DNA of 64,000 bases from NCBI RefSeq assembly GCF_900167905.1, contig NZ_FUYZ01000005.1, forward strand, positions 124,001-188,000. The letters run 5' to 3'. Of this stretch, positions 1 to 64,000 are shown piece by piece. How positions within the stretch are numbered: position 1 is the stretch's first letter; each line of letters starts with the position of its first letter. The notes beneath the pieces are model-generated. The model ran no database searches, had not been told where the DNA came from, and saw only the letters and a list, made by a program, of their open reading frames with translations. A program made the position numbers and the translations under genes. The stretch comes from Soonwooa buanensis. Lineage in GTDB: Bacteria > Bacteroidota > Bacteroidia > Flavobacteriales > Weeksellaceae.

Positions 1-430
1 AGGAAATACTTTTCTATTGGTAAAGACATTACACGAAGAACATTTGATGTCAGTTTTAAAACAAAATGTAGAATCAGGAAAAGCTTACTTAGGATGCAGC
101 GCAGGAAGCAATATTGGTGGTGTTAATATGAAAACCACCAACGATATGCCGATTGTGTATCCGCCAAGTTTCGATTGTATGGGATTGGTTCCATTTAATA
201 TCAATCCACATTATTTAGATCCAAATCCAGATTTGCACCATAATGGCGAAACCCGTGAAACAAGAATTTTGGAATTTCTAACGCAGAACGATCTTAAAGT
301 TGTTGGCTTACGAGAAGGAAACTGGATTAGAAGAATCGACAACAGAATAACAGTTGAAGGCTCACAACTAACCCGAATATTCGAGCAAGGCAAAGAACCT
401 TACGAAATCGAGTCGGGAAGCGAATTGTAA
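1..430 (+). CDS. pepE: Dipeptidase E (alpha-aspartyl dipeptidase), 3' part
   Basis: Peptidase family S51, which hydrolyses dipeptides with N-terminal aspartate in the cytoplasm. The gene enters from the left edge; the frame is open from base 2 and begins GNTFLL, which matches the GGNTF segment that lies well inside PepE, so roughly the first third is missing. Visible are the nucleophile elbow GCSAGS, the TTNDMPIV stretch and the INPHY segment with the presumed catalytic histidine, followed by the GETRETRI and GLREGNW blocks typical of PepE. The TTG at 17 is only an in-frame internal codon, not a start. The next gene follows after 12 bases on the same strand. Identification is by motif and overall resemblance to enterobacterial PepE. 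Confidence 0.9.
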   Translation, partial: GNTFLLVKTLHEEHLMSVLKQNVESGKAYLGCSAGSNIGGVNMKTTNDMPIVYPPSFDCMGLVPFNINPHYLDPNPDLHHNGETRETRILEFLTQNDLKVVGLREGNWIRRIDNRITVEGSQLTRIFEQGKEPYEIESGSEL

Positions 431-442
431 ACACATAAAACG

Positions 443-1123
443 ATGAAAAAAATAGTCTTTTTACCAGTCGTAGTTTTGGGACAATTTTATTTTGGACAAT
501 ACAATTTTAACCTCAAAAATGCGAGCAGTCGTTTTGATGCTGAAATTTCGGTTCAGAACTGTGAAGGCGATACATGCAGTGGTGAAGGTACCGTAAACTT
601 AATTGATAAAAAGACAAAAAAACATTTCCAGACTTTGACATCGGATAATTTATATTTTTATCTCAACAAGAATCAAAAACCAAGCGTCAATGTCATCGAA
701 ATGTATGGCGAACAAAGTCCACTTATTTTTGGAGATTTTAATTTTGATGGTTCCGAAGATGTTGCAATTAGGAACGGAAATGAAGGAAGTTATGGTGGAC
801 CATCTTATAATGTTTATGTTTATAATTTGACCAAAAAGCAGTTTGTCCTTAGTCAAGAATTAACCGATTTAACTTTTGAAAATCTTGGTATGTTTGAGAC
901 TGATAATGACCGTAAGCGTATTATAACTTATGCAAAATCGGGCTGTTGTTATCATATTAAAACCGAATATGAGGTTGTTCCAAAAAAAGGACTTTTAAAA
1001 GTATATGAGTTTGAAGAAGATGCAATGGGTGGGGAAATTGTAAAAGTTACGACCCGAAACCTCGTTAAAGGTAAATGGCAAACTAAAACTAAGACCTACA
1101 AAATCAATGATTATTACAAATAA
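443..1123 (+). CDS. Secreted protein of unknown function, XAC2610-like
   Basis: 226 residues with a short N-terminal signal-like segment (MKKIVFLPVVVLGQFYFGQ) suggesting export. The middle contains FGDFNFDGSEDVAIRNG and a YNVYVYN stretch, a pattern of Asp-rich turn plus beta strands seen in XAC2610-related and FG-GAP-like proteins, where the Asp residues may bind calcium. Two CysCys/Cys sites (CEGDTC, SGCCY) could form disulfides in the periplasm. It sits between pepE and an HD hydrolase with 5-12 base gaps, so all may be co-transcribed, but the functions do not obviously connect. The family name is a resemblance, not a firm assignment. Confidence 0.6.
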   Translation: MKKIVFLPVVVLGQFYFGQYNFNLKNASSRFDAEISVQNCEGDTCSGEGTVNLIDKKTKKHFQTLTSDNLYFYLNKNQKPSVNVIEMYGEQSPLIFGDFNFDGSEDVAIRNGNEGSYGGPSYNVYVYNLTKKQFVLSQELTDLTFENLGMFETDNDRKRIITYAKSGCCYHIKTEYEVVPKKGLLKVYEFEEDAMGGEIVKVTTRNLVKGKWQTKTKTYKINDYYK

Positions 1124-1128
1124 TAAAA

Positions 1129-1716
1129 ATGAAATTACAGAAAGAAATAGACTTTATACTAGCTGTTGATGCGCTAAAAAATGTTAACCGAAGAAATTAT
1201 AATGCTGACGACAGTCGTCGCGAAAACACCGCTGAACATAGCTGGCAGATTATCATTTTGGCACAGATTCTTTATCCTTACGCCAAGCAAAAAGAAAAAA
1301 TTGATTTATTACGCGTGATCAGGATGTTGTCGATCCATGATTTGGTGGAGATTCATGCGGGAGATACGTTTATTTTTGATGAAGCTTTAATGGAAGGGAA
1401 ATTCGAGCGCGAAAAAATTGCAGCACGCAAGATATTCGGGATTCTTAATGAAGATTTAGCTGAAGAATTTTATAATCTCTGGATAGAGTTTGAAGAAGAG
1501 AAAACGCCTGATGCTATTTTTGCTTGTTCTATCGATCGCATAATGCCATTTATCCTAAACTCTTATACAGAAGGGAAAAGCTGGACAGAAGCTGGTGTTA
1601 CGTCGGAGCAAGCGCGCAAAATTATCGAAAATGCTGTGAAGCGTTCATCGGACGAAATGGGCGAAGTTTTCGATATTCTTATTGAAAAAAACATTGCCGA
1701 AGGACGATTGAAATAA
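1129..1716 (+). CDS. HD-domain hydrolase, YfbR/HDDC2-like
   Basis: 195-residue soluble protein of the HD superfamily, metal-dependent phosphohydrolases; relatives of this shape (YfbR, HDDC2) dephosphorylate 5'-deoxynucleotides. The metal ligands can be read: His37 in NTAEHSW, His70-Asp71 in SIHDLVEIHAGD, and Asp136 in CSIDRIMPF, the expected H...HD...D order and spacing. No membrane segment or extra domain is visible. The start ATG is 5 bases after the previous stop, suggesting translational coupling. Substrate is not deducible from sequence; nucleotide 5'-phosphatase activity is inference from the family. Confidence 0.85.
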   Translation: MKLQKEIDFILAVDALKNVNRRNYNADDSRRENTAEHSWQIIILAQILYPYAKQKEKIDLLRVIRMLSIHDLVEIHAGDTFIFDEALMEGKFEREKIAARKIFGILNEDLAEEFYNLWIEFEEEKTPDAIFACSIDRIMPFILNSYTEGKSWTEAGVTSEQARKIIENAVKRSSDEMGEVFDILIEKNIAEGRLK

Positions 1717-1733
1717 AATTTAGAATAACTAGT

Positions 1734-2381
1734 ATGGATGTTTTTGCAGAATTTGTCAAAAAAGATGGCGTTGAGTATCGTCAGAAAACTCTTTTAAAAT
1801 TTGGAGAATCTAGCCAATTAATTGGAAGTATTGTTTTAATGAACCCAGGTAGTGCAAAACCAACAAATAAACTAATAAATAATGATTTTGTAGCTGATTT
1901 TTATGAGTCTACACATCAATACAAATTAGAAAATCCTTCGGAATGGCATCGTTTTTCAGTTGATCAAACAATGTTACGTATTGAAAGAATTTTTAATGGT
2001 TGGTATTTGGGATTAGAAAAACAATTAGATGGAGTAATTCAGTTGTTTAATTGTTATTATTTTCGAGATCCAAATCTTGAAAATGCAATTAAGAATTTTA
2101 GAAATTCCGATAATTGTTCTCAATTTGTATTTAATGAAATTAATTTTTTTTCTGAAAAACCAGTCTATTTTGGCTGGGGAAATGAAGGAAAAAATGGAGC
2201 TTTTAAATGTGTTGCAGAAAGAATTTTTGCAAATTATGATAAATCACTAACGCCGATTTATAATGATAATTTTGACGATAATTGCTTCTATCATCCGAGT
2301 TATATTAATCGATCTTATAAAAGAAATTTAGCTTCTCAAGATATTTTGACAAAATTTCATAACATAGTTTTTAAAATTTAA
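1734..2381 (+). CDS. Hypothetical protein, possibly DUF1643-like
   Basis: 215 residues, no signal peptide or membrane segment. The order of short motifs (an N-terminal VLMNPGSA, a QLFNCYYF strand in the middle, YFGWGNEG, and a late CFYHPSYIN) resembles the layout of DUF1643 proteins, which have MLNPSTA, an N-L-F strand, WG and HP blocks, but overall similarity looks weak. Base composition is more AT-rich than its neighbours, and the lysine/asparagine-rich sequence may mean recent acquisition. It lies 17 bases after the HD hydrolase and 2 bases before the next start. Function unknown. Confidence 0.55.
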   Translation: MDVFAEFVKKDGVEYRQKTLLKFGESSQLIGSIVLMNPGSAKPTNKLINNDFVADFYESTHQYKLENPSEWHRFSVDQTMLRIERIFNGWYLGLEKQLDGVIQLFNCYYFRDPNLENAIKNFRNSDNCSQFVFNEINFFSEKPVYFGWGNEGKNGAFKCVAERIFANYDKSLTPIYNDNFDDNCFYHPSYINRSYKRNLASQDILTKFHNIVFKI

Positions 2382-2383
2382 GC

Positions 2384-2908
2384 ATGAAAAAAATACTATT
2401 TGCATTTTCTATTTTGGCAGCATTTTTCTTGGGTTTTGGTTTTAAAACTTTAACCGATACAAGCTGGAAGTCAGATAAAGATTTGAAACGTGTAACAGGC
2501 ATTGGTGGGATTTTCTTTAAAGCTAAAGACCCGAAAGCGCTTCGACAATGGTACAGCGATCATCTCGGACTTAGTGTCAACGATTATGGCTCGGTCTTCG
2601 AGTGGTATCAAGGCGCGGACAATTCTAAAAAAGGCTTTACGCAATGGAGTCCTTTTAATGAAAAAACTAAGTATTTTCAACCATCAGAAAAAGAATTTAT
2701 GATTAATTATCGCGTGCAAAATCTAGAAAAATTAGTCGACGTTCTTAAACAAGAAAATGTTACTATTCTTGATAAAATTGAAATCTACGATTACGGAAAA
2801 TTCGTACATATTATGGATATCGAAGGTAACAAAATTGAGCTTTGGGAACCCAACGACATCGAATATGAAAAAATGGGAAACAGCATGAATTATAAAACCA
2901 CAAAGTAA
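2384..2908 (+). CDS. VOC-family (glyoxalase-like) protein with N-terminal anchor
   Basis: 174 residues. Residues 1-22 form a hydrophobic export signal or anchor; there is no lipobox cysteine. The rest is one vicinal-oxygen-chelate domain: GIGGIFFKAKDPKALRQWY then DHLGLSV, and a C-terminal half ending in MDIEGNKIELWEPND, where the Glu of the IELWE strand is the usual metal ligand. VOC proteins include glyoxalases, dioxygenases and drug-binding proteins, so the reaction cannot be named. An exported or membrane-tethered VOC domain is less common than the cytosolic form. The gene ends inside a strong terminator hairpin. Confidence 0.75.
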   Translation: MKKILFAFSILAAFFLGFGFKTLTDTSWKSDKDLKRVTGIGGIFFKAKDPKALRQWYSDHLGLSVNDYGSVFEWYQGADNSKKGFTQWSPFNEKTKYFQPSEKEFMINYRVQNLEKLVDVLKQENVTILDKIEIYDYGKFVHIMDIEGNKIELWEPNDIEYEKMGNSMNYKTTK

Positions 2909-2924
2909 AGTTGTGGTTTTTATT
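2894..2924 (+). terminator. Intrinsic terminator
   Basis: Perfect 10-bp inverted repeat (aaaaccacaa / ttgtggtttt) with a 7-base loop, the left arm overlapping the last codons of the VOC gene and the right arm running into a T-rich tract. It separates the plus-strand operon from the convergent minus-strand gene and may act both ways. Confidence 0.8.
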
Positions 2925-2931
2925 CTTGGCT

Positions 2932-3993
2932 TTATTCATTTAACTTCATTTTGCAAGTCGCATCAAAATACCACGCAATCATGAGATAAATTATTAAAAA
3001 AATAGGATAAGTAAAAACTGCTAAAAGTATGTAACCTTGCTTCATATGTTCCTCGTTAATAACCCAAAGTATTAGATCGTGTCCGAATATAAAAACGAAG
3101 AAACAAAGTGTTATAACAAGTAAAGAACCTAAAATTACGCTATAATTAAACTTTTTTGGTCTACGTTTTCTAGTATTTTTTATCCATTTAAAATGAAGAA
3201 AAGCTAAGATTAAAAACGAAATACATGTCAAACCAATTGGTTGGATAAAAAGTAGAATTTTCCCCAATATAGAAAGTTTCGTTGAGAAATTTATTTCCAA
3301 ATCGTCAAGCACAATCTTATCAATCTTGAGCTGATAGTTGCCGTTTTTCAAATCTTGGAGAGCGCCTTGGTTAACACTTCGGATTTCCGTGTCGTTGGGC
3401 ATATTGATGTTGACTTCAATTGGACCAAAGCTTTTCCAAAATTTTGACGGATATAGTGCGTATTCAATTTTAAATTCTCGCAAAATTCCAAAAACGTTGT
3501 ACTCCGGATATCCATTATATTCTATAATTATTTCGTTTTCGCCAGCTTCAAGATTTGCAACAAAACTAATAGCGTCATCTGGCGGAATATAATAGGTGTT
3601 TGCCTGATCGAATTTCAATTCGTACAATCCATCACCGTCTTTGTCTTTAAAATTTTCTGGAAATTTCTTGATTTTAGAAGCTGTAATTGTCGTTCCATTA
3701 ACGCTGATATTTTCTGAATTCATCATATTAATACCAACAAAAACCAAATCTAATTTTTCTTTTTTTGGAGATGAAATCTTGTAAGTTATTTTGTAGTTTA
3801 TTAAATAAGATTTGATGTAATCTGAGTGGTCCTTCGTAAGTTTTAAGTCAATTTTTTCCTTAATAACAGTACAATCCTTACTTCCAAATAAAGTCGAGGT
3901 CGTCGTGCCATCAACAGTAGGTTTCGCCATATTTGCAGACAAAAAAATGTGAGAAATGAAGAATATTAAAAAGTAAAACTTGGATTGTGTCAT
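2932..3993 (-). CDS. Membrane protein with large extracytoplasmic domain, unknown
   Basis: 353 residues. An N-terminal signal segment is followed by about 220 residues predicted outside the cytoplasm and rich in beta strand, then three hydrophobic segments: one near residues 245-265, then two more (about 283-305 and 320-343) before a short lysine-rich tail. The soluble part contains DKDGDGLYELKF, an EF-hand-like calcium loop. The arrangement of a signal peptide, beta-domain and C-terminal helices resembles DUF2207-type proteins, but no diagnostic motif is seen. It is monocistronic, with a convergent neighbour at its 3' end and a divergent lipoprotein upstream. Confidence 0.6.
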   Translation of the reverse strand: MTQSKFYFLIFFISHIFLSANMAKPTVDGTTTSTLFGSKDCTVIKEKIDLKLTKDHSDYIKSYLINYKITYKISSPKKEKLDLVFVGINMMNSENISVNGTTITASKIKKFPENFKDKDGDGLYELKFDQANTYYIPPDDAISFVANLEAGENEIIIEYNGYPEYNVFGILREFKIEYALYPSKFWKSFGPIEVNINMPNDTEIRSVNQGALQDLKNGNYQLKIDKIVLDDLEINFSTKLSILGKILLFIQPIGLTCISFLILAFLHFKWIKNTRKRRPKKFNYSVILGSLLVITLCFFVFIFGHDLILWVINEEHMKQGYILLAVFTYPIFLIIYLMIAWYFDATCKMKLNE

Positions 3994-4148
3994 CGATTTT
4001 GTATCTGTTTTAAAAATAAAAATATATTTCTAGTTTTTAAAATTTCAGATCAAATTTTTTTAAATCTTTTCATTTTTATGGTGAAATTTTTAAGTTAAAA
4101 CGGTTGATTTTTTTATATTTAAAAAAGGAAAAAATAAAAACACTAAAA

Positions 4149-5288
4149 ATGAAATTATTCCGAGTTAGTTTTCTAACAATTTGTCTCCTAAGTTCTTGCT
4201 CTGATAAAGCGCAAAAGCCAGCAGTCTCAACTGAAAAAATTGTAAAACCTACGACAACTTTAGAGAAAATTCCGTCGCAAGAAGAGATCGCGAAAATGCT
4301 TCAATTAAAGAAAGTTGAGAAAAATGTGACGTTTGATAAAGATAAATTTACCTTGCCTTTTAATATTAAAATGAAAGCCAAGAACCGTGCAGAATCTCTG
4401 TTTTTGTGGCAACTTGGCGATTTGGAATTAAATAGCGAAAGTGATAATTTTTTCAGTTTTGGTTTTGAAGATGAGCTAGAGTATAAATTTAATAATCTCG
4501 ATCAAGGTGCGATGAATCTTGTGTGGACAGACAAGCAAGATGCGGTGACGATTGCAAAGGTTAAAGAGCAGTTAAAAGATGTTGATGCTATTTATTATTC
4601 TGATAACGAAAGTATTATCTATCGCGAAAGAGGTTCGGTTAACAGTGTTTATTTCAAATATTTAAAAGATAAAAAAGCCTTTGCTTTATTCTTTTCGTCG
4701 AATGATCATTTTTCGTTTGAGCTGGAAATTCCTCAAAAATTAGAGCTTGCAATAAGTCAATTATCTTTGGCTAAAAACTTTTTTAAGTCAGAAGCTACAA
4801 TTTTGCCGAAAGATTGGGAAGCTTATGAAAAAAGCTTGAATAGTCTAGATTTAGAAACGATTAAAGAAACAAAATCAGAACTCGCAAAAAACTTAGAGTC
4901 TGCTAAAGAAAAGCAGTTTTCTAAATTAAAATTAATGTCCATGGAAGTGATGCCAATTGTTACAGATGCTACAAAAGCTTGGGCTACACTTCAAAATTAT
5001 TATTCTAAAAAGATAAAAGATGTCGACGAAAACATTTTTCCAAATGCTGAATACTATTCGTTTGCAAAATATAAAAGTTTTAGAGTAGAATATTCGGATG
5101 CGGATGCGATGATTTTGGAATTGACAGACGCTTTTGATCATGTCGCTTATGCTGCCATTTTGAAAACTAAAATCCAAAATAAAGAAGTGCTTCTAGCCAC
5201 ACAAAATATCTCCAATTGGGTTAACGATCGACATTCTAAAGAAATGGCTTATTTTTATTTAGCGATGTTTCGACATTTTTCGAAATAG
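4149..5288 (+). CDS. Lipoprotein of unknown function
   Basis: The ATG at 4149 is chosen because it starts a classical lipoprotein signal (MKLFRVSFLTICLLSSC, lipobox LSSC, mature Cys17 followed by Ser-Asp); an upstream in-frame TTG at 4104 would bury it. The 379-residue product has a Lys/Thr-rich linker, a beta-rich middle and, from about residue 220, long charged helices that look coiled-coil-like. No enzyme motif is recognised. It is a single gene with its own strong terminator. Likely anchored on the periplasmic face of a membrane; role unknown. Confidence 0.65.
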   Translation: MKLFRVSFLTICLLSSCSDKAQKPAVSTEKIVKPTTTLEKIPSQEEIAKMLQLKKVEKNVTFDKDKFTLPFNIKMKAKNRAESLFLWQLGDLELNSESDNFFSFGFEDELEYKFNNLDQGAMNLVWTDKQDAVTIAKVKEQLKDVDAIYYSDNESIIYRERGSVNSVYFKYLKDKKAFALFFSSNDHFSFELEIPQKLELAISQLSLAKNFFKSEATILPKDWEAYEKSLNSLDLETIKETKSELAKNLESAKEKQFSKLKLMSMEVMPIVTDATKAWATLQNYYSKKIKDVDENIFPNAEYYSFAKYKSFRVEYSDADAMILELTDAFDHVAYAAILKTKIQNKEVLLATQNISNWVNDRHSKEMAYFYLAMFRHFSK

Positions 5289-5304
5289 AGTTATTATTGA
5301 GTTT

Positions 5305-5345
5305 AAAAAATGCAAGACTGAATATTTCAATCTTGCATTTTTTTA
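5305..5345. terminator. Bidirectional intrinsic terminator
   Basis: Inverted repeat tgcaaga...tcttgca extended by ctgaa/ttcaa with one mismatch, preceded by a run of A and followed by a run of T. It serves the plus-strand lipoprotein and the convergent mutS2 gene. Confidence 0.85.
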
Positions 5346-5363
5346 TTTATTTAAAACGAAAAA

Positions 5364-7511
5364 TTAAATTCTCTCCAACTCATCAGCGCTAATCACTGTT
5401 TTGAAAGTTCCGTAATTAACGGTGATTTTATTCTTATTAATCATTTCGATGGTTCCGACGCTGGTGCTTCCCGAGATGCGAACACGTTGACCAATTTTCA
5501 ACCAAAGCGCACGTTCTTTTTGACGCTTTTCTTCAATTTTCTCGTTGGTTTCAGCAATTTTTTCAATGACTTCTTCTTTTTTCAGTTGTTGTGTAATTTT
5601 ACGTTTTACAACTTGCAGACGTTTGGATTCATCTTTGTCGGCACCAACTTTTCGGAATTTTTCTTGTTCCAAAAGTTTAACAAAATCTTTAACCACATCT
5701 TTACGCGATTTTCCTTTGGTATAGCTGTCTATAAAGGCTTCAACTTTGTTTCCGAATTGCAATTTGCGATGCTCGTCTTCATACAATTTTTGAAAATTGA
5801 AAAGCTTTTGTTGCAATTGTTCATTCAGTTTGTGAAGATTATCACGTTTGTCTTCAACAGATTCTTTTCGAGTTGTAAGATCAGATTTTAGTTTTTCGAC
5901 TTCATATTTTTCTTGCTGAAGTTTTACAATTGTTTTGTCAAGATTAACGATGTCGTGCTCAACTTTCTTTTTTGCATTATGAATTATGAATCTCGGAATT
6001 CTATTTTTCTCCGCAACTTCAAAAGTAAACGAACTTCCTGCTTGTCCGATTTCTAATTTGTACATCGGCTCCAAAGTTTCTTCATCGAAAAGCATTGCTG
6101 CATTCATCGCGTGTGGAAGTTGTTCTACAACCAATTTGATGTTGGTGTAGTGCGTTGTGATAATCGCGTAACTTCCTTTTTCGTAGAAAAACTCTAGAAA
6201 AGCTTCCGCCAAAGCGCCTCCCAATTCTGGATCGGATCCTGTCCCGAATTCGTCGATTAACAATAAAGTATTGTCGTTGGCTTCGCGAATGATACTCGCC
6301 ATTTTTTTGAGTCGAGAAGAGTAAGTCGAAAGATGATTTTCAATTGATTGGTTGTCGCCGATGTCCGTCATTAATTTATCAAAGAAAAACATCTCCGACT
6401 TTGGATGGACAGGAACCAAAATCCCCGTCTGAATCATCAATTGAAGCAAACCTAAAGTTTTTAACGTAATCGATTTTCCGCCAGCATTTGGACCAGAAAT
6501 ACAGATAATTCTATTTTTTTCTGAAAGTTCTAAAGTCTGCGAAAAAATCTCTTTGTTTTCGGCTTTGTTTCTTAACCAAAGTAAAGGATGGAAAGCATTA
6601 ATCAGTTTTAAGCTTTTGTGACGATTGATTTTTGGTAAAACACCATTTATCATTTTTGCAAATCTAGCTTTTGCACGGATGATGTCGAGGTCAAAAATAT
6701 AAGTTTGATAATCCTCTAATTGTGGCTGAAATTCTGCAAGTTCGGCAGTTAGTTTTCGAAGAATTCTGTCAATTTCTTTTTTTTCTTCTTCTTCATTTTC
6801 TCGAAGACGGAACTGATGTTTAACAACACTTTCTGGCTGGATGTAAGTGATGGATCCCGTTTTGGAAACACCTAATGTACGTCCTGCAACTCTTTTTTTG
6901 TAACCAGATTTAACTGCCAAAACGCGTTGGTCATCGATAATACTTTCACGAATGTCATCTAAAAAATCACCTTGCGCAAGCGAAGATAATGCACGATTAA
7001 AATTCTCCTGAATGGCTTTTCTAGCATGTTGAATTTCGCCTCGAATTGTTTTTAAATCCGATGATGCATCACTTTTAACTTCTCCAAAACGATTAAAAAC
7101 CTTTGCGATTTTATCAATGATTTCTTTTCTAAAATCTAAATCTTTAACATCATTATTAAGATTTGGAAAAACGTCGATCAACTTTGGAAAGTAACTTTGA
7201 AGCTTGCCAACTTGCTCTGTTAAGTTTTTGATTTTGATAAAAGCATGATTTTCTAATCGATAATTCTCGATGTGCATCACTTTTAACGCATCTTCGATAT
7301 CTTCATACTCATCAAAAGGAATAGCATTTTCGCTTTCGTAAGAACTTAAGAATTCGGATGTTTTTTTTAATGATAATTCGGCTTCATCAATAGACATTGG
7401 TTGAAGCTCGAGGATTTTTTCGGATATTTTGGGAGAGTAGGCGAGTGGCGCGATTTCGGCCAACAAGCGCGGAAACTCTAATTCTTGTAAATTTTCTTGA
7501 CTGACTTGCAC
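5364..7511 (-). CDS. mutS2: MutS2-family ATPase
   Basis: 715 residues. N-terminal MutS-like core and lever (1-300), then an ABC-type ATPase: Walker A GPNAGGKS near residue 340, Walker B LLLIDEFGTGSDP near 420, and the TTHY switch. Residues 510-640 form a long charged coiled coil, and the end is a KOW-like beta domain (GQRVRISGSTSVGTIEMI). The C-terminal Smr nuclease domain found in Bacillus and Helicobacter MutS2 is absent. MutS2 proteins suppress recombination or act on stalled, collided ribosomes. The start is GTG; it gives QVSQENLQELEFPRLL, the conserved beginning of flavobacterial homologues, and no in-frame ATG lies nearby. Confidence 0.9.
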   Translation of the reverse strand: MQVSQENLQELEFPRLLAEIAPLAYSPKISEKILELQPMSIDEAELSLKKTSEFLSSYESENAIPFDEYEDIEDALKVMHIENYRLENHAFIKIKNLTEQVGKLQSYFPKLIDVFPNLNNDVKDLDFRKEIIDKIAKVFNRFGEVKSDASSDLKTIRGEIQHARKAIQENFNRALSSLAQGDFLDDIRESIIDDQRVLAVKSGYKKRVAGRTLGVSKTGSITYIQPESVVKHQFRLRENEEEEKKEIDRILRKLTAELAEFQPQLEDYQTYIFDLDIIRAKARFAKMINGVLPKINRHKSLKLINAFHPLLWLRNKAENKEIFSQTLELSEKNRIICISGPNAGGKSITLKTLGLLQLMIQTGILVPVHPKSEMFFFDKLMTDIGDNQSIENHLSTYSSRLKKMASIIREANDNTLLLIDEFGTGSDPELGGALAEAFLEFFYEKGSYAIITTHYTNIKLVVEQLPHAMNAAMLFDEETLEPMYKLEIGQAGSSFTFEVAEKNRIPRFIIHNAKKKVEHDIVNLDKTIVKLQQEKYEVEKLKSDLTTRKESVEDKRDNLHKLNEQLQQKLFNFQKLYEDEHRKLQFGNKVEAFIDSYTKGKSRKDVVKDFVKLLEQEKFRKVGADKDESKRLQVVKRKITQQLKKEEVIEKIAETNEKIEEKRQKERALWLKIGQRVRISGSTSVGTIEMINKNKITVNYGTFKTVISADELERI

Positions 7512-7606
7512 ACGACAAAGATAAGAAATTGAAGTTTTAGTTTGCTGTTTAAGAGACCGATGGAATTTGGAAATTTATAATATTAGACAATTAGTTTACT
7601 CAATCT

Positions 7607-7641
7607 AAAAAAGGAACGTTACAATCAACGCTCCTTTTTTA
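7607..7641. terminator. Intrinsic terminator after M1 peptidase gene
   Basis: Near-perfect inverted repeat (ggaacgtt / aacgctcc, one A-C mismatch) with flanking A and T runs. Read on the minus strand it closes the M1 peptidase gene, 47 bases past its stop. Confidence 0.75.
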
Positions 7642-7687
7642 TTTTTGATAAAATTTTTTAAACATCTACATGTTATTTTGTAGTAGT

Positions 7688-9622
7688 TTATTTTTTAATA
7701 ACCTTAAAACTTTTTGAAGTCGAATCCACCATATTTAATTTCACGATATAAGTACCAGCAATCAATTCTGATAAATCAAGTGTCTTGGTACTTTGATAAG
7801 ATTTGACTTTGTGTCCTACAGCATCAAAAACTTCAATCGTTGCAATTTGTTCAACAGTTTTGATATTTAAAATTGCTTTAGTAGGATTTGGATAAACTTG
7901 GTTTTTTAAATTTTTAAAGTCTTCAACAGCTAAAGAATTATCTCTAATAACACTTGGGTTAGGTGTTAAGATTTGATGTTCTGGATCAAACGAAATTGAG
8001 GTTACTGCAAAGCCAACATCTTTGGTGAAATATTGATTATTGATCGTATTATCTAATGTAATAAGGGTTGATTGTCCATTAGCACCCATCACTTTAATAG
8101 GTAAAGGCATCTCATAGTAATTGACAGAATTATGGCTTTGCGTTTGGGAAATCTTAAATGTTACATTAGTTGTACCAGGCTTCCAACGTACGGTATAAGT
8201 TGGATAGCCTTCGCCATATACCCAATCATTAAAAAATTCTGTGAGATTTTCTCCAGTAAAAGTATTGACAAAAGTAACGAAGTCCGAAGTTTTTGCATAA
8301 GTATTTGCAAATTGCGGTGCCGTTGTATAAGCTTTCAAGAGATTATAAAACTTCTGCTCTCCAAGTTTCCATTTTAACATTCTTAAGACAAAACCTCCTT
8401 TTGCGTAGGTTAATCTTCCATCAAAAATTCTGTTCGAACTTGGTTCCGGATCTTGGATATATACACTACCAGTAGGATACATCGATATATAATCAATTTG
8501 ATTTTTTAGATAATTCTGAAAGTCGCTAGAAGTCATCAATAATTTTTCATAGACAAGATGTTCTCCAAAATTTGCAAAACCTTCGTTAAGCCAAATGTCA
8601 TTCCATGTGGCACAAGTTACTTTATCACCAAACCATTGATGCGCCAACTCATGCGCTATTAAGCCTTTCGAAAAATAGCCCATACTACTCATCGTGGTAT
8701 GCTCCATTCCACCTCCAGCATTGAATTGCATATGTCCATACTTTTCGCTTCGGAAAGGATAAGGTCCAAAATGTTCTTCAAACTTTGCCATACAAGTTTT
8801 AGTCCATTGGATATTACTCATCTCAGAAGGGTTGTTATTGGTAGCTGGATAAATGTAATTAACAAACGGAAAAGCGTCCGATCCAGTCCCGAAAGTATCA
8901 TTTAGTTTGACATAATTCGTAATACCTAATGCTACCAAATAAGCAGGCGTTGGAATATTAGTTTTCCAATAAGTCAATTTTTTGCCTCCACTGAGAGAAG
9001 TTTCTGATTGCAAAACGCCATTTGCCGCGACATTATATTGAGACGGTGTTGTAATTTTAATATCGATTTTTTCAATCTTGTCATTAAGACTTTGCTTAGT
9101 TGGCCACCATTCTTTTGCACCAAAAGGCTCTGATAATGTTGCTAAGATTGGGACTCCATTTTGCATCTGCGATGAAAAAGCATCATCGGAATCATCAGGT
9201 ACACCACTGTAAGAAATAGATAAAGAGTCTAAAGTTGCAGCAGGAATACTTGCGGGAAAATTAATTTTCAATTCCTTGGTTGATAATTGCTGGTAAGTCA
9301 AATTCTGATTATGATATTTAACTTCACTCACATTAAGATTATTCGACAAATCAAAATAAATTGTTGATGACGGGCTTAACATTTTAAAATGTGACGTCAC
9401 CTTTCCTTTAACAAATTGTTGCGCTGGATCAAGATCCAATTCCATACGGATGTAACGAAGATCGTAATTAAGCGTATTTGGATTTTCATTTTCGTTAAAA
9501 AGCATTGCTTTAGACGCTCTTTTACGTTCACTCTCAATCAGTTTATCTTGTTCGTTTCTGCTTTGTGCTAAACTCAAAACCGAAATCATAGATAAAATTA
9601 AAATGGTAAATTTTGTTTTCAT
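7688..9622 (-). CDS. T9SS-secreted M1-family aminopeptidase
   Basis: 644 residues. A signal peptide (ends near LSLAQS) is followed by the beta-rich M1 N-domain, then the catalytic domain with exopeptidase motif GGGMEH (in place of the usual GAMEN) near residue 304 and zinc site HELAHQWFG...NEGFA near 322-345. Residues 575-644 are a type A T9SS sorting domain (VYPNPTKAILNI ... GTYIVKL ... FKVIKK), so the protein should cross the outer membrane and stay on the surface or be released. It removes N-terminal residues from peptides, probably for nutrient use. It is followed on the same strand by nothing closer than mutS2; upstream, the PBP4 gene is separated by a terminator. Confidence 0.93.
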   Translation of the reverse strand: MKTKFTILILSMISVLSLAQSRNEQDKLIESERKRASKAMLFNENENPNTLNYDLRYIRMELDLDPAQQFVKGKVTSHFKMLSPSSTIYFDLSNNLNVSEVKYHNQNLTYQQLSTKELKINFPASIPAATLDSLSISYSGVPDDSDDAFSSQMQNGVPILATLSEPFGAKEWWPTKQSLNDKIEKIDIKITTPSQYNVAANGVLQSETSLSGGKKLTYWKTNIPTPAYLVALGITNYVKLNDTFGTGSDAFPFVNYIYPATNNNPSEMSNIQWTKTCMAKFEEHFGPYPFRSEKYGHMQFNAGGGMEHTTMSSMGYFSKGLIAHELAHQWFGDKVTCATWNDIWLNEGFANFGEHLVYEKLLMTSSDFQNYLKNQIDYISMYPTGSVYIQDPEPSSNRIFDGRLTYAKGGFVLRMLKWKLGEQKFYNLLKAYTTAPQFANTYAKTSDFVTFVNTFTGENLTEFFNDWVYGEGYPTYTVRWKPGTTNVTFKISQTQSHNSVNYYEMPLPIKVMGANGQSTLITLDNTINNQYFTKDVGFAVTSISFDPEHQILTPNPSVIRDNSLAVEDFKNLKNQVYPNPTKAILNIKTVEQIATIEVFDAVGHKVKSYQSTKTLDLSELIAGTYIVKLNMVDSTSKSFKVIKK

Positions 9623-9623
9623 A

Positions 9624-9654
9624 TAAAAAAAATACTCGCAATGTTGCGAGTATT
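9624..9654 (-). terminator. Intrinsic terminator after PBP4-type gene
   Basis: Minus-strand hairpin aatactcgcaa / ttgcgagtatt with a 2-base loop followed by eight or more T. It lies directly before the M1 peptidase start codon, so that gene needs its own promoter or readthrough. Confidence 0.85.
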
Positions 9655-9673
9655 AAAATTATAAAATATTGTG

Positions 9674-11125
9674 TTACAAATCTAAAGTAGGATCCAAAAG
9701 TTGCTCCATCCTATCTTTGACTTGTGCAACAGACCCAGTGTAATTGTTGATTAACAGTGAGAAAACTAATGTTTTTCCACTTCTAGTTTTTATGTAACCT
9801 GCAAGAGTTTTTACACGACTTAAAGTTCCTGTTTTAGCAAAAATCTGTCCATTCGAGTTCGTTAAAAACATCTTTTTTAGCGTCCCAGACTGTCCTGCAA
9901 TAGGAAGAGATTCAAAATAGTCTTTATAATAAGGCTCTTTCATCAATCCAGTCAAAAACTTAACCTGCGCAATTGGCGTCACGAGATTGCTACGAGAATA
10001 ACCGCTACCATCAACATAGTTAAGACCATTGGTATCGAACGATTTTCCTTCAAGATGCGTACGGACAACTTGCTTTCCAGCTTCTGCGACTTGATCTCCA
10101 GAAACATAAAATCCTAAACATTTTAACAAAGCTTCCGACAAGGCATTATCACTATGTTGGTTGGTATAATGTACAATCTCCGAAAGCATCGGCGACTTGT
10201 AATTGCTAAGTATTTCTCTTGGTTCAGGCGTTGGATCGACAAATCTTGCTGTCACTTTTCCACGAACTGCAATACCAGATTTTAACATCGATGCTCTTAA
10301 AGAATTTGCAAGCGTCGTTGGTGGATCCGCTAATTTTGTTGTTAATCCTCCACCTTCAAATTTGTCGGCATATACCATTTTGTTATTATATGGCGACATA
10401 TAGAAGTAACGTTTTTCGTTGTTAAAAGGATTATTTTGTTTAACAATAAATTTCTCATTTCTTGGATTAATATCTCTTGTCGTCCCAACAGGCAAATAGT
10501 AGTTATTATGGTCTAACCAAACGATATTAGATGGCAAATCCGTTTTGTTTTCTTTAAAAACGCCAGTTTCTACTATAATCTCGCCATTTACTTTTTTTAT
10601 TCCCTTATCGCGAATAGCATTCATAAATTGCGAAACCAGACCTGAAGCCGATGTAGAACCAACGCGCAAAGCTCCAAAAGAAGGGTCACCACTTCCAATA
10701 ATGTAAAGATTACCATCTAACACGCCATTTTCATCGATATTTCCTGAAAACTCCAACTGCGTATTCCATCTGAAGTTTCCTCCAAAATAAGAATAAGCCG
10801 TTTCTGTGGTTAATAATTTGGTCGTCGAAGCAGGAATTAATGGTGTTGTTTCGTTGTAAGATGTTATAATCTTGTTGCTTTTGGGATCGTACACAACAAA
10901 TCCCCAATTTGCAGTTCTTAGAACAGGATCCGAAAACATTCTGTTGATGTTAACTTCAATATTCTCTTTAGGAGATAACAAAGATTTTTCGGGAGAAATC
11001 TCTTTCGCCAAAAGACCTGGTTGCTCATAAAATTGAGGAATTGAAGATACTGCAGATGTCTGTGCAAAAATGCTAATGGAAAAACCTAAACTAAGTACGC
11101 TAATGTATTTCTTAAATTTATTCAT
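9674..11125 (-). CDS. dacB: D-Ala-D-Ala carboxypeptidase/endopeptidase, PBP4 (S13) type
   Basis: 483 residues from the ATG at 11125, chosen because it begins a clean signal peptide (MNKFKKYISVLSLGFSISIFAQ); an upstream in-frame codon adds 21 residues without function. Family S13 motifs are complete: SxxK in PASTTKLLT near residue 97, SxN in HSDNALSEAL near 322, and KTG in FAKTGTLS near 428. The large insert between SxxK and SxN is typical of PBP4. The enzyme trims or cleaves peptidoglycan cross-links in the periplasm and is a target of beta-lactams. Downstream it ends at a strong terminator; upstream, priA starts a separate unit. Confidence 0.92.
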   Translation of the reverse strand: MNKFKKYISVLSLGFSISIFAQTSAVSSIPQFYEQPGLLAKEISPEKSLLSPKENIEVNINRMFSDPVLRTANWGFVVYDPKSNKIITSYNETTPLIPASTTKLLTTETAYSYFGGNFRWNTQLEFSGNIDENGVLDGNLYIIGSGDPSFGALRVGSTSASGLVSQFMNAIRDKGIKKVNGEIIVETGVFKENKTDLPSNIVWLDHNNYYLPVGTTRDINPRNEKFIVKQNNPFNNEKRYFYMSPYNNKMVYADKFEGGGLTTKLADPPTTLANSLRASMLKSGIAVRGKVTARFVDPTPEPREILSNYKSPMLSEIVHYTNQHSDNALSEALLKCLGFYVSGDQVAEAGKQVVRTHLEGKSFDTNGLNYVDGSGYSRSNLVTPIAQVKFLTGLMKEPYYKDYFESLPIAGQSGTLKKMFLTNSNGQIFAKTGTLSRVKTLAGYIKTRSGKTLVFSLLINNYTGSVAQVKDRMEQLLDPTLDL

Positions 11126-11277
11126 TCTCAAACATTTAGATAAAAAAGTTGAAAATTTGACAATTCTATATTTATCAAATAAAATCAACCTTTCTCAAAA
11201 CGAAGTAAAGTTAGACATTATTGCTTCCGTCGATGCTCTTACACGTTATAAAAGCTTTTAAACTTTGTTAAACTTTG

Positions 11278-13725
11278 TTAAAAATCAACGTAAACTAGCT
11301 TTTTAATACTTTTATAAGCAGAGATTTCTTCGAATTCTTCAAAGCTTTGGCGGATGTAATCTTTAAATATTAAATAGTTTTTACCGCGAGGAAGTTTTAG
11401 CAAAATTTGAAATTGATACATATTATTCAAACGTGCTATAGAAGCAGGTTCGGGACCCAAAATGCAATCTTCGGGCAAGTATTTTCTAAGGATTGAACCT
11501 AAAAACTGAGACGCACGATTCACTTTGTCTTCTCGGCGGTGTTTTAGTTCTATCATTATCAATTTCGTAAATGGCGGATAATGGAATTTTTTGCGCTCAG
11601 TCAGAAAATATTCGTAAATCCCTTGAATATCATTTCGTTGAATCAATTCAAAAACAGGATTTTGAGGATTATAAGTTTGAATTAAAACTTTTCCTTGTCC
11701 AGAAACCCGACCAGCACGTCCAGAAACCTGCGTCATCAACTGATAAGCTCTTTCTTCCGCCCGAAAATCTTGAACATACATTAAAGAATCCGCTCTCGGA
11801 ATGGCAACTAATTCGATGTGGTCAAAATCCAAACCTTTGGAAATCATTTGCGTTCCAACGATGATGTCAGTTTCGCGGTCTTCTATTTTTTCGTATAATT
11901 TTTCGTAGGCAAATTTCTTGCGCATCGAATCTACATCCATTCTATCGACCTCAGCTTCTGGGAAAAGTTTTTGCAATTCCTCATGAATTTGCTCTACGCC
12001 AACACCTCTTTCATTCAGATTTTCGGAATGGCATTTCGGACAAGTTTTCGGTTTCGAAGCACGTTGACCGCAATAATGGCATTTCATCTCGTTCGAATAT
12101 TTATGATAGGTCATCACAACATCACAATTCGAACAATAATTAACGTAACCACAAGACTCGCATTCCACAACATTGGCATAACCACGGCGGTTGTGAAGAA
12201 CAATAGTCTGATTTTTATGTTCTAAATTTTGTCTGATATTTTCCAATAAATGAAACGAAAAATCTCCCGAAACATTCTTAGAATCTTGAGCTTCTTTAAA
12301 ATTAATAAGTTCAAACTTCGGTAAATCTACTTTCCCGAATCTTTCACCTAAAAAAACGTATTCTAATTTATCTTTTCGAGCAGCAAAGTAGCTTTCAACA
12401 GACGGCGTCGCAGAACCCAAAATAACGTTCGCTTTATATTTTTGACCTAAAATCTGTGCAGCATCTTTCGCATTAAAAAACGGCGAAACTTCCCTAGGAC
12501 GATAAGCAGAATCGTGCTCTTCATCAACAATTATTAAACCTAAATTTTGATAAGGCAAAAACAACGCATTTCGCGTTCCGATAAGGATTTTAAGTTCATC
12601 GTTCTTTACTTTTCGCCACACTTCTACTCTTTCGAAATCGGTCAATTTTTGATGATAAAACCCAAGCGCGCTGCCATACTTTTTCTCTAAACGCTGCGTA
12701 ATTTGTTTGGTTAAAGCAATCTCGGGAAGCAAAAACAAAACTTTTCTACCCTCGTTGATGCATTCCTCAATTTTCTCTAAATAAATGTGCGTTTTTCCTG
12801 AAGATGTTACGCCATGCAAGAGCACATTTTTGTTTTCAGAAAAGGCTTTATCCACCAAAACCAAAGCTTGTTTTTGAGCAGATGTCAACTCTTCTAAATC
12901 TTCGGTATCGCCGTCGTAGTAATCGATTCTATCTTTTTGAAGAAAATATTCTTCAACCCAATTTTTATCAATTAAAGATTTGATGTGTGAATGAGCAAAA
13001 AATCCATCATCAAACAATTCCGATTTTTTTATCGGAGAATCTGGATTTTCGGTTTGTTTATCCAAAATCGCCAAAAACAAATCTTTTTGTTTTGGCGCTC
13101 TTTTCAGTTGTGAAAGGATTTCGGTAAGTTCAAAATTCTTTAAAACCTCATCTTTTATCCTCACATAAGCCACTTCCTTGGCTCGGTATTTTTCCGCAAC
13201 TTGCTCATCAATTTCAATATATTGCAAATCGATAAGCGAATTGATGGTTTTAATAATGTCTTTTTTTGGAATAAAAGCCTCGATATCCGTTAAATTGATC
13301 AATTGTCGAACTTCCAAAGCTTGAATTAAGTACATTTCGTTAACATCCAAATTTTGAAAATCGACAACGGCATTGGGTTTTAATTTAAGATAAGTTTCGC
13401 TCTCCAATTTTAAGGAAGACGGAAATGCAAAACGGTAAATTTCGCCCAAATTGCAGAGATAATAATCGGAAAGCCAGTTCCAAAACTCAATTTGTTGAAT
13501 GGGAAGAATCGGCTTTTGGTCGAGAATATTAATAATGTCTTTCGGGACAAAAGTTTCGGGTTCATTTTGATGCAAATCCCAAACGATTCCTGTATAAATT
13601 TTCTTACCACCAAATTGCACCAAAACCCGCATTCCGAGCTGAATTTCGTCCAACAATTCATCAGGCACTTTATACGTAAAAGAACCTGCGAGATTGAGCG
13701 GTAAAATAACTTGGGCGTAATGCAA
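11278..13725 (-). CDS. priA: Primosomal protein N' (replication restart helicase PriA)
   Basis: 815 residues, the full length for Bacteroidetes PriA. The N-terminal DNA-binding domain (1-100) is followed by the superfamily 2 helicase core: Walker A GVTSSGKT near residue 302, DEEH box near 400, GSATPS motif III, and VGTQMISKGLDFD near 620. Eight cysteines in four CxxC pairs between about 505 and 550 (CESCGYVNYCSNC, CHYCG, CPKC) form the two zinc sites that bridge to the primosome. It reloads the replicative helicase at stalled forks. Reading starts with MHYAQVILPLNLAGSFTY, the conserved beginning. It stands alone, with repeats upstream. Confidence 0.95.
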   Translation of the reverse strand: MHYAQVILPLNLAGSFTYKVPDELLDEIQLGMRVLVQFGGKKIYTGIVWDLHQNEPETFVPKDIINILDQKPILPIQQIEFWNWLSDYYLCNLGEIYRFAFPSSLKLESETYLKLKPNAVVDFQNLDVNEMYLIQALEVRQLINLTDIEAFIPKKDIIKTINSLIDLQYIEIDEQVAEKYRAKEVAYVRIKDEVLKNFELTEILSQLKRAPKQKDLFLAILDKQTENPDSPIKKSELFDDGFFAHSHIKSLIDKNWVEEYFLQKDRIDYYDGDTEDLEELTSAQKQALVLVDKAFSENKNVLLHGVTSSGKTHIYLEKIEECINEGRKVLFLLPEIALTKQITQRLEKKYGSALGFYHQKLTDFERVEVWRKVKNDELKILIGTRNALFLPYQNLGLIIVDEEHDSAYRPREVSPFFNAKDAAQILGQKYKANVILGSATPSVESYFAARKDKLEYVFLGERFGKVDLPKFELINFKEAQDSKNVSGDFSFHLLENIRQNLEHKNQTIVLHNRRGYANVVECESCGYVNYCSNCDVVMTYHKYSNEMKCHYCGQRASKPKTCPKCHSENLNERGVGVEQIHEELQKLFPEAEVDRMDVDSMRKKFAYEKLYEKIEDRETDIIVGTQMISKGLDFDHIELVAIPRADSLMYVQDFRAEERAYQLMTQVSGRAGRVSGQGKVLIQTYNPQNPVFELIQRNDIQGIYEYFLTERKKFHYPPFTKLIMIELKHRREDKVNRASQFLGSILRKYLPEDCILGPEPASIARLNNMYQFQILLKLPRGKNYLIFKDYIRQSFEEFEEISAYKSIKKLVYVDF

Positions 13726-13747
13726 AATCTGAATTAAAGCGTAAAAA

Positions 13748-14001
13748 TAGAGATTTTTTACCGCAAAAGAAACAAAAGAATTTTATAAACGTAATGCTGT
13801 AAAGGTTTTTAATTAATAGATACAGCTATCGTACTATATTTTCACAGCAGAAGAGATAAAAATTTTTTCTTAATGCAAAAGAACACAAAGGATTTTATAA
13901 AAGTTAAGCATATAACATGACAAAAATTTAAAAAATAATTTAGAAATTGCTTTGTTTAACTTTGCGTTTTACTAAACTTTCGTAGCTTTTGTGGTAAAAA
14001 A
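13748..14001. repeat. Degenerate copies of a CGCAAAG-type extragenic repeat
   Basis: The 290-base gap between priA and the AEC transporter holds no gene. It contains two related direct copies (about 13758-13797, core accgcaaaagaaacaaaag, and 13872-13910, core atgcaaaagaacacaaagg), both followed by attttataaa. A third, inverted copy lies at about 13961-13998 (core ctttgcgttttactaaac). Such runs of cgcaaag-like words recur between genes in flavobacterial genomes. The copies here have diverged. Confidence 0.55.
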
Positions 14002-14016
14002 AACTATGACTTTGTT

Positions 14017-14925
14017 TTAGAAAAATAAACCAATCAACTCATACCACATCGCCGAGGTGAAAAAGCCAACAATAATACTGATTCCGATGATTAAATTGGT
14101 GAGTTTTGTGTTGAGTCGGAATTGTTCTGCAATAATACTGGATGTTACCAAAGTTGGCATTGCTGCCTCGAAAATACTGATTTTAGCAACATAGCCTTTA
14201 ATTCCGAAAATTAAAGCCAATCCAAAAACGATCGCTGGAGCTAAAATAAGTTTGTACAACATCGAGGTGGAAATCTGAGGCATTAATTTTTTCCAACCAT
14301 TAAATTTCAATTGAAGTCCTACAGAAAATAATGCTAATGGTCCAACCGTTGCTGCCAATTTATCGAAAAACGGTTCTGCAAAACTTAAATCTACAAATTG
14401 AGAAATCACCAAAGCACCGATACAGCCAAGGAAAGGCGGAAATGTAAATAATCTTTTCAGGATAAATTTTGCGTTGATATTTCCAGATTTGCTTCCACCT
14501 TTTAAAGCGGAAATAATTCCAAGAGTCGATAATGCCAAAAACATCGTTTGGTCGCAAATAATGGCGATACTCAGCAAACTTTCGCCATAAAAAGCAGAAA
14601 TCAACGGAAAACCGATGAAAGACGTATTACTGTAGCCGCTTGCTAAATCCAAAGTGCTCTGCGAACGACGAGAATAGCCTTTGTATTTGCAATAATATTT
14701 CATGAAAATGCCGCTTCCAACTGCAATTAACAAAGTTGAAAAAATCGGAAAAAGCATTTCCGTTGACCATTGAACTTTCGGTAAATATTTAAACGAAACT
14801 GCTGGCAATGCCAAATACAAAATCCAAGTATTGATGCCTTTGTGTGCATCGGGATGTATCGATTTTGTTGCTTTGAAAAGCATTCCCGCAATAATGCATA
14901 CCGCAATCAAAACAAAATTTACCAT
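14017..14925 (-). CDS. AEC-family membrane transporter
   Basis: 302 residues made up of ten closely packed hydrophobic segments with the family's typical gap in the middle (residues about 140-160, charged). Auxin efflux carrier-type proteins in bacteria (for example MdcF, YfdV) export or exchange organic acids such as malonate or malate; the substrate here is unknown. Recognisable blocks are YLALPAVSFKYL near the N-terminus and SNTSFIGFPLISAFYGE around residue 100, where the N-T/F-x-G-x-P motif is characteristic. Monocistronic; no regulator adjacent. Confidence 0.85.
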   Translation of the reverse strand: MVNFVLIAVCIIAGMLFKATKSIHPDAHKGINTWILYLALPAVSFKYLPKVQWSTEMLFPIFSTLLIAVGSGIFMKYYCKYKGYSRRSQSTLDLASGYSNTSFIGFPLISAFYGESLLSIAIICDQTMFLALSTLGIISALKGGSKSGNINAKFILKRLFTFPPFLGCIGALVISQFVDLSFAEPFFDKLAATVGPLALFSVGLQLKFNGWKKLMPQISTSMLYKLILAPAIVFGLALIFGIKGYVAKISIFEAAMPTLVTSSIIAEQFRLNTKLTNLIIGISIIVGFFTSAMWYELIGLFF

Positions 14926-15040
14926 TTTCTGAACTGAGATTTAAGATTTGAAGTTGCAAAGTTACAATGCCTGAAAAAACTAGAAAAAAGTCTTTACAAA
15001 TAATTGAAAAAATGTGTCGAAAGTCAGGTTTTAGATGCTA

Positions 15041-15221
15041 GAATCAAGAACCGATATTCAAGAATAAAGAATAAAGAATAAAGAATAAAGAATAAAGAGC
15101 CGCAAACCAAGAGCAATGTATCAGGAGCCGAGAACCGAGAACCGAGAATCAAGAATCAAGAATCAAGAAACAAGAAACAAGAAACAAGAAACAAGACTCG
15201 AGAATCAAGAGCAGAGAACCC
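15041..15221. repeat. Heptamer tandem repeats
   Basis: Two blocks of imperfect 7-base repeats. The first (about 15060-15098) is five perfect agaataa units. The second (about 15127-15216) moves from gaaccga through gaatcaa to gaaacaa units and back, with the period of seven kept throughout. Any reading frame across it gives low-complexity protein and is not a gene. It lies in the non-coding gap between the AEC transporter and the ABC exporter. Confidence 0.85.
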
Positions 15222-15305
15222 AAAAGTTAATTTTAGTGGTTTTATTAATAATTCATAACCTAAGATTTTTTGCTTTGTTGAGAATGGCCCTTTCTTTTTT
15301 TTGAC

Positions 15306-15390
15306 ATTGGCTACACCGAATCTTTGATCTCCAACGGAGGAGGAACTTCTGCAACACAAGATCTCAAATTGACTGCGTTGTAGCATTAGT
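15306..15390. repeat. Palindromic extragenic repeat unit
   Basis: Starts with ttggctacaccg and ends with gcgttgtagcatt, so the ends (gctaca / tgtagc) are inverted repeats. The interior carries ctccaacggaggaggaa, a word I recall from intergenic repeats of Chryseobacterium-like genomes, and a tttgatct / agatctcaaa near-dyad. No coding potential. The family assignment is from memory and weak. Confidence 0.4.
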
Positions 15391-15577
15391 ATATTTTTAA
15401 ATGGAAGTTTTGTAAGTGTTGCTTTATCTTTAAATTTTTTTTTCAAACTTAAAGCATAACTCTAGGGTTTTGAAAGCTTATTTTTTCTAAAGAATTCTGT
15501 AACATTTCAGGAAAGTTTATACTAATTTTATAGATTCAAAAAAAATCAATAAAAAAGGAGAATCTTTCTACGGATGA

Positions 15578-15697
15578 GAAATCCTAGCCACGATGGAAGC
15601 GGCATCCTTTGGGTTGGAGTGAGGCGGCGGAGCACAGCGGAGCCGACCGAGCGACAAGCCCAAAGATATAGCGGACAGCGTGATAAAGCTCCTAAAA
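15578..15697 (-). ncRNA. Structured GC-rich element resembling Flavo-1 RNA
   Basis: A 120-base block much richer in G+C than its surroundings. Read on the minus strand it runs aggagctttatcacgctg, gctatatctttgggctt, a GC-rich variable hairpin arm, then aacccaaaggatgccgc and ttccatcgtggctagg. Pairings visible: agc with gct plus cacg with cgtg (outer), and ctttgggtt-type with aacccaaag (inner, 7-8 bp). The layout of conserved outer ends around a variable stem matches what I recall of the Flavo-1 motif of Bacteroidetes. The identification is a hypothesis. A truncated relative is at 24030-24105. The element ends 9 bases before the ABC ATPase start. Confidence 0.5.
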
Positions 15698-15706
15698 AAT
15701 AAAATT

Positions 15707-16615
15707 ATGCTAAGAGCAGAACACATCAAAAAAACTTACAACGCCGGAAAAAAAGTTGCTTTGCAAGATTTCAGCATCAATGTTCCTACCGCGAGTATTT
15801 ATGGACTTTTGGGCCCTAATGGCGCCGGAAAAACTTCTTTTATCCGTATCATTAATCAAATTACACAACCAGACGAAGGTCAAGTTTGGATCAACGATCA
15901 ACCGCTTAATCCCGAGCACATCAAACAAATTGGCTATATGCCCGAAGAGCGTGGACTTTATAAAAATATGACGGTCGGCGACCAACTTTTATATTTTGGT
16001 GAGCTGAAAGGTATGACGCGTCAAGATGCTTTGGAACAAGCAAAATACTGGTTTGCGCAATTGGAAATCGACCAATGGTGGAAGAAAAAGTTAAGCGAAC
16101 TTTCTAAAGGTATGGCGCAAAAAATTCAGTTTGTGGTAACGGTTTTGCACCGCCCAAAATTGTTGATTTTGGATGAGCCATTTTCTGGTTTTGACCCTGT
16201 TAATGCTAATTTGATAAAAGATCAAATCCTAAAACTTAAAGAAAACGGAACCACGATTATTCTATCGACACACCGCATGGAAAGTGTTGAAGAGATGTGC
16301 GATTATGTTGCGCTAATCAACAATTCTCGCAAAGTATTGGACGGAAAAGTTTTTGATGTTAGAGAGCAGTTTAAGCAAAATATTTTTGCAGTGACTTTAT
16401 CAGATTTCGACAATTCAAAATTCGAAAACTTCCGCAATCTGCATCAATTGCAAGATGTTAAAGAAGAAAATGCGTTGGTATCTTTTGATTTTGAAAATGT
16501 TGAAAACAGAAATCTTTTGCTTCAAGATCTGATGAATATCGGTAACGTGAGAAGCTTCAACGAAAAAATACCAAGCATGAACGAAGTTTTCATCAACGCT
16601 GTGAAATCTAATTAA
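15707..16615 (+). CDS. ABC transporter ATP-binding protein (NatA-like)
   Basis: 302 residues from the ATG at 15707 (MLRAEHIKKTY); an in-frame GTG at 15680 lies inside the structured repeat and is rejected. Motifs: Walker A GPNGAGKT near residue 37, signature LSKGMAQK near 133, Walker B LLILDEPFSGFDP, and the switch STHRMESVEEM. The C-terminal 80 residues form the extra domain seen in ATPases of ABC-2 exporters. It pairs with the permease that follows 21 bases later; together they resemble the NatAB sodium exporter or uncharacterised drug/peptide exporters. Substrate unknown. Confidence 0.9.
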   Translation: MLRAEHIKKTYNAGKKVALQDFSINVPTASIYGLLGPNGAGKTSFIRIINQITQPDEGQVWINDQPLNPEHIKQIGYMPEERGLYKNMTVGDQLLYFGELKGMTRQDALEQAKYWFAQLEIDQWWKKKLSELSKGMAQKIQFVVTVLHRPKLLILDEPFSGFDPVNANLIKDQILKLKENGTTIILSTHRMESVEEMCDYVALINNSRKVLDGKVFDVREQFKQNIFAVTLSDFDNSKFENFRNLHQLQDVKEENALVSFDFENVENRNLLLQDLMNIGNVRSFNEKIPSMNEVFINAVKSN

Positions 16616-16636
16616 TCTGCACTAATTTTTGACTAA

Positions 16637-17950
16637 ATGAAAAACATTATACTTATCACCAAAAGAGAATACTTGACGCAGGTTAAGAAAAAATCTTTTA
16701 TTATTCTTACGATTTTGGCGCCGCTCCTAATGATTGGTTTTGGCGTTTTGGTCGCTTTTATGTTCAAAGCTAACGAGTCCGAATATCACTTTAATGTGAT
16801 CGACAAAAGTGGTATTTTTACAAAACAACTAAAATCGACAAAAGACATTACTTATACTTTCGTACCCGAATCTACTGAACGTGCGCTGACAAGTACTTTG
16901 AAAGATATGGAAGGTATTGACGGATTGCTGATTATTCCGCAAGTTCAGAATCAAAATTTTAACTCGTTGGAAACTTCGACCAAACTTTTGACGAACAAAA
17001 AAATCGGAATGGACACCAAATCTTCAATAAACAGTGATCTAAGCGACATTCTAAAAAAAGAAAAAATCAAACAACTTGGACTTTCCGAAACGCAAATTGT
17101 TGATCTTAATTCTGGTTTCAAAATCACAACGCAAAATATTGCCGAAAATAACAAACCTGACAACGACATGGCTTTCAGCATCAAAACTGGACTAAGCATG
17201 GTTTTGGTGTACGCCACTTTTATGTTCATCATCATCTATGGTGTTCGTGTGATGCGTAGCGTTTTGGAAGAAAAAAACAACCGCGTTGTCGAGATTATCA
17301 TTTCGTCGGTTAAACCCTTCGAATTGATGATGGGGAAAATAATTGGTGTAACATTAGTGGCTTTGACGCAGTTCATCATTTGGATTGCGATGTTTGTCAC
17401 ATCGGCACTTTTCCTTAACACAGGCTTTACCGCAATGCAAGGCAATGTACAAGGACAAGCTGGCGAAGCGATGGGCAAAATGGACATCCAACAGATTATC
17501 GGACAAGTGTCACACACATTATTGGACATGAATTTCGGATTGATAATCGCCGTCTTCATCGTGTTTTTCCTTTGCGGATATATCTTCTACAGCTCGATGT
17601 ACGCCGCAATTGGTTCGGCTGTTGACAACGAAACCGAAACACAACAATTTACTTTATTTGCGATAATGCCACTAATGTTGGGCATGTACGGAAGTTTCAC
17701 GATTTTCAATAATCCAGATGGACCTTTAGGTTTTTGGTTATCGATTATTCCGTTCACGTCGCCAGTTGCGATGGTTGCAAGAATTCCGTTTGGCGTTCCG
17801 ATGTGGCAGATTTTATTATCAATTTCGCTGCTTATCGCTTCTACTCTATTCATGGTTTTTGTTGCGGCAAAAATCTACCGAATCGGAATTTTGATGTACG
17901 GAAACAAAGCCACAGCCAAAGAACTTTGGAAGTGGATTCGTACTAAATAA
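16637..17950 (+). CDS. ABC-2 type transporter permease (NatB-like)
   Basis: 437 residues. One membrane segment at about 19-42, a large extracytoplasmic loop (43-175), then five segments in the C-terminal half, the layout of the ABC-2_3/NatB family. The VLEEKNNRVVEIIISSVKPFELMMGKI block after the second segment is the conserved coupling region of this family. It forms an operon with the ATPase just upstream. The pair probably exports a small molecule, ion or peptide; nothing nearby fixes the substrate. Confidence 0.9.
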   Translation: MKNIILITKREYLTQVKKKSFIILTILAPLLMIGFGVLVAFMFKANESEYHFNVIDKSGIFTKQLKSTKDITYTFVPESTERALTSTLKDMEGIDGLLIIPQVQNQNFNSLETSTKLLTNKKIGMDTKSSINSDLSDILKKEKIKQLGLSETQIVDLNSGFKITTQNIAENNKPDNDMAFSIKTGLSMVLVYATFMFIIIYGVRVMRSVLEEKNNRVVEIIISSVKPFELMMGKIIGVTLVALTQFIIWIAMFVTSALFLNTGFTAMQGNVQGQAGEAMGKMDIQQIIGQVSHTLLDMNFGLIIAVFIVFFLCGYIFYSSMYAAIGSAVDNETETQQFTLFAIMPLMLGMYGSFTIFNNPDGPLGFWLSIIPFTSPVAMVARIPFGVPMWQILLSISLLIASTLFMVFVAAKIYRIGILMYGNKATAKELWKWIRTK

Positions 17951-17954
17951 TATT

Positions 17955-17990
17955 TTGGGCGTGCCCTCAAACATAAGAGGGCCGGCCAAA
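17955..17990 (+). terminator. GC-rich hairpin after the ABC exporter operon
   Basis: gccctc / gagggc form a 6-bp stem around aaacataa, extended outward by tgggc...ggcca with a bulge. It is far more GC-rich than the surroundings and has no T-run after it, so it may be a remnant of an extragenic repeat as much as a terminator. The remaining bases to 18120 are AT-rich with no clear motif. Confidence 0.4.
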
Positions 17991-18120
17991 TCTATGTGAT
18001 TTTAATTAGGGATTTATTAAAAAGATTAAAAATTAATTAAATTAATAAATCGTTGTATTGTTTTTAAATCTTATAAGAAATTAGTATTAAATTCGTTTTT
18101 ACTACATAGCGGAATTGCAT

Positions 18121-19566
18121 GTGAAAAAGTGGATTTTTTCTAAACTGTTTTTAACGATGCTTTTGTTGATTTTACAAAAAGTAGAAGCGCAACAAAACCT
18201 ATTATTTTCAAATGATATCTATAGCGGGATTAGTGCAAGCTCGCTCTCGCCAACACAAACTTACATCAACCCAAATCCTTGGGATATCCAAATATTTTCT
18301 GAAGATATTAATGTTTACAATGATTACGCTTATGTTTCAAAGGGGAATTTATTGGGGTTAACAAAAGGAGAGATTGTCGCTGCTGATCCTAAAAACGGAA
18401 TAACAGGCGCTAGTCAAGCCCACGTTTTCGATTATTACAATAAGGACTTAGCGAATCTTTTCTTCAATTCCGATGTATTGGGACCGTCATTTTCTTTTAA
18501 ATCAAAAATTGGTGAAACCGATTTTAATATTGGACTTTTTACAAGATTGAGAACCCAAACCTCAGTTGTAGATTTTGACAATTATTTTAGATTTCAGAAT
18601 CAAAATTTATCACGACCAATAGACTATGCTGTCAGTCCATTCAAAACTAGTTTTATGAATTGGGGCGAATTGGGATTAAATTTCGCAACAGAAATTTTTC
18701 GTCAGTCAGATTACAAGTGGGTTTTGGGTATTAACCTAAAATACGAAATGGGTTTTGATGCTTATAATCTTCAGAATAATAAGGATTTACATCTAAGTAC
18801 AGAAGTTAATGCGGAAGATCATGACCAGACAACGGCTACCAGTTACGACATCGCTGCAAGCTACGTAAGTAACTATAATTTCGAAACCAAAAAATATGAT
18901 TTTAAGCAGCAGGGAAGTGGTTTAGGCTTAGATCTAGGCTTAAGTTTTATTAATAAATTTTCTGATTCCGAGGCTTATGATCTTAAGGTTGATTTTAATA
19001 TTTTGGATGTTGGTTATGTTAAATTTAATGGTGAAAATCATGTATTTATCGGCGAAACAAAAGTTTTGCTGGACGATAATCCTAATTTTGATAACACCAA
19101 GTTCGAGTCGATTAAGCAGTATTTAAGATTGTTAAGCAACGAAGTTTATGGCGATCCAAATAAATCTCATATTTCTGACGGTTTCAAAATCGGGTTACCA
19201 ACGAGTATTCATTTAGCTCTGAGTAAAAATATAAGACCGAATCACTATTTGAGTTTTAATTGGATACAACGCACACCAATTTTTGAAAACAGTCTTAAAA
19301 GAATTAATGCACTTTCAGCAACTTATTCAGTTCAAAAAACTGCAATTGCCTATGGTTTTTCAACCTCTTTTTATGATTATAAAAATTTGCAGTTTGGCGC
19401 CTATCTACGTCTTGGTCCACTTATATTGGGAAGCGAAAATATTTTTCCGCTCTTGTTTAATCATAAAAAATTACATGCTGCCAACTTTTTTATAGGATTA
19501 AAATTGTATCCATTTTGGGACAACGACTTTAAAAGACATCGTCGTGCGAAATGTAATTGTGATTAA
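18121..19566 (+). CDS. DUF5723-like outer-membrane-type protein
   Basis: 481 residues from the GTG at 18121 (VKKWIFSKLFLTML...), which begins the signal peptide; no ATG is in frame nearby. After cleavage at about VEAQQ the protein is beta-rich with alternating aromatic strands and repeated -LGL-, -FNIGLF- and -LGLDLGLSF- segments, ending with a final strand-like LKLYPFW, then a basic, Cys-containing tail. This fits DUF5723 proteins of Bacteroidetes, which are predicted beta-barrels of unknown function, sometimes near PorP/SprF types. Its stop overlaps the stop of the convergent GNAT gene by four bases. Confidence 0.6.
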   Translation: MKKWIFSKLFLTMLLLILQKVEAQQNLLFSNDIYSGISASSLSPTQTYINPNPWDIQIFSEDINVYNDYAYVSKGNLLGLTKGEIVAADPKNGITGASQAHVFDYYNKDLANLFFNSDVLGPSFSFKSKIGETDFNIGLFTRLRTQTSVVDFDNYFRFQNQNLSRPIDYAVSPFKTSFMNWGELGLNFATEIFRQSDYKWVLGINLKYEMGFDAYNLQNNKDLHLSTEVNAEDHDQTTATSYDIAASYVSNYNFETKKYDFKQQGSGLGLDLGLSFINKFSDSEAYDLKVDFNILDVGYVKFNGENHVFIGETKVLLDDNPNFDNTKFESIKQYLRLLSNEVYGDPNKSHISDGFKIGLPTSIHLALSKNIRPNHYLSFNWIQRTPIFENSLKRINALSATYSVQKTAIAYGFSTSFYDYKNLQFGAYLRLGPLILGSENIFPLLFNHKKLHAANFFIGLKLYPFWDNDFKRHRRAKCNCD

Positions 19567-20645
19567 GTAAAACTAAAATCGCCATCGCCATCCGCAAATT
19601 CGTAATGGAAGTCGGCGCCAAGCTCTTGTTTTAGCGTTTTGGTGATAAGGTAGTTTCTTTTAAAATATCGTTTGTACAAAGCTTTTACCGATTGTCCTTT
19701 TGCTAATTCTTCATTAAGTTGATCGTCATAGATTGTCATCATTTTCACTTTGTAATTTTTGATAATTGCAGGAAGTGAAATTGCAATTTTCGAAATATCA
19801 TCCGCAAAATAATAAAGAACTTTAAGATGCGAATTTCGGATTGAGCATAAAAAACAAGTTGTCAAAATTTCATTTTCGTAAAGCTTTACCCAAAACATTT
19901 GATAGGAAGTCGAATAAGATGAAAACAAATAATTCGCTTGCTCTTTTTGAGTTGAAAGCCAAGGATATTTAAGGATCCACTCGAACTCTTTTGAGCTTCG
20001 ATGTAACGGATTTTTAGTTTGTTTATCAATAAAGTTTTTTAATTCGTCATCCCAATGGTAAGCGATAGAATAACTTAATTTTGATGATTTAGAAAGATAC
20101 GGAATGACTGGATTTATTAATTTGTCAAATCTTAAAATCCATTTTTTGTTTCGATTAAAAACTTCTTTTTTGGCTGGAAGAATTTCCGCAAGATTGGATT
20201 TAAAATAATATCGAACCGCTTGTTTAGGTTCAAGATCATCAAAAAGCCCAATTTTTTTGTAAAGTCCATGCGCACTATCCGTGAATTCGGTGATCATCAT
20301 TCTTCCATTGTAAGCAGCTTCGGCTGCATACAGAAGTTTTTGCGCAATCTGTTTGCCACGATGTTTTTCGCTGACATACAAAGTCGAAAACCATCCGAAA
20401 TGAAAAACTTCGCCGTTTGGTTTTGCGATGTCATCTGGCAAAATCCCAAGATAACCCGTAAGTTCTTCGCCTTCGTAGGCTAAAAATAATAAAGTATCGT
20501 CGTCAGTTGCGCGAGGATTTGCGATGTGCGAGACTTCGCGAAGTTCAGAAATTGGCGCAAACTCAAACTTTTTAAAGGCTTGCGAAGTTGTAAATCCTTT
20601 AAGTTGCTTTTTGTTAAGTCCGACAATTTCTATCACAGTTTTCAA
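19563..20645 (-). CDS. GNAT-family N-acetyltransferase with C-terminal extension
   Basis: 360 residues, about twice a simple GNAT. The acetyl-CoA-binding core lies at about 40-130: LAYEGEELTGYLGI, STLYVSEKHRGKQIAQKLL (the R-G-K-x-I-A loop binds the pyrophosphate), and AHGLYKKIGLFD. The C-terminal 200 residues resemble the second half of some two-domain acetyltransferases and contain no motif I can name. The start is TTG at 20645 or GTG at 20636; a flavobacterial promoter just upstream would make the TTG mRNA nearly leaderless, which slightly favours the GTG. The target of acetylation is unknown. It may be functionally linked to the deacetylase gene upstream on the same strand. Confidence 0.75.
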   Translation of the reverse strand: MKTVIEIVGLNKKQLKGFTTSQAFKKFEFAPISELREVSHIANPRATDDDTLLFLAYEGEELTGYLGILPDDIAKPNGEVFHFGWFSTLYVSEKHRGKQIAQKLLYAAEAAYNGRMMITEFTDSAHGLYKKIGLFDDLEPKQAVRYYFKSNLAEILPAKKEVFNRNKKWILRFDKLINPVIPYLSKSSKLSYSIAYHWDDELKNFIDKQTKNPLHRSSKEFEWILKYPWLSTQKEQANYLFSSYSTSYQMFWVKLYENEILTTCFLCSIRNSHLKVLYYFADDISKIAISLPAIIKNYKVKMMTIYDDQLNEELAKGQSVKALYKRYFKRNYLITKTLKQELGADFHYEFADGDGDFSFT

Positions 20646-20652
20646 TTTTAAA

Positions 20653-20684
20653 CAAATATAACAAACTTGATTTTTAAAACGAAA
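20653..20684 (-). promoter_or_regulatory. Flavobacterial-type promoter for the GNAT gene
   Basis: On the minus strand TATATTTG (20660-20653) is a perfect TAnnTTTG -7 element; TTTC lies 20 bases upstream at about 20684-20681 as a near-match to the TTTG -33 element. Transcription would start within a few bases of the start codon. Confidence 0.45.
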
Positions 20685-20715
20685 CTAATCATCGCAAAAG
20701 GCTGATGATTTCTAA

Positions 20716-21732
20716 TTAAATTCGGTGTTTTCCAATTAATTTTAGCAAGTTGTAATAGATGATTTCGTTTTTGATGACTTGCTTTGCAGAATAATTTTCA
20801 ACTTCAAGCGGAATCCGTTGCAAGTTTTTGAAACGCGAATCGAGCTTAAGTCCAGCTGCACCAAAAGTATATTGAAGTCGAGGATTAGCTTTTGATAGCT
20901 TTTCGAAAAAATCATTTTTTACACCAAAGTCCGTGAATGGAAAAGCAAACGAATCATTATTTAATCCTAATTTTTCTAGAATATCCAAAGCTTTTTGCGT
21001 GTTGTCAAGTTGCGCATCAAGATTTAATTCGTGATACAAAGGATGATCCCAGCCGTGCGCCGAAATTCCAAAGCCGTCTTGTTTTAATTTTAATAATTCG
21101 TTAGTCGTGAGATAAACTTTATTTTGTGCTAAATAAGTCTTAAAATCGATGTTCAAAAAAGCTGCAAGCTCATCCAGAAGATGTTGATTTTCAAATTTAA
21201 TGGAAAGAAGATTTTGTTTAATATTTGATAAATCAGGATTTAATTTTAAACTTTTAAAACCTAAAACTTGTTGTTGAAGATCTTTATTTTCTTCAATCTC
21301 TGAAATTAAAAGACTGGCTTTACAACGCCACATGAGGTCTTTGTTATCAATAAATTTTGGATTGATAAAGTTGGTCGCGTAGATGCCTTTTTGTTTTAAA
21401 ATAGGAGCGATGACATCATGAAAGTCAGAATAACCATCATCAAAAGTTAACAATAATTTTGGCTTTCCCGATTTATTTTTAGTTGGTTTTCTTTCTAAAA
21501 AAGTGTCCCAATCGATAAAGTCAAAAACCTTGGAAAGTTCATCCAAATCTTTAATAAAATCTTTCGAACTACGATAGGGGAAAAGGTATTGGGCGTGTTT
21601 TAGCTTTTCATCACTTACGCTGTGATAGACGATAACCACATCTCGGTAAGGAAGATACGTTGTAAGTTTCTCCAAAGAAAAAGAAGCCAAGAAAGTTGAA
21701 GCCGATTTGTAAAAGATAGATTTTGCGCTCAC
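20716..21732 (-). CDS. Polysaccharide deacetylase family protein
   Basis: 338 residues. NodB-type carbohydrate esterase 4 motifs: TFDDGYSD near residue 95 (motif 1, catalytic base and metal Asp) and SAHGWDHPLYHE near 225 (motif 2, metal histidines H-x-x-x-H-like spacing). No signal peptide or membrane anchor is evident, so a cytoplasmic or peripherally bound enzyme is suggested. Such genes often belong to capsule or lipopolysaccharide loci; here the only neighbour is an acetyltransferase. The start is GTG, directly after the terminator of the upstream gene. Confidence 0.85.
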   Translation of the reverse strand: MSAKSIFYKSASTFLASFSLEKLTTYLPYRDVVIVYHSVSDEKLKHAQYLFPYRSSKDFIKDLDELSKVFDFIDWDTFLERKPTKNKSGKPKLLLTFDDGYSDFHDVIAPILKQKGIYATNFINPKFIDNKDLMWRCKASLLISEIEENKDLQQQVLGFKSLKLNPDLSNIKQNLLSIKFENQHLLDELAAFLNIDFKTYLAQNKVYLTTNELLKLKQDGFGISAHGWDHPLYHELNLDAQLDNTQKALDILEKLGLNNDSFAFPFTDFGVKNDFFEKLSKANPRLQYTFGAAGLKLDSRFKNLQRIPLEVENYSAKQVIKNEIIYYNLLKLIGKHRI

Positions 21733-21774
21733 TATAAAAAAAACATTGTCAAAGCTTTCGCCTTGACAATGTTA
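21733..21774 (-). terminator. Intrinsic terminator after the S46 peptidase gene
   Basis: Minus-strand 11-bp perfect stem aacattgtcaa / ttgacaatgtt with a 10-base loop and a run of T that reaches the deacetylase GTG. This spacing makes termination and downstream translation start nearly adjacent. Confidence 0.85.
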
Positions 21775-21813
21775 AGAAAATATTATTTAATACTTGTAAT
21801 CGTATTTTAAAAA

Positions 21814-23952
21814 CTATTTAATAATCTTCATTTCGTTAAGAAGCCATTTGGCATCCGCAAATTTATCAACGATAAACAAGATGTATTTGGTGTCCACCAT
21901 AATATTGCGACTGAATTTCGGATCGTAGTTGATGTCACTCATCGTACCTTCCCATTGTCTGTCAAAGTTAAGACCAACCAAGTTACCATACGCATCCAAA
22001 GCTGGAGAACCCGAGTTACCGCCTGTTGTGTGATTGGTTGCTGTGAAGTTAACCGGAACGTCGCCAGTTTTGTCCTTGTAGATTCCGTAATCTTTAGCAT
22101 TGTAAAGACTGATTAGTTTTTTAGGAACATCAAATTCGTAATCTCCAGGAACATATTTTTCCATAACGCCAGCTAGATTGGTTTTGTAACCGTAGCTAAC
22201 CGCATCGCGAGGATTAGATCCTTTTACTTTTCCGTAAGTTACACGTAGCGTTGAGTTAGCATCTGGGAAGAATTTTCTGTCTTTATCCGTTGCCATTTGT
22301 TGCGCCATAAAGGTCTTTTGCAAGGCATCGATGTCCGCTTGTAGACTTGTAACTTTGCTATGTGTTGTGCTAACATAAGCGCCTTTAATATTGTTCCAAA
22401 GCTGGATTAAAGGATCGTTTTTCAAAGCTTTAACAAGACTCGCTTGGTCAGCAAATACTTTGTTGATATCACTATAAGTTGTTGCACCGTTTACATTGGC
22501 TTGTCCTGTAATAATCGAGTTTTTAGCATAGTTTTCCAAAACCGCAACATTCGCTTTTGCATCTTTAAACTTTTCTAAACCGCTTGGTAAAAACTGAGGT
22601 GCAGATTTAGTAGCATACAAAGCCAAAACCTGAGCCGTTACTTTTGCATCTAAGTCACTTTCATAATCTTTGTAGATTTCTGACAATCTAGTTTTAAAAC
22701 CGTCCAAAGACTTCGCATTGAAAGTTCCGTTGTCAACAGCTTCAACATAACTAGAGAACAAACTTGCCAAAGCTAGTGTCTCAGCATTTCGTGGTAATTC
22801 AGAATAATAAGCTCTGTTAAGTGCGTAAGGCGCTTGCTCGTTGTAAGCTTTGTTTAATCCGTCAATTGTTGCTTTTATTTGAGGATTTTTCGAGATCAAA
22901 GACTGTTCGTATTGTTGTTTTTTACCAACTGCATTTGATTTTTTAAGACCTTCAACCTCGCCGATCCATTTTTTCCAAGAGTTAGCGATACGAGCGTATT
23001 TAGACGAATATTTAATTCTTGTTGCATTGTCCGTTCTCATTTTTTCGTCAAGAACTTTCAAGGTTACATCACGCACCGAAATCATTGCTGGATCGGTTTC
23101 GTTCATGATTTTTTCCACCGCAATAGCAGGAAGATATTCCGTAGTTCTTCCTGGGAAACCAAATACAAACGTGAAATCATTTTCTTGTTTGTCTTTGATA
23201 GAAATAGGCAAGAAGTGTTTTGGTTTGTAAGGCACGTTATCTTTAGAATATTCCGCAGGCTTGTTATTTTTGTCAGCATAGATTCTGAACATCGAGAAAT
23301 CGCCTGTGTGACGTGGCCAAACCCAGTTGTCAGTATCGCTTCCGAATTTACCAATACTTTGTGGTGGTGCACCAACTAGACGGATGTCTTTGTAGGTTTC
23401 GATAACATAAGCATAATATTTGTTACCGTAATACATTGATTTTACAGTAACTTTTTGATAATTTTCAACTTTTTGAGAAGCGATGTAGGCCTCTGTATTT
23501 TGTTTTACTTTCGCATCAAGAGCAGCGCCAGTTAGTCCGTCTGTCCCAGCTAAAATCTGTGGTGTCACTTCTTTGATGTCCGCGATGAAATCTACAGTTA
23601 CGCCAGGATTTGGAAGTTCACCTTCCATATTTTTAGCCCAAAAACCATTCGTTAAAAGATCATTTTCTACCGTTGAGTGTGACTGAATATTATCGTAACC
23701 ACAATGGTGATTGGTCAATAATAAACCTTGTCCCGAGATAACTTCGGCCGTACATCCACCATCAAACTGTACCACAGCATCTTTGATGCTCGCTTTACTA
23801 GGGTCAAAAATGTCTTTTGCAGAGATTTTCATACCCAAATCTTTCATTTCCTTTTCATTAAGTTCTGTTGGCATCCACATACCGCCGTATTGTTGAGCAA
23901 AAGCCATTGCGGCAGGTAGTAAGATTGCTGATAATAGAAGTTTACTTTTCAT
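21814..23952 (-). CDS. S46-family dipeptidyl-peptidase, DPP11-type (Asp/Glu-specific)
   Basis: 712 residues, the usual S46 length. The signal peptide ends near AMAFAQ. Chymotrypsin-like triad: His83 in TNHHCGYDNIQ, Asp near 215 (GDFSMFRIY), Ser near 645 in GGNSGSP. The residue 18 positions after the nucleophile is Arg (NFDRQWEG), the equivalent of Arg673 that gives DPP11 its preference for acidic P1 residues, whereas DPP7 has Gly there. The periplasmic enzyme releases dipeptides for amino-acid nutrition. It has no T9SS domain. The gene stands alone between two non-coding stretches. Confidence 0.93.
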   Translation of the reverse strand: MKSKLLLSAILLPAAMAFAQQYGGMWMPTELNEKEMKDLGMKISAKDIFDPSKASIKDAVVQFDGGCTAEVISGQGLLLTNHHCGYDNIQSHSTVENDLLTNGFWAKNMEGELPNPGVTVDFIADIKEVTPQILAGTDGLTGAALDAKVKQNTEAYIASQKVENYQKVTVKSMYYGNKYYAYVIETYKDIRLVGAPPQSIGKFGSDTDNWVWPRHTGDFSMFRIYADKNNKPAEYSKDNVPYKPKHFLPISIKDKQENDFTFVFGFPGRTTEYLPAIAVEKIMNETDPAMISVRDVTLKVLDEKMRTDNATRIKYSSKYARIANSWKKWIGEVEGLKKSNAVGKKQQYEQSLISKNPQIKATIDGLNKAYNEQAPYALNRAYYSELPRNAETLALASLFSSYVEAVDNGTFNAKSLDGFKTRLSEIYKDYESDLDAKVTAQVLALYATKSAPQFLPSGLEKFKDAKANVAVLENYAKNSIITGQANVNGATTYSDINKVFADQASLVKALKNDPLIQLWNNIKGAYVSTTHSKVTSLQADIDALQKTFMAQQMATDKDRKFFPDANSTLRVTYGKVKGSNPRDAVSYGYKTNLAGVMEKYVPGDYEFDVPKKLISLYNAKDYGIYKDKTGDVPVNFTATNHTTGGNSGSPALDAYGNLVGLNFDRQWEGTMSDINYDPKFSRNIMVDTKYILFIVDKFADAKWLLNEMKIIK

Positions 23953-24029
23953 TTCTTAGCATTAAAATTGAGCCAATTTACGCATTTTTATCGGAACGGG
24001 ATTTTATATACTTTGAAAACTAAATTGTT

Positions 24030-24105
24030 TTTTTAGGAGCTAATCCCGCTAGGGTTTATATTGAGCGTAGTCGAAATGCTATATCTTTCGTCTTTTCGCT
24101 CAATA
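24030..24105 (+). repeat. Truncated relative of the Flavo-1-like element with inserted repeat word
   Basis: Begins ttttaggagctaatcccgct and later has gctatatctttcg, the same landmarks as the element at 15578-15697, but the 3' half is missing. Between them lies attgagcgtagtcgaaat, another word common in flavobacterial intergenic repeats, with cgctcaat at 24098-24105 completing a dyad. The rest of 23953-24241 is AT-rich and featureless. Confidence 0.45.
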
Positions 24106-24241
24106 AGCATTGTAGATTATGCTAAATAAAACAAAAAAGAAATTTTATTATAAAACATTAAAAGTTAAATGTTTTTAATTAAAAAATGGCATTTGTTTTA
24201 TCCAGATTGACTCTAAACAAGAAGTTTCAATCATTGAAAAT

Positions 24242-25393
24242 TTACACTTTCAACACATTAAAACCCGCCGCTCGACCGACTGCATTGGAGCCAAACCTAT
24301 TTTTGAGATAATCCATGCTTTGATAGAGGTTGATTAGCTCTTCGGTGTCTTCAAATAAATCCATTTGATGTTGACCGTGAACAAGATTCGTAAATCGGAG
24401 TCCGACCAATCGCAAACGCATTCTTCGGGTATATAATTTCTCGAAAAGATCCAACGCAACTCGCGACAAAGTATGATCTACAGCCGTATAAGCAACTCTG
24501 CACTGCTTGGTTTCGGTGTCGAAATTGGCATATCGAATTTTTAAAGTTACTGTGGAAGTCAACCATTTTTCTTTCCGAAGTTGATACGCTAGTTGCTCCG
24601 CCATTCCAGCAATCAAACCTTTTAGAGCGACAATATCCATGGTATCGTTGGTGAATGTTCGTTCTGTGGAAATCGATTTTCTTTCAGAATAAGGAATGAC
24701 GGGATTTTCATCAATTCCGTTGGCTTTTTTCCAAAGTTCGGTACCGTTTTTACCAATCATCTGTTGAAGCATATGAACAGGCATTTCCGACAAAGTTTGT
24801 ATCGTTCTAATCCCGATTCTTGATAATAATTGAAACGTAACATTTCCCACCATCGGAATTTTCTTGATGGATAGCGGATTTAAAAATGGTTTCACAAGCG
24901 CTTCTTTAATCTCCAATTTCCCTAAAGGTTTGGCTTCACCAGTCCCAATTTTAGAAACGGTTTTGTTCGTAGATAATGCAAAACTGATGGGCAAACCAGC
25001 TTCTTTTTTTACCGCTTCAGCAATTTCTGTCGTCCATTGATAGCACCCGAAAAACTTGTCCATTCCAGATAAATCGAGATAAAATTCATCAATACTCGCT
25101 TTCTCCATCACAGGAACTTTTTCTTGAATAATTTCGGTTACAAGATGTGATAAATTAGAGTACAATTCGTGATCGCCACGGATAATTTTTGCATCGGGAC
25201 ACAGCTTCAGTGCCATACGAATGGGCATCGCAGAACGAACCCCAAATTTACGCGCTTCGTAAGAGCAAGACGCCACCACACCACGATCGCCACCGCCGAT
25301 TATCAAAGGGATACCATTAAGTTCAGAATTGTTCCGTCTCTCGCATGATACAAAAAAAGTGTCCAAATCCATATGTACAATTGCACGATCCAT
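24242..25393 (-). CDS. dinB: DNA polymerase IV (Y-family)
   Basis: 383 residues. Catalytic carboxylates: Asp9 in HMDLDTFF and the SIDEFYLD motif near 103-110; the steric gate region DTFFVSCE is typical. The helix-hairpin-helix (KIPMVGNVTFQLLSRIGIRTIQTLSEMP) and little-finger domain follow. The C-terminus (VLKV) lacks a canonical QLxLF clamp motif at the very end, but QMDLFEDTEE near 355 fits the beta-clamp-binding consensus. It carries out translesion synthesis. In Bacteroidetes dinB often lies beside a second polymerase III alpha gene; here a dnaE-type gene is 4 kb away on the other strand. Confidence 0.93.
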   Translation of the reverse strand: MDRAIVHMDLDTFFVSCERRNNSELNGIPLIIGGGDRGVVASCSYEARKFGVRSAMPIRMALKLCPDAKIIRGDHELYSNLSHLVTEIIQEKVPVMEKASIDEFYLDLSGMDKFFGCYQWTTEIAEAVKKEAGLPISFALSTNKTVSKIGTGEAKPLGKLEIKEALVKPFLNPLSIKKIPMVGNVTFQLLSRIGIRTIQTLSEMPVHMLQQMIGKNGTELWKKANGIDENPVIPYSERKSISTERTFTNDTMDIVALKGLIAGMAEQLAYQLRKEKWLTSTVTLKIRYANFDTETKQCRVAYTAVDHTLSRVALDLFEKLYTRRMRLRLVGLRFTNLVHGQHQMDLFEDTEELINLYQSMDYLKNRFGSNAVGRAAGFNVLKV

Positions 25394-25424
25394 TTTACAA
25401 AATTAGTATGTTTTATATCAATAA

Positions 25425-25607
25425 ATGAAATATTTAACGATACAAATTGTAACAATATTGATTTTGTCCGATAGCATGCACTTTTTGAGAAGTCAACAAG
25501 AAATTTCGCAGCAAAAAGTAGCCGATTCGTTGCTCATTACCCGTGTTCGATATGCAAAATATGAAGATTTTATTCAGGCTGTGATGAATATTTTTAAAAT
25601 TATGTAA
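25425..25607 (+). CDS. Possible small protein, 60 residues
   Basis: ATG-initiated frame starting 32 bases from the divergent dinB start. The first 17 residues are hydrophobic (MKYLTIQIVTILILSDS) and the remainder is Gln/Ala-rich and basic. No family is recognised and there is no ribosome-binding sequence, so it may be spurious; it is kept because the length and signal-like start are more than expected from noise in this AT-rich gap. Otherwise 25394-25769 holds nothing recognised. Confidence 0.25.
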   Translation: MKYLTIQIVTILILSDSMHFLRSQQEISQQKVADSLLITRVRYAKYEDFIQAVMNIFKIM

Positions 25608-25769
25608 AGTATTTATTCTTGAAATTGGATAAAAGTTGTAATTGATTAAAGCTCTTATAAAAACTCTAAGTTTAGATTTAATTATTTTAAAACATATTCA
25701 TTTATTTAAAACAAATACAAAATAAGAATGATTTTTGCATCGATATTTAGTACATCAAAACTTTATATT

Positions 25770-25916
25770 ATGAAAAATCTAAAAAATAAACCTCCAATAT
25801 TTGTTATTGTTTTGTTTGTAGTTATTGTATTAATGATAATTGGATACTTTGCGATAGCCGCACTTTTCCCAGATATCTTTAACAATCTTAACGAAACCAA
25901 TCAAATCAATAAATAA
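25770..25916 (+). CDS. Small single-pass membrane protein, 48 residues
   Basis: Starts at the ATG at 25770 (MKNLKNKPPIFVIVLFVVIV...): a basic N-terminus, one long hydrophobic helix (about residues 9-34) and a short polar tail NLNETNQINK. A longer in-frame start at 25728 would put extra residues before the positive cluster and is less likely. A strong terminator 6 bases after the stop supports it as a real, separately transcribed gene. Function unknown. Confidence 0.55.
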   Translation: MKNLKNKPPIFVIVLFVVIVLMIIGYFAIAALFPDIFNNLNETNQINK

Positions 25917-25921
25917 ATTAC

Positions 25922-25955
25922 AAAGCCTATTTGTTTAAAAATAGGCTTTTTTATT
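25922..25955 (+). terminator. Intrinsic terminator
   Basis: agcctattt / aaataggct stem with a short loop and a T-run, immediately after the 48-residue membrane protein. Downstream, 25956-26270 is AT-rich without a recognisable gene. Confidence 0.85.
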
Positions 25956-26270
25956 TTTAAAATGTGAGATTAGAAATAGATAATAGTTTTATCACTATTC
26001 ATTTAGATAATGTCATTGATTTCATGATGGATATTCAATTCTATTAATTTACAATTTTTCTTGTCAAAATAGAGTTCTCAAACCTTGATTTTTATCACTC
26101 AAAAGTCCTATTCATCGACTATTAAATATTTTTTCTTCAATTAACATCCATATTTCTTTGTATTTCTACATACAATCATTTAATACATATTAAAAAAACA
26201 CAAAAAAGTTAAATTTAATGCAAAAACAATAAAAACTAACAACTGTTAGGATTTTTATCATATCAAAATA

Positions 26271-26302
26271 TTTTAACACAAAATACAATGTTTATAAATT
26301 TG
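26271..26302 (+). promoter_or_regulatory. Flavobacterial-type promoter for the YceI operon
   Basis: TAAATTTG at 26295-26302 fits TAnnTTTG exactly. A TTTT-aac block at 26271-26277 sits about 20 bases upstream as a weak -33 element. The predicted leader to the ATG at 26355 is around 45 bases. Confidence 0.5.
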
Positions 26303-26354
26303 TAATACAAAATAACGAAAGATTATTCAATAATAAATATATAAACTTAAAGAT

Positions 26355-26900
26355 ATGAAAACTACTTACAAGAAAATTGGAATTTTAGTTGGAGCATTAA
26401 TGTTTGGGCTTTCTATCAATTTAGTAAATGCACAAAAAATAAGTCAACAATCTTCAAATGTAAAAATAGATGGCACTTCGACTTTGCATAAATGGGATAT
26501 GACTTCCACTCAATCGACCTTTTCAGGCGATGTTAAAGGCAACAAAATCGAAGATGTAAAATTTGTACTGAAAGCAACTAGCCTAAAAAGTAAAGATTCT
26601 TCTTTAGACAAAAACGCCTACAAGGCACTTAATACAGACAAATATCCTGACATTGTCTTTACAACAAGTAGTTTACCAACTAGCGGAAGTGCAACCGTGC
26701 AAGGTAATATGACCATCAGCAATGTCACCAAAAATATTAGCATTCCTGTTAATGTTACTAAAAGTGGGAATTCTTACAACATTAAAGGAAGTACAAAATT
26801 GAAAATGACAACTTTCGGGATTAAACCTCCTAGTGTGATGATGGGAACTATAAAATCGGGCGATGAGATCAATATCAATTTCAATATTAGTACAAAATAA
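26355..26900 (+). CDS. YceI-family periplasmic protein
   Basis: 181 residues. Signal peptide ends near LVNAQ. The YceI lipocalin-like barrel follows: VKIDGTSTLHKWDMTS (the STLHKW block is common in Bacteroidetes members), the KDSSLDKNAYKAL loop, and KYPDIVFTT, which corresponds to the F-P-x-I-x-F strand of the family. YceI proteins bind long isoprenoid or fatty-acid-like molecules in the periplasm and are often induced by stress; the ligand here is unknown. It leads a cluster with a porin-like gene and a second YceI-like gene. Confidence 0.88.
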   Translation: MKTTYKKIGILVGALMFGLSINLVNAQKISQQSSNVKIDGTSTLHKWDMTSTQSTFSGDVKGNKIEDVKFVLKATSLKSKDSSLDKNAYKALNTDKYPDIVFTTSSLPTSGSATVQGNMTISNVTKNISIPVNVTKSGNSYNIKGSTKLKMTTFGIKPPSVMMGTIKSGDEININFNISTK

Positions 26901-26943
26901 GAACTAAGTCAACACATTTTTTAACAATATTAAATAAGAAACT

Positions 26944-28215
26944 ATGAAATTAAATATACTTAAAACAACAGCTTTAGCAGCCATTTTCTTCAGTGGATTA
27001 GGACATGCGCAAGAACAAAAATTTGATAACTTTTCACCAAGAGATCAACATGGCGTTAACCAATTCGAAAGTCCAAAAGACTCTGTGACAACGTTTGAAA
27101 AACTAAAGGTAAGAGTTGGCGGTGCCTTCGCACTACAATTCCAAGGGGTTAAACATGAGAGCGGTGCAGATCAAAATAATCCAGCTACAAAATTGTATAA
27201 CATCGGGAACAACTTTAACTTACCAACAGCCAATTTGGATATCGATGTTGCTTTATATGATGGTGTTAATTTGCACTTGAGAACGTTCTTGTCGTCTCGC
27301 CACCACAACGAAACTTATGTAAAAGGTGGTTATTTACAAATTGACAAATTAGACTTTATTAAAAAGGATTTTCTTGGAGATTTTATGAAATATGCAACTA
27401 TTAAAGTTGGACAAGATGAGATCAATTACGGTGATGCGCATTTTAGAAGAAGTGACAACGCATACACAATCCGAAATCCATTTGTAGGAAATTATCTAAT
27501 GGACGCCTATGCAACAATGGTTTTTGCAGAAGTTTATTATCAAAGAAATGGCTTTTTAGGAATGGCGGGTGTTACCAACGGGCGACTTAACCAAAATGCT
27601 ACAGGCGGAACAAGTCCTTCTGTCTACGCAAAAATTGGTTATGACAAGCAAGTTAACAATGATCTTAGAGTTCGTTTGACAGGTTCGGTTTACAATGCGG
27701 CGCAAACACAGAGATTAGATTTCTATGACGGTGACAGAGCTGGATCTAGATATTATTATGTGATGGAAAATGCCGCGGCTACATCTTCTGCTAATTTCAG
27801 ATCTGGACAGGTTATCCCAGATTTTAAGAACAAAGTAACTAGCGTCATGATTAACCCTTTTGTTAAATACCAAGGTTTAGAATTCTTCGGAATCTTTGAA
27901 AATGCTTCTGGAAGAAACTTTACAGAGGTTGACAGAAGAACATGGAACCAATACGGCGCAGAACTTTTGTATCGATTCGGAAACAACGAGAACCTTTATG
28001 TGGGCGGTCGTTACAACATGGTTAAAGGTGAAATGGCAGACAAAAGCAACGTAGAAGTTAAAAGATACAACGTTGGTGGTGGCTGGTTTATGACTAAAAA
28101 TATCATGGCGAAAGCAGAATATGTTAATCAAAAATACGATGGATATTCTCCAGCAAATATTTTGTACGACGGAAAATTCAATGGCGTAGTCCTAGAAGCG
28201 GCTATTTCATTCTAA
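26944..28215 (+). CDS. Outer-membrane porin-like beta-barrel
   Basis: 423 residues. Signal peptide ends near GHAQE. The mature protein is a series of amphipathic strands with aromatic girdles (LKVRVGGAFALQFQG, NLHLRTFLSSRHHNETYVKGGYLQID, ...NLYVGGRYNMVKGEM) and ends in a strand finishing with aromatic Phe (VVLEAAISF), the C-terminal signature used by the BAM complex. A substrate channel is likely but specificity is not deducible. It lies 43 bases after the YceI gene and is probably co-transcribed. Confidence 0.75.
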   Translation: MKLNILKTTALAAIFFSGLGHAQEQKFDNFSPRDQHGVNQFESPKDSVTTFEKLKVRVGGAFALQFQGVKHESGADQNNPATKLYNIGNNFNLPTANLDIDVALYDGVNLHLRTFLSSRHHNETYVKGGYLQIDKLDFIKKDFLGDFMKYATIKVGQDEINYGDAHFRRSDNAYTIRNPFVGNYLMDAYATMVFAEVYYQRNGFLGMAGVTNGRLNQNATGGTSPSVYAKIGYDKQVNNDLRVRLTGSVYNAAQTQRLDFYDGDRAGSRYYYVMENAAATSSANFRSGQVIPDFKNKVTSVMINPFVKYQGLEFFGIFENASGRNFTEVDRRTWNQYGAELLYRFGNNENLYVGGRYNMVKGEMADKSNVEVKRYNVGGGWFMTKNIMAKAEYVNQKYDGYSPANILYDGKFNGVVLEAAISF

Positions 28216-28244
28216 ATAATTGATAGTTAATATTGTTTGTGTTA

Positions 28245-28281
28245 GAGGGAAGATTATTTCTCGGACATCTTCCCTCTTTTA
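28245..28281 (+). terminator. Intrinsic terminator
   Basis: Perfect 9-bp stem gagggaaga / tcttccctc followed by a T-rich tail. It splits the YceI-porin unit from the following YceI-like gene, although the latter starts only 13 bases later. Confidence 0.85.
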
Positions 28282-28293
28282 ATTTTTATTAAA

Positions 28294-28800
28294 ATGAAAC
28301 GCTTATACATTTTTTCTTTTGCTGTTTTTGGTGCTTTGATGATGTTTGGACAGCAAAATTTTATTGAAATAAATGGCAAAACCAACATCAATAGCTTCAA
28401 ATGTGTTAATGATATTTCTAATGATAGCAATAGCATCAATTTTAGCAAAGCACAACTTCCCGAACTCGAAATTAAAGTCAATGGATTCGATTGTAAAAAC
28501 CGAGTGATGACCAACGATTTCAAAAAGACACTTTCTGAGAAGCAATATCCGACTATGTATGTTAAGTTTTTGAACTTTTCTAAAACCAGTAACAATCAAT
28601 ATTTAGCGAATGTTGAAGTCAAAATAATGAACAAAACTCAGAAGTATCAAATTAATTTTTCAAACCAAAATGGGAGGTTAAACGGCAAAAGAAATGTAAA
28701 ATTCAGTGACTTCCAAATCACACCTCCAAAGAAGATGGGCGGCGTTGTGGTTGTCAAAGACGAGTTGTCATTGCAATTTTGTTTAGATGCCAAAATCTAG
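28294..28800 (+). CDS. YceI-like secreted protein
   Basis: 168 residues. Signal peptide ends near MMFGQQ. The organisation parallels the YceI protein at 26355-26900: INGKTNINSFKC strand, central ELEIKVNGFDCKNRVMTNDF (VMTNDFKKTL equals the loop before the conserved Y-P strand), KQYPTMYVKF and FQITPPKKMGG, which matches FGIKPPSVMMG of its neighbour. Three cysteines are unusual for the family. Most likely a diverged YceI paralogue of the same stress or ligand-binding system. Confidence 0.65.
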   Translation: MKRLYIFSFAVFGALMMFGQQNFIEINGKTNINSFKCVNDISNDSNSINFSKAQLPELEIKVNGFDCKNRVMTNDFKKTLSEKQYPTMYVKFLNFSKTSNNQYLANVEVKIMNKTQKYQINFSNQNGRLNGKRNVKFSDFQITPPKKMGGVVVVKDELSLQFCLDAKI

Positions 28801-28839
28801 TAAAAGCACACTTTATATAAATTCTACGTTTTTTTATTT

Positions 28840-28870
28840 GGGGTTGTCGAAAGGCAACTCCTTTTTGTTT
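28840..28870 (+). terminator. Intrinsic terminator
   Basis: ggggttg / caactcc stem (with one G-T pair) around tcgaaagg, then a T-run. It closes the second YceI-like gene. From 28871 to 29190 the sequence is AT-rich with no feature I can support. Confidence 0.75.
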
Positions 28871-29193
28871 GAAATGATAATTTTTTATTTAAAACTTTGT
28901 TGCTTTGAGTGGCACAACATGGTCATATAAGCAAAAAAAATAACTGAAATTACAACTTATATAAGTAAAGTTATATTGTATAAGACTTGCTCTTATTCTT
29001 TAATGTTTTTTATCTGATGTACTATCTTATCTTACTTTTTTCCATAACTTTGATTTTAAGATTTTTTAAGATTTTTGATGAAAATGTTTTACAATTTTGG
29101 GTATCTGTTGCTTTGTTTAAATACTTTGTTAGTTAGTTTTCTAAGGGACTAAAAACATGAAAAAAATTTGTAAAGAATAGGTTAGTAAAAAAA

Positions 29194-29225
29194 GTTCTCG
29201 ATACGCTTCGCTACTCGAACTGACG
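29194..29225. repeat. Palindromic extragenic repeat
   Basis: gttctcgatacgcttcgcta followed by ctcgaactgacg, an imperfect palindrome centred on gcttcgc. Words of this form are scattered between genes in many flavobacterial genomes. It lies 118 bases upstream of the broken dnaE start. Confidence 0.5.
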
Positions 29226-29296
29226 CAATATCTAACTTTATTAATAAAGCGATATATATTGTGGTTTTCGGGTTTTCGGTTTAATGTTTTACGTCA

Positions 29297-29340
29297 CGAA
29301 TCTCGAATCTCGAATCTCAAATTTCAAACCTCAAATCCTC
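29297..29340. repeat. Heptamer repeat directly before dnaE
   Basis: Three perfect cgaatct units followed by decayed ones (caaattt, caaacct, caaatcc), period seven, ending 2 bases before the dnaE ATG. On the other strand the unit is agattcg, close to the agaatca units at 15041-15221, so the two tracts may share an origin. Confidence 0.6.
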
Positions 29341-29342
29341 CC

Positions 29343-32300
29343 ATGTTCATCAACTGTCATTCATATCACAGCCTGCGTTACGGCACTTTATCCATCGACG
29401 ATTTGGTGGAGCAAGCGGCATATTTTGGTTTAAAAGAATTGGTGTTAACCGACATTAATACCGTAACGGGAATCTACGATTTCAAGAAGAAATGTGAGGA
29501 AAATGGTATTAAACCTATCGTTGGTGTAGAAATCAGAAAAGATAATAAATTACTGTACATCTGCATTGCAAAGGAGTTTTCAGGGATTGGTGAAATCAAT
29601 AAAATGTTGACCAATTATAATTGTCACGACATCGATTTACCAATACAAAATCCAGATTTCAAGCAGGTTTTTGTAGTTTATCCTTTAGAAAATATCCCCG
29701 AAAAACTTTTAGAAAACGAGTTTATTGGCATTCGAGAAGAAGAACTCAATTTTTTAATCCGCCCTGAATTAAAGGATTTACAACACAAAATGCTCGTTTG
29801 GCAGCCTGTGACGGTGAGTTCGCAAAAAGAATTCAATCTTCATAAGATTTTACGTGCTATTGAACTTAATACGTTAATTGCAAAACTCAATGATAAGGAT
29901 TGTTGTAAAGCTAACGAGCGTTTCAAAGCTTTATCACAGCTAAAAGATGAATTTAAATTTCATCCTCAATTAATAGAGAATACCGAAAATTTAGTGAAAC
30001 AATGCAGTTTTGAGTTTGATTTTGAAAAGGTTAAGAACAAAAGTTCCTATACAAAATCCAAGAAAGAAGATGTAGAACTTCTTAAAAAACTAGCCTATTC
30101 TGGTTTGGAAAAACGCTATGGGTTGAACCATGAAGTCGCCAAAAAAAGAGTTGAAAAAGAGCTGAAAGTTATCGATGAACTTAATTTTTGTGCTTATTTT
30201 CTCATCACTTGGGATATTGTTCAGTATAGTAATAAGATGGGTTTTATGCATGTTGGACGCGGAAGTGGCGCCAACTCTATCGTCAGTTATTGTTTGGGAA
30301 TCACGGATATTTGTCCGCTCGAATTGGATTTGTATTTTGAGCGATTTTTAAATTTAAACCGAAAATCTCCGCCCGATTTCGATATCGATTGGAGTTGGCA
30401 AGATCGGGATACGATTTTAGAATATATTTTTAATCGTTATGGTCGCGATCATGTTGCTTTTTGCGGAACGAATGTAGAGTTTAAATACCGCTCGATTTTT
30501 CGGGAAGTGGGGAAAGCATTTGGTTTGCCCAAAGAAGAACTCGATGCATTGGCGAAAAATCCAATGGCGACGCATGATAAAAATGATGTGGTGAAAATGG
30601 TTCATAAATATGGATTATTGCTGGAAAAATTCCCGAACCAGCGCAGTATGCACGCTTGTGGAATTTTGATTTCCGAGGAGCCGATTACGAATTTCACCGC
30701 GTTGGAAATGCCGCCGAAAGGTTTTCCGATTGTTCAGTTTGACATGAATGTTGCCGAAGATATTAAGCTCGAAAAACTCGATATTTTGTCGCAACGTGGC
30801 TTAGGAACGATTAATGACACTGTAAAACTCATTAAAGAAATCCGCGGAATCGACGTTGATATTCGCGACACGAGTTTATCTAAAGATGAAGCAAAAACCA
30901 ACGAATATTTGCAGATTGGAAAAACCATCGGCTGTTTTTACATCGAATCTCCTGCGATGCGTGGTTTGCTGCGCCGTTTGAAGTGCAATAATTACAAGGT
31001 TTTGGTTGCGGCTTCCTCCATTATTCGTCCTGGTGTGGCGCAAAGTGGAATGATGCGGGAGTATATTTTTCGACATAATAATCCCGATAAGTTTGAGTTT
31101 TTTCATCCCGAATTTGAAAAGCATTTAAAGGAAACCTACGGAATCATGGTCTATCAGGAAGATGTGATTAAAATTGCACAGTATTTTGGAGGTTTAACTT
31201 TGGCGGACGGCGATATTCTGCGAAGAGCGATGAGTGGCAAAAGTCGTTCTATCCAAAAACTTCAAGAAGTAAAAAATAATTTTTTCAAATCTTGTAAAGA
31301 AAAAGGGCATTCCGAAAAACTGACTGCAGAAGCCTATCGACAGATAGAATCTTTTGCAGGATATTCGTTTTGTAAGGCGCATTCCGCGTCGTATGCGGTC
31401 GAAAGTTATCAAAGTTTGTATCTTAAAGTTTATTATCCGCTGGAATTTATGGTTTCGGTGATTAACAATCAAGGAGGTTTTTACCGTACCGAAGTTTATG
31501 TTCACGAAGCTAAAATGTCGGGTGGAATCATTAGAAATCCTTGTGTTAATACGAGTTGTTTTCAAACGGTTTTAAAAGGAAAAGAAATTTATTTAGGTTT
31601 TATGCTTTTAGATGGGCTAGAATCTAAAATTGCACATGGAATTGCCGAAGAACGCAATAAAAATGGAGATTTTAAATCTTTACACGATTTTATTCGTTGA
31701 ATTCCCGTTGGTTTGGAAACGATACAAATCCTAATTTTTATTGATGCTTTCAGGTTTACAGGAAAACAAAAAAACGAATTGCTCGTCGAGGCGAGATTGC
31801 TTTTAGTCAATTTTAAACCAGAAAATAGAGGTTTGATGCTTATTGAAGAACCAATCCAAGAATATCGGCTTCCACAACTGAAAAGAGAGCCTTTTGAAGA
31901 TGCTTTTGATGAATTCGAATTGATTGGTTTTACCGTTTCTTGTACACCTTTTGACTTGTTGCAAACCAAATTTCGAGGTGATATTTTTGTGAAAGATTTA
32001 CTTCAAAATCATAAAAAACAAGTGCGAATGTTGGCATATCTTATTTCGCGAAAACACGTTCCCACAAAGAAAGGAACGATGTATTTCGGAACTTGGATTG
32101 ACGTAAATGGTGATTATTTCGATACCGCGCATTTTCCTGATAGTTTAAAAGAATACGATTTTCAAGGTGGCGGTTGTTATTTACTTTTGGGAACTGTGGA
32201 AGTCGATTTTCATTTTCCGACGATTACAATTCACAAAATGGCGAAAATGCCGATGATTCCTGATCCGCGCTATCATTCCACAGAAGAAAAGCGCTTTGAA

Positions 32301-32399
32301 GTTCTGCAAAATCTAAAAGAAGACATCAGCATGACGCACCGAAAACCGTACCCACAAGAGCACGAAATTGGCTTGCCGAGACAGAGGTTCGAAAAATAA
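29343..32399 (+). pseudogene. dnaE: DNA polymerase III alpha subunit (second DnaE), split by in-frame TGA
   Basis: An ATG at 29343 opens a frame for 785 codons to a TGA at 31698-31700; the same frame then continues for 232 more codons to 32399 with clearly homologous sequence (IPVGLETIQ..., then a C-terminal OB-type stretch), giving a normal full length of about 1,020 residues. The N-terminal PHP domain has degenerate metal ligands (HSYHSLRYG, LTDIN instead of TDHGN). Catalytic aspartates of the polymerase are intact (PDFDIDWSWQDRD), with GRGSGANS before them. Residues after the stop may begin at TTG 31713 only as a fragment. The truncated first part keeps palm and fingers but loses the OB region. 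It probably worked in SOS translesion synthesis with dinB. A sequencing error or readthrough cannot be excluded. Confidence 0.8.
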
Positions 32400-32500
32400 T
32401 AATTGTTTGTTAAGATTTGTTTTGGGCATTGCGAACTCTATATTTCAAAGTAGCAATAAAATCAAATTTTATTCTTTTACCTTTGTCTTTTATTTTATCA

Positions 32501-33841
32501 ATGGCAGCAGTACTTATCATCGACGACGAAGAAAAAATCAGAACTTTATTAGCCCGAATTTTGGGTCTTGAAGATTTTGATGTTATCACTGTTTCTAATC
32601 TGAAAGCAGCCTCCAAGCGTTTAGAACTAGAAGATATTGATGTTGTGGTTTGCGATGTCAAATTGCCGGACGGCAGCGGCGTCGATTTTTCTAAATTGGT
32701 AAAAAGCCAATATCCAGCGATTGAAGTTATTTTGTTGACCGCGTTTGGAAACATTCCAGACGGTGTCCAAGCGATTAAAAATGGTGCATTCGACTATATT
32801 ACTAAAGGCGATGACAATAACAAAATTATTCCATTGGTTTACAAAGCTGCCGAAAAAGTTAAGCTCAATCGTCGCGTTCTTCAACTTGAAAAACAGTTAG
32901 GAAATCAACAATCATTTGACAGTATTGTTGGCGATTCGAAGTCGCTGAAGTTGGCAATAGATTCAGCAAAGAAAGTCGCAACAACGGACGCAACAGTTTT
33001 GTTGACTGGCGAAACAGGAACGGGAAAAGAAGTTTTTGCACAAGCCATTCATAATGCTAGTTTACGAAGTAAGCAGAATTTTATTGCGGTCAATTGTTCG
33101 GCGTTTAGCAAAGAACTTTTAGAAAATGAATTGTTTGGACACAAAGCTGGTGCTTTTACTGGCGCAACTAAAGATGCAAAAGGTATTTTTGAAGAAGCCA
33201 ATAACGGAACGGTTTTCCTTGACGAGATTGGTGAAATGCCGCTCGATTTACAAGCCAAATTATTGCGAGTTCTAGAATCTGGCGAGTTTTTGAAAGTCGG
33301 TGATACCAAACCAATAAAGGTGAATGTACGGATTATTGCAGCGACCAATCGCAACTTGCAACAAGAAATTGATGCTGCTAATTTCCGAGAAGATTTGTTT
33401 TACAGGATTGCGGTTTTCCAAATTTCGTTGCCGTCTTTACGCGACCGAGTTGCCGATATTCCTGCATTAGCACGGTTTTTCTTATCTAAATTTTCCGTTA
33501 AATCTTCCAAACATATTGCGTCGATTTCACCAGAATATTTGGAGGCTTTGCAAAAACACAACTGGAAGGGTAATATACGTGAGCTTCGCAATATCATCGA
33601 ACGAAGTGTTATTTTAACCGACGGTTCCGAACTTTTGTTAGAAAGCCTTCCTTTGGATTTCATTGTTAATTCGGCTTCTGCTAAGGATAATGATTTGTCT
33701 GAGTTTTCGATGGCGAATATAGAAAAGCAACATATCCAAAAGATTTTGAAATTTACCAAAGGTAACAAAGCCGAAGCGGCGCGCCTCATGGAAATCGGAA
33801 TTGCAACTTTGTACCGAAAAATAGAAGAGTACCAACTCTAA
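32501..33841 (+). CDS. Sigma-54-dependent NtrC-type response regulator (Kdp locus)
   Basis: 446 residues from ATG 32501 (MAAVLIIDDEEKIRTLL); an upstream in-frame codon adds 28 residues of no value. Receiver domain 1-120 with phospho-acceptor Asp in VVVCDVKLPDGSG and Lys in DYITKGDD. AAA+ domain: Walker A GETGTGKE, sigma-54 contact loop GAFTGA, Walker B VFLDEIGE, arginine finger region FREDLFYR. C-terminal Fis-type helix-turn-helix (KAEAARLMEIGIATLYRKI). A TAccTTTG -7 element lies at 32478-32485. It takes the place of the OmpR-type KdpE and should activate the kdp genes with the histidine kinase at 41306; that pairing is inference from position. Confidence 0.93.
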   Translation: MAAVLIIDDEEKIRTLLARILGLEDFDVITVSNLKAASKRLELEDIDVVVCDVKLPDGSGVDFSKLVKSQYPAIEVILLTAFGNIPDGVQAIKNGAFDYITKGDDNNKIIPLVYKAAEKVKLNRRVLQLEKQLGNQQSFDSIVGDSKSLKLAIDSAKKVATTDATVLLTGETGTGKEVFAQAIHNASLRSKQNFIAVNCSAFSKELLENELFGHKAGAFTGATKDAKGIFEEANNGTVFLDEIGEMPLDLQAKLLRVLESGEFLKVGDTKPIKVNVRIIAATNRNLQQEIDAANFREDLFYRIAVFQISLPSLRDRVADIPALARFFLSKFSVKSSKHIASISPEYLEALQKHNWKGNIRELRNIIERSVILTDGSELLLESLPLDFIVNSASAKDNDLSEFSMANIEKQHIQKILKFTKGNKAEAARLMEIGIATLYRKIEEYQL

Positions 33842-33863
33842 AAAATAGTATCGTTTTGAGAAG

Positions 33864-33892
33864 AAGCCTATCATTTTGATAGGCTTTTTTTG
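33864..33892 (+). terminator. Intrinsic terminator after the regulator gene
   Basis: Perfect 10-bp stem aagcctatca / tgataggctt with a 3-base loop and seven T. It separates the regulator from the structural kdp genes, so these must have their own promoter. Confidence 0.9.
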
Positions 33893-34007
33893 TGTTTGGA
33901 ATTAAGCTTTTATTTGATAATGCTTTGATAATTAATATTTTAAATATTTTATTTCTAAAATGGATTATGTTTTGGCATTAGTGTTTTCGAACAAATAAAA
34001 TAAATAT

Positions 34008-34145
34008 ATGAGAACAAAAGCTCAAAAAATTCATTTAGTAAGACGAACACAGTTTCATCATTACGGTATAAAACCCAAACATATTGTTTTGGGAATTGCA
34101 ATCTTCGGATTTGTCGCATGTGCCATCGCTCAATTTTTATCATGA
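34008..34145 (+). CDS. Small membrane protein, 45 residues, first of kdp leader ORFs
   Basis: ATG 34008 encodes MRTKAQKIHLVRRTQFHHYG, strongly basic and His-rich, then one hydrophobic helix (about 25-43) ending AIAQFLS. The positive N-terminus suggests N-in topology. It precedes three further tiny membrane ORFs and kdpA, all on the same strand with short gaps. No family is recognised. Too short for gene callers, but the frame, composition and position make it plausible. Confidence 0.5.
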   Translation: MRTKAQKIHLVRRTQFHHYGIKPKHIVLGIAIFGFVACAIAQFLS

Positions 34146-34160
34146 TTAAATTTTCCACTC

Positions 34161-34244
34161 ATGCTTACAATTATTCTAGTCCTTGCAGGAATTATGTGTT
34201 TTGCAATTTTTTATAAAGCCATTGACTTTTTCGAAAAAATGTAA
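34161..34244 (+). CDS. Micro-ORF, 27-residue membrane peptide
   Basis: ATG 34161 encodes a single hydrophobic helix (MLTIILVLAGIMCFAIFYKA) ending IDFFEKM. The size and one-helix design match KdpF-like peptides that stabilise the KdpABC complex, and it lies 29 bases before the KdpF gene. No close homologue can be named. Confidence 0.45.
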   Translation: MLTIILVLAGIMCFAIFYKAIDFFEKM

Positions 34245-34273
34245 TTACAGATCAAAATTCAAAATTTATAAAA

Positions 34274-34351
34274 ATGACATTACTATTTATTATCGCAATC
34301 ATGGTGTTTATCTACATCATCTATGTATTGCTAAAACCGGAAAAATTCTAA
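34274..34351 (+). CDS. kdpF: KdpF, 25-residue stabilising subunit
   Basis: ATG 34274 encodes one hydrophobic helix (MTLLFIIAIMVFIYIIYVLL) ending KPEKF. Length, single helix and the L-x-x-P-E-x-F end fit KdpF, which packs against KdpA and stabilises the pump in the membrane. Its position just before kdpA, with another micro-ORF between, is as expected. Confidence 0.75.
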   Translation: MTLLFIIAIMVFIYIIYVLLKPEKF

Positions 34352-34354
34352 AAA

Positions 34355-34465
34355 ATGAAACCCGAAATCAAAAAGCAAATTCACAATTTTTTTATTGTAT
34401 TAATGATGTGGGCATTTGTTGTTGCCATAATATACTTGGCTTTGATTCGGCTAAAGCAGATTTAA
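34355..34465 (+). CDS. Small membrane protein, 36 residues, between kdpF and kdpA
   Basis: ATG 34355, 3 bases after the kdpF stop, encodes MKPEIKKQIHNF and then one hydrophobic helix (about 13-31) ending LIRLKQI. Tight spacing to kdpF suggests translational coupling. It could be an extra accessory peptide of the pump; no family is recognised. kdpA begins 27 bases later. Confidence 0.5.
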   Translation: MKPEIKKQIHNFFIVLMMWAFVVAIIYLALIRLKQI

Positions 34466-34492
34466 TAATTCTATAAAATATTTTTTTCAGAA

Positions 34493-36175
34493 ATGAATAC
34501 AGAAATACTAGGCGTTATAGCCATGTTTACGCTAACAATGCTGCTGGCTTTTCCGCTAGGGAAATACATTGCCAGAGTATATGGCGGAGAAAGTAAAAGT
34601 GGAAATCGGATTTTCGGTCCACTAGAAAAACTAATTTTTAAAGTTGCAGGTGTTAATCCTAATGCAGAAATGACGTGGCAAAAACACCTTCAAGCCTTAA
34701 TAACAATCAATTTGGTTTGGTTTCTATTAGGTATGGTTATTTTGATGACACAAGGTAGCTTGCCTCTTAATCCTGATCATAATCCTAGCATGTCTGCAGA
34801 TTTAGCATTTAATACAATTATCTCTTTCATGGTTAACTGTAATCTTCAGCATTATTCTGGAGAAACGGGCATGTCGTATTTGGGACAAATGTGGTTGATG
34901 TTTTTACAATTCGTAAGTGCGGGTGTTGGTATGGCTGCTGCTGCAGTTGTTTTCCGCGCATTTAGAGACAAAACAACAACGCAACTCGGTAATTTTTACA
35001 ACTTCTTTGTGAAATCTTGTACACGTATTCTTTTACCAATGTCTATAGTTGTTGCAAGTATTTTGGCTTTCCAAGGTACACCAATGACTTTTGAAGGTAA
35101 AGACGCAATTGTTAATTTCCAAGGTGATAAAGTCGAAGTTTCTCGTGGTCCTGCTGCAGCTTTTATCGCTATTAAACATTTAGGAACCAATGGTGGAGGA
35201 TTTTTCGGAGTTAATAGTATTCATCCTTTAGAAAACCCAACTTATATAAGTAATATGACGGAGATGATTGCGCAGTTCATAATTCCTGTGGCAATGGTTT
35301 TCGCTTTTGGATTCTTTATTAAACGTCGAAAATTGTCTTGGATGATCTATGGTGTAATGACTGTTGGTTTTCTTGCATTAGCTGTACCAAATATCATTAC
35401 GGAGATGAATGGGAATCCAATGATTTCGTCCATGGGGATTGATAATGCACTAGGTGCGATGGAAGGTAAAGAATCCCGAATTGGTGCGGCGGCATCAGGC
35501 TTCTGGAGTATTGTAACGACAGTTATCTCGACAGGATCTATTAATGCAATGCAAGACAGTTCGATGCCTTTATCTGGGATGAATGAGCTGTTAGCAATGA
35601 TGATTAATGCTTTCTACGGTGGCGTTGGTATTCTTAACTTTTTCGTCTTTATTATTTTGGCTGTTTTCATCAGCGGATTAATGGTAGGTAGAACGCCTGA
35701 ATTTTTGGGTAAAAAAATTGAAGCGCGCGAAATGAAAATCGCTATGATGATAGCACTTTTACATCCTTTCTTAATTCTTGTTGGTACAGCTTTAACAGCG
35801 GCAATGCCAAGTGAAGGCGCAGCAACGCTTAATAATCCAGGTTTCCACGGATTTAGCGAAATGTTGTACGAATTTACTTCCGCATCAGCTAATAACGGAA
35901 GTGGTTTCGAAGGACTTGGTGATAACACGCCTTGGTGGAATATCTCGACAGGATTTGTATTAATCCTTAGCCGTTATCTTCCAATTATCGGTCCTGTTGC
36001 CATCGCTGGATTATTGGCTGAGAAACGCTTTATCCCAGAAAGTGCAGGTACTTTAAAAACCGACACCGCAACTTTTGGATTAATGGTTTTTGCCGTTATC
36101 ATCATCATTGCAGCACTTGCATTTTTCCCATCACTTGCCTTGGGACCAATCGCTGAATATTTTTCTATAAAATAA
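34493..36175 (+). CDS. kdpA: Potassium-transporting ATPase, channel-like subunit KdpA
   Basis: 560 residues, ten to twelve membrane helices. KdpA is the potassium-selective subunit, related to Trk/Ktr channels, with four pore repeats. Filter-like segments can be seen at TNGGGFFGVNSIHPLENPT (near residue 230) and SANNGSGFEGLGDNTPWWN (near 465); the filter glycines are intact. The HYSGETGMSYLGQM stretch is also a KdpA signature. Length is normal. It heads the main structural genes, and kdpB starts 13 bases after it. Confidence 0.97.
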   Translation: MNTEILGVIAMFTLTMLLAFPLGKYIARVYGGESKSGNRIFGPLEKLIFKVAGVNPNAEMTWQKHLQALITINLVWFLLGMVILMTQGSLPLNPDHNPSMSADLAFNTIISFMVNCNLQHYSGETGMSYLGQMWLMFLQFVSAGVGMAAAAVVFRAFRDKTTTQLGNFYNFFVKSCTRILLPMSIVVASILAFQGTPMTFEGKDAIVNFQGDKVEVSRGPAAAFIAIKHLGTNGGGFFGVNSIHPLENPTYISNMTEMIAQFIIPVAMVFAFGFFIKRRKLSWMIYGVMTVGFLALAVPNIITEMNGNPMISSMGIDNALGAMEGKESRIGAAASGFWSIVTTVISTGSINAMQDSSMPLSGMNELLAMMINAFYGGVGILNFFVFIILAVFISGLMVGRTPEFLGKKIEAREMKIAMMIALLHPFLILVGTALTAAMPSEGAATLNNPGFHGFSEMLYEFTSASANNGSGFEGLGDNTPWWNISTGFVLILSRYLPIIGPVAIAGLLAEKRFIPESAGTLKTDTATFGLMVFAVIIIIAALAFFPSLALGPIAEYFSIK

Positions 36176-36188
36176 ATTTTAACAGAAA

Positions 36189-38303
36189 ATGAAATCTCAA
36201 AATAAATCATTGTTTCAAAAAGATATGGTGCAAACAGCACTCGCAGAATCTTTTGTGAAACTAAACCCTAAAACAATGTTCCGTAATCCAATTATGTTTT
36301 TGGTAGAAATAGGGACAGTTATTATGCTCTGCGTTAGTATTTGGACGCTACTTGGCGAAAAATCACAAGGCAGTTTTGCATACAATTTTGCAGTTTTTTT
36401 AATCTTATTTGTGACTTTGCTTTTTGCAAATTTTGCTGAAGCTATCGCAGAAGCCAGAGGAAAAGCACAAGCGGATAGTCTTAGAAAAACAAGAGAAGAA
36501 ACGCCCGCAAAAAAACTAAATATCGGAAACGGTGAATTTTCGCGTGAAAAATCTGATCAATATCCGATTACGGTTATCAACTCATCAACTTTAAAGAAAG
36601 GCGATATTTTCCTTTGCGAAGCGGGCGATATTATTCCTGCCGATGGCGAAATTATCGAAGGTTTGGCAACGATTGACGAAAGTGCCATTACTGGCGAAAG
36701 TGCGCCTGTCATTCGTGAGGCTGGCGGTGACAAAAGTAGTGTGACTGGCGGAACTAAAGTTTTGTCTGACCAAATTAAAGTGGTTGCAACAACCGAACAA
36801 GGCGAAAGTTTTTTGGACAAAATGATTGCATTGGTAGAAGGTGCAGCACGTCAAAAAACACCTAACGAAATTGCTTTAACAATCTTATTGGCTGGCTTTA
36901 CATTAGTGTTTATCATCGTTACAGTAACGCTAAAACCTTTTGCAGATTACGCACAAGCGCCAATTACGATTGCAGCATTTATCTCATTATTTGTTTGTCT
37001 TATTCCGACAACGATTGGTGGATTGCTTTCTGCGATTGGGATTGCGGGGATGGACAGAGCTTTGCGTGCCAATGTTATTACTAAAAGTGGTAAAGCTGTA
37101 GAAACGGCTGGTGATATCGATGTTTTACTTTTGGATAAAACCGGAACGATCACGATCGGAAATCGTAAAGCGACTAACTTTTTTGCAGCACAAGGAGTAG
37201 AAAGTCAACATTTTCTAAATGTTATCGCTTTAAGTTCATTAACGGACGAAACGCCAGAAGGTAAGTCGATTGTGGAGTTGGCAGCACAACAGGACGAAGG
37301 ACAATGGACAACGGACAGCGAGAAAATCGCGTATAACAACCGCGGAACAATGTTGAATTATGCCTTGTCTAAAATTCAATTTATAAAATTCACGGCAGAG
37401 ACGAGAAGTTCTGGACTGGATTTCGAAAATCAAAGAATTAGAAAAGGTGCTTTTGATGCTATTAAAAATTTAGTGGAAAAAGCTGGAAATACAGTTCCAA
37501 AAGAGATTGCTGAAGAAGTAACCCGAATCTCGACTAACGGTGGAACGCCTTTAGTTTTGGCAGAAAATGAGAAAGTATTAGGCGTTATCGAACTTCAAGA
37601 TATTATCAAGCCAGGCATCCAAGAGCGTTTCGAAAGACTTCGCAAAATGGGAATTAAAACCGTGATGGTTACTGGTGACAATCCCTTAACTGCGAAATAT
37701 ATTGCAGAGAAAGCTGGTGTAGACGACTTTATCGCAGAAGCAAAACCTGAGGATAAAATGAATTACATCAAAAAAGAACAATCCGAAGGAAGATTGGTAG
37801 CGATGATGGGCGACGGTACCAACGATGCACCAGCCTTGGCACAAGCTGATGTCGGCGTCGCGATGAACAGTGGAACGCAAGCAGCCAAAGAAGCCGGAAA
37901 CATGGTCGATTTGGATAATGATCCAACGAAGTTGATCGAGATTGTAGAAATCGGAAAACAGCTTTTGATGACGCGTGGAACGCTGACCACATTTAGTATT
38001 GCGAATGATGTTGCCAAATATTTTGCCATTATTCCAGCGCTTTTTATTGCCGCAATTCCAGCTTTGCAAGGACTTAATATCATGCGATTGCATTCGCCAG
38101 AGTCAGCTATTCTTTCTGCGATTATTTTCAATGCGATTATTATCCCGATTTTAATTCCGTTGGCGTTGAAAGGTGTTGCATACAAACCAATTGGAGCTTC
38201 GGCTTTATTAAGAAGAAATCTATTTATCTACGGACTTGGTGGTATTATCGTCCCGTTTATAGGGATTAAAATCATCGATATTCTACTGTCATTCTTCTTT
38301 TAA
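36189..38303 (+). CDS. kdpB: Potassium-transporting ATPase, catalytic subunit KdpB
   Basis: 704 residues, P-type (P1A) ATPase that energises KdpA. Actuator loop [10 protein letters not shown] near 174-183, phosphorylation site DKTGTIT near residue 316, nucleotide-binding KGAFDAI, hinge TGDNPLTA and [21 protein letters not shown]. The KdpB-type intramembrane segment [15 protein letters not shown] is complete. All catalytic motifs are present, so the pump should be active. Located in the inner membrane. Confidence 0.97.
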
Positions 38304-38336
38304 TCATTGACTTGTTTTTATTTAAAATTTAAAAAA

Positions 38337-38897
38337 ATGAAAAATAATATATTACCAGCCTTGCGTATGAGTTTAGTTTTGATACTTGTTTTGGCTGTTG
38401 CTTATCCAGCTTTGATGTGGGGAATTGCCCAGTTGAGTCCTAACCAAGGAAAAGGTGAAATTGTAACTTATCAAGGCAAAAAATACTACTCGAATGTGGG
38501 ACAAAAATTTGATAATGACAACTACTTTTGGTCGAGACCATCAGCTGTAGATTACAACGCAGCAGGTTCTGGCGCTAGTAACAAAGGCGCAACCAATCCA
38601 GAATATCTTAAAGAAGTAGAGGCGAGAATTGCGAATTTTCAGAAACACAATCCTGGTATTGCAAAACAAGAGATCCCAGTGGATATGATTACAGCGAGTG
38701 GATCAGGTCTAGATCCTCATATTTCTGTAAAAGCTGCAGAGGTACAAGCTAAAAGAATTGCAAGTCTTCGTCAACTTTCTGAAACTAAAGTTTTAGATCT
38801 AATAAAAACTGAAACCGAAAAACCTGCATTAGGACTTTTTGGACCAGAAAAAATTAATGTGTTGAAGCTCAATATTGCGCTAGATCAATTACACTAA
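38337..38897 (+). CDS. kdpC: Potassium-transporting ATPase subunit KdpC
   Basis: 186 residues from the ATG at 38337 (MKNNILPALRMSLVLILVLAVAYP); the in-frame TTG 30 bases earlier adds nothing. One N-terminal membrane helix followed by the periplasmic KdpC domain with SRPSAVDYNAAGSGASNKG, PVDMITASGSGLDPHIS and KVLDLI, all typical. KdpC raises the affinity of the pump for ATP and completes the complex. Confidence 0.96.
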   Translation: MKNNILPALRMSLVLILVLAVAYPALMWGIAQLSPNQGKGEIVTYQGKKYYSNVGQKFDNDNYFWSRPSAVDYNAAGSGASNKGATNPEYLKEVEARIANFQKHNPGIAKQEIPVDMITASGSGLDPHISVKAAEVQAKRIASLRQLSETKVLDLIKTETEKPALGLFGPEKINVLKLNIALDQLH

Positions 38898-38903
38898 AAA
38901 ATG

Positions 38904-38992
38904 ATTGACGGATGACTATTATTCGTCAATTTCTAAAGAATCCATATTTATTAATTTATATTTTGTTTTTCGGCAAGTTGTAAGGCTTGCCG
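38904..38992 (+). promoter_or_regulatory. Two hairpins between kdpC and the porin
   Basis: attgacg / cgtcaat (38904-38930) and cggcaag / cttgccg (38971-38992), each a 7-bp perfect stem. Neither has a T-run, so they look less like terminators than like mRNA-processing or stability elements that could set the porin level relative to the pump. Function is inference. Confidence 0.4.
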
Positions 38993-39010
38993 GAAAATTT
39001 CTTCAAAACA

Positions 39011-40093
39011 ATGAAAAAACTTTTCTTCGGCATTATGACATTATTTACTACAATGTCTTATGCACAAATCGATTCTTTGAAACAAGAATCTCCTTTAAAA
39101 ATCAGTGGATATGCTGATATCTATTATAGCTACGATTTCGGAAATCCAAGTCATCACAATCGTCCCAATTTTATGTACGCATTTCAGCGTCATAATGAAG
39201 TTAATCTTAATATCGGTATGATAAAAGCGTCATATAACAAAGAGAATGTACGAGCTAACATCGCTTTGGGGACTGGTACTTACATGAATGCGAATTATGC
39301 TGCAGAGTCAGGTGTACTTAAAAATATATACGAAGCTAACATTGGAGTTAAGGTATCAAAATCCAAAGATATTTGGTTAGATGCTGGGGTTTTACCTTCT
39401 CATATCGGTTGGGAAAGTGCTATTGGAACCGATTGTTGGACTTTAACAAGAAGTATTGCTGCCGAAAATTCGCCTTATTTTGAGACTGGTGCGCGCGTAT
39501 CTTACACCTCGGATAACGGCAAATTGTATCTTGCCGGATTGGTGCTTAATGGTTGGCAAAGGATCCAAAAAGTAGATGGCAATAACTCCATTTCCTTTGG
39601 TCATCAATTGACTTATAAATTCAATGATAAAATAAGTATTAATAGTAGCTCTTTCATTGGTAATGATAAAACAGATAGCCTTCGCCAGATGCGTTATTTT
39701 CATGACCTTTATGCCAATTTTCAATTAAACGAAAAATGGGCATTATTAGCTGGATTCGACATTGGTGTAGAACAGAAAGAAAAAGCTAGTAGCCAATATA
39801 ATTGCTGGTATTCGCCTGTGATGATGGCGCATTTTACACCCAATGAAAAAAGCAGACTAAGTGCAAGGTTAGAATATTATAATGATAAAAATGGTGTGAT
39901 GATTCCTACGGAAACTAAAAATGGATTTCAAACTTTTGGATATTCAATCAATTACGATTACAAAATCTTAGATAATGTAATGTGGCGTATTGAAGCCCGT
40001 GGCTTATCGTCGAAAGATAGAATTTTTGAAAAAGATAACCAGTTGGTTCCTAACAACTATTTTGTAACGACATCTCTGGCAGTCAGTTTTTAA
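39011..40093 (+). CDS. Porin of the Kdp locus
   Basis: 360 residues from ATG 39011 (MKKLFFGIMTLFTTMSYAQ, signal peptide); an in-frame upstream TTG is rejected. The mature protein has the alternating aromatic strands of an outer-membrane barrel (ISGYADIYYSYDFGNP, EVNLNIGMIKASY) and ends with VTTSLAVSF, a terminal Phe as needed for barrel insertion. It resembles the BBP2-type porins of Bacteroidetes. Lying between kdpC and the sensor genes, it probably provides potassium entry through the outer membrane under K+ limitation. Confidence 0.8.
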   Translation: MKKLFFGIMTLFTTMSYAQIDSLKQESPLKISGYADIYYSYDFGNPSHHNRPNFMYAFQRHNEVNLNIGMIKASYNKENVRANIALGTGTYMNANYAAESGVLKNIYEANIGVKVSKSKDIWLDAGVLPSHIGWESAIGTDCWTLTRSIAAENSPYFETGARVSYTSDNGKLYLAGLVLNGWQRIQKVDGNNSISFGHQLTYKFNDKISINSSSFIGNDKTDSLRQMRYFHDLYANFQLNEKWALLAGFDIGVEQKEKASSQYNCWYSPVMMAHFTPNEKSRLSARLEYYNDKNGVMIPTETKNGFQTFGYSINYDYKILDNVMWRIEARGLSSKDRIFEKDNQLVPNNYFVTTSLAVSF

Positions 40094-40156
40094 TGGAAAT
40101 AATCGTTTTACTTAATTTTAAGTAACTTATACTATTCGATTAGAATTAAACATAAC

Positions 40157-41281
40157 ATGGAGGAAACACGCAAATCTGCAGAAGAATTTCTAGATCTCAT
40201 TAAAAAATCTCGCCGTGGAAAATTCAAAATCTACATCGGGATGAGTGCTGGCGTTGGAAAAACCTACCGTATGCTTCAAGAGGCGCATAGTCTTTTAGCT
40301 AACAATATTGATGTCAAAATTGCGTACATCGAGACTCATAATCGTAAAGAAACCCATGCATTACTCGAAGGTCTTCCGATGATTGCGCGTCGCAAATTAT
40401 TCTATAAAGGCAAAGAATTGGAAGAGTTGGATGTTGCAACGGTAATCAATATGCATCCCGAAGTGGTTATTGTTGATGAGTTGGCGCATACCAATATCGA
40501 AGGTAGCAAAAACGAAAAACGCTGGCAAGATGTGATGGATATTTTGGATGCTGGTATTAACGTGATAAGCGCGGTTAATATTCAACATATCGAAAGTCTT
40601 AATGAAGAAGTTCGGCAGATTACAGGTGTAGAGGTTAAAGAAAGAATTCCTGATAGTGTTTTAGCGCAGGCTGATGAGGTTGTTAATATCGATTTAACTG
40701 CCGAAGAGTTGATTAGTCGATTGACTCAGGGCAAGATTTATGATCAAACCAAAATTCAGTCTGCGTTAACTAACTTTTTTAAATCCGAACATATTCTGCA
40801 ACTTCGCGAATTAGCGCTGAAAGAAGTCGCATCGCAAGTACAAAGAAAAGTTGAAACAGAAGTTGTACTACCAAAAAATACTAAGAAAGAAAAATTTTTG
40901 GCTTGTATAAGTTCCAACGAAAAAACCGCGAAAAATGTTATTAGAAAAACGGCTCGTTTAGCAAATTATTATAACAGCAAATGGTTTGTACTGTATGTGC
41001 AAATTCCGAAAGAAAGTGCTGACAAAATAGCTTTGGATAAGCAACGACATTTAATTAATAATTTTAAATTAGCGACAGAATTGGGCGCCGAAATTATAAA
41101 AGTGGAGGCTTCTAATGTAACCAAAAGTATTATCGAACAATGTGACCAGCGCAAGATTACAACTGTATGCATCGGGAAACCAAGGCTTAAACTTTGGAAA
41201 ATCGTGTTGGCAACCGATACTTTTAATAGTCTTCTTAACCGTTTAGAAAAAGAAAAAATAGATTTGGTAATTCTTAGCTAA
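40157..41281 (+). CDS. kdpD: Stand-alone KdpD sensor-domain protein
   Basis: 374 residues: KdpD N-terminal ATP-binding domain (about 15-220) with Walker A GMSAGVGKT near 29-37 and VVIVDELAHTN, followed by a universal-stress-protein-like domain (about 250-374, starting FLACISSNEKTAKN). The membrane helices, GAF domain and kinase core of full KdpD are missing: the protein ends with DLVILS and the kinase is a separate gene 24 bases downstream. KdpD N-terminal domains sense potassium, ATP or cyclic-di-AMP. Here the sensor must act in trans on the kinase. Confidence 0.93.
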   Translation: MEETRKSAEEFLDLIKKSRRGKFKIYIGMSAGVGKTYRMLQEAHSLLANNIDVKIAYIETHNRKETHALLEGLPMIARRKLFYKGKELEELDVATVINMHPEVVIVDELAHTNIEGSKNEKRWQDVMDILDAGINVISAVNIQHIESLNEEVRQITGVEVKERIPDSVLAQADEVVNIDLTAEELISRLTQGKIYDQTKIQSALTNFFKSEHILQLRELALKEVASQVQRKVETEVVLPKNTKKEKFLACISSNEKTAKNVIRKTARLANYYNSKWFVLYVQIPKESADKIALDKQRHLINNFKLATELGAEIIKVEASNVTKSIIEQCDQRKITTVCIGKPRLKLWKIVLATDTFNSLLNRLEKEKIDLVILS

Positions 41282-41305
41282 TATACCACAGATACGCAAT
41301 TTGAG

Positions 41306-43036
41306 ATGAAAATAAAAACAAAATTAACCTTTGGTGTAGGTTTCCTTTTTTTGATGATTATTGTACTTTCTGTCGTTAGTGGATGGTACATCAATCAGTT
41401 AAAACGCGACACCAATAATATATTGATGGCCAATTACAATACCTTGTTGTATTCTCGTAATATGTTGCTGACTTTGGAAGATGTTAAGTCCGATCCAATG
41501 GCATTTTCGACCTTTCAAAAACACCTCCAGAAACAACAAAAAAATGTAACAGAACTTGGCGAAAAAGAAGCTACCGAAAATGTTGCTAGCCATTTTGAAT
41601 TATTAAAAACAGAGCCAGAAAATCAGCAGATTATTTCCTCTATTAGGAAAGATATTGCAGAACTAATGCGGCTTAACATGGAAGCTATCGAACATAAAAG
41701 TAGCATCGCAGACACAACAGCGTACAATGCAATTACAGTCGTATCGGTGGTTGGGACTTTGTGTTTTCTTTTAGCATTTATTTTATTAATTAATTTACCA
41801 GCTAATATTGCAAATCCAATCCAAGAATTGTCGAACAGTATTAAGCAAATTGCAAATCAAAATTACAAAGAACGTGTCCATTTTGAGAGCCACAGCGAAT
41901 TTGGAGAGTTAGCGCGATCTTTTAACATTATGGCAGAAAAAATTCAGGCTTATTCTGAAAGTAAACTCGATCGTATCATCAAAGGAAAACGTCGTATAGA
42001 AACACTTATCGACAATATGCACGATCCTGTCATCGGAATTGATGAACATAAAATCGTCCTTTTTGTAAATGATGAAGCCTTAAAAATTTCGGGTTTAAAA
42101 AAAGAACAACTTGTCGGAAAACAAATTCAGGATGTCGCTATTAATAACGATTTAATTCGTGAAATGATTAAAGAAATTATTGCTGGGACTCCTATTAATC
42201 CTAACGAAGAGCCGATGAAAATCTATGCAGATGCTAAAGAAAGTTATTTTGAAAAAGAAGTTATCGACATCAACATTATACCAACAGGAGAGAGCGATTC
42301 GCAGTTTATCGGTCAGGTTATTATGCTTAAAAATATTACGCCTTTCAAAGAATTAGATTTGGCTAAAACCAACTTTATGGGGACGGTTTCGCATGAGTTC
42401 AAAACGCCGATTTCTTCCATTAAAATGGGATTGCAACTTTTAGAAAATAATAGGATTGGCGAATTAAATTCTGAACAAAAAAATCTTGTTGACGGCATCA
42501 AAGAAGATACCGAACGTTTATTAAAAATTACATCTGAGTTGCTCAACATTACGCAAGTCGAAAGTGGTGTAATGCAACTGAATATCAAAAAATCCAGCGT
42601 TGCAGAAATTGTTGATTATGCGGTGATGGCAAATAAAGCGGCTGCCGAACAAAAGCAAATCGATATCCAAGTTAAGCTTTCCGATGATGCGGACTTTGTA
42701 ACGGCAGACAGCGAAAAAACCTCGTGGGTTCTTAATAATCTTTTATCAAATGCGATACGTTATTCGCATGAAAATTCGAAAGTGACGGTTGAAGTTTATC
42801 CTGAAAATGACAAAATTTTGTTTGCTGTTAAAGATCAAGGTCGCGGCATCGAAAAGGAATATCAAGAGAAAATCTTCGATCGCTATTTCCGAATCCCAGG
42901 AACTCGAAAAGAAGGAACAGGTCTCGGACTTACCATCAGCAAACAATTTGTTGAAGCCCAAGGTGGAACAATCTTCGTAGAAAGTGAAATAGGTGAGGGC
43001 AGTCGTTTTTGGTTTAAATTAAATTCTTATACTTAG
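41306..43036 (+). CDS. Membrane histidine kinase of the Kdp locus
   Basis: 576 residues. Helix 1 near 8-29, short periplasmic segment, helix 2 near 147-167, HAMP 168-222, PAS 230-340, HisKA with MGTVSHEFKTPIS (His near 362), HATPase with NNLLSNAIRYSH, DQGRGI and EGTGLGLTISKQF. All kinase boxes are present. It is not a KdpD kinase by architecture; it is a NtrB/PhoR-like enzyme taking over that role with the sensor-domain protein upstream. The likely partner is the NtrC-type regulator at 32501. Final gene of the locus. Confidence 0.92.
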   Translation: MKIKTKLTFGVGFLFLMIIVLSVVSGWYINQLKRDTNNILMANYNTLLYSRNMLLTLEDVKSDPMAFSTFQKHLQKQQKNVTELGEKEATENVASHFELLKTEPENQQIISSIRKDIAELMRLNMEAIEHKSSIADTTAYNAITVVSVVGTLCFLLAFILLINLPANIANPIQELSNSIKQIANQNYKERVHFESHSEFGELARSFNIMAEKIQAYSESKLDRIIKGKRRIETLIDNMHDPVIGIDEHKIVLFVNDEALKISGLKKEQLVGKQIQDVAINNDLIREMIKEIIAGTPINPNEEPMKIYADAKESYFEKEVIDINIIPTGESDSQFIGQVIMLKNITPFKELDLAKTNFMGTVSHEFKTPISSIKMGLQLLENNRIGELNSEQKNLVDGIKEDTERLLKITSELLNITQVESGVMQLNIKKSSVAEIVDYAVMANKAAAEQKQIDIQVKLSDDADFVTADSEKTSWVLNNLLSNAIRYSHENSKVTVEVYPENDKILFAVKDQGRGIEKEYQEKIFDRYFRIPGTRKEGTGLGLTISKQFVEAQGGTIFVESEIGEGSRFWFKLNSYT

Positions 43037-43063
43037 AACTTATAAAAGAGTTTTAAGTTTAAA

Positions 43064-43100
43064 AACAAAAAAAAGCAAACATTTAAAATGCTTGCTTTTA
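43064..43100 (-). terminator. Terminator between the kinase and the tRNA gene
   Basis: Stem aaaagcaaacattt / aaatgcttgctttt with one G-T pair. On the minus strand it ends in a long T-run, so it closes the tRNA-Leu transcript; on the plus strand it can help stop the kdp operon. Confidence 0.8.
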
Positions 43101-43101
43101 G

Positions 43102-43181
43102 TACTCGGAGTGGGAATCGAACCCACACTCCTAGGAACACGAGTTTGAGTCGTGCGCGTCTACCAATTCCGCCATCCGAGC
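43102..43181 (-). tRNA. tRNA-Leu (anticodon CAA)
   Basis: Cloverleaf read on the minus strand: acceptor GCTCGGA / TCCGAGT (one G-T pair), D-arm with AATTGGTAGACGC, anticodon stem CACGA / TCGTG with loop CTCAAAC, hence anticodon CAA for UUG; variable arm TTCCTAGGAGT; T-arm GTGGG TTCGATT CCCAC. The discriminator is A; CCA is not encoded. 80 bases. The short variable arm is at the low end for class II. Confidence 0.95.
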
Positions 43182-43287
43182 GTTGTATTGAGGTGTGCAA
43201 ATATACAAATATTTCGTTTTACTAAAAATGTTTTCCGTGTTTTTTTAATCTGGAGATTCTATTTGTTTGAAAATCAATTTCAAAAAT

Positions 43288-44052
43288 TTAAAATTCTATT
43301 TCCAAACCATCATAAGCAGGTTGGATATGTGAAGGAAGTTCGGCTACCAAATCATCATGAAATCCTAAAAGATGAGAAATATGTGTCAAATATGTCATTT
43401 TTGGTTTTAATTCTTTCACTAATTCTAAAACTTCTGGTAAGATAAAATGCGAATGATGCGGTTGTTCCTTACGAAGACAGTTAATAATGAAAAAATCAAG
43501 ATTTTTAAGCTTTTCTTTTTCGATATCAGAAATGTGACTAGCATCTGTTACATAAGCCATATTTCGAAGTTTGTAACCTAAAATAGGTAACGCAGAATGC
43601 ATCACATCAATACTTGTAATCGCTTCTCCGAAAACTTCGAAATGCTCAGTCGCTCTTTCGATAGTAAATGATGGCGAACCTGGATACTTTTCTTCTGCAA
43701 AAGCATACGGAAATCGGAATTTAATTTCTTTACCAACGCGCTCTTGACAATAGAGTGGCATTTCCATTTTATTTTTAAAAATGAGAGGGCGTAGATCGTC
43801 CAATCCGATAACATGGTCATTATGTTCATGCGTTATAAGTACGGCGTCCACTTGTTCTTCGTGATTAGCAAGCATCTGTTGGCGAAAATCTGGACCGCAA
43901 TCGATAAGGATTTTCTTGTCATTATCAAGTGTGATAATAACTGACGCGCGAAGGCGTTTATCCTTAGGATTTGTCGATAAACAGACAGGATGATGACTGC
44001 CTATAATAGGGATTCCTTGGGAAGTTCCGGTGCCTAAAAATTTAAGCCGCAT
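43288..44052 (-). CDS. MBL-fold metal-dependent hydrolase (PhnP-like)
   Basis: 254 residues. Beta-lactamase-fold signature: LGTGTSQGIP at the N-terminus, metal site THEHNDHVIGL, His near 166 (DVMHSALP), Asp in YVTDASH, and final LTHISHLLG. The shape matches PhnP-type phosphodiesterases and lipoyl-related MBL hydrolases widespread in Bacteroidetes. No signal peptide. The reaction is probably a cyclic or linear phosphodiester hydrolysis, but the substrate is unknown. It stands divergently to the next gene, with 45 bases between. Confidence 0.85.
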   Translation of the reverse strand: MRLKFLGTGTSQGIPIIGSHHPVCLSTNPKDKRLRASVIITLDNDKKILIDCGPDFRQQMLANHEEQVDAVLITHEHNDHVIGLDDLRPLIFKNKMEMPLYCQERVGKEIKFRFPYAFAEEKYPGSPSFTIERATEHFEVFGEAITSIDVMHSALPILGYKLRNMAYVTDASHISDIEKEKLKNLDFFIINCLRKEQPHHSHFILPEVLELVKELKPKMTYLTHISHLLGFHDDLVAELPSHIQPAYDGLEIEF

Positions 44053-44097
44053 TCGTTAGATTTGGATTTATTTTGGTAAATTTACAAAAAATTCTAC

Positions 44098-45525
44098 ATG
44101 TCTGTTATTCATCAAAAATTAACACCAAAACAAAAAGCTTTAGCAATTAATTTAGATAGTTCAATTTACGGAACTTTTGCGGAAATTGGAGCGGGACAAG
44201 AGACAGTAAGATATTTTTTCCGTGCTGGGGCGGCATCACAAACAATCGCAAAAGCCATGTCGGCTTACGATAAAGACTTTAGTGATGCTATTTATGGAAA
44301 AGAAACTAAAAACCGCTACGTAACCCAAAATCGTCTTCGCAAGATGCTTCGCTATGAAGTAGGCTTGGTGGAAGAGCGTATTTCTCGAGACAATAATCCA
44401 GGGAAAAAATTCTTTTCCTATGCTAACACTGTAACAACCATCAATTTTGATAAAACCATGAAAGGTCATGGTTGGGTGGGTATTCGTTATCAATTGTCAG
44501 AAAATGAAGACTATAACGAAATCGTTATCCATGTCAAATTTAATGACAATGATGCGACTTTGCAACAAGAGACTTTGGGTGCTTTGGGCGTTAACTTGAT
44601 ATACGGTGCATTTTATTATGCTGACAATCCGAGAAGATTGATCGATTCGCTTTATGACGAATTGTCGACAGACCGCGTGGAGATCGATATGATTGACTTT
44701 AGTGGACCATGTTTCGAATATGTTGATAATCGATTGATGAGTTTGCAATTGGTGAAAAAAGGCATGACTGATGCGGTTATTTTTAATTCTGAAGGTAACA
44801 ATATGCTGCCAGCAGATATTCTGTACAAGAAAAATATTTTCGCAGTTAGAGGAAGCTTTAGACCAGTTACAAAAGTGAACATCGATATGTTTGTCAATGG
44901 ACTCGATATGTTCCTAAAAGACGTTGGTTGTACCAATGAAGATACGCAAGTCCTTTTCGAAATTACCATCGCAAATCTACGTGCAGACGGCGATATTGAC
45001 GAAAGAGATTTCCTTGATAGGGTGGATGTTTTGGCTAAGTTAGGTTATACGATTATGATTTCTAACTTTTCAGAATATTACAGAATGGTGGATTATTTCT
45101 CAGCCTATACCAATCAGAATATTGGTGTAGCGATGGGCGTTAACAACCTTTTGGATGTTTTTGATGAAGAGTATTACAAAAACTTATCAGGCGGAATTTT
45201 GGAAGCTTTTGGTAAATTTTTCAAAAAAGATATGCGTGTGTATCTTTATCCGTACAAAGATGCTACAACAGGCGATTTGCTTACTTCTGAGAATTTAAAA
45301 GTCCAGTCAAATCTAAAAGAACTTTACAAATATTTTAAACTAAATAAGAGAATTGTTGACATCAAAGATTACAATCCTCAGTTTTTAGAAATCTATTCGA
45401 GAGACGTTCTCAAAAAAATCAATTGTCACGAATGCGGCTGGGAAGAGCAGTTGCCAAAAGGTGTTGCCGAAATCATTAAAGACCGAGGAATGTTTGGTTA
45501 CAAAGAGGTAAGTCTTATCGATTAA
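44098..45525 (+). CDS. Conserved protein of unknown function
   Basis: 475 residues, soluble. Strongly conserved in Flavobacteriia (N-terminus with SIYGTFAEIGAGQETVRYFF and AGAASQTIAKAMSAYDKDFS) and often labelled nicotinate-nucleotide adenylyltransferase, but the HxGH and SxTxxR motifs of that enzyme are absent, so I regard the label as wrong. A late Cys pair NCHECGW and a helical C-terminus are visible. It may be co-transcribed with the GAF-domain gene 11 bases later. Function unknown. Confidence 0.7.
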   Translation: MSVIHQKLTPKQKALAINLDSSIYGTFAEIGAGQETVRYFFRAGAASQTIAKAMSAYDKDFSDAIYGKETKNRYVTQNRLRKMLRYEVGLVEERISRDNNPGKKFFSYANTVTTINFDKTMKGHGWVGIRYQLSENEDYNEIVIHVKFNDNDATLQQETLGALGVNLIYGAFYYADNPRRLIDSLYDELSTDRVEIDMIDFSGPCFEYVDNRLMSLQLVKKGMTDAVIFNSEGNNMLPADILYKKNIFAVRGSFRPVTKVNIDMFVNGLDMFLKDVGCTNEDTQVLFEITIANLRADGDIDERDFLDRVDVLAKLGYTIMISNFSEYYRMVDYFSAYTNQNIGVAMGVNNLLDVFDEEYYKNLSGGILEAFGKFFKKDMRVYLYPYKDATTGDLLTSENLKVQSNLKELYKYFKLNKRIVDIKDYNPQFLEIYSRDVLKKINCHECGWEEQLPKGVAEIIKDRGMFGYKEVSLID

Positions 45526-45536
45526 TATTATTGAAA

Positions 45537-45986
45537 ATGAACGAATTAAAAAAACGTGCAAGCCTAATTCTAGACGCGCCAGATACAGATACAAATTCTA
45601 AATTATTAAAAATCTGTCAACTTCTTGATCAAGAGGTTGAATATTACAATTGGACAGGTTTCTATTTTAGAAATGGTGAAAAAGAAGAATTGATTTTAGG
45701 ACCTTATGTTGGTGCAGAAACTGATCATACGGTGATTCCGTTTGGGAAAGGGATTTGTGGGCAAGTTGCCGTTTCTGGAGAGACTTTCGTGGTCCCAGAT
45801 GTGCATACACAAGACAATTATCTGTCATGTTCGATTGATACAAAATCCGAAATTGTTGTTCCGATTTTTAAAAACGGAAAAAACATTGGCCAAATCGACA
45901 TCGACAGTCACAAGATTGATCCTTTCACAAAGGCTGATGAAGAGGTTTTGCAGTGGATTTGTGAGAAAGTTGCCGAGATTATTTAA
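45537..45986 (+). CDS. GAF-domain protein, free-methionine-R-sulfoxide reductase-like
   Basis: 149 residues, one GAF domain, from ATG 45537. The fRMsr block GKGICGQVAVSGETF and LSCSIDTKSEIVVPIF is clear: Cys74 and Cys98 are 24 residues apart, the spacing of Cys94 and Cys118 in the E. coli enzyme; the third cysteine (Cys84 equivalent) is His64 here. The enzyme reduces free methionine-R-sulfoxide using thioredoxin. With two of three cysteines the activity is probable but not certain; a regulatory GAF role is the alternative. Confidence 0.75.
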   Translation: MNELKKRASLILDAPDTDTNSKLLKICQLLDQEVEYYNWTGFYFRNGEKEELILGPYVGAETDHTVIPFGKGICGQVAVSGETFVVPDVHTQDNYLSCSIDTKSEIVVPIFKNGKNIGQIDIDSHKIDPFTKADEEVLQWICEKVAEII

Positions 45987-46002
45987 TCAATATTTTTGAG
46001 GG

Positions 46003-46332
46003 ATGGATTTACAAATTGCCATCAATATCGAGACTTCTAAGTTTTATGCAATTATAGAATATTTGCAAAAAAGTTCTTGGAAGTTAGTTTGTGAATACAG
46101 TCATTTGGCTTTTGATAAAGGCGTTGATTTCGATTTTTATCAGTTTAAAAAAGATCAAGAAGAAATCTTATTCGCTTGGTCTAATTGGTTTGAAGGTGAA
46201 ATAAAATCTTCGCCTCAGATTCTGGAAAATCTTTCGAAGGAATTTGATTTTAAACTCAACTTTGGCGAAGCAGAATATCTCAACAATGACAACATTATCG
46301 AAGAAATGAAATCTGTACTAAGTTTTCATTGA
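46003..46332 (+). CDS. Small hypothetical protein
   Basis: 109 residues, acidic, no signal or membrane segment. Starts at ATG 46003 after the weak purine-rich sequence gaggg, 16 bases after the GAF gene. Composition is ordinary for the genome and the frame ends just before a strong terminator, supporting a real gene at the end of the 44.1-46.3 kb unit. No family recognised. Confidence 0.55.
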   Translation: MDLQIAINIETSKFYAIIEYLQKSSWKLVCEYSHLAFDKGVDFDFYQFKKDQEEILFAWSNWFEGEIKSSPQILENLSKEFDFKLNFGEAEYLNNDNIIEEMKSVLSFH

Positions 46333-46352
46333 TTTAATCTTACAAAAAAATA

Positions 46353-46385
46353 AAAAGGCTAACTGAAAAAGTTAGCCTTTTGTTT
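46353..46385 (+). terminator. Intrinsic terminator
   Basis: Perfect stem aaaggctaact / agttagccttt with a 5-base loop, followed by T-rich sequence, ending the unit that starts at 44098. Confidence 0.9.
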
Positions 46386-46480
46386 TGGGAATTGTTCAAA
46401 AAATATTTATTTACCAAATACTTGTAAAACTATTTTTCCGTTGTATTATTAACAAAATCACAATACTCAAATTATTTATT

Positions 46481-47218
46481 ATGAAACTAAAATCTCAACT
46501 CTTTTTACCAGTTTTTTTATTACTTGTTTTAAGTTCTTGCTCGACCAAATATGTGACGCCAGGCGGCGATGTCAAAATTTCGGAATTGGCGGATGAAGAT
46601 ATTTCTAAAGTTTTGTCTAACAAACCAACCGCAGAATTTCCCGTAACGATCGCCGTTGCAAGAATCCAAGCACCGAGATATTCTAATTATCGTTATTCTC
46701 AAAATGAAAATCAAGCCAATAATGGAAATTTTACGATGATATTGACACGAGATGCAAACGAGGAAAAGCAAATTCAAGAGATTGGAAAATTGCAAGGCAT
46801 CAAACAGATTTCGCCATTCAACAGATTGTTGCTACCTTATAACTATAGAACGATAAAAGATTTGCGTTTGGCTGCTGCAAAAATGAAAGCGCAAATGTTG
46901 TTGGTCTATACTTTTGATACAGAGTTTTCGGTGGATGCAAAGAATTTTGGACCTCAAAATGTTTTTGCTTTGGGCTATCTTAAAAACAAGGAAGTAAAAG
47001 TGAGAACGACTTCTTCTGCAGCTTTGTTTGATGTGCAGACAGAGTATTTATACGGTTTGGCAGAAGCAACGGATGAAGTAGAAAAAAAATCTAATATTTG
47101 GAAAGAAAATCAAGATGTAGATAATCTGAGAATAGAATCCGAAAACAAATCGTTTGAAAAACTATCAAAAGAAATTGCAAAAATGTGGGACGGAATTTAC
47201 TTGGAGTATAAAAAGTAG
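46481..47218 (+). CDS. Lipoprotein of unknown function
   Basis: 245 residues from ATG 46481, chosen because it gives a lipoprotein signal (LLLVLSSC, Cys20); an upstream in-frame start at 46385 would hide it. The mature part starts STKYVTPGGDVKIS, then contains TIAVARIQAP and a long mixed region ending with a helical, charged stretch. Repeated A-K-M / L-R-L helices suggest oligomerisation. No enzyme motif. Convergent with the next gene. Confidence 0.65.
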   Translation: MKLKSQLFLPVFLLLVLSSCSTKYVTPGGDVKISELADEDISKVLSNKPTAEFPVTIAVARIQAPRYSNYRYSQNENQANNGNFTMILTRDANEEKQIQEIGKLQGIKQISPFNRLLLPYNYRTIKDLRLAAAKMKAQMLLVYTFDTEFSVDAKNFGPQNVFALGYLKNKEVKVRTTSSAALFDVQTEYLYGLAEATDEVEKKSNIWKENQDVDNLRIESENKSFEKLSKEIAKMWDGIYLEYKK

Positions 47219-47235
47219 TTTGATTTAAATCCTCT

Positions 47236-47970
47236 CTACTTACTTTTTAAAATCTCCGAAACCAAGTTTTGGTAATAATCTCCGATGTGCGCAATTCGGG
47301 TGCCGTACCAAGAAAAAGCTTCGCCGTCTACGATTTTAATGATTTTGTTGGGATAAATTTTCTGAAGTTCTTCGACGTGTTTTTCTTTAAAAGGATAAGG
47401 TTCTGAAGACAGAAAAATAACATCTGCTTCCGCTAAATCTGTTAGTTCAAAACTCGGGTAACGTTTTTGATTGGCAAAGAAATTTTCGAAACCGATGTCT
47501 TGTAAAATATGATGAATAAAAGTGTCTCGACCAATGCTCATATAAGGATCTTTCCAAATAAGATAAGCGACTTTTAGTTTGACTTTTGGTTTGTCAAAAT
47601 TAAATTGCTCCTGAATTTTAAGATTAAAATGTTGAGCAATTTCTTTTTTGTTAAATAAATTTCCGAGGTTTTTTAGCAAATAATAATTGTCTTCCAAAGT
47701 TTCGACGTGTGTGACAATCACTTTGTGCGTTTGCATCAATTCTTCGACTTGCTCTTTAACGTTTTCCTCTTTGTTGGCGAGGATAATGTCGGGATTTAGA
47801 GATTTTATCTTTTCAATATTAATGTTTTTGGTTCCGCCAATTATCGCAACATCTTGGACTTTGTTTTTGGGATGAATACAGAATTTGGTTCTGCCAACAA
47901 CTTCTTCAGAAGTCAATCCAAAATCAAACAAAATCTCTGTCAACGACGGCACCAAGGACACAATTTTCAT
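47236..47970 (-). CDS. Periplasmic-binding-type helical-backbone protein (BtuF-like) lacking a signal
   Basis: 244 residues with the TroA/BtuF pattern: KIVSLVPSLTEILFDFG at the start, LNPDIILANKEENVKEQVEELM, and a C-terminal lobe with LIWKDPYMSIGRDTF. BtuF-type proteins bind cobalamin or other metal chelates for ABC import. No signal peptide is visible and none fits upstream, so the protein appears cytoplasmic, unlike its transport relatives. No ABC transporter genes are adjacent. It may work in cobalamin handling inside the cell; this is inference. Confidence 0.75.
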   Translation of the reverse strand: MKIVSLVPSLTEILFDFGLTSEEVVGRTKFCIHPKNKVQDVAIIGGTKNINIEKIKSLNPDIILANKEENVKEQVEELMQTHKVIVTHVETLEDNYYLLKNLGNLFNKKEIAQHFNLKIQEQFNFDKPKVKLKVAYLIWKDPYMSIGRDTFIHHILQDIGFENFFANQKRYPSFELTDLAEADVIFLSSEPYPFKEKHVEELQKIYPNKIIKIVDGEAFSWYGTRIAHIGDYYQNLVSEILKSK

Positions 47971-47983
47971 AACTCAATATTAA

Positions 47984-48024
47984 AAAGAAACTCCATCAAA
48001 AATAAACTTTTTGATGGAGTTTTT
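47984..48024. terminator. Intrinsic terminator after the DUF5606 gene
   Basis: Near-perfect stem aaactccatcaaaaa / tttttgatggagttt, with A and T runs on both sides, so it can work in either direction. On the minus strand it ends the DUF5606 unit. Confidence 0.85.
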
Positions 48025-48099
48025 ATTGTTTTAATTAAAATTGTGACAATTCTTTACATAAAACTCTCAACGAATTTTACCCGAATTGACGATTTATAA

Positions 48100-48642
48100 T
48101 TAATCTTCTTTTTTAGTAGTCTTTTTAGCTGCTGGTTTTTTAGCTGGCTTTTCTTCAGCATCTTCAGTTTTTTCAGCTGCTTTTTTAGTCGTTTTTTTAG
48201 CTGGTTTTTCCTCAGCTACTGGCGCTTCTTCTACAACTTCCTCCACTTTTACAAAGCTTTCTGGTGTAATGTAACCCGCTTTTTGCAAAAGGTTATACCA
48301 TTGCGCTAATTTTTTGATATCAGACTCGTATACTCTTTCTGTATCGTAGTTAGGAAGCGATTCTTCCATAAAAGTCTTAAGCTCGTCACTTTTTGACTTG
48401 TGGTTAATCGTTTGTTTGAAATCGTATTTTTTAGCAATATTTTCAAATACTTCAAATAACGGAACTTCTTTATCAAAAGTGAACATCGCGATATTATCTA
48501 GTAAGCTAACTTGGCTAGAGTTTGAGATGCTAACTTTCTTTTTAGTTGTGATATCTTCAACAATAAATCCGTTTCTTAATTGAGAAACTAATTTGAAAAG
48601 TCCTGGTTTTCCTGAGATTGAAATTATTTTTTCTAACTGCAT
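48100..48642 (-). CDS. DUF5606 domain protein with Lys/Ala/Pro-rich tail
   Basis: 180 residues. The N-terminal 120 residues match DUF5606 (EKIISISGKPGLFKLVSQLRNGFIVED), a domain found almost only in Bacteroidetes. Residues 130-180 are repeats of the KPAKKTTKKA type with interspersed acidic segments, as in DNA- or RNA-binding histone-like tails. The gene lies 48 bases downstream of peptide deformylase on the same strand, so a role near translation is possible but unproved. Confidence 0.85.
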   Translation of the reverse strand: MQLEKIISISGKPGLFKLVSQLRNGFIVEDITTKKKVSISNSSQVSLLDNIAMFTFDKEVPLFEVFENIAKKYDFKQTINHKSKSDELKTFMEESLPNYDTERVYESDIKKLAQWYNLLQKAGYITPESFVKVEEVVEEAPVAEEKPAKKTTKKAAEKTEDAEEKPAKKPAAKKTTKKED

Positions 48643-48690
48643 TGTTTCAATGTTTAGTCGTTGTTTATTTTTTTTCTTATTTATTTTAAA

Positions 48691-49263
48691 TTATTTCGGG
48701 AAGCGCATTTTGTAGTTAACGCCTACATCGCCGTTAGCGATTTTTTGTAGTTTTCCTTTTACCAATTTCTTTTTTAGTGCGCTTAGGTGATCCGTGAAAA
48801 GTATGCCATCGATGTGGTCGTACTCATGTTGAATAACGCGCGCACGAATATCCGAAAAAGTATCGATATGTTTCACAAAATTTTCATCAAAATATTCAAT
48901 TTTGATAGTTTCTTTGCGTTTTACATCTTCTCTAACTTCTGGAATCGATAGACAACCTTCGTTGAATTTCCATTCTTCACCGCTTTCTTCAAGGATTTGC
49001 GCATTGATAAATACTTTTTTGAAAGTCTTAAGTTCTTCCGCAATATCTTCGTAATCTTCGTCGTCCGCAAGTGGCGTGATGTCCACGATAAAAAGTCTAA
49101 TGTCCAAGCCGATTTGTGGCGCAGCAAGGCCAATGCCGTTAGCACCATTCATGGTTTCGAACATATTGTCTATCAAAGTCTGTAACTCAGGATAATCTTT
49201 GTCGATATCGTGAGCCACTTTTCTTAATATTGAATCGCCAAAGGCGCGTATTGGTAAAATCAT
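48691..49263 (-). CDS. def: Peptide deformylase
   Basis: 190 residues. Removes the formyl group from nascent proteins. All three motifs are present: GIGLAAPQIG (residues 43-52), EGCLSIPE with metal ligand Cys104, and QHEYDHIDG with His146, Glu147, His150. Length normal. Its start overlaps the ruvX stop by four bases (49260-49263), indicating coupling. Confidence 0.96.
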   Translation of the reverse strand: MILPIRAFGDSILRKVAHDIDKDYPELQTLIDNMFETMNGANGIGLAAPQIGLDIRLFIVDITPLADDEDYEDIAEELKTFKKVFINAQILEESGEEWKFNEGCLSIPEVREDVKRKETIKIEYFDENFVKHIDTFSDIRARVIQHEYDHIDGILFTDHLSALKKKLVKGKLQKIANGDVGVNYKMRFPK

Positions 49264-49670
49264 TGTTGATCTAAAAAATTTTGCAAAATTATGGTTGCAC
49301 TTACGCGGTCAATAAGACCTTTTTCTTGTCTTTGTTTTTTATTTTTTCCGCTTTGACTTATAAAAAATGAAGCCATTTTGGAAGTAAAACGTTCATCCAA
49401 ACGATGTACTTTTTTATCAGGAAATTCAGTTTCAAAAACTTTTAAAAACTGCTGAATGTCCGTTTCTATTTCAGAAAGTTGTCCTTTGAGGTCGGTTGGT
49501 AAGCCAACAACAACTGCTTCTACATTATTCTTGCTGAAATAATCCTTTAGGAAATCGATCAACTTTGGCGTTTCAACGGTCGTCAATGCGCTTGCGATAA
49601 TCTTAGCATCGTCGGTTGCTGCAAGTCCTGTTCTTACTTTTCCGTAGTCAATTGCGAGGATTTGTCCCAT
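49260..49670 (-). CDS. ruvX: Putative pre-16S rRNA nuclease (RuvX/YqgF)
   Basis: 136 residues, RNase-H-like fold. LAIDYGKVRTGLA contains the first catalytic Asp; VVGLPTDLKG and RLDERFTSKMA give the second acidic residue, and a final Asp lies in KGLIDRVSATIIL. The enzyme processes 16S rRNA ends; the older name is Holliday-junction resolvase homologue. It leads the ruvX-def-DUF5606 operon. Confidence 0.94.
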   Translation of the reverse strand: MGQILAIDYGKVRTGLAATDDAKIIASALTTVETPKLIDFLKDYFSKNNVEAVVVGLPTDLKGQLSEIETDIQQFLKVFETEFPDKKVHRLDERFTSKMASFFISQSGKNKKQRQEKGLIDRVSATIILQNFLDQQ

Positions 49671-49774
49671 AGGTTTGCAAATTTACGAAAAATTTTAGGC
49701 TTTGAAAATTGTTTTAAAAGAGAAATGATTTAATGTTTAAGATTTAGTATTTTTGCCCTAGATATTTGTAAATA

Positions 49775-50479
49775 ATGGCTTTAGATATTATAAATCTGAC
49801 GAAGAAATTTGGTGACCAAGTGGCGCTTAATGATGTTAATATTTCAATTAATAAAAACGAAATTATCGGACTTCTAGGTCCAAATGGTGCAGGAAAATCA
49901 ACGCTAATGAAATCTATTGTTGGTGCTTTGAAGATTGATGAAGGTCAAATTTTATTGGATCAAAAAGACATCACAACGCACGATATCGAAAGCAAAAAGA
50001 AGATTGGTTTTCTCCCAGAAAATAATCCTCTTTATCAAGAAATGTTCGTTAAAGAATATCTTCAGTTTGTGGCGAATATCCACGGAATCAAAAAAAATAG
50101 AGTAGACGAGGTTATCGAATTGGTTGGGATAACACCTGAGAAATCAAAAAAAATAAGTCAACTTTCTAAAGGTTATAAACAGCGTGTTGGCCTTGCACAA
50201 GCGATTCTTCATCAACCAGATTTATTGATTTTGGATGAACCAACCAATGGTCTAGATCCTAACCAAATTGTCGAAATCCGAAATGTGATTAAAGAAATTG
50301 GGAAAGAAAAAACGGTGATTTTGTCAACGCACATCATGCAAGAAGTGGAAGCACTTTGCTCACGTGTGATTTTGATTCATAAAGGAAATATCATTCAAGA
50401 TTCTCCAATCTCAGAATTCAAAGGGAAATACGAAAGTCTCGAACAGGCTTTCCAAAGTTATACAGAAGCTAAACAATAA
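49775..50479 (+). CDS. ABC transporter ATP-binding protein, orphan
   Basis: 234 residues. Walker A GPNGAGKST, signature LSKGYKQR, Walker B LLILDEPTNGLDP, switch STHIMQEVEAL. Similar in type to ATPases of ABC-2 exporters, including GldA of gliding flavobacteria, but no permease or GldF/G gene is next to it and the following gene is convergent. A TAttTTTG -7 element lies at 49748-49755. It could serve a permease encoded elsewhere; naming it GldA is not justified by this sequence. Confidence 0.85.
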   Translation: MALDIINLTKKFGDQVALNDVNISINKNEIIGLLGPNGAGKSTLMKSIVGALKIDEGQILLDQKDITTHDIESKKKIGFLPENNPLYQEMFVKEYLQFVANIHGIKKNRVDEVIELVGITPEKSKKISQLSKGYKQRVGLAQAILHQPDLLILDEPTNGLDPNQIVEIRNVIKEIGKEKTVILSTHIMQEVEALCSRVILIHKGNIIQDSPISEFKGKYESLEQAFQSYTEAKQ

Positions 50480-50487
50480 GAGTGAAA

Positions 50488-50517
50488 GAAGCGCGATGTC
50501 CTTGGACATCGCGCTTC
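50488..50517 (+). terminator. Perfect hairpin after the ABC ATPase gene
   Basis: A 14-bp perfect inverted repeat gaagcgcgatgtcc / ggacatcgcgcttc with only two bases between arms. Much more GC-rich than its surroundings. Only weak T enrichment follows. It lies between two convergent genes and may terminate both. Confidence 0.7.
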
Positions 50518-50528
50518 GTATTTAATAA

Positions 50529-51122
50529 TTAAGCTTGTAATTCTTCAACAAGTTTTTCGACTTTGTCAATATATTTTCCGTAATAATATTGAAACCAGAA
50601 TTTTCCTAAAAGCCATAAAAATAGTAGTCCAGCCAAGATAGATCCGACAAAATAAATTGCTAATGCTAGGTCGGGCAAATCTCTAGATTTTGGAATAGAT
50701 TCGATAACGATAATCATTTCGCCAACCAAAAATGGCACAAAGCTAATGTAGAACGATAAATAGTATTGCTTATTAAGATTAAATTGAGTTAACAAGTCTT
50801 TTAACGATGTTAAAGTTTCTAATTCGGGATTGCTGATTTCTTTGTAAAGTTTGAAAAATTTAGCATAGAAAAAGAAGGTAACCACAGTCATTGCTGCTAC
50901 CAAAATTTCTAGATACAATCGGAATCTAAATGGCATCTGGATTCCCCAAATTGCAACCAAAACAAAGGCTAAAAGTATAACGGTTGACCAAAACTCCCAA
51001 CGCATATTGCGACGGATTTTTTCTAAAGGTAGATTGAGGCTTTTTCTTTGTTCTAGGCTGACTTCAGGCGTGTTTTGGCCTTCGTCATTATCCCAAATAT
51101 TTTTTAGTTCATCTATATTCAT
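50529..51122 (-). CDS. Membrane protein paired with the sigma factor, putative anti-sigma
   Basis: 197 residues. About 40 hydrophilic N-terminal residues (MNIDELKNIWDND...) face the cytoplasm, then four membrane helices (about 45-63, 68-88, 120-142, 152-175). It begins 11 bases after the sigma factor stop and has the small N-terminal domain expected to hold a sigma factor at the membrane, but has no zinc-binding HxxxCxxC anti-sigma motif. The assignment rests on position and topology. Confidence 0.6.
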   Translation of the reverse strand: MNIDELKNIWDNDEGQNTPEVSLEQRKSLNLPLEKIRRNMRWEFWSTVILLAFVLVAIWGIQMPFRFRLYLEILVAAMTVVTFFFYAKFFKLYKEISNPELETLTSLKDLLTQFNLNKQYYLSFYISFVPFLVGEMIIVIESIPKSRDLPDLALAIYFVGSILAGLLFLWLLGKFWFQYYYGKYIDKVEKLVEELQA

Positions 51123-51133
51123 TTTGTTGTAAT

Positions 51134-51628
51134 TTATGGATTAGATAAAATGTCTTTTAATTTATTTTTTGCACGATTCATTTTTACACGGACGTTGCCT
51201 TCAGAAATTCCCATTTGTTGCGCAATATCTTTTCCCGAAAAATCTTCGAGATAATAGAAGATAAAAGCTTTGTCAATGGGATTAAGTTGTTGGATGGCTT
51301 CGTACATTTTTTGTAATTTCTCTTCTTTTTCGTGGTTGTAATCTTCTTGTTCAATTTTAAAATTTGAGACTTCTACATTGTCGATAAAACTTCTTCTTTT
51401 CTCTGATTTTAAAAATACAATAGCAGTGTTAAGCGCTACACGATAGAGCCAAGTCGAAAATTCGCTTTCGCCTTTAAAACTCGAAAAAGCCTTCCAAACC
51501 TGAAATGTAATCTCCTGGAAAAGATCTTCCTGATCCTCCCGATTGTCCATATACATTTTCGAAATTTTGAAAATGATGCCTTTATGCTTTTCGATTTTTA
51601 GTAAAAACTCAGATTCTAGAGTTGTCAT
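51134..51628 (-). CDS. ECF-type RNA polymerase sigma factor
   Basis: 164 residues. Region 2 with NREDQEDLFQEITFQVWKAF and FSTWLYRVALNTA, region 4 helix-turn-helix with GKDIAQQMGISEGNVRVKMNRAKNKL, both complete; no region 1 or 3, as in ECF members. The membrane protein just downstream is the likely regulator. Target promoters are not known. Divergent from a lipoprotein gene. Confidence 0.93.
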   Translation of the reverse strand: MTTLESEFLLKIEKHKGIIFKISKMYMDNREDQEDLFQEITFQVWKAFSSFKGESEFSTWLYRVALNTAIVFLKSEKRRSFIDNVEVSNFKIEQEDYNHEKEEKLQKMYEAIQQLNPIDKAFIFYYLEDFSGKDIAQQMGISEGNVRVKMNRAKNKLKDILSNP

Positions 51629-51715
51629 TTATTTTAGTTCTCACAAGGTTAGTGACTGATTCTTTAAAATGTTACAAAAAAATAATATTATTTTTTCGAG
51701 GCTCAAATTTGATAA

Positions 51716-51746
51716 TTGATAATTTAGTTTTAAAATATTAGATTTG
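51716..51746 (+). promoter_or_regulatory. Flavobacterial-type promoter
   Basis: TAgaTTTG at 51739-51746 fits the TAnnTTTG -7 element exactly; TTGA at 51716-51719, 19 bases upstream, is a weak -33 match. It directs the lipoprotein at 51768 with a leader of about 15 bases. Confidence 0.5.
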
Positions 51747-51767
51747 TATCACATCAAAGATAAAATT

Positions 51768-52385
51768 ATGAAAAGAACACTTTTAGCATTGGCTGTAGTC
51801 AGCTTAGTTGCTTGTAAAAAAAATGAAGATGCTAACGCGAAAACTTCCACTTCGGTAGGTGACGTTGTCAACGGTGCAAAAACGCTCAACAACTTATCCG
51901 CATCTATGGATGATATCGAGAAAAAAATGGAAGAGTTGAAAACAACAGCTCCAGCAACTAATGATGAGCTAAAGTCTATTCTGCCAACAACCGCACTAGG
52001 CTTAGCAAGAACCGAAATAAGAGTAGGAGATAGCTCTATGATAGGATTGGCTTCGGCAGATGCAAAGTATAGCGACAACGCCGATAAGTATGTTGAAATT
52101 AGCATTGTGGACGGCGCAGGCGAAGCTGGTAGCGGCATGCTTGCTATGTTGATGATGGGGCTAAAAGCAGAGTCAGAAAAAACAGATGCTGAAGGTTATG
52201 AAAAAACGACCAATTTTAATAATGTACGTGCAAGCATTTCTGAGAAGAAAAATGGAGAAATTATGGAATCCGAAATTCAGTATCTTGTTAAAGACCGTTA
52301 TGCAGTAAAAATAGAAGGCGAAGGTTACACGCTCGATCAACTAAAAGCTGTGATGAGCGAGATTAATACCTCTTCATTAAAATAA
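51768..52385 (+). CDS. Lipoprotein of unknown function
   Basis: 205 residues from ATG 51768, which gives a lipoprotein signal MKRTLLALAVVSLVAC (lipobox LVAC, Cys16) followed by Lys-Lys-Asn; the earlier in-frame codon is rejected. A helical region with heptad-like DDIEKKMEEL (about 45-65) precedes a mixed domain ending in LDQLKAVMSEI. No family recognised. Its presumed terminator is 200 bases away, beyond a MITE-like insertion. Confidence 0.65.
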   Translation: MKRTLLALAVVSLVACKKNEDANAKTSTSVGDVVNGAKTLNNLSASMDDIEKKMEELKTTAPATNDELKSILPTTALGLARTEIRVGDSSMIGLASADAKYSDNADKYVEISIVDGAGEAGSGMLAMLMMGLKAESEKTDAEGYEKTTNFNNVRASISEKKNGEIMESEIQYLVKDRYAVKIEGEGYTLDQLKAVMSEINTSSLK

Positions 52386-52389
52386 ATTA

Positions 52390-52581
52390 AGAGTCTGTTT
52401 AAATTTTATTGTTAAATTTTGACTGCTATTTTGAGATGAATTTTTCACTTCGGATTTGAAGATTTGGTGGACTAAATCAAGAATACGAGGTGAAAAATTG
52501 GCTTAAAAGAGCTACAAAATATAGCAAAGATTATTTTAAATGTATATTAGCAAATTTCGTTAAAATTTTTAAATAGACTCT
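52390..52581. mobile_element. MITE-like element with terminal inverted repeats
   Basis: 192 bases, starting agagtctgtttaaatttt and ending aaatttttaaatagactct, so the termini form imperfect inverted repeats of about 25 bases. Inside, gaatttttcacttcgg and cgaggtgaaaaattg pair in the same way, and gattt...aaatc forms a tip, making the whole unit one long foldback. It has no coding capacity. No target duplication can be made out. Possibly mobilised by a transposase encoded elsewhere. Confidence 0.6.
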
Positions 52582-52585
52582 GTAG

Positions 52586-52607
52586 CTTCCGAAAGGAAGT
52601 TTTTTTT
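52586..52607 (+). terminator. Terminator displaced from the lipoprotein gene
   Basis: cttcc gaaa ggaag stem with tetraloop and eight T. It directly follows the right end of the MITE-like element and likely belonged to the lipoprotein gene 200 bases upstream. Confidence 0.7.
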
Positions 52608-52637
52608 GTTTTAAATTTGATTTAAATTTAAAAAATA

Positions 52638-53201
52638 ATGAAAGTTTTAAAAATATTAAGTTTCGGATTGTTGCTGGTTGTTGGATTTTCAAACGCTCAA
52701 CAATCGACAGTATTAATGCGCGGTAAAGAAATAAAAACTTTTGCAAAACTTCCTAATGTTGGTACTGCAGCTCCTAATTTTGAATTGACAGATGACAAAA
52801 TGGAAAGCAAAAGTCTTGAGAGTTACAAAGGAAAATATTTAATCCTAAATATTTTTCCGAGTGTTGATACAGGCGTTTGCTCGCTGTCGGTAAGAAAGTT
52901 TAATGAGATGGCTGCGGATCTTCCCAATACCTCGGTGTTATGTATTTCTAAAGATTTACCCTTTGCGCAAAAGCGTTTTTGTGGTGCAGAAGGTATCAAA
53001 AATGTTGTGATGTTGTCAGATTTTAGAACAGATTTTGGAAAACGTTACGGCGTCGAAATGATAGATGGCGCATCACGAGGCTTGTTAAGTCGCGCGGTGG
53101 TTGTTATTGATCCACAAGGCAAAATCGTCTACGAAGAGCAAGTCGCAGACATTAGCCAAGAACCTCACTATGATAAAGCTTTAGCAGCGATTAAAAAATA
53201 A
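52638..53201 (+). CDS. tpx: Thiol peroxidase (Tpx), exported
   Basis: 187 residues. A cleavable signal peptide (MKVLKILSFGLLLVVGFSNAQ) is followed by a complete Tpx peroxiredoxin: peroxidatic Cys81 in SVDTGVCSLSVRKFN, resolving Cys115 in FCGAEGI, and YGVEMIDGASRGLLSRAVVVID. Tpx removes hydrogen and alkyl peroxides; standard Tpx is cytosolic or periplasmic depending on species, and here the signal suggests the periplasm. The -7 element TAAATTTG is at 52612-52619. Single gene with a strong terminator. Confidence 0.94.
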   Translation: MKVLKILSFGLLLVVGFSNAQQSTVLMRGKEIKTFAKLPNVGTAAPNFELTDDKMESKSLESYKGKYLILNIFPSVDTGVCSLSVRKFNEMAADLPNTSVLCISKDLPFAQKRFCGAEGIKNVVMLSDFRTDFGKRYGVEMIDGASRGLLSRAVVVIDPQGKIVYEEQVADISQEPHYDKALAAIKK

Positions 53202-53238
53202 AAAAACAGTCTCAAAATTTTGAGACTGTTTTTTGTTT
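53201..53238 (+). terminator. Intrinsic terminator after tpx
   Basis: Perfect 17-bp inverted repeat aaaaaacagtctcaaaa / ttttgagactgtttttt without spacer, starting at the tpx stop codon. Bidirectional; also serves the convergent HdeD-like gene. Confidence 0.92.
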
Positions 53239-53252
53239 AAAAAAGATTGTAT

Positions 53253-53795
53253 TTATTTCAGTTTTTTCAAACCAAAAGCAAGCATGATTTGGAAAACACC
53301 AATCATAATAAATGAAATAGCGGTGTAGTACACAATTGTTAAACCTCCAAATACAGGATTTACAATCATTAGTATAGCGAATAATAATCCCAAAATACTA
53401 AAAATCATCACGGTTCCCCAAGATTTAATCCCAACTTTTTTTAATGCTAAAGAGGATCCAATCCCCATAATCGAACGAAACAAAATCGTAATCCCGACAT
53501 ATAACGGCAATATTGTCGCACTCAAAGCAGGTGAGGAGATTAGCATAATCCCTAAAATTAAATCAACAATACCTCCAGCTAACGACCATCCCCAATTGGG
53601 ATAATGTCTGTTGCTAAAAGCGTTAACAACTTCCATGATACCTGTAACAAAAAAGATAGCTGCAAATATCATCGATAATGTTAAATAAGAAGCAAGCGGT
53701 GTACGGAAAATATATATTCCACTAATGATAAAGATAATCCCTGTAATTAACGGAAGATACCAGTATTTGTACGGATTTGTGTAGTTTTGACTCAT
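53253..53795 (-). CDS. HdeD-family membrane protein (DUF308)
   Basis: 180 residues, six membrane helices arranged as three pairs, the DUF308/HdeD pattern, with GG-IVDLILGIMLI and LGLLFAILMIVNPVFGGLTIVY blocks (the L-x-x-P-x-x-G repeats are typical). HdeD relatives contribute to acid tolerance in Escherichia coli; the function in Bacteroidetes is not established. Single gene. Confidence 0.85.
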   Translation of the reverse strand: MSQNYTNPYKYWYLPLITGIIFIISGIYIFRTPLASYLTLSMIFAAIFFVTGIMEVVNAFSNRHYPNWGWSLAGGIVDLILGIMLISSPALSATILPLYVGITILFRSIMGIGSSLALKKVGIKSWGTVMIFSILGLLFAILMIVNPVFGGLTIVYYTAISFIMIGVFQIMLAFGLKKLK

Positions 53796-54014
53796 TGTAA
53801 TAATTTTTTGAATACCAATAGACTTGCAAAATATATACCTTACCCGACTTTCATGATATTTATTATGCGATACGTTAGATTTAAAATTTTGTCGTTTTTT
53901 TAAACTTTTATTAAATGAAATCGAGAAGCTTTAGTTTTATCTTTTATTTAATAAAGCATTAACATATTTTTGAAATTAAAGACAGTAATTTTATAATTCA
54001 AAAATCACAAAAAA

Positions 54015-54509
54015 ATGGATACATTATCACAACTTAAAGAAGAATTAAAAAACGAATACGAAACAACTAAAGCATTTTTTGATCGTTTTCCTGAGGATAA
54101 AAATGATTACGCACCGCACGAGAAAAGTATGAAATTAATGCCGTTAGCGTCACATATTGCTGAGGTTTTTGCTTGGCCAAAATTTATTCTGAACACATCA
54201 GAGTTAGACTTTGGGAAAGGCGATTATCAACCAGTTAAGATTTCAACAAAAGCCGAACTTCAGCAGAAGTTAGAAGACGATTACAATGCGGGAATTGCGA
54301 GTCTAGAAGCGGCGACCGAAGATCAACTAGAACCAAATTGGGCTATAAAAAATAATGGCGAAACGATGATGGAATGGACAAAGTATGGCGCTATCCGACA
54401 TGCGTTGAATCAAGCGACGCATCACAGAGCGCAGCTAGGCGTCTATTATCGATTAAATGATATTCCATTGCCACCAAGCTACGGACCATCTGCGGATACA
54501 GAATATTAA
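54015..54509 (+). CDS. DinB/YfiT-family four-helix metalloprotein
   Basis: 164 residues. Helical bundle with the three-histidine metal site of the DinB superfamily: His47 in PLASHIAEVF and the HALNQATHHRAQ block near residues 130-142. Members include mycothiol- or bacillithiol-dependent S-transferases, but most are uncharacterised; no thiol cofactor pathway is visible here. Not related to DNA polymerase IV despite the family name. Confidence 0.8.
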   Translation: MDTLSQLKEELKNEYETTKAFFDRFPEDKNDYAPHEKSMKLMPLASHIAEVFAWPKFILNTSELDFGKGDYQPVKISTKAELQQKLEDDYNAGIASLEAATEDQLEPNWAIKNNGETMMEWTKYGAIRHALNQATHHRAQLGVYYRLNDIPLPPSYGPSADTEY

Positions 54510-54596
54510 TTTGTCCAAGTTTTAGGATGAAATATTAGCATCATTTCAAATAGATGTTGAAGTAACTCAATTGAGAGTAGTAATTATTAAATATTT

Positions 54597-54655
54597 AAAA
54601 CTCGTAACAGATTTTGATTGAAAGATTAAAATTTTGGTGCGAGTTTTTTTGTTTT
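54597..54655 (+). terminator. Probable terminator
   Basis: aaaactcg / cgagtttt stem around an AT-rich loop that can itself pair partly (gatttt with aaaatt), followed by a long T-run. It terminates the DinB-like gene. The rest of 54510-54835 is AT-rich and carries the promoter of the next gene. Confidence 0.55.
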
Positions 54656-54787
54656 TAAAATCATATTTAGTTTTTCTTTATTTATTGATGATAGAAATGT
54701 TAAATTTCTATCAGGTTGATATTATTGAAATTAAATTGTTAAAAAGTGTATAAATTTAATTAAAATGACGATTGTTGTTAATGATTG

Positions 54788-54819
54788 TTTGTGTTGCCGA
54801 GAAAGGAATTTTATTTTTG
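54788..54819 (+). promoter_or_regulatory. Well-matched flavobacterial promoter
   Basis: TTTG at 54788-54791, 20 bases, then TATTTTTG at 54812-54819: both elements of the -33/-7 consensus are perfect and correctly spaced. The expected start is about ten bases before the ATG at 54836. Confidence 0.7.
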
Positions 54820-54835
54820 AGTAAAATTTAAAAGT

Positions 54836-55738
54836 ATGAAAAAATTATTATTCCTTTTATGCGCTTCACAACTAAGTTTTGCGCAGCAGTCTGTTTTCTC
54901 TCAGCCGCAAAAAGACCAACTTAATTCCTTTAATTCGCCATCTCTTAATGATACGACACAAAAAAGTATTTTTATTGCAGACGATTTCGAACTAGCAAAG
55001 GCAGTTAAGATTGAAAAAGTAAAGGTTTTCGCAAAAACTGATGCTGGCTTTTTAGATGCAGGAAATCTTATTTCTTGGAACATTTTAATTTTTCAAGATC
55101 AATCTGGCAAGCCATCTGCCATTCCAGGAAAAAATGAAACTGGCGTAGTTTACAAATTTAGCAAATTAGCTTCTCAAGGAGGTGTGACCGTAACGCAGGC
55201 TGGAAATGATGCTACTAATATTTCGGTTGAGTTTGATACGACTGATAATAGTTTTGTTTTTCAACCAAATACAAAATATTGGATAAGTGTGTTCCCAACT
55301 GTAAAAAGCGAAGAGAATTTTTTTAGCGAAAAGTTTTTCTATTGGGCGGCATCAACAACGACCACACCTAAGCTAGAACAAGCAAAAATGGTGGATCCTG
55401 ATGATATTATGATGAATAGTTATACGACTTGGACCGACCTTAAAGGGCCTTCTATGGGGATTACAGGTATGGCTTTCGAATTGTACGGTAAAGATGCTTT
55501 GTCAGCTAACGACATTACTAAATCTGCTATAAAAGTCTATCCAAATCCAACTTCTAAAACACTTAGTATTAATGCTAAAAATGTTAAATCGACAGAAGTT
55601 TATTCTTTGGATGGAAAGTTGGTTTTAACATCAACAAAATCAGAAGTTAATGTTGAAACTTTAGCAAAAGGAACTTACACGCTGGTTGTGACTTTTGATA
55701 ACGGACAAAAATCGACAGAAAAGTTTATCAAGAACTAA
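54836..55738 (+). CDS. T9SS-secreted protein of unknown function
   Basis: 300 residues. Signal peptide (ends LSFAQQ), a beta-sandwich-like region with FIADDFELAKAVKIEKVKVF and WNILIFQDQSGKPSAIPG, the latter resembling carbohydrate- or lectin-like jelly-roll modules, then a type A sorting domain (VYPNPTSKTLSI ... GTYTLVV ... EKFIKN) that sends it through type IX secretion. Surface-exposed or released. Function unknown. Confidence 0.8.
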   Translation: MKKLLFLLCASQLSFAQQSVFSQPQKDQLNSFNSPSLNDTTQKSIFIADDFELAKAVKIEKVKVFAKTDAGFLDAGNLISWNILIFQDQSGKPSAIPGKNETGVVYKFSKLASQGGVTVTQAGNDATNISVEFDTTDNSFVFQPNTKYWISVFPTVKSEENFFSEKFFYWAASTTTTPKLEQAKMVDPDDIMMNSYTTWTDLKGPSMGITGMAFELYGKDALSANDITKSAIKVYPNPTSKTLSINAKNVKSTEVYSLDGKLVLTSTKSEVNVETLAKGTYTLVVTFDNGQKSTEKFIKN

Positions 55739-55758
55739 AATATTTTTTCCCTTTAAAT

Positions 55759-55795
55759 AAAAAAAGCCAGTTGTCATCAACTGGCTTTTCTTTTA
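55759..55795. terminator. Bidirectional intrinsic terminator
   Basis: Perfect 12-bp stem aaaagccagttg / caactggctttt with a tcat loop, A-run before and T-run after. It separates convergent genes; the right T-run overlaps the end of the acyl-CoA synthetase gene. Confidence 0.9.
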
Positions 55796-57553
55796 TCTAT
55801 CATAAAGTTTGTTGTAAAGATCCATAAAATGTTCTTTAATCACTTTACGTTTTAACTTCAAAGTTGGTGTCAACATTCCGTTTTCCTCAGACCAAATCTC
55901 GGGTGTTAATTCTATTTTTTTGATTTGTTCCCAATGACCAAGATTCTTGTTAATGTTCTCCATTTCTTTTTCGATGGCAGCTTTTAGTTCTGGACTTTTT
56001 GCAATCTCTTCAGGCGTTGTCCCAATGTTGACATTGTTGTCTTTCGCCCATTTTTTAGCATAATCGAAATCGGGTTGTATAAGTGCTGTTGGCATTTTTT
56101 CACCTTCGCCAACAACCATAATTTGTTCAATAAATAAAGAAGCCTTCGCAAGATTTTCGATGACTTGTGGTGCAACATATTTACCGCCCGACGTTTTGAA
56201 CATTTCTTTTTTTCTATCGGTAATAAAAAGGAATCCATCTTTATCCAAATGTCCAATATCACCTGTTTTGAAGTAGCCTTCATTATCAAAAGCATCTTTA
56301 GTTAATTCTGGATTCTTGTAATAACCTTGGGTTACAGTTGGTCCTTTAACCGTGATTTCGCCATCTTCCGCTATTTTAACGTTAACATTAAAAAGAGGTT
56401 TTCCGATGGAACCCATTTTCATAAATTCGAAACTGTTAACCGAAATTACAGGCGAAGTTTCTGTCAAACCATAACCTTCCTGAATCGGAATGCCAGCTGC
56501 CTGAAACATAATATTAAGACGTGTAGAAAGTGGCGCAGAACCAGATACTAAAGTTAAAATATTACCTCCAATACCAGCTCTCCATTTCGAGAAAACTAAT
56601 TTGTCAGCAATCTTGTGGAAGAAACTTTTTGGTGCACCAAGTTTATAATTTTCGGCAATTTTGAGTGACCATAAGAAAATACTTTTTTTGATGCCGCCAG
56701 CTTCGGTTCCTTTTTTATAAATTGAATCATAAACTTTCTCGATAACACGCGGAACAACCGTCATATAATGCGGTTTTACTTCTTGAAGATTTTCACTAAG
56801 CTTGTCTGTGCTTTCAGCGAAATAAATAGCAAAACCATTGTAAGTAAAAAGGTAGAAAATCATCCTTTCGAAGACGTGACACATCGGTAAAAAACTCAAT
56901 GCACGACTGTCGTTGCCTTGTCTGCGCGGGATTCTGTCTTCGCAACCAATGATGTCTTGGACGATATTGTTGTGTGTTAACATCACGCCTTTTGGTTTTC
57001 CTGTCGTCCCAGAAGTGTAGATAATCGACACTAAGTCGTCTGGATAAATTTCCTTTTTAATATCGTCAACTTCAGCTTGAAGGCTGTCATCTTTCCCAAG
57101 TTCTAAAATATCTTCCCAATGTTTAGCAGCATTAACTTTATCAAAAGTATAGATCTCCTTTATCAAAGGAAGTTGATCACGGATTTCATTAATTTTATTA
57201 AATAACTTTTCATCCGATACAAAGCAAAATAACGAATCCGAATCGCCAAGATTATAGACGCAATCGGCCTGCGAAATCGATGGATAGATAGGAACCGTGA
57301 TAATGCCGAGTTGCAAAGCTGCTTGGTCGATAATGCACCATTCGGTTCTGTTGGTTGTGGTGATAAGTCCTATTTTGTCACCTTTTTTTAAACCTAATTT
57401 TATTAAACCTCTAGAAAATTGATTGCTTTTTGCAATGAAGTCTTCAGTTGAAAGATTTCTCCAACTTCCACCAATTTTGTCATTGATGTAGTCTTTTTTT
57501 GGAAATTTTTCTAGTGTAATATAAGGAATATCGAAAATTCGAGTTAATGTCAT
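55793..57553 (-). CDS. Long-chain fatty-acid-CoA ligase (paralogue 1)
   Basis: 586 residues from ATG 57553 (MTLTRIFDIPYITLEKFPK), which matches its tandem paralogue better than the upstream in-frame codon. AMP-binding motifs: YTSGTTGKPKGVMLTH near 185-200, GYGLTETSP near 370, TGDIGHLDKDGFLFITDRKKEM near 450, and the Lys of the C-terminal subdomain (RKVIKEHF region). The enzyme activates fatty acids to acyl-CoA in two steps through an acyl-AMP. It lies directly downstream of paralogue 2 but behind a terminator. Confidence 0.93.
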   Translation of the reverse strand: MTLTRIFDIPYITLEKFPKKDYINDKIGGSWRNLSTEDFIAKSNQFSRGLIKLGLKKGDKIGLITTTNRTEWCIIDQAALQLGIITVPIYPSISQADCVYNLGDSDSLFCFVSDEKLFNKINEIRDQLPLIKEIYTFDKVNAAKHWEDILELGKDDSLQAEVDDIKKEIYPDDLVSIIYTSGTTGKPKGVMLTHNNIVQDIIGCEDRIPRRQGNDSRALSFLPMCHVFERMIFYLFTYNGFAIYFAESTDKLSENLQEVKPHYMTVVPRVIEKVYDSIYKKGTEAGGIKKSIFLWSLKIAENYKLGAPKSFFHKIADKLVFSKWRAGIGGNILTLVSGSAPLSTRLNIMFQAAGIPIQEGYGLTETSPVISVNSFEFMKMGSIGKPLFNVNVKIAEDGEITVKGPTVTQGYYKNPELTKDAFDNEGYFKTGDIGHLDKDGFLFITDRKKEMFKTSGGKYVAPQVIENLAKASLFIEQIMVVGEGEKMPTALIQPDFDYAKKWAKDNNVNIGTTPEEIAKSPELKAAIEKEMENINKNLGHWEQIKKIELTPEIWSEENGMLTPTLKLKRKVIKEHFMDLYNKLYDR

Positions 57554-57603
57554 GTTGTTTGTAACAAAGATTGAATGCAAATATAACAATTATGAGTTTT
57601 TTC

Positions 57604-57634
57604 AAAAAAATAAAGCTATCCAATGGATAGCTTT
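57604..57634 (-). terminator. Terminator between the two acyl-CoA synthetase genes
   Basis: aaagctatcc / ggatagcttt stem with an aat loop; on the minus strand it is followed by a T-run. It implies that paralogue 1 has its own promoter or depends on readthrough. Confidence 0.85.
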
Positions 57635-57643
57635 TTATGTTAA

Positions 57644-59416
57644 TTATTTTCTGTCGTACAACTTTTCATATAAATCGATGAAAGCTTCTTTGATGGCTTT
57701 ACGTTTAAGTTTAAGAGTTGGTGTTAGTAGTCCGTCATCTATTGACCATACTTTTGGTGTGAGTTCAATCTTTTTAATCTGCTCCCACTTGCCTAATTTT
57801 TTATTAAGCGTTTCCATCTCTTGCATGATTCTTTCCTTTAGTTCTGGGCTTTTTGCCATTTCTTCTGGTGTTGTACCAATGTTGAGGTTTTTAATTTTAG
57901 CCCAATTTTGTGCGAAATTAAAATCTGGTTGTACCAAAGCGGTTGGCATTTTTTCACCTTCACCAACAACCATGATTTGCTCAATAAATTTTGAAGCTTT
58001 AGCATGATTCTCGATAACTTGAGGAGCAATGAATTTTCCTCCAGAAGTTTTGAACATTTCTTTTTTTCTATCGGTGATAAATAAGAAGCCATCGTCGTCA
58101 ATGTGTCCAATATCGCCCGTTTTGAAATAACCATCCTCTGTGAAAGCTTCCTGCGTTTTTTCGTCGTCCTTGTAATAACCACCAAAAATAGAAGGTCCTT
58201 TAACTGTGATCTCGCCATCAGCAGCTATTTTAACATCAACATTACTTAGTGGAACGCCTACAGAGCCTAATCTCATTTTTTCGAAACTGTTAACCGAAAT
58301 TACGGGTGAAGTTTCTGTTAAGCCATAACCTTCCAAAACTGGGATTCCCGCAGCTTGGAACATTCTGTTTAATCTTGAAGATAAGGCTGCCGAGCCAGAA
58401 ACTAATGTTATTAAATTTCCGCCCAAGCCTTCTCTCCATTTTTTGAAAACCAGTTTGTCAGCAATAATATGCGCAAAAGATTTTGGCGCTTGTAGATTGT
58501 ATTTTTCGGCAATCGAAATTGACCAAAGGAAGATTTTAGATTTAATACCACCAGCTGAAGTTCCTTTATTATAAATAGAATCGTAAACTTTTTCTACCAA
58601 ACGTGGAACAACTGTCATGTAGTGAGGCTTGGCTTCTTTGACATTTTCACCAATTTTTTCGATGCTCTCGGCATAGTAAATCGATATACCATTATTAACG
58701 AAAATATAATATACCATTCTTTCAAAAATATGACAAATCGGTAAAAAACTTAATGCACGAAGGTCTTTATAGTTAATGCTTTTGTCTCTTGGGATTCGAG
58801 AATCGCTTCCCAAAACATTTGACACGATGTTTTTGTGTGTTAGCATCACGCCTTTGGGACGTCCTGTTGTACCAGAAGTGTAGATTAATGTCACCACGTC
58901 ATCTTCTTGTATGCCTTTGGATAGATCTTCAACTTCTTGCTGTGTCGCATCATCTTCTCCAAGATCTAATATTTCTTTCCAATTAGGAGCGCCGTCTACA
59001 TCATCAAAACAAAAAACACCAGCCAAAGATGACACCTCAGGCTTTACAACCTGCATTTTTTTGTATAAGTCAACATCTGATACGAAGCAATATTTTATTT
59101 CGGCATTATTAAAAATATACACATAATCTTCCTCCGAAATGGTTGGATATACAGGCACCGAAATAGCGCCGATTTGAGAAATTCCCAAATCCATAATGCT
59201 CCATTCTGTACGGTTGTTGCTTGTGATTAATCCGATTTTGTCACCAGGTTTTATCCCTAGTTTTAACAGTCCTCGAGAAATTTTGTTTGCTTGGTTAATA
59301 AACTCTAAGGTGGACGTTTTTTTCCATTCCCCATTCTTTTTCGTGACCAAAGCATCATTTTTAGGATATTGATTTAGAGCCTTATGAGCAAAATCAAACG
59401 TTCTTTTAACAGACAT
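57644..59416 (-). CDS. Long-chain fatty-acid-CoA ligase (paralogue 2)
   Basis: 590 residues starting MSVKRTFDFAHKAL. Same domain order as paralogue 1 with YTSGTTGRPKGVMLTH, GYGLTETSPVISVN and TGDIGHIDDDGFLFITDRKKEM; the two are alike over their whole length, pointing to a tandem duplication. The acyl-CoA dehydrogenase gene is divergent, 164 bases away, so activation and the first beta-oxidation step are encoded together. Confidence 0.93.
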   Translation of the reverse strand: MSVKRTFDFAHKALNQYPKNDALVTKKNGEWKKTSTLEFINQANKISRGLLKLGIKPGDKIGLITSNNRTEWSIMDLGISQIGAISVPVYPTISEEDYVYIFNNAEIKYCFVSDVDLYKKMQVVKPEVSSLAGVFCFDDVDGAPNWKEILDLGEDDATQQEVEDLSKGIQEDDVVTLIYTSGTTGRPKGVMLTHKNIVSNVLGSDSRIPRDKSINYKDLRALSFLPICHIFERMVYYIFVNNGISIYYAESIEKIGENVKEAKPHYMTVVPRLVEKVYDSIYNKGTSAGGIKSKIFLWSISIAEKYNLQAPKSFAHIIADKLVFKKWREGLGGNLITLVSGSAALSSRLNRMFQAAGIPVLEGYGLTETSPVISVNSFEKMRLGSVGVPLSNVDVKIAADGEITVKGPSIFGGYYKDDEKTQEAFTEDGYFKTGDIGHIDDDGFLFITDRKKEMFKTSGGKFIAPQVIENHAKASKFIEQIMVVGEGEKMPTALVQPDFNFAQNWAKIKNLNIGTTPEEMAKSPELKERIMQEMETLNKKLGKWEQIKKIELTPKVWSIDDGLLTPTLKLKRKAIKEAFIDLYEKLYDRK

Positions 59417-59580
59417 ATCGTTAAATATTTGATAATTTTTAAATTAAATTTAATAAAAAGTAGGTTTTCGTAAATATAGTTTTTTTTAGTCAAATGGCAA
59501 AAATGTATTTTATTCGATACATATCGTTATAATTTTCGTAAAAATCGTAAATTTACAAGCAATTAATACTAGTAATTGAT

Positions 59581-60723
59581 ATGGATTTTAATTTATCAGA
59601 AGAACAACTGATGATTCAGCAGGCAGCTAGAGATTTCGCTCAGACTGAATTACTTCCTGGTGTTATCGAAAGAGATACACATCAAAAATTCCCGACAGAA
59701 CAAGTTAAGAAAATGGGAGAACTTGGTTTCCTAGGTATGATGGTTGACCCAAAATACGGAGGAGCTGGTCTTGACAGTGTATCTTACGTTCTTGCAATGG
59801 AAGAAATTGCAAAAATTGATGCTTCTGCTGCAGTAGTAATGTCAGTTAACAACTCTTTAGTATGTGCTGGTCTAGAAAAATTTGCTAGCGAAGAGCAAAA
59901 AATGAAGTATCTAAAACCTCTTGCAAGTGGAGAAGTTATCGGTGCTTTCGCATTGTCTGAGCCAGAAGCTGGATCTGACGCAACATCTCAACGTACAACT
60001 GCTGAGGATAAAGGTGATTATTATTTATTAAACGGTACTAAAAACTGGATTACTAACGGTGGTAACGCATCTTATTATATCGTTATTGCGCAGACTGATC
60101 CAGAAAAGAAGCATAAAGGTATCAACGCCTTCATCGTAGAAAGAGGTTGGGAAGGTTTCGAAATTGGTCCAAAAGAAGACAAATTAGGAATTAGAGGAAG
60201 TGACACGCATTCTTTACTTTTCACAGATGTTAAAGTACCAAAAGAAAACAGAATTGGTGAAGACGGATTCGGATTCAACTTTGCAATGGCGGTTCTTAAC
60301 GGCGGTAGAATTGGTATCGCGTCTCAAGCTTTAGGTATCGCATCTGGTGCTTACGAATTGGCGCTTAAATATGCTAAAGAAAGAAAAGCTTTCGGTACAG
60401 AGATTATCAACCACCAAGCGATTGCTTTCAAATTAGCTGATATGCACGTTAACATTACAGCGGCTAGAATGCTTTGTTTCAAAGCGGCAGTTGAGAAAGA
60501 TGCGGGTAAAGATATCTCAGAAAGTGGCGCTATGGCAAAACTTTATTCGTCTCAAGTTGCGATGGATACAACTATCGAAGCGGTACAAGTACACGGTGGA
60601 TATGGTTATGTTAAAGAATATCACGTAGAACGATTGATGCGTGATGCGAAGATTACACAAATCTACGAAGGTACCTCAGAAATCCAAAAGATTGTGATCT
60701 CTAGAAGTATTGCTAAGAAATAA
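59581..60723 (+). CDS. Acyl-CoA dehydrogenase
   Basis: 380 residues, flavoprotein that introduces the alpha-beta double bond in acyl-CoA. FALSEPEAGSDATS near 125 and NWITNGGNASYYIV near 155 contact FAD; the catalytic Glu is in QIYEGTSEIQ near 366; RKAFGTEIINHQAIAFKLADM is the dimer region. Length is standard for short/medium-chain members. Codons are more biased to C-ending and preferred forms than in neighbouring genes, suggesting strong expression. Confidence 0.95.
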   Translation: MDFNLSEEQLMIQQAARDFAQTELLPGVIERDTHQKFPTEQVKKMGELGFLGMMVDPKYGGAGLDSVSYVLAMEEIAKIDASAAVVMSVNNSLVCAGLEKFASEEQKMKYLKPLASGEVIGAFALSEPEAGSDATSQRTTAEDKGDYYLLNGTKNWITNGGNASYYIVIAQTDPEKKHKGINAFIVERGWEGFEIGPKEDKLGIRGSDTHSLLFTDVKVPKENRIGEDGFGFNFAMAVLNGGRIGIASQALGIASGAYELALKYAKERKAFGTEIINHQAIAFKLADMHVNITAARMLCFKAAVEKDAGKDISESGAMAKLYSSQVAMDTTIEAVQVHGGYGYVKEYHVERLMRDAKITQIYEGTSEIQKIVISRSIAKK

Positions 60724-60759
60724 TTTGTTGTTATCTTTATCAATTAAACATAAATTATC

Positions 60760-61125
60760 ATGAAATATTTTTGGATTTTTTTGGCAGCAGCAGTGCTTTT
60801 ACTAGGCGGTTTTGTTTGGTATAAATTTTATTTTGTATTCGGAGAAGGCGTTAAATCTGGTTATCTAAACTATGCTGTTAAAAAAGGAAATGTTTTCAAA
60901 ACCTATGAAGGGAAGTTGATCCAAGAAGGATTTGGCACGACCAAAGTTGGTGGTGCACTTGGAAGCAATCAGTTTGAATTTTCTATCGAAGATGAAGCTG
61001 TTTTCAAGCAATTAGAACTTAATAGCGGAAAGTATTTCGATTTACATTACAAAGAATATCATGGTAGCTTGCCGTGGCGAGGAAATACAGTGTATGTCGT
61101 TGATAAAGTTATCAGCATGAAATAA
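60760..61125 (+). CDS. Small membrane-anchored hypothetical protein
   Basis: 121 residues. One N-terminal helix (4-22) and a soluble C-terminal domain with KTYEGKLIQEGFGTTK and LPWRGNTVYVVDKV. In Flavobacteriia this family is sometimes labelled 6-phosphogluconate dehydrogenase, which its size and sequence do not support. It follows the acyl-CoA dehydrogenase by 36 bases and may be co-transcribed. Confidence 0.65.
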   Translation: MKYFWIFLAAAVLLLGGFVWYKFYFVFGEGVKSGYLNYAVKKGNVFKTYEGKLIQEGFGTTKVGGALGSNQFEFSIEDEAVFKQLELNSGKYFDLHYKEYHGSLPWRGNTVYVVDKVISMK

Positions 61126-61131
61126 TAAAAG

Positions 61132-61165
61132 AGTCCCTTTCAGTAATGAAAGGGATTTTTGTATT
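61132..61165 (+). terminator. Intrinsic terminator
   Basis: Perfect 9-bp stem tccctttca / tgaaaggga with a gtaa loop and T-run, closing the acyl-CoA dehydrogenase unit. Confidence 0.9.
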
Positions 61166-61193
61166 TTTAAACTTCGTATTAAATCATTATTAA

Positions 61194-62261
61194 ATGAAAT
61201 ATCTAATCCTTTTAGCTTTTGCATCGATAAGTCTATATGCACAAGAAACGCAATTAACAGATGCGTTAGCAACTAAGTTATCCGAGATGCCTTTGAAATG
61301 CATTGAGCAAGAATATCCAAATAAGACTGCTCATATTATCAACTCTTTACAAGAAGTTAGCTTGTCACCAAAAGATCTGCATCCTTCTTTTTATGGTTGT
61401 TTTGACTGGCATAGCTCTGTTCATGGTCATTGGATGTTGTTGAAAATTTTAAAAGAAAAACCAAATCTTGCGCAATCTTGGCGTATTACAAAGATTTTAG
61501 ACAAAAGTTTCAATGCCGAATCTCTTAAAAAGGAAGCACAATATTTTACTAAATATGATCTCGCAAAAAACTTTGAAAGAACCTATGGTTGGGCTTGGAT
61601 CCTGAAGCTTGATGAAGAATTAGCCACTTGGGATACACCACAAGCTAAGACTTGGCATCAAAATATGAAACCTCTTACAGATGAGATTTTGCGAATGTGG
61701 AAAGATTATCTTCCTAAACAGACTTATCCTAACAGAACAGGCGTTCATCCCAATTCTGCTTTTGCAATAGGTTTTGCCATCGATTGGGCGAGAAAAATTG
61801 GCGATAAAGATTTTGAAAATCAATTGATACAAAAGGCTAAAAGTTTTTATTTAAAAGATGAAAAAACGCCTGCCTATCTAGAGCCAGATGGTTCGGACTT
61901 TTTCTCTCCAAGTTTGGAAATAGCCGATCTTATGCGTCGTGTGCTTTCTCAAAAAGATTTTGAAAATTGGTTGGATCAATTTTATGATAAGAGAAGTCTC
62001 GAAAATATTTCTCAAATACCAGTTGTAAGCGATTTGTCAGATTATCAAACGGTACATTTGGTGGGTTTATCTTTTAGTAAAGCTTGGTGTATGAAGGGGA
62101 TTTCCAGAGCTTTATCTAATAGTCATCCACTTAAAAAACAATTTGAAGATACAGCGGAACATTTCTTAAAAAACGGAATGCCTTTAATGTTTAGTAGTAA
62201 TTATGGCGGAGATCATTGGTTAGCTAGTTTTGCAGTTTTTGCTATTTCAAATGTAGATTAA
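61194..62261 (+). CDS. DUF2891 domain protein, secreted
   Basis: 355 residues. Signal peptide ends SLYAQE. The rest is mainly helical, like an alpha/alpha toroid, with WHSSVHGHWML (near 73-83), RTYGWAWILKL, HPNSAFAIGFAIDWAR and LEPDGSDFFSPSLE, all diagnostic for DUF2891. The aromatic and acidic clusters resemble glycoside-hydrolase-like active sites, but no activity is established for the family. Confidence 0.88.
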   Translation: MKYLILLAFASISLYAQETQLTDALATKLSEMPLKCIEQEYPNKTAHIINSLQEVSLSPKDLHPSFYGCFDWHSSVHGHWMLLKILKEKPNLAQSWRITKILDKSFNAESLKKEAQYFTKYDLAKNFERTYGWAWILKLDEELATWDTPQAKTWHQNMKPLTDEILRMWKDYLPKQTYPNRTGVHPNSAFAIGFAIDWARKIGDKDFENQLIQKAKSFYLKDEKTPAYLEPDGSDFFSPSLEIADLMRRVLSQKDFENWLDQFYDKRSLENISQIPVVSDLSDYQTVHLVGLSFSKAWCMKGISRALSNSHPLKKQFEDTAEHFLKNGMPLMFSSNYGGDHWLASFAVFAISNVD

Positions 62262-62302
62262 TTTTATTTTTTGCTATATTATTTCTATATTTACCGAAAA
62301 AG

Positions 62303-62764
62303 ATGAAAATATTTACAACAATAGCAATTGGATTGTCTTTAATGTCATGTAATGGCACTTCTAGCATGCATGCGCAAAAAGGTAAAACAATGCAGAAAGT
62401 AGAATATACAGAAGAGCGTAGGTTGAACAAAGATTTTGATTCGAAAGAAATTTTTGCATTATCAACAATGGATGAAGTTACAAATCTCTATGGTAAACTG
62501 CAAGATCCACAATTCAAACGTTCTGCACCTATTCCTATTATAGAAGCTGGTGAAAGTCTATTAGTTGTAAAGCCAAAGGCAAGTTCTGCAACAGATTACT
62601 CAGATATTGAAATCGAAAGTATTCAAAAAGATGAAAAAAATATTATTGTAAAATATAAAAAAATTGAAAACTGGGAATATAAGGAAGCAAAACAAACGCA
62701 TCCTGTTTTAATTTTAAAAATTGAAAGTAGTCCTAAAAATTTAATTTTAGAAAAAATAAAATAA
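62303..62764 (+). CDS. Small lipoprotein, unknown
   Basis: 153 residues. Lipoprotein signal MKIFTTIAIGLSLMSC (lipobox LMSC, Cys16). The mature part is short, lysine-rich and contains no known motif. It follows the DUF2891 gene by 41 bases with no terminator between and precedes the metalloprotease by 22 bases, so the three may form one transcript. Confidence 0.65.
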   Translation: MKIFTTIAIGLSLMSCNGTSSMHAQKGKTMQKVEYTEERRLNKDFDSKEIFALSTMDEVTNLYGKLQDPQFKRSAPIPIIEAGESLLVVKPKASSATDYSDIEIESIQKDEKNIIVKYKKIENWEYKEAKQTHPVLILKIESSPKNLILEKIK

Positions 62765-62786
62765 TATAATCGCAAAATAAATTTTA

Positions 62787-64000
62787 ATGAAATCAAAATT
62801 ATTATTGGGGTTAGGGGTAACTCTAATGTCTACTGGAGCTTTCTACGCTCAACAAAATTCTTGGATGAACATTGCTACAAAGAATGTGTCTAATGCAAGA
62901 GAAAGATCAATTACTGTAACAGACTACAAATTGTTAAGCCTTAACAATTCTCAGTTTGAAGCGCAGTTATCAGCTATCGGAAAAAACTCAGGGAAAACAT
63001 TAATGAAGTTCCCTAATGAGCAAGGTACTACAGATACTTTTGAAGTGATAGAATCTTCTACAATGCACCCAGATCTACAAGCAAAATATGCTGATGTTAG
63101 ATCTTTCACAGGGGTTAAAGTTGGAGATCCTTTAACGAGAATTACCTTTACTTATGATCCATATTTTGGACTTAATGCAAGTGTAAGAAGTGGAAAAGGT
63201 ATCTATTATGTAGATTCTTACTCTAAGGATAACAAAATCTACATGATGTATAATCGTAAGAATGCATCTTCGGAACGTAATTTTAACTGTCTTTTTGATG
63301 AGCACGGCGAAAAAGAAATCCATCAAACAATGGAAAATGCTAGTCAAAGCAAAACAGTTAAAGACGGTCAAATGCGTAAGTATAGACTCGCTTTGGCTAC
63401 TGCTGTAGAATACACATCATATACAGCAAATGCAGCTGGAGTTGGTAATGGAACTGACGCTGAGAAGAAAACAGCAGTTATGGCAGCTCTTAACTTAACA
63501 GTTAATAGACTTAACGAAGTATATGGTAACGATCTATCTGTTAAGCTAGAATTAGTGCCTAATAACGATTTGTTAATATTTATCGATTCGGATAATTATA
63601 ATCCATTAAGTGCATCTTCTATGTTAGGGGCTAACCAAACGGCTGTTGATAACTTAATTGGAAAACCAAATTACGATATTGGTCACGTATATTTCCAAGC
63701 ACAACAAGGAAATGACAATGGTGTAGCTTATCTTCGATCTGTTTGTAATAACAATTTGAAAGCAGGTGGGGTAACGGGTTCTGCAAATCCTGTGGGTGAT
63801 CCTTTTGTTATTGACTATGTTGCACACGAAATGGGGCACCAGTTTGGAGCTAACCATACACAAAACAATAATTGTAACAGAAATGATGGTACTTCGATAG
63901 AGCCAGGTAGTGCTAGTACTATTATGGGCTATGCAGGTATTTGTTCGCCAAATGTACAAGGTAATAGTGATGCTTACTTCCACTCTGTGAGTATAAGAGA
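62787..64000 (+). CDS. Reprolysin-type zinc metalloprotease, secreted (5' part)
   Basis: ATG 62787 opens a frame that remains open to the window end (404 codons seen). Signal peptide MKSKLLLGLGVTLMSTGAFYAQ. An N-terminal propeptide-like region is followed by the catalytic domain: zinc site HEMGHQFGANHT (HExxHxxGxxH, near 350-361) and the Met-turn IMGYAGIC about 30 residues later, the metzincin arrangement. Flavobacterial relatives usually end in a T9SS sorting domain, which would lie beyond this window. Likely an extracellular protease. Confidence 0.93.
   Translation, partial: MKSKLLLGLGVTLMSTGAFYAQQNSWMNIATKNVSNARERSITVTDYKLLSLNNSQFEAQLSAIGKNSGKTLMKFPNEQGTTDTFEVIESSTMHPDLQAKYADVRSFTGVKVGDPLTRITFTYDPYFGLNASVRSGKGIYYVDSYSKDNKIYMMYNRKNASSERNFNCLFDEHGEKEIHQTMENASQSKTVKDGQMRKYRLALATAVEYTSYTANAAGVGNGTDAEKKTAVMAALNLTVNRLNEVYGNDLSVKLELVPNNDLLIFIDSDNYNPLSASSMLGANQTAVDNLIGKPNYDIGHVYFQAQQGNDNGVAYLRSVCNNNLKAGGVTGSANPVGDPFVIDYVAHEMGHQFGANHTQNNNCNRNDGTSIEPGSASTIMGYAGICSPNVQGNSDAYFHSVSIR

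Follow-up and report, generated by a model that had tools for sequence, protein, structure and literature searches.

The window analysed here is the whole 64,000-nucleotide stretch of Soonwooa buanensis contig NZ_FUYZ01000005.1, and it contains a polymerase gene that is split by a single in-frame stop codon. The first part of the gene (29343..31700, plus strand) opens with ATG at 29343 and runs for 785 sense codons to 31697, followed by TGA at 31698–31700. The remainder (31701..32399, plus strand) continues in the same frame with 232 sense codons (31701–32396) and ends with TAA at 32397–32399. A mechanical ORF list placed the start of the frame at TTG 29259; homologues, for example the one at locus L006, start at the ATG equivalent to 29343. 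The second part showed 61–83% identity to close homologues, and in 87 out of 87 of them the corresponding sequence was found in the same reading frame directly after the first part (this count sets aside seven distant homologues, L091–L097; L077, which is cut by a contig end, matches over 68 residues only). As judged from this homology, the frame after the stop is part of the same polymerase and a chance open frame is excluded. A scan of the window for long frames that lie next to each other in the same phase with one stop between them gave seven pairs, among which the polymerase pair alone was homology-tested across the stop. Translation, DNA and the 87 homologues thus bear out the claim of an earlier note on this DNA that the TGA splits a DnaE-type gene whose frame resumes without a shift.

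The earlier note had also placed a basic residue at the position of the stop in homologues and had proposed an alignment with close relatives. In the alignment, the residue at the TGA was shown to be Arg in all 93 homologues having a residue there, and the aligned residue in the replicative DnaE1 of S. buanensis itself was also Arg. The 93 include the paralogue from the same genome and the identical sequences L013 and L085, which come from a single organism, and the 94th homologue, L038, has an earlier stop of its own and hence no residue at this position. No homologue had UGA there. The Arg codons were AGA (27), CGC (25), CGA (21), CGT (8), AGG (7) and CGG (4), the codon of L077 not being read. 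A single C-to-T change from CGA to TGA, as suggested for the stop, would be a plausible origin: of the 92 homologues with a codon read, 21 carry CGA.

Pfam matches over cut-off to PHP, the Pol3 alpha core, the finger domain and a helix-hairpin-helix domain (HHH_6) identified the gene as a C-family DNA polymerase (DnaE), and the first part also matched TIGR00594 (DnaE superfamily, NCBIfam) over cut-off. The PHP, core and finger domains were whole before the stop. In the first part alone, the HHH_6 match reached profile position 59 of 90, and when the frame was read through the stop it covered residues 730–812. The stop thus lies inside HHH_6, and a 785-aa product would lose the end of this domain, together with the C-terminal part that follows it. 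The tail alone matched no Pfam or NCBIfam family. With the NCBIfam model for error-prone DnaE (NF004225), the first part scored 459 bits and so fell short of the cut-off, which is 939, so that the DnaE2 label rests on gene context and literature. A separate replicative DnaE1, in a 1555-codon DnaE frame about 33% identical to the window gene, was found on contig C8 of the same genome, as expected for an accessory polymerase. Just after the HhH region, at 31833–31853, the window and L006 showed LMLIEEP in place of the LFEEP found in L018 and in the paralogue from the same genome. If this stretch is the clamp-binding site, the site differs in the clade of the window and L006.

The gene organization around the polymerase was unusual. 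At other loci with a dinB match, dinB, a Y-family polymerase gene, preceded dnaE2 on the same strand in 92 of 92 cases, including the paralogue from the same genome (L120) and one organism counted twice (L013 and L121). The gap, measured by match ends, was at most 100 bases in 87 of these loci and 117 to 578 bases in the remaining five. Rows for the window itself (L001, L114 and WIN) and duplicates or fragments (L002, L085, L115, L116 and L124) were excluded before counting, and the distant loci L096 and L097 showed no dinB match within their short flanks. All 92 loci thus link dnaE2 to an active-looking Y-family polymerase, catalytic activity being inferred from sequence motifs. In the window, the dinB-type gene, an open frame of 383 aa (24242..25393), was nearby but detached, lying on the minus strand and pointing away from dnaE2.

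Between the two polymerase genes, a yceI/porin-like/yceI block (26229..28831, plus strand) was present. The block showed 80% DNA identity to a region in G001, the sole other genome of the genus examined; no dinB or dnaE2 match was found in the 19 kb around it there, and the dnaE2 copy in that genome was just 51–53% identical to the window gene. Beside dinB, in the usual place and orientation of the S24/HTH regulator, only a remnant was found (25461..25568, plus strand), which matched residues 3–38 of the paralogous regulator, 36 residues of the HTH part, at 67% identity. The remnant is divergent from dinB, which suggests that the window dinB is without a local repressor. The regulator was also undetected beside several intact dnaE2 copies, so that a missing regulator does not by itself point to decay.

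Directly upstream of dnaE2, an AT-rich stretch (28832..29342) was searched with a promoter motif of the Bacteroidetes type, and only one, unconvincing match to its -7-like part was found. This stretch includes a 27-base element (29199–29225) that was present in eight places in the genome with at most two mismatches, four per strand, with none for the reversed control. Two other stretches occurred in two genome places each. In the search for repeats at inversion breakpoints, only weak pairs were found, and neither the 27-base element nor the two other stretches formed a convincing end pair.

The same genome contains a complete second cassette on contig C11, which, like the broken state of the first, is additional to the earlier note. 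It consists of a regulator with HTH_3 and Peptidase_S24 domains, a dinB gene divergent from the regulator, and a dnaE2 gene for 1028 aa that starts 8 bases after dinB. The product of the latter showed 69% identity to the window gene over the first part. Comparison with this cassette and with those of relatives places the window gene among the Bacteroidetes DnaE2-type polymerases, whose usual cassette is an S24 regulator divergent from a dinB-dnaE2 pair.

In published accounts, Bacteroidetes DnaE2 is described as coupled with an active Y-family polymerase (PMC6511836, PMC12926913), S24-type SOS regulators are described in Bacteroidetes (PMC8565304), and a table of genomes that have two or three DnaE2 genes includes Bacteroidetes (PMC3919608). 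The designation SOS polymerase would fit the accounts of this group (PMC6511836, PMC8565304, PMC12926913). The nearest known system is the DnaE2B-PolY-RecA system of Bacteroidetes (PMC12926913; Cellulophaga algicola operon, PMC6511836), which is resembled by the relatives and by the second S. buanensis copy in having the C-family gene directly downstream of the Y-family gene. In contrast, dinB and dnaE2 in the window are separated and divergent and dnaE2 has a stop, and the window gene is a putative member of this system. The regulator of the second cassette, divergent from dinB, is similarly organized to the S24-type SOS regulators (PMC8565304), whereas about 36 recognisable residues of the HTH part are kept in the window.

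Broken copies were found to be rare. A match at E ≤ 1e-150 was present in 199 of the 320 genomes of the family, and among the 150 matches listed in the family scan (counted by hand, with at most two candidates scored per genome and weaker matches outside the listing) the window was the only one with a stop inside the match. Among the 94 homologues there was one other broken copy, a comparable case, namely the dnaE2 gene L038 of Chryseobacterium sp. JUb7, where a single in-frame TAG at codon 432 (L038:7294–7296), CAG in the four relatives looked at, is followed by 585 open codons. As in the window, one nonsense codon is followed by an open frame and the genome also holds an intact copy (L048). 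The two cases differ in that the stop of L038 is at a different site and is an independent event, and in that its dinB and regulator are in their usual places. A literature search for published dnaE2 pseudogenes or premature stops gave one paper, on Mycobacterium tuberculosis (PMC7549793), and Chryseobacterium was not named in the matches listed on error-prone dnaE/dinB (best 20 of 82).

Two further observations concern the distribution of the polymerase. At E ≤ 1e-100, it was found on five plasmid records out of 72,556, among them a 69-kb plasmid of Chryseobacterium shandongense that carries a dnaE2 with 71% identity (NZ_CP033916.1:56014–58368), which indicates that these cassettes can be plasmid-borne. 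Besides, a metagenome-assembled genome labelled Candidatus Delongbacteria (L047) contained a dnaE2 with 70% identity to that of the window, which grouped among Weeksellaceae copies in the tree. This placement would be due either to transfer or to a misbinned contig.

To address the age of the stop, a branch codon model that we implemented ourselves was fitted to 13 sequences over 1012 codons. For the whole gene, omega was 0.0521 on the window branch and 0.0508 elsewhere (2dlnL 0.02). Before the stop the values were 0.0530 and 0.0537, and after it 0.0545 and 0.0386, a difference that was not significant (2dlnL 1.08). In this model, no relaxed selection on the window branch was thus detected on either side of the stop. 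Branches of intact copies varied more, with first-part omega from 0.026 (L010) to 0.1045 (L015), and the method is rough at such divergence, as in three control fits (L005, L024 and L018) the branch lengths reached the bound. The likelihood profile gave omega of about 0.037–0.073 for the whole gene and about 0.03–0.10 for the tail. Assuming an omega of 1 from the appearance of the stop onwards, the period with the stop would make up no more than roughly 2% of the branch as judged from the whole gene, or 6% as judged from the tail.

Decay of the frame was also looked for in alignment columns with a conservation of 97% or more among the other sequences, a count that leaves out L038, L077 and seven distant sequences. 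Before the stop, 5 of 334 such columns were changed in the window (rank 6 of 86, median 1), and after it 1 of 93 (rank 18 of 86 with ties, median 1), the latter being Gly 801 to Asp, where Gly is kept in 84 of 85 others, a change that speaks for loss of the gene. Among fully invariant columns, 2 of 266 were changed before the stop and 0 of 54 after it. There was thus a slight excess of changes before the stop and no excess after it, which matches the codon model only partly, and decay of the frame was rejected. With no relaxed selection detected, three possibilities are left: a stop of very recent date, an erroneous base, or a gene that is still functional.

The last of these could take two forms, both raised in the earlier note. 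A functional truncated polymerase of 785 aa, either by itself or accompanied by a C-terminal piece with its own start (TTG 31713, 228 aa), would agree with purifying selection in both halves and with the three whole domains before the stop. No protein among the 94 homologues terminates at this position; this, the loss of the end of HHH_6 and the lack of any family match for the tail make this form very unlikely. Programmed or efficient UGA readthrough to a full-length polymerase would explain the conserved frame after the stop with its omega of 0.0545. In the genome, 39 tRNAs were found from 150 of 257 candidates scored; none of the 39 had a UCA anticodon (ARAGORN; the set is incomplete, as tRNA-Ile with anticodon GAT was not seen), and all genome matches to tRNA-Sec were below cut-off. 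Recoding of UGA by selenocysteine or a suppressor tRNA was rejected for want of support in this incomplete set. Readthrough is highly improbable, also given that no homologue carries UGA. No positive evidence was found for either form; both draw on the conserved frame, for which a young stop accounts equally well. It is likewise very unlikely that the split cassette as a whole still works, with a 785-residue polymerase, perhaps together with a separate C-terminal piece, providing a translesion activity beside the second cassette; such activity would be differently controlled, since dnaE2 is separated from dinB and the regulator, and the purifying selection seen in both halves would be compatible with it.

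A sequencing or assembly error, with a sense codon at 31698 and an intact polymerase gene, would require a single base only, in a 30-contig draft; apart from the stop, the frame is open and normally constrained. We consider an error rather unlikely, though it is the alternative to be taken most seriously. The surrounding cassette is independently disrupted, and the completeness of 99.96 and contamination of 0.29 are good, though silent on single bases.

The stop replaces a conserved sense codon and is followed by homologous frame, as in a pseudogene made by nonsense mutation. The best reading of the locus, with a probability of roughly 0.73, is a nonsense mutation of very recent date in a dnaE2-type copy that is redundant and dismantled. 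Recent loss, one of the possibilities offered in the earlier note, is supported by the intact paralogue, the broken-up cassette, the otherwise invariant Arg and selection that is not yet relaxed. For this probable young pseudogene, we suggest that a rearrangement, most simply an inversion that ended on one side between dinB and dnaE2 and would give the observed gene order, removed dnaE2 from the dinB promoter, that the local regulator was mostly deleted, and that a C-to-T change at the Arg codon ended translation, the order of the three being left unspecified. The 785-residue product would then be non-functional, and the second cassette would presumably carry the function.

Read as a young pseudogene, the locus provides a new case of spare translesion-polymerase cassettes, often multiple in these bacteria, coming apart while another copy remains, in this case with partner and regulator detached or lost and then a nonsense codon. 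If the stop is fixed in the species and both halves are under selection, the gene would show, as a natural experiment, which parts DnaE2 needs; if not, the locus would represent ordinary gene loss.
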